DNA of 29,836 nt. It comes from a virus. The DNA lies in the IMG/VR virus record IMGVR_UViG_3300036913_000049, positions 1 through 29,836 of that record; one strand, given 5' to 3'. Made by a program: the position numbers and the translations under genes. Of the stretch, positions 1 to 29,836 are shown piece by piece (position 1 is the stretch's first letter; every line of letters starts with the position of its first letter). Below the pieces are notes generated by a model that saw only the letters and a list, made by a program, of their open reading frames with translations, did no database searches and was not told the origin of the DNA.

Positions 1-321
1 TAACCTCGATGTCTGATTGTGGGCTATTCGGTAAGCCTTTATCTGTTCAGGAGAAAGGTTTTCTAAGATTAGAGCTAACACTTCTGATATTCCCGCCTCC
101 TTCGCTGCAATAATTCTACCGTGCCCCGCGACCACCGATAGATCAGCATCGCAAATAACGATATCTGCAAACCCAAATTCTTTTATGCTTGCATGAATAG
201 CCTCTAAATCTTTGGCCCCATGTTTTTTGTTATTTAATGGGTACATTTTAAAAGAGTCTATTGGCAGCATCTCTATTCTCTGCCCGCGTTCCTTCAACTT
301 AATATCGATATCAGATGCCAT
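1..321 (-). CDS. ParB-type N-terminal domain protein, truncated by the window edge
   Basis: The minus-strand reading frame opens at an ATG at 321 and stays open to base 1, so only the first 107 residues are seen. They contain a ParB/sulfiredoxin-fold signature, GHGRIIAAKEAG, at about residues 70-81, followed by the motif YRIAHNQT near the cut end. In this family such a domain often precedes a DNA methyltransferase; that half would lie outside the window, so methylation is only a possibility. A purine-rich GAGAAGG lies about 9 bases upstream of the ATG. A TATA/dyad promoter element lies 60-80 bases upstream at 379-400, giving a leader of about 45 bases. It is the last gene of the accessory side and a second ParB-type protein besides the one at 26172. 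Confidence 0.8.
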   Translation of the reverse strand, partial: MASDIDIKLKERGQRIEMLPIDSFKMYPLNNKKHGAKDLEAIHASIKEFGFADIVICDADLSVVAGHGRIIAAKEAGISEVLALILENLSPEQIKAYRIAHNQTSRL

Positions 322-378
322 CAACAAACCTTCTCTTTTATCTTTTTCGGAAGCTACCCTAGCCAGCCTTTGTTAATC

Positions 379-400
379 ATAGGCATTTAACCTATAAAGG
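379..400 (-). promoter_or_regulatory. BRE/TATA promoter with overlapping ATAGG-N7-CCTAT operator, copy 1
   Basis: Read on the minus strand, an A-rich BRE-like stretch is followed by CCTTTATAGG (TATA box) and then the dyad ATAGG-N7-CCTAT, whose left arm overlaps the TATA box. Four near-identical copies occur at 5708, 6051, 28120 and 28945, all upstream of minus-strand genes. A protein bound to the dyad would block TBP/TFB. This copy drives the ParB-type gene starting at 321. Confidence 0.75.
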
Positions 401-818
401 TTTTTTGTGAGAAGAGAAAGTAATGAGGAGGCCAGCCGGTAAATATGGTAAACCCGGCTGGTATGTGTCGATTTGGTGTCTGGCTAGATGTCGATCTATG
501 TCTGGAGGGTATCGCGGCTTGCTGGTGCACGTTCACGGCCCGCCTCGGGTAATCCTATTCAGGCAAGAACCCCTCAAAGTTTCCCCGAGTCTTATAGGCC
601 CACCGGCAAGCCGGTCTCAATTCAGGCTATCCTACCGAAGTCCTAAGGACAAGCTCGGATATCCCTCTTATCACAGACAGCCTCTTATGATTAGCAGAAC
701 CGGAGTTTACAGCTCCGGTATTTTGCCTTGCCTATCTGCTGATGGAATCTGTGCTATTTGTCTTCTAAGGCCCTGCTCTCTCCAGATTGAAGGGCCTTTG
801 ATGACTGTGATGTCAGCT
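401..818. other. Hairpin-rich, GC-rich stretch without a convincing gene; possible structured RNA
   Basis: No reading frame here looks like a protein; an open plus-strand frame exists, but its translation is compositionally odd and matches nothing I recognise. Perfect inverted repeats are frequent: CCAGCCGG at 432-439 with 454-461, ACCGGC/GCCGGT around 601-614, ACCGGAG at 699-705 with CTCCGGT at 713-719 followed by ATTTT, and AAGGCCCT at 767-774 with AGGGCCTT at 791-798. The segment immediately follows the tnpB stop codon, so part of it may be the element's right end and guide-RNA region. The structure extends much further than a usual omega RNA. A similar hairpin-rich stretch lies on the other side of tnpB. 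Confidence 0.4.
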
Positions 819-841
819 ACCAAGGGCTAAAGCACCTTGGC
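819..841. repeat. Hairpin at the tnpB stop codon, similar to one upstream of tnpB
   Basis: CCAAGGGCTAAAGCACCTTGG (820-840, a 6-base stem CCAAGG/CCTTGG) contains the tnpB stop codon. A close variant, CCCAGGGCTGAAGCACCTGGG, lies at 1998-2018 beyond the 5' end of tnpB. IS200/IS605 elements carry subterminal imperfect hairpins recognised by TnpA, and the 3' one also forms the end of the omega RNA scaffold. These two are probably the right and left end structures; the exact element ends cannot be fixed by eye. Confidence 0.55.
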
Positions 842-1927
842 TTGCGGCTGCGCAAAAAGTCGCGCCACAATAGGCTGGCTGACTCCAGCCCTAAAAGCTA
901 TATTCATAGCAGCGATGTAGTCCGCATCACCAGCGAAGCTGCAAGACTCACATCTAAATTCATCTCTTGTAGGTCTATTCGCCTTAGCGATATGCCCACA
1001 AGACGGACAGGTTCGAGACGTATTTCTAGGATCTACCAAGACCACAGGAACCCCTGCAATCTTAGCCTTGTAGTCCACAAACATCCTGAGCAGTCCAAAG
1101 TTCCAAGTATGCAAGCTACGACGCTGAGCTTTCCTAACCGTTACTCTGTCTCTAATGCCCTGGAGATCTTCGAGGGCTATAGACCTGAGAGTGCCTTTAG
1201 CTTTCGTAACAAGCTTTTTAGAAATGCAGTGATTAACATCCTTAGAGAATCTAGCCATCCTGCCAGACAACTTCTTAAGATGGCGTTTAGCCGATTTAGT
1301 TCCTTTGCTTTGGAGTCTGGATTTCAGAGAATCGAACTTCTCTCTGTTGTTGGTGGTCTGTTCACCAGAATGTACTTCACCATCAGAATCAACCGCCAGA
1401 TTCTTTATACCAAGATCTACACCCAAAACGCCTTTAGGATCAAATGGAGTCTCTTCGGATACTTCGACTACAACGCAAAGGTAGAATATCCCTTTAACAA
1501 GTATAAGGTCTACCTGTCCTCTGATCCTATCCATTCTAGCTCTCTGGTAGTCTCCGATCTTGGTAGGGATAACCTGTCTGCCTTGGAGAGTAGCCATAGA
1601 GACTTTGTCAAGCCCCTTCCAAGAGAGAACCCTCTGATCATAAACCAAAGCTCCATCATGACGGAATTGTGGCTTAATGGACTTGTCTCTCTTGTATGCT
1701 TCACAGACCTTGCGAATAGCAAGAATGGTAAGCTGTGCGGAGAGTCCGAACTTTTCCCTGATAGGATAATATACGGTCTTCTGAATTTCTATCTTGTTGG
1801 CACTATGGATAGCAAAAACAGTCTCCGCTATCTCATTACAAGCTTCGTTAAACCTCTTCATTGTATCGCAAAGCATAGTATATTGCTTTGGAGAGGGGTC
1901 AAGCTTTACCAACAACGTTTTAAGCAT
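827..1927 (-). CDS. tnpB: TnpB, RNA-guided nuclease of an IS605/IS1341-type element
   Basis: The protein has 366 residues from the ATG at 1927; a TTG seven codons earlier is less likely. All TnpB landmarks are present: a RuvC-I aspartate in GVLGVDLGIKN (about residue 171), the RuvC-II glutamate in SIALEDLQG (about 253), a four-cysteine zinc finger CPSC...CESC (about 307-329) and the final RuvC-III aspartate in AGDADYIAAMNIA (about 336). Length and motif order are normal, so the enzyme is probably intact. TnpB cuts DNA next to a short target motif using an omega RNA from the element's 3' end and keeps the transposon at its site after excision. No tnpA transposase is adjacent, so the element is solitary and would depend on a TnpA elsewhere. 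Confidence 0.95.
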   Translation of the reverse strand: MLKTLLVKLDPSPKQYTMLCDTMKRFNEACNEIAETVFAIHSANKIEIQKTVYYPIREKFGLSAQLTILAIRKVCEAYKRDKSIKPQFRHDGALVYDQRVLSWKGLDKVSMATLQGRQVIPTKIGDYQRARMDRIRGQVDLILVKGIFYLCVVVEVSEETPFDPKGVLGVDLGIKNLAVDSDGEVHSGEQTTNNREKFDSLKSRLQSKGTKSAKRHLKKLSGRMARFSKDVNHCISKKLVTKAKGTLRSIALEDLQGIRDRVTVRKAQRRSLHTWNFGLLRMFVDYKAKIAGVPVVLVDPRNTSRTCPSCGHIAKANRPTRDEFRCESCSFAGDADYIAAMNIAFRAGVSQPIVARLFAQPQAKVL

Positions 1928-1976
1928 AGTATTGTGTATATCCTTCAATGGTTATATAGTTATCGCATAGCAACAG

Positions 1977-2029
1977 TGGGGTACGCTCCTCCCAGGGCTG
2001 AAGCACCTGGGATTCCGCTACCCCTACAC
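1977..2029. repeat. Nested hairpin upstream of tnpB, probable left end of the element
   Basis: A long imperfect hairpin has outer arms GGGGTA-CG and CGCTACCCC and a perfect inner stem CCCAGG/CCTGGG with loop GCTGAAGCA. The inner part matches the hairpin at the tnpB stop codon except at a few positions. Its place about 50 bases before the tnpB start fits the left-end structure of an IS200/IS605 element. Confidence 0.5.
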
Positions 2030-2260
2030 CCCGCGTCCCTCTTGATGTGATGAAATGCGATAATCGTCATGGGATGTCCAGGGTCAACGGGAAGCACCCC
2101 AAACGCTCAACGGTCGATTCGTGGCTATACCAAAGAGGTGTATCCTCTCAAGATGATATCAAGGTTGGACCGTCCATCGAATACACTCCCGCCGTTCATC
2201 TTTGTGTCTCAAGGCACACATCGCGGCGGGTAACTGCTTTGTATGTAGCATCTTTTAGGA
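2030..2260. other. Hairpin-rich non-coding stretch upstream of the TnpB element
   Basis: No supported gene is visible. A two-step hairpin is clear: CCCGCC at 2188-2193 pairs with GGCGGG at 2225-2230, and inside it TGTGT pairs with ACACA. GAGG/CCTC around 2135-2147 gives another short stem. The style resembles the 401-818 region on the other side of tnpB, which suggests one structured sequence split by the insertion, or structured element ends. Confidence 0.35.
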
Positions 2261-2419
2261 TTAATCCTTTTCCATCAGATCATACCTATTCTTGAAGAAA
2301 TGAGGCAATCCCGGAAGAGATACGAGCTTCCCACCCTCATCATAAAGAGATACGATATAGATATCTCCGCAATCGCACTCAATTCTGATGGCCTCTTTAT
2401 CTATTATCGAGAATTCCAT
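2261..2419 (-). CDS. Small hypothetical protein, 52 aa
   Basis: A short frame starting MEFSIIDKEAIRIECDCGDI and ending MEKD. It begins 5 bases after the stop of the even smaller frame at 2425-2493, so the two would be translated together. A GGAGATG stretch lies about 14 bases upstream of the ATG, rather far for a ribosome site. The CDC at residues 15-17 could be half of a metal site, but the partner cysteines are missing. The composition (charged, with alternating hydrophobic residues) looks coding. I do not recognise a family. Confidence 0.5.
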   Translation of the reverse strand: MEFSIIDKEAIRIECDCGDIYIVSLYDEGGKLVSLPGLPHFFKNRYDLMEKD

Positions 2420-2424
2420 CACGC

Positions 2425-2493
2425 TTAATCATCTCCATCGTCATCGGGCCAGGGCCACGGCATCGGTATTGCGGGATTGGGTATTTTCATCAT
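2425..2493 (-). CDS. Micro-ORF, 22 aa, Pro/Trp-rich with an acidic tail
   Basis: Two tandem ATG codons follow a GAGGT ribosome site by about 8 bases. The peptide begins MMKIPNPAIPMPWPWP and ends in a run of six residues that are Asp or Gly (DDDGDD). It is directly followed by the 52-residue gene. It could be a real viral micropeptide or a leader that couples translation of the next gene. Nothing beyond the ribosome site and the non-random composition supports it. Confidence 0.35.
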   Translation of the reverse strand: MMKIPNPAIPMPWPWPDDDGDD

Positions 2494-2570
2494 TTTGTTA
2501 ACCTCATTTTTATATTAGCTTGCACTCACTCGCTTGTAGATTTTCTGAGCTTAAATATGGCTGGCATATC

Positions 2571-3116
2571 TCAAATCCTGCATTTCTCATTTTGACTTAA
2601 TGCCTCAGAGGGGCTAGGAGGTGCCGGAACCTTGGGGATTTCATTAAAGATCTCCTCGAAGTAGTAGTTCCTGGTGCTCAAAAGATCCTTCTTCGTGTCC
2701 TCGGCCTGCATCTCAAGTTCGGCCAATTCTCCGTTTAGAATCTCAATCTCTTCATAAACATTATCCAAGGACCTCAAGCCCCTTTGATAATCGTCATCGC
2801 ATTTCGTGACCTCCAAAGCGATCTTCTCGGCCTGCTCTCTCGATAGCTCGTAAATCCTGTTCTCGGGGATGTCACGGCAGATATGCTCCTCAAATACTTC
2901 ATCCTCTACCAAGGCCCGGAAGCCATCTTTCCCTATGAGCATTATCTTATCGAGCTTGACCTTCTGACATGGTTGGCAGAACTCCAGGCGGTCCACTGGT
3001 TCAGCAACGAAATCCCCAATTTCAAAGGCGATTGATCCATATTTAAGCCTGATAGAGGGTAGATGGACTTGAACGGAGCCTAGCGACTTTTGGCATAGAG
3101 CACAATGGCCTATCAT
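2571..3116 (-). CDS. Hypothetical zinc-binding, coiled-coil protein
   Basis: The protein has 181 residues and no family I recognise. The N-terminus has a CALC pair (about residues 5-8) and a later CQPC pair (about 47-50), which together could bind one zinc ion. From about residue 95 to 160 the sequence is charged and heptad-like (DNVYEEIEILNGELAELEMQ), typical of a coiled coil. The tail is Pro/Ser-rich. The gene is downstream of, and in line with, the DUF1699 and winged-helix genes at 3154-3745, separated by about 37 bases. A role as a small viral DNA- or protein-binding factor is a guess. Confidence 0.7.
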   Translation of the reverse strand: MIGHCALCQKSLGSVQVHLPSIRLKYGSIAFEIGDFVAEPVDRLEFCQPCQKVKLDKIMLIGKDGFRALVEDEVFEEHICRDIPENRIYELSREQAEKIALEVTKCDDDYQRGLRSLDNVYEEIEILNGELAELEMQAEDTKKDLLSTRNYYFEEIFNEIPKVPAPPSPSEALSQNEKCRI

Positions 3117-3153
3117 GCAAGAAACCTTACATAGCGTTGACTGTCAGTGGTTT

Positions 3154-3444
3154 TCACTCGTCTACCTCCATTATGCTGCCCTTCGTGTCGGTCCTTTGGC
3201 CCTGGATCGTGTAAGGCACCAGCTTGATACCGTTCATCACCAAGAGCTTTCTTGTAGCCCTCGGTAGGGTCTTTTCATGCCCGCCTGCGAGCCTGACCTG
3301 CTTGATGCCTGGGTAGTTTCTCACAACATCCAAGAAGTCTGCCACGGTCGGCCTGAAAGCCAGGAATACGGCCTCTGTTGCGGGTAGCCCTTGGTGGTTC
3401 TTTAGCTCTTCTCGACTGCTCAATATTCGCATTTTAATTTTCAT
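3154..3444 (-). CDS. DUF1699-type archaeal protein
   Basis: This 96-residue protein matches my memory of the DUF1699 pattern: an N-terminal MRILSSREEL, then VFLAFRPTVADFLDVVRNYP (about residues 26-45), and a C-terminal segment ending with a charged tail. DUF1699 is, as far as I know, found in Methanosarcinales and related archaea and their mobile elements, which makes it a useful host marker. Its biochemical role is unknown. It starts 4 bases after the stop of the winged-helix gene at 3449, so the two are probably cotranscribed and translationally coupled. No clear Shine-Dalgarno sequence precedes it. Confidence 0.75.
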   Translation of the reverse strand: MKIKMRILSSREELKNHQGLPATEAVFLAFRPTVADFLDVVRNYPGIKQVRLAGGHEKTLPRATRKLLVMNGIKLVPYTIQGQRTDTKGSIMEVDE

Positions 3445-3448
3445 CTAA

Positions 3449-3745
3449 TCACATCTTCTCTAACCGCTTGACAGCTCGGATGAAGCCCAAGCCCTTCGGT
3501 GTCGTCACATAAAGCCTACTATCTACAAAGTTTAGAAGCTCTTTTCTGATAAGTTCGTCTAAATATGGTATGACAGTTTTAAAGTTCAAATTGGCCTGAT
3601 AAACCAGCCTTGTTTTATTTGACGGTTGCACAGCCGCCACCAATATTTCCTTTTCAATCGTCCTGCGGTCTCGCTTTTTCACTCTCGGCCCTCCTTTGCC
3701 CAGTTCTAACTGAATTGGATCATCGCGTTTGATGTTTAGTTTCAT
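3449..3745 (-). CDS. Winged-helix DNA-binding protein, archaeal HTH_45-like
   Basis: The start chosen is the ATG at 3745, which has a strong GGGAGGAC ribosome site 5-12 bases upstream; the longer frame from 3790 overlaps the zinc-ribbon gene before it. The 98 residues hold a helix-turn-helix (about 50-75, KTRLVYQANLNFKTVIPYL) followed by a wing-like LYVTTPKGLGFI. This order is typical of small archaeal winged-helix regulators that keep apart a repressed and a relieved state of a few promoters. Its target cannot be read from the sequence. It sits mid-operon between a zinc ribbon and DUF1699. Confidence 0.8.
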   Translation of the reverse strand: MKLNIKRDDPIQLELGKGGPRVKKRDRRTIEKEILVAAVQPSNKTRLVYQANLNFKTVIPYLDELIRKELLNFVDSRLYVTTPKGLGFIRAVKRLEKM

Positions 3746-3774
3746 GTTTGTCCTCCCGTTTTTATCATCATAAT

Positions 3775-3954
3775 CTATAACCCACCCCATGCAATGCCTA
3801 GCTTAATATCGAGCCTAAGCACCGGCCCGAGCACCTTGGCCTTATTCTTTGAGCTTTCGCCATGAACCACAGGACCGCCGCAGAACTTACATTTTTGATT
3901 GGGCGTATCACCAACATAATATCTTGGAACCTTACAACCTACGCAATATCCCAT
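3775..3954 (-). CDS. Small zinc-ribbon protein, 59 aa
   Basis: A short frame starts MGYCVGCKVP and has CVGC (residues 4-7) and CKFC (22-25), the two cysteine pairs of a zinc ribbon, followed by a basic tail. The ATG at 3954 comes 3 bases after the stop of the secreted-protein gene at 3958, with AGGGG about 9 bases upstream. It ends 29 bases before the next gene. Proteins like this bind DNA, RNA or a partner protein; nothing here decides which. Confidence 0.65.
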   Translation of the reverse strand: MGYCVGCKVPRYYVGDTPNQKCKFCGGPVVHGESSKNKAKVLGPVLRLDIKLGIAWGGL

Positions 3955-3957
3955 CCT

Positions 3958-4311
3958 TTAGCCCCTAATGCTACTTATCCCGAAATCTATTTCGTGCCCA
4001 TCCATCGCGTCCATCCATTCGGTATCTCGATTATGAGACCTGAACATGGATGAATACTCAAACCCTGGAGTTGGCGGGCGGTGAGCTGCGTAATCGATTC
4101 TATATAGGCAATCCCCTATTGAACTGCCGTGATCTAGCCTGAATATATCTTCATGAGTTATTATTTCTTGGCTGTGAAAATTACTATCTTTGTCCAATAA
4201 CATTGATATCTTTACCTGGGAATGCATTGCCGAATTTCCTGCATTTACCTGGACTGATATAGCCATGCAGGGAGATATCAAGATCATTATTATAATAAAT
4301 TCTTTTATCAT
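3958..4311 (-). CDS. Small secreted protein with an N-terminal signal peptide
   Basis: The 117-residue protein starts MIKEFIIIMILISPCMA, a lysine followed by a hydrophobic stretch of about 13 residues and a small-residue cleavage site. The cysteine at position 15 lacks the full lipobox context. The rest is polar with several histidines and aspartates and no family I recognise. The start overlaps the stop of the nuclease-like gene by the classic ATGA arrangement, so translation is coupled. The product probably acts outside the cell or at the envelope. Confidence 0.7.
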   Translation of the reverse strand: MIKEFIIIMILISPCMAISVQVNAGNSAMHSQVKISMLLDKDSNFHSQEIITHEDIFRLDHGSSIGDCLYRIDYAAHRPPTPGFEYSSMFRSHNRDTEWMDAMDGHEIDFGISSIRG

Positions 4312-4808
4312 AAGATTACCTCATATTGGGACCATTTTGATAGAGACTTCTCGCCCTCATAAATAGCCAGCATTTTGTAGTGATTTATTTTATTTCCGGG
4401 TATAAGCCAAGCGTGCTGTATTTCTAATGAGACGCGATCATTCAATGCAAATAATATGAAGCGATCTGCTGAAGGATTCTGATGTATGTTAAATTGCCAA
4501 TATTCAGAACCATGCTTAGATTTTAATCGGCTGCTACTTTTCACCTCAATCTTTTGCCCATCACAATTACAATCAAACCCACGATTTCCAAAGGACATCC
4601 ATTCAATATGTTCGAATATCTTAGATAATATCGATTCAGCAACTTGCTTTTCGACTGTATAAATCCCGAGGTATTGAGGGCAATCTTTGTTTCCGGCCAT
4701 AGGACCACAAATTCCCTTTTTATGATTCCAATTAGTTTTATATTCTGGATTATTTTTTCTCCACAATCGATTCGATTCTGCGTGTTTCTTAAGATCCACT
4801 TGTCTCAT
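4308..4808 (-). CDS. PD-(D/E)xK-fold nuclease-like protein
   Basis: The ATG at 4808 follows a GGAGGAAAC ribosome site; an earlier in-frame start is possible but lacks one. The 166 residues contain a likely catalytic series: E58 (EKQVAES), D79 (NRGFDCN) and E88-x-K90 (KIEVKSSS), matching the E...D...ExK pattern of the PD-(D/E)xK superfamily. Cysteines at 34, 43, 80 and 82 may add a metal site. The basic N-terminus (AESNRLWRKNNPEYK) looks like a DNA-contact region. Free-standing phage nucleases of this kind act in host takeover, DNA processing or selfish spread; I cannot tell which. Confidence 0.65.
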   Translation of the reverse strand: MRQVDLKKHAESNRLWRKNNPEYKTNWNHKKGICGPMAGNKDCPQYLGIYTVEKQVAESILSKIFEHIEWMSFGNRGFDCNCDGQKIEVKSSSRLKSKHGSEYWQFNIHQNPSADRFILFALNDRVSLEIQHAWLIPGNKINHYKMLAIYEGEKSLSKWSQYEVIL

Positions 4809-4843
4809 GTTTCCTCCAAAAAGATAATAGAGGGACAACCCCC

Positions 4844-5626
4844 TCACAGACCGACATTGAACGGTATATTATAGATTTGGTAGTTGATCTGATTAGTTAT
4901 CTTCCATTCACCATTCAGATCTCCAATAGTCGGCGCCCACCCACGAGCATCGATCCAATTAAATTGCCTGTAAGCCTGTGACTCGTCGGTTCCCGGTGTT
5001 CCTGGGATTGTAGCCTGTGTATAGCTCGTCATCACTGGGTTGAGATTGCCCGCCGAATCGTAGCCAGTCGCCTGGATAAAGTCATCTTGGCTGCTCATGA
5101 TCTGAGAGAAGACCTGCCTAGAGCCGTCATTGCCCCCGGGAATAAGCGTTCCGGTGTTATCATAGGTTCCTGCACTTCCGCCCATTGTGTAATGCATGAT
5201 ATCGTAGCGTTCATCTATTGCTGCCTGCGGGATGGCCCCGGTGGCGCTGAATGTTGGTACTGTTGATGTGCCCACGGCTCCTACTGTGATGTCGCTATCA
5301 ATTGTTTCTCCTACTAATGGATCGACGCTCTGTCCATTCTTCACGAAGTTCAAGGTTATGGCCTCGTGACTCTTCTCTTCGGGAGCCGCATTACAAGGCA
5401 CATCCAGCGTCTTGAATTGGCTAATTGAGTCAAAGGTTCCCGCTGTTGCAGACATCGAATGACTCCAACTATTCCAGCCCGTCATAGTCGCGCTATCTGA
5501 ATAAGCATAGTTCCCCGGTCTATTGATCTGCTCGGAGAACTGGATATCGCCACTCATCGCACTTGCCATTCCTACTGCCGCAAGTATTATAAATGCGGTC
5601 CAAGATATTGCATTTGCTTTATACAT
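4844..5626 (-). CDS. Secreted protein of unknown function under the shared operator
   Basis: The ATG at 5626 is preceded by a strong GGAGG site and opens a clean signal peptide (MYKANAISWTAFIILAAVGM, cleavage after about residue 23); a GTG start at 5704 would add 26 residues that spoil it. The mature part (about 237 residues) is rich in Ser, Thr, Gly and Asn with alternating hydrophobics, typical of an extracellular beta-rich protein. It has no transmembrane tail and one cysteine. Its promoter is a copy of the viral TATA/dyad element at 5708, leaving a leader of about 70 bases. It may alter the host surface or block superinfection; that is a guess. Confidence 0.7.
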   Translation of the reverse strand: MYKANAISWTAFIILAAVGMASAMSGDIQFSEQINRPGNYAYSDSATMTGWNSWSHSMSATAGTFDSISQFKTLDVPCNAAPEEKSHEAITLNFVKNGQSVDPLVGETIDSDITVGAVGTSTVPTFSATGAIPQAAIDERYDIMHYTMGGSAGTYDNTGTLIPGGNDGSRQVFSQIMSSQDDFIQATGYDSAGNLNPVMTSYTQATIPGTPGTDESQAYRQFNWIDARGWAPTIGDLNGEWKITNQINYQIYNIPFNVGL

Positions 5627-5707
5627 TTGAAGCCTCCAGGAGCGGGTTTGTGGCCTGCTCTTGGTGTTTGTTACCTTAATTGATAACTGTAATTTGCCAA
5701 TCACATT

Positions 5708-5730
5708 ATAGGCATTTTACCTATAAAGCC
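5708..5730 (-). promoter_or_regulatory. BRE/TATA promoter with overlapping operator, copy 2
   Basis: On the minus strand GGCTTTATAGG runs into the dyad ATAGG-N7-CCTAT, with one inserted-looking A/T change in the spacer relative to copy 3. It points at the secreted-protein gene starting at 5626. It also lies just past the stop of the winged-helix gene at 5737, so transcription from copy 3 could read into it. Confidence 0.72.
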
Positions 5731-5736
5731 TTTTCC

Positions 5737-6042
5737 CTAAGTTAACCCTTCTATCAATTTCATGATGATTTCGTTTTGCGTGGTCTGGTAAAATCTTAAC
5801 TGCTCTTTTAACCATCTCAGAGAAGGAATCTGATACTTTTGTGGCCTACTGGATACCGATTTCTGTATATAGCTTTTGTGAATCAAGCCACTGAGAGCTA
5901 TGCTTATGTCGGGCTGCGCCTTCGCGATGTTCTTGCTAAGGTCTGCCTGTGTGTGTTCTCCTGGGTTCATTAGAAGATAAAAAACTATGTCAGGCTCGAC
6001 CGGCCCACCAATAATAACCTTAAGATCTTCTTTGAGTGCCAT
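5737..6042 (-). CDS. Winged-helix transcription regulator, candidate autoregulator
   Basis: This 101-residue protein has a clear winged-helix core: VFYLLMNPGEHTQADLSKNI (about residues 21-40), a recognition helix around DISIALSGLIHKSYI and a wing-like SSRPQKYQI, followed by a C-terminal amphipathic helix suited to dimerisation. The TATA box of promoter copy 3 lies only about 25 bases before the ATG, so the mRNA should be leaderless and the operator would lie over the transcription start. A small dimer under its own operator, which occurs in four other places, is the pattern of a viral master repressor. The DNA-binding specificity is inferred from context only. Confidence 0.8.
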   Translation of the reverse strand: MALKEDLKVIIGGPVEPDIVFYLLMNPGEHTQADLSKNIAKAQPDISIALSGLIHKSYIQKSVSSRPQKYQIPSLRWLKEQLRFYQTTQNEIIMKLIEGLT

Positions 6043-6050
6043 AAAAGGTT

Positions 6051-6072
6051 ATAGGCGTTTAACCTATAAAGG
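6051..6072 (-). promoter_or_regulatory. BRE/TATA promoter with overlapping operator, copy 3
   Basis: The minus strand reads AAAAACC (BRE-like), TTTATAGG (TATA) and TTAAACGCCTAT, giving ATAGG-N7-CCTAT. The ATG of the winged-helix gene begins 8 bases past the dyad, so the transcript should start at or next to the ATG. This is the best-matching copy together with the one at 28945. Confidence 0.8.
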
Positions 6073-6121
6073 TTTTTCTGATATTGATCTACCGGCACAT
6101 AAAGCAGTATCAAATAGACTT

Positions 6122-6475
6122 TTAGCGTACTTGATTCTCGCGAAGGATCTCAAAACTTATTACGTAGACCTCTTGTGATGGATTCCAATCTCTTTTTAAT
6201 TCGCTTTTCCAATAATTCATGAAGAACCAAAGAGCTGTGATACCGGCCCGCGGCTTAAATCCTTCGGCCATCGCATCCTCCTCAGTCATATCTCCGAGCT
6301 TCTGCTTGTAGACATATAACACCTTGATTTTGAAATAGATCTCCTTGGAGTACATGCCACCCTTTCGAACGCCATAGGTGCCACCTACTTTGACGTGCGG
6401 CCTTTTCCAAATACGACGGGTTGCGGTCTTGCAGCCTTCTTCTATGGCCGCTCGCATATTAGGCTTGAAGAACAT
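6122..6475 (-). CDS. ASCH/PUA-like domain protein
   Basis: The start is set at the ATG at 6475, which has GAGGGGG about 9 bases upstream inside the preceding gene. The 117 residues begin MFFKPNMRAAIEEGCKTATR, matching the ASCH opening (a beta strand, a helix, then G-x-K-x-x-T-x-R). The C-terminus WNPSQEVYVISFEI supplies the last strands of the PUA-like barrel. ASCH domains bind RNA or nucleotides and are common in phages and archaeal mobile elements; some have RNase activity. It overlaps the upstream gene by 17 bases, so they are translationally coupled. Confidence 0.8.
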   Translation of the reverse strand: MFFKPNMRAAIEEGCKTATRRIWKRPHVKVGGTYGVRKGGMYSKEIYFKIKVLYVYKQKLGDMTEEDAMAEGFKPRAGITALWFFMNYWKSELKRDWNPSQEVYVISFEILRENQVR

Positions 6476-6701
6476 GAGCCGTCGCCCCCTCATAAAACTC
6501 TTTGGATTTCCCAAGCAATATCAAAGCAGAGCCATCCGGGTAGAGTTGCCCGATGCCGCTTATATAGATTGGCTCAACATCAAAGAACCTTCGGCCTGTG
6601 AAGACCTTTTCGGGATTTGAAGGGGTACGCCAGAATACCCAGAAGTGGTCATTTTCTTTGCTGTACGAATTAGCAAAATCTGCATGATTCATGAATGGCA
6701 T
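6459..6701 (-). CDS. Small hypothetical protein, 80 aa
   Basis: I do not recognise this protein. It is rich in aromatic residues (HFWVFWRTP around residue 19) and has no cysteines or membrane segment. Its ribosome site GAGGAGG lies within the last codons of the gene before it, and its end overlaps the ASCH gene, so it is the middle member of a tightly packed three-gene set with the zinc-ribbon/HTH protein and the ASCH protein. The conserved packing suggests a shared role, of unknown nature. Confidence 0.65.
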   Translation of the reverse strand: MPFMNHADFANSYSKENDHFWVFWRTPSNPEKVFTGRRFFDVEPIYISGIGQLYPDGSALILLGKSKEFYEGATAHVLQA

Positions 6702-6704
6702 GGC

Positions 6705-7181
6705 CTAGCCTCCTCGGTAGTTGTTTACAGAGCTTTTCGCTATTCCTAAAGACGCGGCTATGGCCCGACTCCCTTCGCCTCTCGCTACTCTGCGCCTGAT
6801 GAGTTCCTGCGTAGCGAGATCTGTCTTAAGCTCGCGGGCTGGCTTCCGCACGGCTAGTAGCTCTTCATCATCCATTGCGCTGAAACTCGATAACAATATT
6901 CTAGCAAGCTCGATAGGTTTCCTTTCGCCCATGCCCACCACAGGGCCGCCCTCGGCCTTTGCTCCTTCCACGGAGATACCAGACCCACAGAGAAGCTTAT
7001 CTACTGGATCTTGCTCTTGCGCTTGTGCCCTGAAGTCGACCAGCTTTCCGGGCCTCTTGGATTTCCTAGAAGAGCGTTCATCTCTCGTTAAATTCTGTTT
7101 GCAGCTCGGGCAGCATTTCGGATTGTCTACGCGAGATTCCCACGAATAGCCGCACCATTTACATTTCATCATCTTGGACAT
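6705..7181 (-). CDS. Zinc-ribbon plus helix-turn-helix protein
   Basis: The protein has 158 residues in two parts. Residues 5-28 carry CKWC...CCPSC, a zinc ribbon with cysteines at about 7, 10, 23 or 24 and 27. The C-terminal third (about 125-158, RRRVARGEGSRAIAASLGIA then KSSVNNYRGG) is a helix-turn-helix of the resolvase/transposase type (Hin-like). The middle is a Pro/Gly/charged linker. It resembles phage proteins that recognise a site and recruit a partner. A dyad-rich segment with ATGGTTT...AAACCAT arms directly abuts its start codon and may be its own operator. Confidence 0.72.
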   Translation of the reverse strand: MSKMMKCKWCGYSWESRVDNPKCCPSCKQNLTRDERSSRKSKRPGKLVDFRAQAQEQDPVDKLLCGSGISVEGAKAEGGPVVGMGERKPIELARILLSSFSAMDDEELLAVRKPARELKTDLATQELIRRRVARGEGSRAIAASLGIAKSSVNNYRGG

Positions 7182-7182
7182 A

Positions 7183-7219
7183 TGGTTTGATTATGATTAT
7201 ATTCATAGTTAAAACCATC
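7183..7219 (-). promoter_or_regulatory. Dyad-rich promoter region of the zinc-ribbon/HTH gene
   Basis: ATGGTTT and AAACCAT are 7-base arms at the ends of about 37 bases, and inside them TATGA and TCATA form a second inverted repeat around an AT-rich centre. The arms end at or 2 bases from the start codon of the gene at 7181. The two dyads are offset by half a base, so they may be separate sites. Confidence 0.45.
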
Positions 7220-7250
7220 GGAAAAGAAGAAAAGAAAAAGAAGGGGGAGG
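7220..7250 (-). terminator. T-rich archaeal-style terminator after the fibre genes
   Basis: On the minus strand the 3' side of the gene ending at 7264 reads as pyrimidine-rich tracts, CCCCCTTCTTTTTCTTTTCT and further T clusters, with no hairpin. Archaeal RNA polymerase ends transcription at such T tracts. It separates the late tail genes from the accessory genes, which then have their own start region at 7183-7219. Confidence 0.6.
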
Positions 7251-7263
7251 GGGTCAGCTTAAC

Positions 7264-8058
7264 TTAAGGCTGAACCCAGATGCTCGGATACTGGTCTGTT
7301 TTGGCCTTGATTGCAGCTAGTCGGGTTGAGTTGCTATCCATCTCGGTTCTATTTGCCGTCGCTAAAGCACCTTTTCCTGTAGCTGATGGCGCATCTACTA
7401 TGTCCATCTTGTCGCCCGCCTTCGCGGGCGCATACGCCGCCTGAGCAGATGCCAGAGTTACAACAGGTTCGCCCGTTATTGCAGGCGTTGGTATTGTTTG
7501 GCCCGCCCATTTCGTAGCATTTACTGCCTGATCCGCCGCCAGGCTATAACCTGTCTTATCGTTGTTGGTTGAGACTGTAACGCCTCCCGTCACCGAGGCC
7601 ACGGCCCCTCCTGCATACGTTGACCTGGTGCTTATGGCAGCGTCTATGTCATCTTTCAAGAGCTTGCCTATCGAGCCTGCCGTGGTTATCGCGGTCAACA
7701 GGCAATTCCAGATAGCCGCTACCATTGGAGCTGTGGCCCTGTTCTCGATAGACCAGTTTGCGATTACTGCGCCTATGACCGAAATGCTATCCACGGTCCC
7801 GGCTGTTAGGACGGCTTGGTAATTGTGACCCGCTGCGTAGAAGGCATCGGTCATAACCACGTTGACATTGTGCATACCGGTCTGCCCATCGAAATCGACT
7901 GTCAGGGTAACGCCTGTAGTCGATTCAGTTGCGCTATTATCCTTGTAGATGCTCACCGCTGGAGTTCCTGCTAGCGTTATAGGCGTCCCATCTCCTTTAT
8001 GAGTCGGGAACTTGAAATCGTGCGTTCCACCCGCCGCTAGATCTCCTAAAGAATTCAT
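7264..8058 (-). CDS. Tail fibre/surface structural protein
   Basis: The 264-residue protein begins with a module I associate with phage fibre or baseplate upper proteins: DFKFPTHKGDGTPITLAGTP (about residues 14-33), then VSIYKDNS, VTLTVDFDGQTG and FYAAGHNYQAVLTAGTVDS, all short beta strands. After about residue 105 (SIENR) a helical stretch and an Ala/Thr-rich segment follow, ending in a helix with LAAIKAKTDQ, a likely trimerisation or attachment end. It is the last gene of the late tail cluster and is followed by a T-rich terminator. The N-terminal module likely docks on the virion and the rest projects outward. Confidence 0.75.
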   Translation of the reverse strand: MNSLGDLAAGGTHDFKFPTHKGDGTPITLAGTPAVSIYKDNSATESTTGVTLTVDFDGQTGMHNVNVVMTDAFYAAGHNYQAVLTAGTVDSISVIGAVIANWSIENRATAPMVAAIWNCLLTAITTAGSIGKLLKDDIDAAISTRSTYAGGAVASVTGGVTVSTNNDKTGYSLAADQAVNATKWAGQTIPTPAITGEPVVTLASAQAAYAPAKAGDKMDIVDAPSATGKGALATANRTEMDSNSTRLAAIKAKTDQYPSIWVQP

Positions 8059-8068
8059 ATCATCACCT

Positions 8069-8587
8069 TCATGCGTCTATCAACCCCTTGCCCACCAAAG
8101 GGCCCAGACCTACCAGACCATCGCCGACTAATCCGACTCCACCGACTGAACCCCATGCAGCTATAGAGATGTCATATGTGGTATTAGAAGCTAATCCAGT
8201 TGGGTTATTTGGAAAAGCGGAGCTATATGGGTAGAATGATTTATATCTAATCGTTTTACCGCTCTGTCCATAAGCGCAACAAATACTTCCTCCGGCCGTC
8301 GCCACCGCTAACCAATAATTGTTGCCGTTAATTATCCTACAATTTGAGATCGCAATAAGTCCAGAGCTTGCGAGATAAACCGCTGCGCTTTCTCCAAGCA
8401 CCGAGCCTGGTTCGCCCGCATTGTCCGAATATATACCAACATGAAGAGTATCGGCCATGTTGGTATATGCATAAATCTTTTTTGCTATTCCGCTCTGTAT
8501 AGCCGTGAACTTTTGAAGCCAGATATAGTATGTTGACAACGAAATTGAGCCGACCAGACCATTGCCAATTAATTTTATATCAGCCAT
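8069..8587 (-). CDS. Beta-sandwich fibre or receptor-binding protein
   Basis: The ATG at 8587 overlaps the stop of the upstream gene (ATGGCTGA) and has AGGTGG 8 bases before it; a TTG two codons earlier is possible. The middle (about residues 45-105) is a jelly-roll-like pattern, HVGIYSDNAGEPGSVLGES then NYWLAVATAGG, seen in many surface and virion proteins that present a binding face. The motif GLVG appears near the N-terminus and three more times near the C-terminus (GLVGDGLVGLGPLVGKGLI), so the module may be held between Gly-rich docking strands. It is probably a tail-tip or fibre adhesin. Confidence 0.65.
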   Translation of the reverse strand: MADIKLIGNGLVGSISLSTYYIWLQKFTAIQSGIAKKIYAYTNMADTLHVGIYSDNAGEPGSVLGESAAVYLASSGLIAISNCRIINGNNYWLAVATAGGSICCAYGQSGKTIRYKSFYPYSSAFPNNPTGLASNTTYDISIAAWGSVGGVGLVGDGLVGLGPLVGKGLIDA

Positions 8588-9290
8588 AAGCAAACCACCT
8601 GTAAGCCCTTCCAGCAGGGGAAACGGTAAATTTCATGTTCGTTGTGCCCTGAGTTCCAAATACCGCCGACACTGGATAGTCTGGGTCTGTGGCGTAGATC
8701 ACGATCTTGCTCGGCTCGGCCCCGAGACCGTGCGCTATGGTCTGCTCCGAGGCCGTGCTCTCGCTCGTGCCTGTGGTCGGTAAGAACTTTCCGAAAGGTG
8801 AGCCAATAGAGATAGGCGCTATGCCGTCATTGTTTGGGACATAATTGCCGAATGTTCCTGTCACTAGCCCGTTTTCTGTGATCCTAAGACAATAGAGAGG
8901 GATGTATGTAAGAAGGATTTGGGAGGGCAATGGCAGATAGTTCTCCAGGAAATCGTTCAAAGGGCTTCGACCATACCTGCCAGAGGGTACCTCCTCGGTG
9001 CCTTCGATTCTTTTGGTGGTGCCGTCTCCTAGGTCCACCACTACCATGTCGTAACGATGCTTACCTGAACTTGCGACAGGGATACCGGATAATACCGCCT
9101 GAACCACCGGTACACGCGCGAGAGCGCCAATGGCTATCCCAGCCGCCACTGTCACCGATGATGCAGAATTCCTCGTGATAGCGAATCCTGAATCTATCCC
9201 GTTCCCAAGGGATGGCAATTCTAACCTCTGAAGATGCCAAGCCGCCGCCGCCAAGGATTCCTCAGTCGGAAATAGAGCCGTTATAGGCAT
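8580..9290 (-). CDS. Baseplate/fibre-associated structural protein
   Basis: The start at 9290 has an ideal AAAGGAGGT site 9 bases upstream. The 236 residues show a phage-like beta-rich region, SVTVAAGIAIGALARVPVV then HRYDMVVVDLGDGTTKRIEG, a layout seen in baseplate or fibre-linker proteins where an upstream strand motif is followed by DxVVVD and a Gly-rich loop. The C-terminal 80 residues (EQTIAHGLGAEPSKIVIYA) look like the small beta domain common at fibre ends. Gene order between the distal-tail-like protein and the fibre genes agrees. Confidence 0.7.
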   Translation of the reverse strand: MPITALFPTEESLAAAAWHLQRLELPSLGNGIDSGFAITRNSASSVTVAAGIAIGALARVPVVQAVLSGIPVASSGKHRYDMVVVDLGDGTTKRIEGTEEVPSGRYGRSPLNDFLENYLPLPSQILLTYIPLYCLRITENGLVTGTFGNYVPNNDGIAPISIGSPFGKFLPTTGTSESTASEQTIAHGLGAEPSKIVIYATDPDYPVSAVFGTQGTTNMKFTVSPAGRAYRWFAYG

Positions 9291-9323
9291 GGTTCTATCT
9301 TACCTCCTTTGACTCGGTTCGGT

Positions 9324-10061
9324 TCATGCATCTGTCGTGCCTTCAACTGCGATTTGTGGATTTACGAGTGCGACCGCCCAACTGCCTTTAGGTACTTTCC
9401 GCCGCAGCCATATACCACACATTTCTCCGGGACCCAGGTCGCCCATTTGACAACCATCATCATAATCCATTGGCATCGTGAAACTGAGACTTGTGGGGGC
9501 TGTATCCTCATTGGCGATGTGCTGGACATAACCGGGCTGTGCTGATGGTGCTTCTATTGCCATCCTAAATTGGCTGTCCTCAATTGGCTTGCCGACCGCA
9601 TGGAGGACCTTTGTTGTGCTATTGGACCCCCTTGTGCAGCCTGTGAAGCTGCACGTTGGACGGCTACCAGCCTTCCCGGTATACAGTATTTCCTCGTCCT
9701 CTAGGAAGAACGCCCCTTTGCTCGGAAAACTGGCATTATCAACGCAATCTACTGTGTTTTCTACACCGTTACTTGCCAATTGGGTCCTGAGGGTCGTATA
9801 GGGCGAATCAGATACTAGGTATAGCCGTGCATCGGTCAGGGGTAAGGTTTCGTGGTTGTTCATTACGAAGATGCACCGATATTTTTCACTGCCATTCTTG
9901 CTTTCATTAGCCGTGACCTTTGCGAACAGGTTCTCCATAGTAGCGTCTTCGATCTGTACCGAAGATCGATATTTCCCCAGATTGTCGGGGCTCGATTCGC
10001 CGTCGCCGGTGGCGGTCGATTTACTGCCGTCATATATTATGTCTGTTTCAGTTACGGGAAT
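9324..10061 (-). CDS. Tail structural protein with no canonical start codon
   Basis: The first ATG is at 9938 (204 residues), but coding-like sequence continues upstream in frame: PDNLGKYRSSVQIEDAT directly precedes MENLFAKVTANESKNGSEKY, as a beta-strand lead-in would in phage tail proteins of this type. The frame is open back to a TAA at 10083-10085 and contains no ATG, GTG or TTG before 9938. The best candidate start is an ATT at 10061, 5 bases after GAGGTGG. If the start is 9938 the product is simply shorter. Residues around CVDNASFPSKGAFFLEDEEI through GCTRGSNSTTKVLHAVGK repeat a module of the tail tube protein at 28990. It probably forms part of the tail tip. Confidence 0.65.
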   Translation of the reverse strand: MPVTETDIIYDGSKSTATGDGESSPDNLGKYRSSVQIEDATMENLFAKVTANESKNGSEKYRCIFVMNNHETLPLTDARLYLVSDSPYTTLRTQLASNGVENTVDCVDNASFPSKGAFFLEDEEILYTGKAGSRPTCSFTGCTRGSNSTTKVLHAVGKPIEDSQFRMAIEAPSAQPGYVQHIANEDTAPTSLSFTMPMDYDDGCQMGDLGPGEMCGIWLRRKVPKGSWAVALVNPQIAVEGTTDA

Positions 10062-10101
10062 AGTCCCACCTCTGCCAGTTATTTATTTTTATTATTAAGA
10101 T

Positions 10102-11241
10102 TTAAGATAGATAATTATCATACCATGATAGATTATAGTCGAGATTCCCATTTGTGAATTTCAGCGTTGCACCTTCATCCGACGCTCCAGCCGTTACATA
10201 AATTTCCGGTTGGCCTGAAATGCTATGCCAGGATTCTAGTTTTAGAGAGTTTAGTTTAAGTGAGTCACTGGCCCCACATAAGATTCGCCAATTGAACCAC
10301 GATAGGCCATACAACTTGGTCAGCGTGTATTTTTTCACGCCGTTTATTATAGTATCCACATCATACCAGCTACCCGAATCAGCGGCGGCCTGAAGTTTAG
10401 GTGCTCCTATGACTTCGGAGGCATCCAGAGTTAATTTAGGATCATCGCATAATGGGTGTTTAATATGATAATAATAATCTAGGTATCCGTTAACTGTGAA
10501 TACTAATTTCTTCGAAGAATAAGACACGCCCGAATAGTGGGCCCGATTTCGTTGCCATCGATCGCCATCCTGTAAGGTGTCTTCAGATACGAGGTAAGCT
10601 AGTTTTTGTTTGGGGTAGAAATCCAATATTGCCCCATCCAGAAGGACCGGGGCTATTTCAAGATCTACGCCGAGGTCATCAAATGAGACTAATATATCTG
10701 TCGGGTTTGCGGTCGCATAGGCCGCGCTGATTCCTATATGATCTATGGGTGCGTCTTTGTTACCAGCATTTGCCATCATGGTTATTGATTCCAGGGAATT
10801 CGTAGCATTTCCGGTCTTGGATTCGGCTATGCATCCCTCCGGGGATATCGACCCCAATAATATGACAGCTACGAAAGAGTATCGTTCTAACGACATGGGT
10901 TTTAGGGGCGATGTATTCAATGAGAATCCTAGCACCCGCCATCGCTTTGTTTCTCGTTCGACCAGATAGATATCGTTATCATTAGATAGCCAATCGAAAT
11001 TATTTAGGTCATAATATGCTAATGCGTCCTTCTCGGCCCTTCCTATTATCATCCCGGTCATCTCGACCTTGACCAGTTCGGCCTTGAAATCGGATAAAAA
11101 GGATCGCTGGCCTCTGCGGGGGGATGTGTTTGATGGCGTTGAGTGATCTGGAAAATTGACATCAAAAATCTTGTAGCCTGGAGCTGAGGCTGAACCCCCG
11201 CTATTTAATTCAAGATCTCCGATCTTCCAATTTGAAACCAT
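10102..11241 (-). CDS. Distal tail (Dit-like) or baseplate protein
   Basis: The 379-residue protein starts at an ATG with GAGG 8 bases upstream. The N-terminal half (about 1-140) has the strand pattern of a tail-tube-derived ring protein: FKAELVKVEMTGMIIGRAEK, then LVERETKRWRVLGFSLNTSP and a following SFVAVILLGS. The C-terminal half (KLVFTVNGYLDYYYHI and later LKLNSLKLESWHSISG) looks like a beta-sandwich of the kind that binds carbohydrate. Dit proteins of siphoviruses have this two-part plan and form the hexameric hub that carries the receptor-binding proteins. The assignment rests on layout and position, not on a diagnostic motif. Confidence 0.55.
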   Translation of the reverse strand: MVSNWKIGDLELNSGGSASAPGYKIFDVNFPDHSTPSNTSPRRGQRSFLSDFKAELVKVEMTGMIIGRAEKDALAYYDLNNFDWLSNDNDIYLVERETKRWRVLGFSLNTSPLKPMSLERYSFVAVILLGSISPEGCIAESKTGNATNSLESITMMANAGNKDAPIDHIGISAAYATANPTDILVSFDDLGVDLEIAPVLLDGAILDFYPKQKLAYLVSEDTLQDGDRWQRNRAHYSGVSYSSKKLVFTVNGYLDYYYHIKHPLCDDPKLTLDASEVIGAPKLQAAADSGSWYDVDTIINGVKKYTLTKLYGLSWFNWRILCGASDSLKLNSLKLESWHSISGQPEIYVTAGASDEGATLKFTNGNLDYNLSWYDNYLS

Positions 11242-11271
11242 CCAAGCCTCATATACATAAACTCAGTACTA

Positions 11272-11508
11272 TTATTTCAAATCTTCCTCTTTTTGTTTCC
11301 CAAAACCCGCCACTTCCTTAGTTACTCTATTTGTTATCAGAATTTCATAGGCGGATTCGCCGGTATCCAGTTTCTCTACGTCTTCAGGTGATAACAGTTT
11401 TAATACCGCTTCCCTGAACCTGGCCGGGCATGTGGAGCTGACAATGTAGTTTGGCGGGCCGCTGCTAGGTTTCATTCCGGGATTTTTTCTGTGCAAGATC
11501 CACCACAT
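11272..11508 (-). CDS. Small hypothetical protein, 78 aa, starting inside a tandem repeat
   Basis: The protein begins MWWILHRKNPGMKPSSGPPN and has a helical segment with ARFREAVLKLLSPEDVEKL (about 29-47) and a Lys/Glu-rich end. I recognise no family. Its first codons lie inside copy 1 of a 64-bp tandem triplication that also carries the last codons of the gene upstream. In the ancestral arrangement this ATG probably followed that gene's TAA by 3 bases; the duplication pushed them apart by 128 bases. It follows the maturation cassette and precedes the distal-tail-like gene. Confidence 0.6.
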   Translation of the reverse strand: MWWILHRKNPGMKPSSGPPNYIVSSTCPARFREAVLKLLSPEDVEKLDTGESAYEILITNRVTKEVAGFGKQKEEDLK

Positions 11509-11681
11509 GATTTAATCCGCCTTTGGATCGAACTCGAAGTGTATAACCTGCCGTGTGCAAGATCCACCACATGATTTAATCCGCCTTTGGATCGAACTCG
11601 AAGTGTATAACCTGCCGTGTGCAAGATCCACCACATGATTTAATCCGCCTTTGGATCGAACTCGAAGTGTATAACCTGCCG
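11491..11681. repeat. Three exact tandem copies of a 64-bp unit
   Basis: Copies start at 11491, 11555 and 11619 and are identical across at least 63 bases. Each holds a gene junction: the last codons and TAA of the cysteine-motif gene (true end at 11640, in the third copy) and the ATG of the next small gene (used at 11508, in the first copy). Since 64 is not a multiple of 3, the extra copies cannot extend either protein cleanly. Confidence 0.97.
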
Positions 11682-12527
11682 CTTGGGGGCATAGTAGCTT
11701 GTTACGTAGCCTCTAAACATTGGGTGGGTGGTTATGACCTGCCCCAGGTTCAAGTCCCAAGTGGCGGGCAGACTCAGAATCTCAACCAGTTTGTCCACAA
11801 TTCCCGAATCCTCGCCAAATTTGGTCTTTTCGAGATCCCGCATGACTCCAAGCCAGACCTTTGCCCTTTCGCTTGATTCCTCACAGTTATAACGACATGG
11901 GAACCACGGAATTACCTTGAACCCATAATAACGAAGATCTGACCTTATTAGAGGGTCAAAGTTTGAAAGAGATATTGAGCCATCTAGATTCTTTTTGTGG
12001 GGCATGGCTAAGGCGGCTGGCATTACGGGATCAAAATTAACCTTGAAGTTCTCTGTAAAGGCCGCGCTGCAACAATCCGGATAGCCCAGGTATCCGCCCA
12101 TCCTAGCGTGATCACAACCGCCGAGTTTGAGTTCTGCCTTTACGAAGTCCTCGGCTATATCGAGATCGCGAGCCACCACCCCAAATACCATGACATCTGG
12201 CCCGAGCCGATCTGTTGGAAAATGGGTGTGAGAGAACCCTTCGTATTGGAGGCTCCGCCTCATTGGCAGAAACGCCAGTTTGTCCCTCATTATTTGGGCT
12301 ATCTCGTTATCGTAGTTGTGCGGGGATAGGTGGAAGATATTCGCCTCCCTCTTGCCCTGCCTGACCATTTCATACTCACTTTCATAGGCTAAGGTCGCTA
12401 TTTTTCTCTTTAATCCCACTAAACCATGATCGGGATACTTTGCCATGAAAGCTGAAAATGGTTTTGGATCTGTGATCTGAGTTTTTAAAGTTTCCTGATT
12501 TTGATTATCCATATTTACGCCCCCCAT
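11640..12527 (-). CDS. Cysteine-motif protein resembling DUF483, partner of the radical SAM enzyme
   Basis: The 295-residue protein has two conserved-looking cysteine motifs: LGYPDCCSAAF (about residues 146-156) preceded by GGCDHARMGG, and FPCRYNCEESSERA (about 207-220). I associate this YPxCC + PCxxxC combination with DUF483, an archaeal/bacterial family of unknown role; the match is from memory. The cysteines could hold an iron-sulfur cluster or other metal. The start overlaps the end of the radical SAM gene by 13 bases; an alternative ATG at 12512 is 2 bases past that stop. Tight coupling suggests that it acts in the same modification pathway, as partner, chaperone or second enzyme. Confidence 0.72.
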   Translation of the reverse strand: MGGVNMDNQNQETLKTQITDPKPFSAFMAKYPDHGLVGLKRKIATLAYESEYEMVRQGKREANIFHLSPHNYDNEIAQIMRDKLAFLPMRRSLQYEGFSHTHFPTDRLGPDVMVFGVVARDLDIAEDFVKAELKLGGCDHARMGGYLGYPDCCSAAFTENFKVNFDPVMPAALAMPHKKNLDGSISLSNFDPLIRSDLRYYGFKVIPWFPCRYNCEESSERAKVWLGVMRDLEKTKFGEDSGIVDKLVEILSLPATWDLNLGQVITTHPMFRGYVTSYYAPKRQVIHFEFDPKAD

Positions 12528-13762
12528 GAATCACCATGCGGCGAATCTCCGTGATCATCGTAATCTCCATGACCGCCTGATTCCGAATCTCCATGCACCT
12601 GCTGTCTTGGCTGGCAGGCCGGTTGCTGGTGCCGCTGTTGCTGCTGCGGATATGGTTCTACCCATTTATTTTTAAGGTAGTAATCTTGATAAAAGTTTGG
12701 TACATCTATCGCCAGCCTGCGGCCAGGGTCCATAGCTCTTATGTGACGTTCCAAGTATTGCAGGAGTGCATAATAAGCCTCGCAGAATTCGGTTTTATTT
12801 CTCACGTCGCCGCCTACTCCCTCAGCAGGGCAACCGCCCGCGCAGATTTCAAAATATCTGCACCCCTTGCACTGGGTCTGCTTTAGCATCTCTGACCGGA
12901 CTAAAGTGGCCTGATGGGGTTGGTAGTAATATCCAGACTCAAAGCATCTGTCGCACCTGGATAGATTGCCATCCGGCATTATGGTGGTGCATCTGGTCAC
13001 GAGATAGTCACATCTCGTATAGAGACAGCAATTTAGCCCCTGGCCTTTCAGGTTTTTCATATTCTCTATGACCACTGCGGGCCGGAACTCATTTGGATGC
13101 TCTATATATGCCTGTGCAAATTTGAGAAAGGCTATTTTCAGCTCTTCGGGCGAGAGTTTATACTTCAACAGATGGCTTGCCTTGCAACTCGGCAGGAACA
13201 TTTGGTTGTATCTACCATCGCTCTTGGTTTCAATTCCCCACCGAATTAATTCATCAATCTTAGAAGGCGATGCATTGAGTTTAGTGAGAACCGTTATGGT
13301 GCCCACCTTTATCCCTTCGTCCTTCAGCCACTTTATGTTTTCCTGTAGCCTCTTTTGGTACTCTCGGTTGGCTTTCTTATCCCTCGGACCTCTTAAGGTA
13401 TTGAATTTTGCCGGTCCATCTATCGAGACACCAACGCTCTGCATATGATATTCCTTAATTAACCTGATGTGTTCTGCCGTGAGATTCCAAAGGGCTGTCT
13501 GCATTGAGGGTTGACCGCCAACCGACTTTATGGTTTCCAATGAGAACTTAAAATCTTCTATTGGCAAACTGGTTACGTCTCCGCCGTGGAGGATAACTTG
13601 GGGATGTTCATCCTTGCCCCATTGTTTAGATATGTCGCGCAGGGTAGCCGCCATAGCCTCTTTATTATATCTCCCCGGTATGGATGGCTTGTTCTCGTCC
13701 TCAAAGCAATATTCACAACCTGTAGGGCAGTCCAACAGCATGTACCATAATATCGTGTTCAT
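12515..13762 (-). CDS. Radical SAM/SPASM peptide maturase with a substrate-like C-terminal tail
   Basis: The 415-residue enzyme begins MNTILWYMLLDCPTGCEYC, with the SAM-binding cluster motif CxxxCxxC at residues 12-19. A glycine-rich ILHGGDVTSLP and VGVSIDGPAKFNTLRG follow, as in the anSME/SPASM peptide-modifying branch. Residues from about 245 to 340 carry the SPASM cysteines (CLYTRC, RCTTIMPDGNLSRC, CKGCRYFEICAGGC), for auxiliary iron-sulfur clusters. A Gln/Pro-rich linker leads to a tail (390-415) with four His-Gly-Asp triplets, the same motif that fills the giant neighbour encoded just upstream. It uses S-adenosylmethionine to make a radical on a peptide side chain. A CGAGG site precedes the ATG. 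Confidence 0.9.
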   Translation of the reverse strand: MNTILWYMLLDCPTGCEYCFEDENKPSIPGRYNKEAMAATLRDISKQWGKDEHPQVILHGGDVTSLPIEDFKFSLETIKSVGGQPSMQTALWNLTAEHIRLIKEYHMQSVGVSIDGPAKFNTLRGPRDKKANREYQKRLQENIKWLKDEGIKVGTITVLTKLNASPSKIDELIRWGIETKSDGRYNQMFLPSCKASHLLKYKLSPEELKIAFLKFAQAYIEHPNEFRPAVVIENMKNLKGQGLNCCLYTRCDYLVTRCTTIMPDGNLSRCDRCFESGYYYQPHQATLVRSEMLKQTQCKGCRYFEICAGGCPAEGVGGDVRNKTEFCEAYYALLQYLERHIRAMDPGRRLAIDVPNFYQDYYLKNKWVEPYPQQQQRHQQPACQPRQQVHGDSESGGHGDYDDHGDSPHGDSWGA

Positions 13763-13803
13763 CTTATTCCTCGTTTATTATTATCATAATAATCATACTT
13801 TCG

Positions 13804-16797
13804 CTAATCGTAGAATGTATTGTCGTGTGGGGTATCCTTGTGCGGTAAGTCGTTATGGTTATCTGCGTGAGGCGCATCTCCGTGTGGGATGTCCCTGTGG
13901 GGTATTGGATTATCGCTATGCGGTGAATCGGAGTGCGGTGCATCTTCGTGCGGTATCCCGCAATCGCAGTGCCAAGACGAATCTTGGAAACTGGCTCCTT
14001 CTGAGTTGGCGTGGGCCGTGTTGCCGTGTGGTACTTCTGCCTGTATTACTTTTGCTGGCGTATTGCACCAGCTTGGGTCACCTGTGCTATCCGAATAGCC
14101 ATGTTGGGTGAATAGAATCTGATAATCCCAGATAGGCTTATATTCAGGTCCGGGACCTTCGTGTGAGCCTGTCACAATTGCATGACACCAGCTAGGATCA
14201 CATTTTGGGCTTGATTGCTGGCAACCGCTCGGGTCTGGATTCCCTGTTGAGGCGCTTCCTGTGATAGTTGTGCATTCATCTATGTAGGCACCGTGATCAC
14301 AATGATCCTGGTTTAAGAAGGGCACTGCGTCTTGGTTTGCGTGGAGCGTGTTGCCGTGGGGGGTGTAGGGCTGATTGGCATGGTTTGAGAAATCTGGAGT
14401 CGGACAATCACATTCATGATCTGCGTGAGGAGTGTCTGAGTGCGGCGTATCTGTGTGGGCTGGTCCACCATCGTTATAGATAACATCATTGTGAACGATA
14501 TCGCTATGATGCCAATCATCCGAGTGCGGAGTATCCGAGTGCGGAGAGCCTGCGCAATCGCAATGGATTGCCTTGTCTGTGAAGGGCACTGAATTCGAAT
14601 CGTAATGATTATTATCCAAATGAGAGTCTATATGCAGATTGTCATCGGAATAATCGGTGTAACCGTCTTCGTAACCTGCGTCTCCATGCTCTACCGCGGG
14701 AACATTGAAATGGTCGTCAAAGTCTGGTGAGACTAATGAGGGGTCGTAGCTATTTTTATGGGGTACTGCCGCCTGAATGACTTTGGCTGCATCGTTGCAC
14801 CAGGTCGGGTCTAGGGAGGAGTCTATATAAGCAAACTGGTTGAAATCAACCTGCCCGTCAACCATATGGCACCAACTCGGGCTACATTTCGGATGGCTCG
14901 GCGGGCATCCTCCTGAGTAGCCTTGCAGCATGGTGCATTCATCTGTCCAGATCCCACTGTTACAATGATCCTGGTTTATGAACGGAATGGGATCAGCGTC
15001 CGCATGACCACAATCGCAAAAAGGCATATCGGTAAAGCTATCACTATGCGAAACATTGCCGTGGACTATTTCGTCATTATGGCCCCCGTTGTGTTCATCT
15101 TGATAAGGTGCATCTCCGTGCGGCACATCATCGTGGTTTGAGTCTCCATGCGGTGTGTGGTCCCAAGGCGAATCTGCGTAGATATCCTGATAATTATTTT
15201 CATGAACCGGGCCGGGCGTATTCGAATGATTGCAAAAGTCTGAATGCTCGATTACTTGGTTGGTATCCTGCCAGTTTTGGTGAATCGAGTCTGCAAAAGC
15301 TCTGTCGGAGTAGTTTGAAAAGTCTGCAAAAGCTCTGTCGGAGTAGTTTGAGAAATCTGAAAATGTCGTATTATTATGGGTGGTATAGTCTGAATGCGCT
15401 TGATTTCCAAATGGACTGTCGGCGTGATTCGTATCAATGTGGTATGGGCCGTCGATATGCGAGACATCGGAATGGGTAACATCGCTATGATTTGAAAAAT
15501 CCCCATGACTAGAATCGATGTGGGCGGTATCGCCGTGAGCTCCCGTATGATTATAATGAGCCACGTCACTGTGGGAACTATTTTCGTGGGCTAGATCTAC
15601 ATGGGATGATGGGGAATCCGTATGCGGGTCGTTATAATGTCCCGACATGTCGCTATGGGGGGTATTCCCATGTGCGTTATCGGTATGCCAGTTATGCTGA
15701 TAGCTATCATAATACCCATCATTGTGCTGCTGATAAGCGTAATCTACATGGGCCTGGTTTCCGTGCGGATTCCCGTCATTATGTGCTGTATTGCCGTGGT
15801 TTGCGAAATCCGAATGTGAGATATCTCCGTGCGAAGCATCTGTATGTGGCGTGTCGCCATGATCATTAAAATTGCTAAATGGGGTATCTCCATGACTTGC
15901 GGAGTTTGTGTGATCATTGTAATTGCTAAAATCCGTATTTGAGAATGGCGTATCATTGTGGTTGGTCCAATCGGAATGTGCACTGCTATTTTCAAATACA
16001 CTATCGGCATGCGCTATATCATGATGGTCCGAAAAATTTCCAAACGGCGTGTCGCTATATCCTGGATCGTTAAAATGTGACTGGTCGCTATGATCAGATA
16101 TATCGAGATGAGCCTGATTTTCGAAAGGTGTATCAATATACTCAGAATCGTTTGAAAAGGCTACATCCTCATGATAGCCTGCGCTGGCATCATCAACATA
16201 ATATTCGATGGCATCGGAGTGAGGGGTATCACCATGCTCAACCCCTCCCTGGTCGGCGTGCGGATTTTCACACCCTTCGTTGAGATGGTGATATGCTTTA
16301 TATCGGTAACCTTCCACCTCATCTAAATATGCAGAATTGGCATGGGACGAATTGCACCAACTTGGATCTGATGAGCTTTGATTATGTCCATATTGGAGAA
16401 ACCGTGTGTGGGTTGCCCCGTCGCCCGGATCATAGCTGCTACATTCTGAAGTTTTTCCTGACCTTGGGTCGCTGGGCGGACATCCTGGCTGTCCGGTTGA
16501 TGGGTCTATCCAAGGTTCCCTATCAAGAAGATAGATAGGTACCCATTCGTCTTTGGGGATACCGCTATTACAATGCTCTGCGTCGCCGTGCGGTGCGTCT
16601 AAATGGCCGATTGGGTCGTTTGTGGCTTCGGGACCTCCCGGATCGGATTCTTGAGCTGGACCGAGACCATCTGCGAAAACGTATGTGTCGTTGTGTGTAC
16701 CAGAATCGCAATGCGCTACATCTAAGTAGGGAATCTCTGCTACATCTTCATGTGAGCTATCTAGATGTGCATTGGTCCAACCGATACATTCACCCAT
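13804..16797 (-). CDS. Giant His-x-Asp repeat protein, probable substrate of the adjacent radical SAM enzyme
   Basis: The 997 residues are dominated by motifs of three residues, aromatic (mostly His, also Phe, Tyr, Trp), any residue, then Asp or Asn, often in five-residue steps such as PHGDTPHSDAPH. I count roughly 150 by eye. Three cysteine-rich modules (about residues 75-155, 590-680 and 830-930) interrupt the blocks; they share HC(N/D)xG, a CxxSxPKC-like part and a DPxWCN motif. There is no signal peptide, transmembrane segment or known catalytic domain. It overlaps the stop of the gene before it (ATGGGTGA) and is followed 41 bases later by the maturase. It is probably a fibrous tail or surface component modified many times; metal binding by the unmodified repeats is an alternative. 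Confidence 0.8.
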   Translation of the reverse strand: MGECIGWTNAHLDSSHEDVAEIPYLDVAHCDSGTHNDTYVFADGLGPAQESDPGGPEATNDPIGHLDAPHGDAEHCNSGIPKDEWVPIYLLDREPWIDPSTGQPGCPPSDPRSGKTSECSSYDPGDGATHTRFLQYGHNQSSSDPSWCNSSHANSAYLDEVEGYRYKAYHHLNEGCENPHADQGGVEHGDTPHSDAIEYYVDDASAGYHEDVAFSNDSEYIDTPFENQAHLDISDHSDQSHFNDPGYSDTPFGNFSDHHDIAHADSVFENSSAHSDWTNHNDTPFSNTDFSNYNDHTNSASHGDTPFSNFNDHGDTPHTDASHGDISHSDFANHGNTAHNDGNPHGNQAHVDYAYQQHNDGYYDSYQHNWHTDNAHGNTPHSDMSGHYNDPHTDSPSSHVDLAHENSSHSDVAHYNHTGAHGDTAHIDSSHGDFSNHSDVTHSDVSHIDGPYHIDTNHADSPFGNQAHSDYTTHNNTTFSDFSNYSDRAFADFSNYSDRAFADSIHQNWQDTNQVIEHSDFCNHSNTPGPVHENNYQDIYADSPWDHTPHGDSNHDDVPHGDAPYQDEHNGGHNDEIVHGNVSHSDSFTDMPFCDCGHADADPIPFINQDHCNSGIWTDECTMLQGYSGGCPPSHPKCSPSWCHMVDGQVDFNQFAYIDSSLDPTWCNDAAKVIQAAVPHKNSYDPSLVSPDFDDHFNVPAVEHGDAGYEDGYTDYSDDNLHIDSHLDNNHYDSNSVPFTDKAIHCDCAGSPHSDTPHSDDWHHSDIVHNDVIYNDGGPAHTDTPHSDTPHADHECDCPTPDFSNHANQPYTPHGNTLHANQDAVPFLNQDHCDHGAYIDECTTITGSASTGNPDPSGCQQSSPKCDPSWCHAIVTGSHEGPGPEYKPIWDYQILFTQHGYSDSTGDPSWCNTPAKVIQAEVPHGNTAHANSEGASFQDSSWHCDCGIPHEDAPHSDSPHSDNPIPHRDIPHGDAPHADNHNDLPHKDTPHDNTFYD
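15289..15354. repeat. 33-bp tandem duplication within the repeat gene
   Basis: Two copies of a 33-bp unit, starting at 15289 and 15322, differ at one base near the end. The unit encodes eleven residues of the pattern FSNYSDRAFAD, three aromatic-x-(Asp/Asn) motifs. It is the freshest visible step in the growth of the repeat protein and stays in frame. Confidence 0.9.
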
Positions 16798-17089
16798 TTT
16801 TCTTGAACATTTCCTTATAGGCGTTCATCCGCCTCTTGTAGGTTTCCTCGTTTCCAAGCGATTCGTTTCTTTGGATAACCCTATAATCCTCGATCAATGT
16901 TACAATCATTTGAAGCTTTTCCCGAGATATGACACCTTCCTCGATCAAGAAGGTTATAACAGCCTCGGATTTGATCTCTTCAGACCATAGCCTTTCTTGT
17001 AAATTTCTGATCAAAGTGTTTTGATCCGGAGCGGTTGCTTTTGCTTCATCCTTAGCTTTTGGCAATTTGATTTTAGATTTGCTTACCAT
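16790..17089 (-). CDS. Small helical hypothetical protein, 99 aa
   Basis: After a Lys/Ala-rich start the sequence is almost entirely helix-forming and charged (NLQERLWSEEIKSEAVITFL, then GVISREKLQMIVTLIEDYR), with no cysteine, membrane segment or familiar motif. It lies between the hub/fibre gene and the giant repeat gene and overlaps the start of the latter by 8 bases, so its translation feeds directly into the repeat protein. A chaperone or adaptor for that protein is plausible from position alone. Confidence 0.65.
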   Translation of the reverse strand: MVSKSKIKLPKAKDEAKATAPDQNTLIRNLQERLWSEEIKSEAVITFLIEEGVISREKLQMIVTLIEDYRVIQRNESLGNEETYKRRMNAYKEMFKKNG

Positions 17090-17141
17090 ATTTATCCATC
17101 CTTTTCTATAATCTCTGTGGTCCCCGGATTTGCATTATCTC

Positions 17142-20100
17142 TCAAGCTCCCTTACTAAATATAGTGTCGATGAAAATTTGCCCTTGTATCGATGCGGAGA
17201 CAGCACAATGACAGGGTTGACCTGGGAAAGACTTGTTTGCCAATCCTAATTTGAGAGTATACGTGCCAACCGCGTTTACATAATCCGGATTTAATATTAC
17301 CGGTCCAACCGTTCTTTCGCTGTCCGAAATTATCGCAGGCGATCCAACGACCTCCTTGAATACTCCTTTTGTATCCCCGATATATATACTTAGATACATT
17401 TCTGGGTCGGCTGGGTCGGGTGCTGGACCTGCCTTGAGGCTGTTTGCCTTTAATAGCTCTTCAGTGGCGGGATTGCCAAAATTGTAATTTCCGACATTTA
17501 TTATTAGAGGGACCGGTTGACCGTTCTTATTCGTCGTGCCTATTGTGAGATAATCGTGCAAGGCATCATTCGTAAATTCTTCAGTCTCAAAAGCTTCAAT
17601 TTCGTGGTCGTGGTCTGCTGGCGAAACGTCCACCGCGCCCGATGCCGGACCGATATCACCCGAGAGTGGATGCTTATGTATGGCTGAAGCTACGTCTATG
17701 GCCTCGACGTTGACTGATGTTACTACCTCTTTTGATGCCGATCCTATATCGGTGATGACATCAACGCTGCGACTTATGACATTGAAAAAGTTCTTGCTAC
17801 AATTGACTGCCGTACAGCAGTCCGCGGTTAGTTCAGCAATTGCCGAATCTGTCGATAAAGATAATTGCCCTGCTACCAGATCAGAATTTACGTCGATGTT
17901 CTGAATAGCATTGTCAGTGTCGTCGCATGTCCCAATTTCTAATGAGTTGGTGTGAGTATGCAATGCTACCGCACAAGAGACCGATGCCGCCGAAGGTAGG
18001 GTCTTGAGCGATGCTACCGGATGCTTATGAACCGCGGAAGGCGTAGAAGCGCCGCCCCCACCTCCGCTCGAACCGTCGCCTCCGCCGCCTCCGCCCTGGC
18101 TGCCTGTTGGGGAGGAAACGGTAGCATTCGATCTATTGATTGTGATATTCAATACCAGAGATTCAACGTTAAGAGTCTTATCCGGGATGTCGAAAGTGGT
18201 CTCAAGCTCAAGGTTGTTATCAAGATTATCCTGGCTCCAAGACCAACTAAAGGGCTGGATTGTGTCGGTCTGATGCTTGATATATTTGTCAACCATATTT
18301 TTTAGGGCCTGCCAGACCTGTTCAGGCTCAATAAGCTTATCTCCCGCCTTGATGGTCTGCTTGGTTCCATCTCCAATCTGAATGTCTAGCTCCTGGACCC
18401 TTAGACAGTTCTCATAAGCAAGGCGCTTGTTTCCAACCTGGAGATTTGCCAGAACATAAATCTCGTCGCCTAGATTGCGGGTATCCAGAATACCGCTTTC
18501 GCTCTTTACAACTAGCGGAGCTTCAAATGTAATATTCTGGCTTGGGAGCATCTTGTCGGAGAGGTAATTGCTGGCGAATTTCTCGGCCATTGACTCGCTA
18601 TGTTGTCCAGGATCGGCATATCGAACGAACCGACCGCCTCTGCCCATATTAACGTGCTCCCCAGCTATTACGGCTGTGCTGCCCTGGCCGAAACCGGCCA
18701 CTATGACGCCATTGACCTGATAACGAGAGTCGGCCAATGTGAGATCCTTGATAGCGAGCAGATTATCGCTGTCCAGATAACGCCCGGCTGGATATGATTT
18801 GCTGCCCCTTCCGGCGTGGTCCATGACATCGATGTAGCAGATCCCTCCCCTATAGGATTCTTCGAATTCATAACCCGCACAGGTCAGGAGGTTAAAGATC
18901 ACTTCGTAAGGGAGATCCCCGTTTGCGGTCTCCCAATAGAGAATATTTTCCGTTAGGGCGTCGCCTGTGATCTGGCCTAATCTAATCGGTACTATGCCTT
19001 CCCATATATTCGGGACGCTGATTATGTGGTAGTAGGGGCTCGTTTGGTCTGCTAGCCTGATGTATAGTGTTTTATTATTACTATCATGGTAATAACCTGA
19101 ATTTGTGCCCGTCTCTAGGTCGTCCAAGGAGAGCCTTGTTATCAGGGCGGTACCGTCTGAGTACATCTTTGAGATCGTGTAAGGTAATCCTGAATAAATC
19201 CATTTATATACGCCTTTTTCTGTGTTTTCGTCATCCCATAACTCATAATATATACAACTATTCATTATATATATCATGCCTGGAATATTGTTATTATTGA
19301 CGGGCTCGGAGCTATTTAATATTTCTGTAAATGATACATTCTGCCAGATGTATTTTCCTAAGTAGAGTCCACCCTTGGGCGGATTGGGTTTGGCGACCTC
19401 CAGGAAGCCAAAAAGATCGGCTAAATATGTGCCATTCTCTTGCCATTGGCATGAGCGAGAGATGCCATTAAATCGCCTTTTGTCACCTGCTATGTAGATC
19501 GTACATAGGCAGTCCTCCGGAATGGGTTCACCGAGGTACATTTTAGCCTCGGATATCTGGCCGTATTTCCAGCTAATATGGCCTGAGACGATATCAGGAT
19601 TTAGCGCCCCTCCCTGGACCGTTGTAACCTCTATCCAATCGTCTTTTGAGACCGAGACGGGCAGGTTATAATATCTGGATTGGGGCCAACGCAGATCCAA
19701 TATCTTACAAGCCCATTGCTCGGAGTGCCACTTAAGGGACAGATCTCCTCGTGTAGAACCGCCAGAAAGCCACTTGAGAGATAACCGTCGATTGGTGAAT
19801 TGTTCTGAAGGCCACTCCAGGGTGAGAACTTTAGTAGCGTGTGCATTTTCGGTAAGATTGGACCAGGTAAAATACCCATATATGCCGCCGTAATCGAAAC
19901 TCTGTGAAAAAACGCTTATTGTAGGCCATTGAATTGTTAGATGTCTTCCTGTTGGGCCTCCCATAGACCAGATACATGTTAGATCCTTGGCAGTCCATTG
20001 TGAGGAGGGCCATTTTAAGCTGAGGAGTCTTGCTGCTCCCTGCTTTGAGGGCCATTTTAAGCTGAGAAGACGAGAAGCCCATTGCTCGGAGTGCCATTGC

Positions 20101-20648
20101 AGGGTTAATGATTTTAAGACTTGTTGCTGAGCATACCATTGCAAGCTCAGTTCTTTGGCGGACCATTGTGAGGAAGGCCATTTTAAGGACAGAATATGAG
20201 ATATCCACTGTACTGAAGCCCACTTTAGACTCAGTAATGCGGATATAAAATTCTCTGAAGGCCATTGCAGGCTCAACGATTTTAAAACTCTTTGTTGAGA
20301 TGTCCATTGTAGGTTTAATGATTTTAAGACTTGTTGCTGAGCATACCATTGCAAGCTCAGTTCTTTGGCGGACCATTGTGAGGAAGGCCATTCTAGCGTG
20401 AGCGTATTTGCGATGAATTGCTCTGCGTCCCAGAAGAACATCAGAGATTTAGCGATGCTCCCCCCTGACGACCACAAAACCGTTAGACTTTGTCCTGCGG
20501 TTCCTCCGGCGCACCACCCAAAAGTCAAGTCCTTAGAGAGCCATTGTGCGGAATGCCATTTTAGGCTAAGGCTCCTTGACATGTGCGCAGCTTCTTGGGG
20601 TTGAGACCAAGTGAAATGGCCGTATATTCCGCCGTAATCGCTTGCCAT
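17142..20648 (-). CDS. Tail hub/fibre protein with 14-residue Trp repeats and HxH motifs
   Basis: The 1168-residue protein has three parts. Residues 1-330 hold two blocks, each opening with DYGGIYG-x-FTWS and followed by 16 and then 4 copies of a 14-residue repeat (LSLKWPSSQWSAKE type) with Leu at position 1 and Trp at 5 in every copy. Residues from about 331 to 850 look like a tail hub or Tal protein (HISWKYGQISEAKMYLGEP, ILDTRNLGDEIYVLANLQVG). A Gly-rich hinge follows, then a C-terminal part with HKH, HTH, HKH and HDH motifs like the metal-binding tips of T4-type fibres. It follows the tape measure by 6 bases, the normal place for a tail-tip protein. The repeats probably stack into a beta structure. 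Confidence 0.75.
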   Translation of the reverse strand: MASDYGGIYGHFTWSQPQEAAHMSRSLSLKWHSAQWLSKDLTFGWCAGGTAGQSLTVLWSSGGSIAKSLMFFWDAEQFIANTLTLEWPSSQWSAKELSLQWYAQQQVLKSLNLQWTSQQRVLKSLSLQWPSENFISALLSLKWASVQWISHILSLKWPSSQWSAKELSLQWYAQQQVLKSLTLQWHSEQWASRLLSLKWPSKQGAARLLSLKWPSSQWTAKDLTCIWSMGGPTGRHLTIQWPTISVFSQSFDYGGIYGYFTWSNLTENAHATKVLTLEWPSEQFTNRRLSLKWLSGGSTRGDLSLKWHSEQWACKILDLRWPQSRYYNLPVSVSKDDWIEVTTVQGGALNPDIVSGHISWKYGQISEAKMYLGEPIPEDCLCTIYIAGDKRRFNGISRSCQWQENGTYLADLFGFLEVAKPNPPKGGLYLGKYIWQNVSFTEILNSSEPVNNNNIPGMIYIMNSCIYYELWDDENTEKGVYKWIYSGLPYTISKMYSDGTALITRLSLDDLETGTNSGYYHDSNNKTLYIRLADQTSPYYHIISVPNIWEGIVPIRLGQITGDALTENILYWETANGDLPYEVIFNLLTCAGYEFEESYRGGICYIDVMDHAGRGSKSYPAGRYLDSDNLLAIKDLTLADSRYQVNGVIVAGFGQGSTAVIAGEHVNMGRGGRFVRYADPGQHSESMAEKFASNYLSDKMLPSQNITFEAPLVVKSESGILDTRNLGDEIYVLANLQVGNKRLAYENCLRVQELDIQIGDGTKQTIKAGDKLIEPEQVWQALKNMVDKYIKHQTDTIQPFSWSWSQDNLDNNLELETTFDIPDKTLNVESLVLNITINRSNATVSSPTGSQGGGGGGDGSSGGGGGASTPSAVHKHPVASLKTLPSAASVSCAVALHTHTNSLEIGTCDDTDNAIQNIDVNSDLVAGQLSLSTDSAIAELTADCCTAVNCSKNFFNVISRSVDVITDIGSASKEVVTSVNVEAIDVASAIHKHPLSGDIGPASGAVDVSPADHDHEIEAFETEEFTNDALHDYLTIGTTNKNGQPVPLIINVGNYNFGNPATEELLKANSLKAGPAPDPADPEMYLSIYIGDTKGVFKEVVGSPAIISDSERTVGPVILNPDYVNAVGTYTLKLGLANKSFPGQPCHCAVSASIQGQIFIDTIFSKGA
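19687..20570. repeat. 42-bp (14-codon) tandem repeat array in the hub/fibre gene
   Basis: Twenty 42-bp units in two blocks (16 near 19899-20570 and 4 near 19659-19826) encode the LSLxW repeats. Within the array a perfect 78-bp stretch, 20105-20182, recurs at 20315-20392, exactly 210 bp (five units) away, showing recent multi-unit duplication. Confidence 0.9.
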
Positions 20649-20654
20649 TGAACC

Positions 20655-23600
20655 TTATCGATTTAGATTGTTGTCGGTTTGGATCTTCGCTATCTTATTT
20701 GCCAGCTCGTCTATATTGCCTATAAGAATTCCATCGAAATGATAATGATTTTCTATCACAGACGGCTTGCCGCCGCCTTTTATTAATGCCCCTCCGTGAG
20801 GCACCACATATTCTTCACCCTCCTCGCCTACGAGGGCGGCTGTTGCTCTTGATGGGGTCGGGCCGCCTGATGCATAGGTCGGGTATTGAGAAGTGAATCC
20901 AGTAAATCCGCTACCCCAGACAGAGGTATCGCCAGCGTGGCCGAAATAATTTGCTAGATTGGATAAACCTCCGCCGTTACTGCCTGCCGAGCCTCCGCCG
21001 CCTCCAACAACGTCAATACCTACTGTTATTGTTGCCGACATACCATTAATAGTACTGACCGCTTGATTCGCTGATGCGAGCGCAGGGGTGGTGTCGGCGT
21101 CAGTTTTAATCGTGGCTGACTTCGCGCTCATATCCTTGAGCATTGCATCGGTCTGTTGCTTGTAGGAGCCTGTGTCGAGGTTTAGGACCTGACCGTTACT
21201 CTCTCTGCTTATACCCTGTTGGGCGTAAGTATCATACAAGGCCGAACCTGTCCTAGCTGGGATAACAGGAGGATAGCCGTTAGCCTGATCCCAGGCGGCG
21301 TATTTGTCGCCTGAGGCGCCGATATAAGCGCCCCTGAATAGGTCTGTCTGGGCCTCTTGCCATTTGCCAAAATCGGACATGACACAACCGGTACAATCCG
21401 AGACTACCCCTGATAACTGATTGAATCCGACGCTGGCATTTGCTACTTGGGCGGAACAAGATCCCGCTGCTCCGCCACAAGTTGAACAGGACGAACCTAA
21501 ATTTCCTAGAGCTGTGGAAATCGCAGGAATCCCCGCCCCTGACAGTGTAGCGTTCAGTTGGTCGATAAGGAGGGACCAATCTATAGTTGCGGTTTCAAGG
21601 GCTCGGGCTGATGCGTCAGTTGAAATTTTGAGGTTATCTGCTGCTATGGCGGCTTTGTCTTCTGAAATAACTTTATCAGAATCATATTTATCCCACATGC
21701 CACCTAACTTAGATATGGCGTCTGTGTCATATTGTGCGAATTTTGATGCCTGATCTGAAGCTGTGCCCATATCTTTTATGCTTTTACCAAGATCATCGGT
21801 TTTAACTTGCGTATCGGCGAGATTTTTGGGGGTGTAAACATTCGGTTGTGGGGTCGCTGGAGGGTATTGTGTCATTCCAGGTTTGGTGGTTGTGGTGATA
21901 GGGGTGAATGACCCTGCGCCCCCCACTGGCGATTTAAGACGGGTGTTCAGGTCAACATCCTGCTGTTCCATATAGTTATAAGCCGATGCTGCTAGGCCCT
22001 CTATTGCAGGTTTCCATATCGAAGACCATATAGTACTTCCGCCTTGCGTTGTCCCGGCGACTTTATCAGCACCCGATCCCTGAATTATGCCAGTATTGCC
22101 GCCTATTCCAGAGCCGGGGATTACATCGCCAGATTTATAAATGTCTTCGCCTGCGGATGCTCCCATTCCAAGTTTTCCAAGTAACCAAGCTTCGCTGCCT
22201 CCAAGTTTATCAGACCATGATTGCCCGGATGCGGATTGGGTTTGTGGAGCCGGAACATTGGTTTGTGGCGCGGGGGCTGGGGTATTGACGATATCATTTG
22301 GATGCGTTGCAAGATACTGGTTTATGCCACTCTCGGCAGCGGATTGTGAAGCATATTCAGAGCCATAAGCCCCCTGCATCGGCTTTCCGGTTGATGCGTC
22401 CATTATAACATATGTTGGGCCGCCTAGAACACTCTTATCACCATTTGGATTAGCAGCAACAGAAAACCGGGTTTGATTAACTTGCGGGGCTGATGTGCTT
22501 TGACTTGTGCCTGTGCCAGTTCCTGCCCCTTGTTGAATTAGATTGAATCCGCCTGCCGCCTGCGATGCACCATTTATCGCACCGACCAAATCCCCACTGA
22601 ATGCATCGGCTAACATTTCGACAGATGCTATGACTCCTGCTATTGCCCCCACTGCACTATCATGGAAATTGTAGATTGCCTGGATAGCACCGATTGTGCC
22701 TTCATCAAAATTCAGTTTCATGGTGTCGGCGGCTAATTTGGAGTGATCGCCGAGTACGGTTTCAAGAGGTTTTAGAAGCGAATCGAGCGGCGTTTTTCCA
22801 AATAGAATATCCTGCCAGTTTAGCCCGGCCCCAATTACACCTTCCACATAAACAAGGGCCCCATTCAGAAGAGTAGCGAGAGCGTTCCCTAATGCGCCTG
22901 CATCCTGGTTATCTATGCCTGATGCAAACCGTGATACTAGGTTTTGGCCAGCCTTTTCGCCCGCTGCGCTCCAATCATAATTTTCGAAGTCCTGTGCTAG
23001 ACTATCAAGGGCTCCTTTTATGTCGCCTGATTGAATTTTCTTGATAAATCTGTCGAATGCGTCGTAACCAGGACCTGCCAGCCAATTAGACCAATCTTGC
23101 GCAGGTCCGGCTACAACCTTTCCAATCTCATGGCCCATCTGGTCGAAAGTTTCGCCACCTCTATTTAGAGCGCGAGAAAGGTCATCGGTCTTTTGGCCTA
23201 GATCTGTGTCGGCTCCCGCTGCATCTTCCAATCCAGCTTTTAAGGCATATACTTGCGGCAGATTTTGAGCTATAGATAAAGCCATGCCAGCGTTTCCAGC
23301 GCCGAAAATTGGGGTAAACAGATCCTTCCCCGTTTTCTCCTGAGCTGCATATAAATCTTGGATAGCCTTGATAGGGCCTTCTGCTTGTAATCCCGAGACT
23401 GTTAGGCCGGTACCTGTCAGATATTGGCCTATACCTTTTGCGGCTACAACCGTCTGGGTAACTTTACCTTTTGCCGATGTTGTAGATTTAAGCGCAGCAT
23501 CCGATGACTTATCGAGATTGGCAGCAAAACTAACTAAAGTCGAACCGATCATGTTGGGCATTGCTTGAGGGGCTACCTGTTTCATCGTCTCTAACAATGC

Positions 23601-24530
23601 CAGCTCGCCGGTAAACCCGCCCAATGATTGGGACACTGCTTGTGACCCCTCCATGGTCATTAAGGCAGACTTGCCTCGACCGCCTAGTTGGGTGGGGTCT
23701 AACGAGGGAATCATTTCGTAGGCTTTGGAGTAGACATCCATTGCCTGTTGAGCGGTTAAGCCAGATTTCTTATAGAGCTCTGTGGTTGACTGAATTGTTT
23801 TAGCAACATCAGCAGGGCTATTCATGGTGCCGACTGCCATGTTCATATACTGGTTTAGCTGGGCATCCGACATCTTCGAGGTATCAATGTTATAGGACCT
23901 GAGAAGCCCTAACATCCCATCAACATCGGACGCTGAAGTACCATATTGTCGCCCTAACTTCAGTGACTGGTCGGTAATGGCAGAAGTCGCAGAGGCCATG
24001 TTAGATTGTGTGGTGCCCCCTGACATCGCAGCCCTCGTTGCCGCATCGTTCAGGTCTGCGTAACCTTGAATATCATTCTGGATGCCAGCATAGATGTCTT
24101 CAAGACCTGAGACAACCGCGTCAAAGGCTGCTACTCCCGCGCCTATGGCGGCTCCCGCCGCGACCATGTCCCACATAGAGCTGCTTGCCCGGTCTGCTCC
24201 ACTAGCGACTTCATCGAGAGCCGCGGCGTTTTCACCCGCGCTTAAGACGCCTTGAGCTGCTTCTTCTCCAGCCTGGCCTAAACTCCTAAGACTCTCGGCT
24301 CCTGTGTCAGCGGATGCTTGGATTCTGTCGCCTACTTCATCAGCAGAATCCTTGAGGACTTCAAAATCTGCTATGATTTCATCTGTCGGTAAAGCTAGTT
24401 TAGTGCCTTGAAAAGCGTCTTCGATTTCTTGGGCTTTGTCCTCTGCCAGGCTTACCGCATCATTTAGAGCATCTTCAAGGTCATCAGTCGTGCCCTTTAT
24501 CGCGATGCTAACCGAACCGGCGTCAACCAC
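20655..24530 (-). CDS. Tail tape measure protein
   Basis: At 1291 residues this is the longest gene. It sets tail length and is released during DNA delivery. The start is a GTG at 24530 with GCGAGGT 7 bases upstream. The N-terminus (about 1-110) is coiled-coil-like and charged; a hydrophobic segment MVAAGAAIGAGVAAFDAVVS (about 117-136) follows, then a region with GLLRSYNIDTSKMSDAQLNQ and DVAKTIQSTTELYKKSGLTA, the phage TMP core. The C-terminus has the common ATAALVGEEGEEYVVPHGGA and NHYHFDGI ending. Three CxxC-type clusters around residue 1050 (CSTCGGAAGSC, then DCTGC) are unusual and might bind metal. It probably has its own promoter in the region before it. Confidence 0.93.
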   Translation of the reverse strand: MVDAGSVSIAIKGTTDDLEDALNDAVSLAEDKAQEIEDAFQGTKLALPTDEIIADFEVLKDSADEVGDRIQASADTGAESLRSLGQAGEEAAQGVLSAGENAAALDEVASGADRASSSMWDMVAAGAAIGAGVAAFDAVVSGLEDIYAGIQNDIQGYADLNDAATRAAMSGGTTQSNMASATSAITDQSLKLGRQYGTSASDVDGMLGLLRSYNIDTSKMSDAQLNQYMNMAVGTMNSPADVAKTIQSTTELYKKSGLTAQQAMDVYSKAYEMIPSLDPTQLGGRGKSALMTMEGSQAVSQSLGGFTGELALLETMKQVAPQAMPNMIGSTLVSFAANLDKSSDAALKSTTSAKGKVTQTVVAAKGIGQYLTGTGLTVSGLQAEGPIKAIQDLYAAQEKTGKDLFTPIFGAGNAGMALSIAQNLPQVYALKAGLEDAAGADTDLGQKTDDLSRALNRGGETFDQMGHEIGKVVAGPAQDWSNWLAGPGYDAFDRFIKKIQSGDIKGALDSLAQDFENYDWSAAGEKAGQNLVSRFASGIDNQDAGALGNALATLLNGALVYVEGVIGAGLNWQDILFGKTPLDSLLKPLETVLGDHSKLAADTMKLNFDEGTIGAIQAIYNFHDSAVGAIAGVIASVEMLADAFSGDLVGAINGASQAAGGFNLIQQGAGTGTGTSQSTSAPQVNQTRFSVAANPNGDKSVLGGPTYVIMDASTGKPMQGAYGSEYASQSAAESGINQYLATHPNDIVNTPAPAPQTNVPAPQTQSASGQSWSDKLGGSEAWLLGKLGMGASAGEDIYKSGDVIPGSGIGGNTGIIQGSGADKVAGTTQGGSTIWSSIWKPAIEGLAASAYNYMEQQDVDLNTRLKSPVGGAGSFTPITTTTKPGMTQYPPATPQPNVYTPKNLADTQVKTDDLGKSIKDMGTASDQASKFAQYDTDAISKLGGMWDKYDSDKVISEDKAAIAADNLKISTDASARALETATIDWSLLIDQLNATLSGAGIPAISTALGNLGSSCSTCGGAAGSCSAQVANASVGFNQLSGVVSDCTGCVMSDFGKWQEAQTDLFRGAYIGASGDKYAAWDQANGYPPVIPARTGSALYDTYAQQGISRESNGQVLNLDTGSYKQQTDAMLKDMSAKSATIKTDADTTPALASANQAVSTINGMSATITVGIDVVGGGGGSAGSNGGGLSNLANYFGHAGDTSVWGSGFTGFTSQYPTYASGGPTPSRATAALVGEEGEEYVVPHGGALIKGGGKPSVIENHYHFDGILIGNIDELANKIAKIQTDNNLNR

Positions 24531-24532
24531 AG

Positions 24533-24781
24533 AGAAACCTCGCTAACTGAAAATAGATGTTATCGGATTTATGTTTTTCCTAAGATAGTAAATTTGATAA
24601 GTTTGCGATTCATGGTTCATGAACCGTGAACCATAATTCTTAGATAACCTTAAAACAACTATTTATCTTATATCTATCTTAATATTTCCTCTTCCTCGAA
24701 GTAAGTGCTATATAGAATTTAGCAAAATCCGGCTAAATTCTTGCAGTTTTGAACTCTCTAGTTGGAGAGTCTAATTATGGT
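24533..24781. promoter_or_regulatory. AT-rich intergenic region with nested inverted repeats
   Basis: This 249-bp space between the tape measure start and the winged-helix gene holds, in order, one arm of a 27-bp inverted repeat, AT-rich tracts with AAGATA/TATCTT variants, the 9-base pair GAATTTAGC (24715-24723) with GCTAAATTC (24732-24740), the hairpin ACTCTC (24753-24758)/GAGAGT (24765-24770), and the second 27-bp arm, which runs into the next gene. It must carry the tape-measure promoter. The layout also suits an operator complex or a replication origin; the sequence cannot decide. Confidence 0.6.
24612..24638. repeat. 27-bp inverted repeat, left arm, with a GGTTCATGAACC palindrome
   Basis: The segment is the exact reverse complement of 24773-24799. 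It holds a perfect 12-base palindrome GGTTCATGAACC followed by a third GAACC half-site (GTGAACC), so a dimer plus one more subunit could bind. It lies about 80-105 bases upstream of the tape-measure start. Confidence 0.95.
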
Positions 24782-24799
24782 TCACGGTTCATGAACCAT
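24773..24799. repeat. 27-bp inverted repeat, right arm, overlapping the end of a winged-helix gene
   Basis: The reverse complement of the left arm. Bases 24782-24799 encode the last five residues and stop (MVHEP) of the winged-helix gene on the minus strand, so coding sequence and binding site overlap. Confidence 0.95.
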
Positions 24800-25228
24800 A
24801 GATTTAAGCTCAAGAAGATTCTTTCGGGGATCTAAGCTCGATGGTCGCGCAATTAAAAAATCGCATTGCTTAACCAGTTTTGAAAAGCTACTCTTCGGCA
24901 TCTTCATCTTCTTCCTTGCATCTATCGAAAGCATCTTGCCCCCGCTGGCGGCAATTAAGAGATGAAGGATGTCAGCCTTATCCTTCAGTTCTGAAGTCGG
25001 ATCTTTGCGGATAGATCTTGTTAGATTAGCCACAACTTCAGAAACATCAGCTCTCCACATTTCCAGATGTTCTATGCGCTCGATATATGGTCGATTTGCC
25101 GCCTTAATAATCGCTCGAAGCTCTTTGGAATTAATAAGAAAAGCCTGTTCAGTATCCGGTACACAATCGGCTTGCTGCGCCGACCCAAAGCCTTTTAAGC
25201 TTTCCAGTAATACCTTCTCTTGTATCAT
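24782..25228 (-). CDS. Putative winged-helix DNA-binding protein
   Basis: The ATG at 25228 has GGAG 8 bases upstream, in a small hairpin (TACCG/CGGTA). The 148 residues are mostly helical up to about residue 85 (LRAIIKAANRPYIERIEHLE), then a likely winged helix from about 85 to 140: ILHLLIAASGGKMLSIDARK, MKMPKSSFSKLVKQCDFLIA and a short basic wing. The N-terminal helices could dimerise. The 27-bp palindromic repeats flanking the adjacent intergenic region make it a natural local regulator or initiator, but this is inferred from position only. It is read in the same direction as the tape measure. Confidence 0.7.
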   Translation of the reverse strand: MIQEKVLLESLKGFGSAQQADCVPDTEQAFLINSKELRAIIKAANRPYIERIEHLEMWRADVSEVVANLTRSIRKDPTSELKDKADILHLLIAASGGKMLSIDARKKMKMPKSSFSKLVKQCDFLIARPSSLDPRKNLLELKSMVHEP

Positions 25229-25243
25229 ACCGTTCTCCGGTAG

Positions 25244-25266
25244 GCTCGGGGGGTCTAGACCCGAGC
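25244..25266. repeat. GC-rich hairpin between two regulatory genes
   Basis: GCTCGGG (25244-25250) pairs with CCCGAGC (25260-25266), and the loop includes the palindrome GGTCTAGACC. On the plus strand it is followed by a T-rich stretch. It lies in the 103-bp gap after the zinc-ribbon gene (minus strand) and may act as an operator or an RNA structure ahead of the winged-helix gene. Confidence 0.55.
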
Positions 25267-25331
25267 AATTCTTCTATTTTGATTTCTAGCAATCCCTCGG
25301 ATGGGTTCCATGAATTTAAACCTGCCTAAAC

Positions 25332-25562
25332 TCATGCCCTTATTCCGCGTGGATTTCTCGGGTGTATGCTAAGAGCTGGATAGTTGTCTTTGATCATAAT
25401 TTCCGATTGTGTCGTGCCTCCTATTAGGATTAGAAAACGCTCTTCGCACTTCTCACAAATCGCAAATTGAGTATATCCGCGCTCACGCCTCACCTCATAG
25501 GATTTATAACCACAACCGGGGCAGCCATATTCTCTAACATCCGAGATTTTGACAGCAATCAT
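25332..25562 (-). CDS. Small zinc-ribbon protein
   Basis: The start at 25562 is favoured because GGAGATGG sits about 8 bases upstream; ATG at 25571 and GTG at 25577 are alternatives. The 76 residues carry CPGCGY (about 14-19) and CEKC (about 36-39), the two halves of a zinc ribbon, with a basic stretch between them (YEVRRERGYTQFAI). It is probably a small nucleic-acid- or protein-binding factor. It lies in a compact three-gene regulatory set with winged-helix genes on both sides. Confidence 0.68.
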   Translation of the reverse strand: MIAVKISDVREYGCPGCGYKSYEVRRERGYTQFAICEKCEERFLILIGGTTQSEIMIKDNYPALSIHPRNPRGIRA

Positions 25563-25601
25563 CAGAGCCATCTCCACTGATCTTTGCCCGCTGAATGAGT
25601 A

Positions 25602-25898
25602 TCATAGCACCCCAAAATCCTTAGCTCCGAGAATCGTTTTGCTGTTGTTCAGGTATTTCATAAGCTCAATTCCACGAGGTGTAATAGCAACTAAGCCACT
25701 CTCTAAATACTCGAAGGCCCCGCAGCTTAACAATTTATTGAAATGTTTATTCCCTATCGTCCAGTTTACACCGGTTGCATCGAATATACCCTGTTTTGGT
25801 AATGCTTCTGGTTCCTTTCCCGTCACGACTTGGAGCATAGAAAGTCTAATATCCATATCACCGCGCTTTGGCCTAGCTTTCGGTCTTTTTGTTTTCAT
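25602..25898 (-). CDS. Winged-helix protein, archaeal type
   Basis: The ATG at 25898 follows GGGTGAT; a TTG four codons earlier is less likely. After a basic N-terminus (KTKRPKARPKRGDMD) the 98 residues show an archaeal winged helix: IRLSMLQVVTG, a helix-turn-helix near IGNKHFNKLLSCGAFEYLES and a wing LVAITPRGIELMKYL. The arrangement matches the protein at 3449. It is divergent from the plus-strand ParB-type gene at 26172, with a palindrome-rich space between them, so it may control both. Confidence 0.72.
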   Translation of the reverse strand: MKTKRPKARPKRGDMDIRLSMLQVVTGKEPEALPKQGIFDATGVNWTIGNKHFNKLLSCGAFEYLESGLVAITPRGIELMKYLNNSKTILGAKDFGVL

Positions 25899-26171
25899 AA
25901 TATCACCCAATTTTAAGTCTCATAGTTCCGGCTCAATCAAATGATCATAAAGTCCACTAGACAAAGTGTGCCGGAACTTTCGTCCTTTATCTAAATGACA
26001 ATTCCAGAATACTTAAACTTATCTATGGTTAGTATATAAACTTCTATAAATTTCTTCGAAGTATCGTTGCTGTATGCTTATTATAGGCCTAAAGTATCAT
26101 AGATACTGTAAATGAGTAACTATTTATGTCAATCGAAGGATTTTAGATAAGGGTATTGCGGAGACACGAAA
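25899..26171. promoter_or_regulatory. Divergent promoter region with several palindromes
   Basis: Between the winged-helix gene (minus) and the ParB-type gene (plus). AGTTCCGGC (25924-25932) is matched by GCCGGAACT (25970-25978), 9 of 9. A plus-strand TATA-like GTATATAAAC lies near 26032, ACTTC/GAAGT arms surround TATAAATTTCTTC just after it, and AGTATC/GATACT (26093-26107) forms a tight dyad. GCGGAGA precedes the ATG at 26172. Confidence 0.6.
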
Positions 26172-27434
26172 ATGAGAATAAAGATAGAGGATATCAAGAG
26201 GGGAGAACGCCTGCGGCCCATCGACCGGTCAAAGGTCAAGGATCTAGCCGACAGCATCAAAGAGGTTGGACTGATTCACCCCATTGTGCTTACGCCTGAT
26301 AACGTATTAGTCTCAGGTGAACATCGCATAGAGGCCATGTTACTGAATGGCGAAACTGAGATAGAGTACACCGTCAAGGATTACGACGCTTTGCATAAAA
26401 CGCTCGCTGAAATTGATGAGAATATCCAACGAGCAGAGCCTGAATACCTCTCAAGGGGCCGTATGTTGCTCAAGCGAAAGGAACTTTGGGAAGTTCTGCA
26501 TCCCGAATCTGTATCAAGAGGCGGCGACCGAAAATCGCCAGACTACCAGGAGAAGAAGCAGGCTGGAAAACTCCCTAGCTTTAGGACCGATACCGCAAAG
26601 AAGCTCAGCATAGCTCCCAAGACCGTCGATAGAGAAGTCATGATAGCCCAGAAACTCAGCCCTGTGGTCCAGGAGGAGGTTAGAAAAGTAGACCTACCGA
26701 AGAAAGATGCTCTGCTACTAATCAAGCATGCCCCTACTGAGCATCAGCAGATGGCGATTCTTAAACGTATGGAAGTTGGAAAGGCCAAAGATGTTAAAGA
26801 TGCTTACAAGCAAATCGAAAAAGAAGATATGGCCGCCAAAGGTCGCGACATAGAGGGCGACGAGCTGGCAACTTTCCAAGAGGGCGACCCTATAGAATTG
26901 CTGAAAATGATCAATAATGAATCATTTAAGGCAATATTGACCTGCATATCGGAAGAATCTAAGATAGAAATTCTCTTGCGCGAGGGATCACGCATATTAG
27001 AACCTGAGGGGGTTCTCGCTCTGATGATACCGCCTTCCCTAATTGGGGCGGTCATAAAGGCATCATGCCCAGTGGAAATAAGATACTACTGGACCATAGC
27101 CGACACCCTGGCAAAAACTATTGATGCCCTTAATGTCACCTCGGCTTGGATGCCCGTTATGATCTACGTTAAGGATGGTCAGGCCTTGAAACTCACCGCC
27201 GACTGCATCACCAAGGCTATAGACGCCCTGACACGAGAAGAGGACCACGCCATACAGCTCATAGGCAAGATATCCAAGCCCGGGGATACCATCTTGGACC
27301 CATTCATGGGCCAGACATTACAGACCTACTTGGGGCCTGCGGTGGGCCGCAAATTCGTGGGTTTCGGCAATAAGGGTATGATAGATCTAGCGAAAGGTCA
27401 TTTGCATAGAGTCAAGGGCTTGGTAGCCATCTAA
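26172..27434 (+). CDS. ParB-type protein fused to a decayed DNA methyltransferase domain
   Basis: This is the only convincing plus-strand gene. Residues 1-75 are a ParB/sulfiredoxin domain with the signature VSGEHRIEAM (about 48-57), followed by a helix-turn-helix region (TAKKLSIAPKTVDREVMIAQ, about 140-160). From about residue 235 the sequence follows the plan of an N4/N6 methyltransferase, but the catalytic DPPY is replaced by TCIS in FKAILTCISEES, and the SAM-binding motif reads LDPFMGQTLQTYLG in place of DPFxGSGTT. Both key sites are broken, so it should not methylate. It may bind DNA or a partner. It converges with the transglutaminase-like gene and overlaps its end by 4 bases. Confidence 0.75.
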   Translation: MRIKIEDIKRGERLRPIDRSKVKDLADSIKEVGLIHPIVLTPDNVLVSGEHRIEAMLLNGETEIEYTVKDYDALHKTLAEIDENIQRAEPEYLSRGRMLLKRKELWEVLHPESVSRGGDRKSPDYQEKKQAGKLPSFRTDTAKKLSIAPKTVDREVMIAQKLSPVVQEEVRKVDLPKKDALLLIKHAPTEHQQMAILKRMEVGKAKDVKDAYKQIEKEDMAAKGRDIEGDELATFQEGDPIELLKMINNESFKAILTCISEESKIEILLREGSRILEPEGVLALMIPPSLIGAVIKASCPVEIRYYWTIADTLAKTIDALNVTSAWMPVMIYVKDGQALKLTADCITKAIDALTREEDHAIQLIGKISKPGDTILDPFMGQTLQTYLGPAVGRKFVGFGNKGMIDLAKGHLHRVKGLVAI

Positions 27435-28108
27435 GCCAAATCTTTTGCACCAAAAAAACTTTTTGCGCTCTTAAATGATGGCTCTAAATTTGTCGAACCT
27501 TCGGAGATTTTTTGAGCCTCTTCCTGGTAATTTAAACCAGTATTGCCTTGGCTTGTCGAATTCCACCAATCCCACCCATCGAGGTTGAAACTATCAGCTA
27601 ACTTGTATATGTCGATGAACACCCTTTCAGGCTGGTTATAATATCCGTACACCTTGAAATCTGGGGCGCTTTGGTCGGGACTATGCAGGTAAAGAGTTAT
27701 AATATTAGGATTCACGCGAGTATGGGGGTCATATCCTGCATTTCCATCAATATAATAATATTTTCCTGAGAGTTTTACCCTAACCCAGGCATGGCCTGAG
27801 GAACCATTTTCTGAAAAATGCTTGAAATGGTTCGACATGCAAATCTCAGCATCATACCCCCGAGACATGAGCCTCCATTGGACATAGGTCGCTATATTGC
27901 TGCAACGAAATACTTTCGAATCATAGGGTCTAGGAATTTCTAAGCCCGTGGCATTCATAAGGGCCTCGGGTGTCATGCCAGGGCAAGCGAGACTCAAATA
28001 ATAAGGCCGCGGGATCTTGGCTAGGTTATCTGCTTCGCTAATCGCGGATACCGCTACGCTCATTAGGAGGGTTACAAGAATTACGCCAGACAGATAAGCC
28101 AACCCCAT
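27431..28108 (-). CDS. Secreted transglutaminase-like protein, possible envelope peptidase
   Basis: The 225-residue protein has an N-terminal signal peptide (MGLAYLSGVILVTLLMSVAV, cleavage about residue 22) and a plausible transglutaminase-fold triad: C69 (KVFRCSNIATYVQ), H106 (SSGHAWVRVKL) and D121 (YYYIDGNAGYD). Enzymes of this fold cut or exchange peptide amide bonds; the pseudomurein endopeptidases of methanogen viruses use the same Cys-His-Asp triad. This host group lacks pseudomurein, so the target could be an S-layer or sheath protein. The TATA box of promoter copy 4 sits about 28 bases before the ATG, predicting a leaderless mRNA under the shared operator. It is a good lysis or entry candidate. 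Confidence 0.72.
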   Translation of the reverse strand: MGLAYLSGVILVTLLMSVAVSAISEADNLAKIPRPYYLSLACPGMTPEALMNATGLEIPRPYDSKVFRCSNIATYVQWRLMSRGYDAEICMSNHFKHFSENGSSGHAWVRVKLSGKYYYIDGNAGYDPHTRVNPNIITLYLHSPDQSAPDFKVYGYYNQPERVFIDIYKLADSFNLDGWDWWNSTSQGNTGLNYQEEAQKISEGSTNLEPSFKSAKSFFGAKDLA

Positions 28109-28119
28109 AAAAGACTATT

Positions 28120-28140
28120 ATAGGTTGTTAGCCTATAAGG
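28120..28140 (-). promoter_or_regulatory. BRE/TATA promoter with overlapping operator, copy 4
   Basis: The minus strand reads AAAAACC, TTATAGG, then CTAACAACCTAT: ATAGG-N7-CCTAT again, with the arms changed in a compensating way from the other copies. The ATG at 28108 is 12 bases past the dyad, so the message should be leaderless. The element overlaps the stop codon of the chaperone extension. Confidence 0.72.
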
Positions 28141-28483
28141 TTTTTGGTAAGTCCTTCTTCCTGCTCAGATCTTCGCAAGACTTCGTGTGATCTGGTTCGG
28201 TCGGTTTTGGCTCTTCCGGATATTCTTCTTCGAAATCTTTCAGATTGCCCATGAAAGCGGCCCCAATATCCCGCGCTGCCCTCCATGTAAAATACTGCCT
28301 CTCTCGGATTTTATTATTATGATATTCAAACAATCCTCGCAACTCATAATTTTTAAGCCTGAAAAATTGGGCCTCAGTCAGCCCGAGGATCTTGATCGCT
28401 TGGTCTAAGAGAGGCTGCCAATCTAAGGCACTTTCTCCAGGCTGAGGTCCTCCATTGGCGAGGCCGTGGCCGGAACCTTTTCC
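28133..28483 (-). CDS. Tail chaperone extension (GT type), reached by -1 frameshift
   Basis: The frame encodes ESALDWQPLLDQAIKILGLT then EAQFFRLKNYELRGLFEYHN, which is the typical second half of phage tail assembly chaperones (compare the T part of lambda gpGT). It continues to a stop at 28133. It is in the -1 frame relative to the gene at 28423 and stays open well upstream of that gene's TAG (28423-28425). No ATG, GTG or TTG occurs before a TTG at 28342, in the middle of the domain, so separate initiation is unlikely. A possible slip site is GGAAAAG at 28477-28483, similar to lambda GGGAAAG, though the Glu codon would re-pair poorly. Confidence 0.7.
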   Translation of the reverse strand, partial: GKGSGHGLANGGPQPGESALDWQPLLDQAIKILGLTEAQFFRLKNYELRGLFEYHNNKIRERQYFTWRAARDIGAAFMGNLKDFEEEYPEEPKPTEPDHTKSCEDLSRKKDLPKTL

Positions 28484-28926
28484 TTGACCCTGGTTCGAGA
28501 AGGGACACCAAGAAAGAAGTCTGTGGCCTCAACAATCTTGTTAAATAAATTCGTTCTGGCTCCGATCGTGGTAACTAATGTGATTTCGTTGCCCTCTTTA
28601 TCCAGGATAGGCTTACCTGCCCTATCCGTGGCTTTTTCCTCTTTCTCATACGGCACGAAGGATTTCACGTAATCTTTATAGATCTTTGAGATATCTTCAA
28701 ATTCTACATCGGGATTGGCCACAATCAATGACTGCCAGATGATTACCCTCATCCTGTCCATCGACATGTTATCACGGTCATTTAGGATGGGCAGGAACGT
28801 AAGCCTATCCTTTCCCGTTCGTCCTTCTGACATATTGATTATACCCTCGACCTTGGCCATTACGCCAAAGTCTATTATGATTTCCATAGGGCTAGGCGCA
28901 TTAATGAAAAATTTGGTTTCTCCCAT
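28423..28926 (-). CDS. Tail assembly chaperone (G type)
   Basis: The 167-residue protein has the size, position and acid/base balance of the first tail chaperone between the tail tube and tape measure genes: it keeps the tape measure from aggregating while the tube polymerises around it. Residues 10-100 form the core (FGVMAKVEGIINMSEGRTGK, then DRMRVIIWQSLIVANPDVEF) and the C-terminal 50 are flexible. A GAGG ribosome site precedes the ATG. The promoter at 28945-28966 leaves only a leader of about 11 bases. Near its end the ribosome is expected to slip into the -1 frame some of the time. Confidence 0.75.
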   Translation of the reverse strand: MGETKFFINAPSPMEIIIDFGVMAKVEGIINMSEGRTGKDRLTFLPILNDRDNMSMDRMRVIIWQSLIVANPDVEFEDISKIYKDYVKSFVPYEKEEKATDRAGKPILDKEGNEITLVTTIGARTNLFNKIVEATDFFLGVPSRTRVKEKVPATASPMEDLSLEKVP

Positions 28927-28944
28927 AAAATTCCTCTACCGGTT

Positions 28945-28966
28945 ATAGGCGTTTAACCTATAAAAG
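28945..28966 (-). promoter_or_regulatory. BRE/TATA promoter with overlapping operator, copy 5
   Basis: The minus strand reads CTTTTATAGG followed by TTAAACGCCTAT, matching copy 3 through the whole dyad. It lies between the tail tube gene (ending at 28990) and the chaperone gene (starting at 28926), so the shared operator also controls a late structural gene. Confidence 0.78.
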
Positions 28967-28989
28967 ATTTGCTGTTAGCACAGCCAGAC

Positions 28990-29836
28990 TCAGACCGTGC
29001 TAACCATAATGGACTCTCCGACTGCATGGAGGGCTTTCGTTGTGTCGTGTGCCCCTCTGGTGCAGCCTGCGAAAGTGCAAGCGGGCGTAGTCCCGCTCTT
29101 GCTTGTATACTCTATCTGCTCGTCCTCGATGAATAGGGTTCCGGCATCGGGGAATTTAGCATTATCCACGCAGGCAACCGTTGTATCCGAGGCTCCGGCT
29201 TCTAGTTCAGTCCTGAGTGTAGTTTCCGCGTTGGTCTCATAATAGAAACCCCCTGTTCCTGATATCGTTAGATCCTCTTCCTTTAGGGCTTTTACATCAA
29301 AATCGGCGGTGAATCCATCCAAGTGGCCGAGACCCGCGATGTTATCCTTGAATATGCCGTCTCTGGTGAACAGGACGAACATGATGGGCGTATCTATTGT
29401 GCTGGCGTAGATGAGCCACGCGGCCCTATTTGCATCAAAAAGCCTCTTAACGGCAGCGGTCCAGCTTTTATGAGCTGGCAGAAACTCTTTATTCAGGCCG
29501 GAATCGAAGTTCGTGGACTCGACTTTATCCTTTGTCATGGACAAAGAGACTGATAACAGCTCTGCCAGCTTGACCACCGACGTTCTTTTGCCACTGCCCC
29601 TCACCTTGTCCGCGTGATTGCCGCCAGATGCTAACGAGACGCGACCTCTGAGGTAGTCAAATACACATAGGCTCGTGATATCGTGCCAATCGCCTGCGCC
29701 GTTGGTCTGGCGCTCGATCAGGAACGTCTCACCCTCTGCCCAGAACCTCGAATCCCAGGGGGCGGTATATTTCTTATGGTTCTTGTCTGGGTAAAGGGCG
29801 ATTTGGCTAAAAGTTGTAAGTGGGGCGTCTGGGTTG
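28990..29836 (-). CDS. Major tail (tube) protein, 5' end cut by the window edge
   Basis: The frame is open to base 29836; a GTG at 29604 is internal, since coding-like sequence with LCVFDYLRGRVSLASGGNHA continues upstream. The 281 visible residues have a tube-protein pattern: VVKLAELLSVSLSMTKDKVE, then AWLIYASTIDTPIMFVLFTR and HLDGFTADFDVKALKEEDLT, all beta strands around a short helix. The last 75 residues form a separate small module, CVDNAKFPDAGTLFIEDEQI to GCTRGAHDTTKALHAVGE, which recurs in the gene at 9324. The tube polymerises from stacked rings of this protein; its place just before the chaperone and tape measure genes supports the call. Confidence 0.72.
   Translation of the reverse strand, partial: NPDAPLTTFSQIALYPDKNHKKYTAPWDSRFWAEGETFLIERQTNGAGDWHDITSLCVFDYLRGRVSLASGGNHADKVRGSGKRTSVVKLAELLSVSLSMTKDKVESTNFDSGLNKEFLPAHKSWTAAVKRLFDANRAAWLIYASTIDTPIMFVLFTRDGIFKDNIAGLGHLDGFTADFDVKALKEEDLTISGTGGFYYETNAETTLRTELEAGASDTTVACVDNAKFPDAGTLFIEDEQIEYTSKSGTTPACTFAGCTRGAHDTTKALHAVGESIMVSTV

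Follow-up and report, generated by a model that had tools for sequence, protein, structure and literature searches.

A viral radical SAM/SPASM enzyme ends in a short tail of His-Gly-Asp (HGD) triplets, and comparison with its homologues argues that this tail is no accident but a dedicated, working part of the enzyme, because strong selection keeps it in most relatives across very different viruses. The reading that we tentatively favour, giving it slightly less than an even chance, is a virus maturase of the three-residue-cyclophane type for tail-fibre repeats, whose built-in substrate-mimic tail docks in its own peptide channel. The enzyme is encoded in IMG/VR record IMGVR_UViG_3300036913_000049, all 29,836 nt of which were analysed and are called the window here. 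According to the open reading frames of the window, three genes follow one another on the minus strand in the order repeat protein, enzyme (P0001) and DUF483-like protein (P0003), with these features:

13804..16797, minus strand: presumed substrate, a 997-aa repeat protein of the virion region with 149 [HFYW]-x-[DN] motifs, upstream of the maturase gene.
12515..13762, minus strand: radical SAM/SPASM maturase P0001, 415 aa, with CxxxCxxC at C12/C16/C19 and eight SPASM cysteines (C246, 251, 270, 298, 301, 307, 311, 327).
12596..12664, minus strand: Gln/Pro-rich flexible linker, about residues 367-389 of P0001, from the translation and AlphaFold2 pLDDT.
12518..12595, minus strand: C-terminal substrate-like tail of P0001, residues 390-415, HGDSESGGHGDYDDHGDSPHGDSWGA, with four HGD and one YDD.
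11640..12512, minus strand: DUF483-like partner protein P0003, 290 aa (Pfam DUF483 match of 0.0006, below the gathering score).

The stop codon of P0001 lies at 12517-12515 on the minus strand, and P0003 has an alternative upstream ATG at 12527 that would overlap the 3′ end of the maturase gene. A second contig of the same virus, IMGVR_UViG_3300037212_000012, is identical over 10,208 bases and is therefore not an independent sample. At the 3′ end of the DUF483-like gene, a 64-nt unit stands in three exact tandem copies (window 11490-11681), and the second contig terminates within this array, including 127 nt of it; the array may be an assembly breakpoint or a genuine short tandem repeat.

Translation confirmed exactly the initial description of the enzyme's end, in which a Gln/Pro-rich linker is followed by 26 residues with four HGD triplets. 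The linker PYPQQQQRHQQPACQPRQQV directly precedes the tail, and the triplets stand at residues 390, 398, 404 and 409. HxD occurs nowhere else in the protein, and none of 20,000 shuffles of P0001 gave four HxD within 26 residues. Linker and tail (residues 368-415) had an AlphaFold2 pLDDT below 50 and are predicted to be disordered. The tail was not placed in the active site in this model, which was built without cofactors and in which docking is hardly to be expected for that reason. Across the family, the first clustered motif follows the last SPASM cysteine at a median of 48 residues, a spacing ample for the tail to reach the active site.

By its cysteine motifs, its matches to maturase HMMs and the nearest folds of its model, P0001 appears to be a radical SAM/SPASM enzyme that modifies peptides or proteins. 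It matched Pfam Radical_SAM (2e-12, 48 bits vs 29.5), phrog_1802 (2.5e-24) and the SPASM model TIGR04085 (27.4 vs a cut-off of 27). Across 67 sequences, C12, C16, C19, C251, C270, C298, C301, C307, C311 and C327 were invariant and C246 nearly so. Weak NCBIfam matches were to peptide-maturase models (TIGR04083, DynA, sulfatase maturase, AmcB and YhhB), with scores far below the cut-offs: 72 bits vs 300 for the best, TIGR04083, then 67 vs 450 for DynA, 61 vs 425 for AmcB and 52 vs 445 for YhhB. Since no curated NCBIfam cut-off was reached for the named cyclophane maturase families (AmcB, YhhB, DynA, GrrM, FxsB), P0001 is a SPASM peptide maturase that we assign to none of them. The AlphaFold2 model had a mean pLDDT of 84.9, and its nearest solved folds in a Foldseek search were anSME (9e-16), ChlB (3e-12), CteB (1e-10) and SkfB (7e-9), along with SuiB. 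These are peptide-modifying radical SAM enzymes, including peptide-bound anSME and ChlB with its precursor (ChlB-ChlA). HMM matches and folds together bore out the initial annotation in treating the protein as a maturase-type enzyme.

Scans of viral contigs yielded 83 family members, from which 71 non-redundant homologues from phages and archaeal viruses, mostly 25-41% identical, were retained after near-copies were removed. The C-terminal tail held at least two HxD in 51 of the 71 (median five), one in seven and none in 13. For comparison, 39 SPASM proteins outside the family were obtained from a scan of genome contigs, and in none of them did the final 60 residues contain two or more HxD. 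The initial annotation had regarded such a tail as abnormal for maturases of this class; this holds for the SPASM proteins outside the family only and is wrong within the viral family, where 58 of 71 members carry at least one HxD in the tail. By its own criterion, a lack of the tail in most homologues with the same genomic context would have counted against it, and the outcome was the opposite, with the tail present in most.

On the phylogenetic tree, the tail must have been gained or lost at least five times. Tail-less members fall mainly into two clades (one around L066-L068/L140, the other around L050/L105/L117), plus L009 and L069, and some of them, including members of the tail-less clades, still adjoin HxD-repeat genes. 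Because these clades keep their repeat-protein neighbours, the tail is not essential for catalysis as such. No other nearby enzyme carries the tail, and on this ground we rejected a general tag common to several enzymes. The same module, with a single HAD triplet in the tail, was found at L010:6332-9492, a haloarchaeal plasmid (Halomicrococcus) where it adjoins baseplate genes, and at L048:7348-10236, a related viral contig; these two loci indicate that the system extends to archaeal viruses or proviruses. Downstream of a tail-less related SPASM radical SAM gene in an Aenigmatarchaeota contig stands a distinct small ORF that is rich in H-x-D (L016:9046-9408) and might encode a free-standing precursor peptide for this chemistry.

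We then turn to the presumed substrate, whose 149 motifs compare with 42.9 ± 5.3 in shuffles and which contains 67 HxD, 11 of them HGD. Its motif is an aromatic residue at i and Asp or Asn at i+2, with a middle residue that is usually not Gly. The initial claim that the enzyme's tail carries the motif of its neighbour thus stands as a resemblance, but the neighbour's motif is broader than HGD. Given an aromatic residue, the probability of Asp/Asn at i+2 in the 997-aa protein was 0.74 against a background of 0.21; by residue it was 0.85 for His, 0.85 for Phe, 0.50 for Trp and 0.48 for Tyr, and at most 0.12 for the other residues tested. Spacing between motifs varies from 3 to 9 residues, 5 being the commonest, a variability more in keeping with local reactions at individual motifs than with a fixed structural repeat. 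An HxD-repeat ORF was found near the maturase in 62 of the 71 homologous loci. Over these 62 repeat proteins, the probability of Asp at +2 was 0.79 given His and 0.15-0.23 given Phe, Tyr or Trp, vs 0.03-0.07 for other residues. In the products of known cyclophane enzymes, the residue at i is Trp, Phe, Tyr or His and is linked to the Cβ of an Asn, Asp, Ser, Arg or Ala at i+2; Tyr-Asp and Trp-Asn/Asp are among the pairs joined (PMC11002830). The aromatic(i)/Asp-Asn(i+2) grammar of the repeat proteins is this three-residue cyclophane rule.

We infer that the repeat protein is a tail fibre. The 997-aa protein itself had no match in Pfam, NCBIfam or PHROG. Its gene follows a tape-measure-sized gene (1291 aa) and has weak tail/baseplate matches around it, and among the related repeat proteins there are some with matches to PHROGs of tail fibres or virion structure. 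In the Thermus phage Cumys, the corresponding module comes after baseplate and tail collar fibre genes. Inside the repeat gene of the window, two tandem 33-nt copies that are 97% identical (15288-15353) represent a recent duplication within the presumed substrate.

Selection on the tail was assessed over 18 disjoint pairs of related enzymes. The His and Asp codons of the tail motifs had 8 nonsynonymous changes in 159 codons (0.05 per codon) alongside 58 silent changes, compared with 444 in 1239 (0.36 per codon) for the remainder of the tail (p=1e-18) and 1274 in 5945 (0.21 per codon) for the core (p=2e-8). These figures are to be read with two cautions: a single member of each pair served to define the motif positions, and short repeats tend to be aligned motif to motif. 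Core His and Asp codons had 140 nonsynonymous changes in 533. These rates point to strong purifying selection on the tail-motif His and Asp, and the low rate at these codons means that an otherwise variable tail keeps exactly its motif residues.

The tail also differs in composition from the repeats that it resembles. Gly is the middle residue in 170 of 262 tail motifs (65%) but in only 315 of 1907 substrate motifs (16.5%; 56 paired loci, p=1e-9). Tails hardly ever have Asn as the acceptor (HxN:HxD ratio of 5:233), whereas it is common in substrates (179:1701). Tail composition did not correlate with that of the local substrate (rho 0.06 and 0.03), and tracking of the substrate in its Asp/Asn acceptor or its aromatic residue was rejected. 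Because the Gly bias differs from that of the substrates and composition is uncorrelated, the tail appears to be a generic motif set by the enzyme family and not by the neighbour. In the window's nearest relative (L135, 41% identity), an Asn-rich substrate accompanies an Asn-rich tail (HVN-HGD-HMN-HIN), which fits substrate-likeness in that lineage.

The mechanism that we infer combines cyclophane chemistry with a tail that docks in the active site and has a regulatory effect. The repeat protein, the radical SAM/SPASM enzyme and the DUF483 protein would form a viral protein-modification cassette. The enzyme would most likely link the aromatic ring at i to the Cβ of Asp/Asn at i+2, and crosslinking many times along the neighbouring tail-fibre-type protein would rigidify the fibre. 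The flexible linker could present several minimal HGD motifs to the peptide channel of its own or a partner molecule. As a built-in substrate or pseudosubstrate, the HGD tail may keep the radical centre occupied or protected until it is reached by the fibre repeats, and the tail may become crosslinked in its turn. Competition with the substrate, tethering of it and modification of the tail, the roles that the initial annotation proposed, are all compatible with the results. Counting against this reading, the fixed Gly would agree just as well with a role in binding some other partner.

Such binding defines the main rival, docking in trans to the DUF483 protein or the fibre, which has a modest chance of being correct. 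Here the fibre-mimicking tail would be bound outside the active site by a repeat recogniser (the DUF483 protein, an assembly chaperone or the growing fibre bundle) and would hold the enzyme on its substrate. An HGD that is fixed whatever the substrate sequence suits a binding epitope, and of the 69 maturase loci whose sequence extended far enough for a judgement, 65 had a DUF483-like gene; the restriction of the tail to this one enzyme of the locus is likewise in its favour. However, DUF483 presence was not associated with the tail, as tail-less members also have the gene, and we rejected a tie between the two, although few of the six independent pairs differ and a sign test on them cannot reach significance. 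Nor was a binding domain recognisable: the confident model of P0003 (pLDDT 91.7) had no match in the PDB (best E 0.15), and the protein, which has an invariant P-x-C-C motif, apparently adopts an unsolved fold.

A self-modifying maturase is a comparably minor candidate, in which cyclophanes formed on the enzyme's own HGD tail would switch or time the crosslinking of the fibre, in the manner of borosins and in a new enzyme class. Borosins (OphMA; methyltransferases fused to their own core peptide) are, like P0001, modifying enzymes with a substrate-like C-terminal tail (PMC7878506, PMC8429565). In contrast to P0001, they belong to an unrelated enzyme class, and the window has a separate large substrate as well; the likeness is one of architecture alone.

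We consider a metal-binding role of the His/Asp-rich end improbable, whether for iron or for another metal and for instance as a help in loading the three Fe-S clusters. A short flexible tail with four to five His and Asp, both of them under selection, would suit this role. The strict H-x-D spacing, the preference for Gly and the i/i+2 grammar shared with the presumed substrate argue otherwise, as does the absence of the tail from the 39 SPASM control enzymes, which also need clusters, and from 13 family members. There is a slim chance that modification of the tail causes the enzyme itself to be linked to the virion fibre or packaged as part of it. Tail and fibre share a motif and their genes often overlap or abut, but the catalytic core of the enzyme is fully conserved.

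The closest known counterpart of the locus is the module of the Thermus phages. Relatives of P0001 in Cumys, phiMa and phiLo are 28-33% identical; those of Cumys and phiMa end in EHGDYTDHGDAPHGDHWDG and that of phiLo in FHADEHGDHNDHGDHTDLPEAKS, and the Cumys end is close to that of P0001 (GGHGDYDDHGDSPHGDSWGA). Cumys and phiMa have the same three consecutive genes in the same order as the window (H-x-D repeat protein, radical SAM enzyme, DUF483), and P0003 is homologous to the third gene. The Cumys paper reports the module in phages and prophages, calls the product of the repeat gene unknown, suggests DNA modification and notes InterPro fusions of DUF483 with radical SAM or methyltransferase domains; it describes the module only and does not mention the motif or the tail (PMC11437467). 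We regard DNA modification, with the repeat protein incidental, as very unlikely. In its support, cyanobacterial homologues adjoin deazapurine DNA-modification genes and no other function had been proposed (PMC11437467). Against it, the nearest folds are peptide-modifying enzymes, the HxD-repeat gene recurs near the enzyme at 62 of 71 loci, the tail bears the same motif, and the proposal was made in a paper that does not mention HxD (PMC11437467).

The suggestion of the initial annotation that the tail is a relic of recombination between the two genes is, like an origin by slippage, almost certainly wrong and was rejected: family-wide conservation, down to homologues only 25-33% identical, purifying selection on His and Asp and the distinct middle residue show that the tail is neither a relic nor a copy of the neighbour, the best DNA match between tail and repeat gene in the window is 24 nt at 79%, and the slightly greater closeness of tail DNA to its own neighbour than to other repeat genes (mean percentile 0.65 vs 0.5 expected) could be explained by codon usage.

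Among characterised enzymes, the 3-CyFE/triceptide group (XncB, OscB, MscB, YxdB, HaaB, YhhB) comprises SPASM radical SAM enzymes with an aromatic(i)-x-residue(i+2) rule that includes Asp/Asn, as in the window. A triceptide-type arrangement, with a repeated aromatic(i)-x-Asp/Asn(i+2) substrate adjoining the radical SAM gene, is likewise found here (149 vs 43 motifs; 62/71 loci). P0001 nevertheless lies below all curated cut-offs, although its best curated HMM matches include cyclophane enzymes. Unlike in the 3-CyFE systems, the presumed substrate is a large virion protein without an evident leader, and the enzyme bears its own copies of the motif. In His-Xaa-Ser (Hxs) systems, radical SAM enzymes stand beside a protein with many His-x-residue repeats; those repeats are H-x-S whereas the window has H-x-D/N, and no Hxs model was among the best 25 NCBIfam matches of P0001. 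The closest solved fold and sequence-profile match, anSME (4k36-4k39), shares 16% identity with P0001 in the structural alignment and has a different substrate motif; we know of no HGD-like tail on anSME.

The three-gene module in Thermus phages is thus already published, and we found no report of the HGD tail of the maturase. A literature search on phages, radical SAM enzymes and tail-fibre or virion modification, with most subscription journals outside its coverage, returned nothing on H-x-D repeats or the tail. If the favoured reading is true, many tailed viruses of bacteria and archaea, including hot-spring Thermus phages, use radical chemistry on His-x-Asp repeats to harden or functionalise a tail fibre, with an enzyme that is self-controlled by a built-in imitation of its substrate. 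The maturase would then act naturally on a large repetitive protein and not on a short leader-core peptide, and protein modification would replace the published guess of DNA modification for the module. Thermus phages with the module can be cultivated, which makes both the fibre chemistry and the self-control accessible to testing there.

Elsewhere in the window, two 204-aa proteins (9324-9938 and 28990-29604) have a common C-terminal block, FP..G..F.EDE...YT.K.G..P.C.F.GCTRG...TTK.LHAVG, which suggests duplicated virion or baseplate proteins. A TnpB-like gene on the minus strand (827-1948) has about 55% identity to TnpB of Geobacillus and Rhodovastum plasmids.
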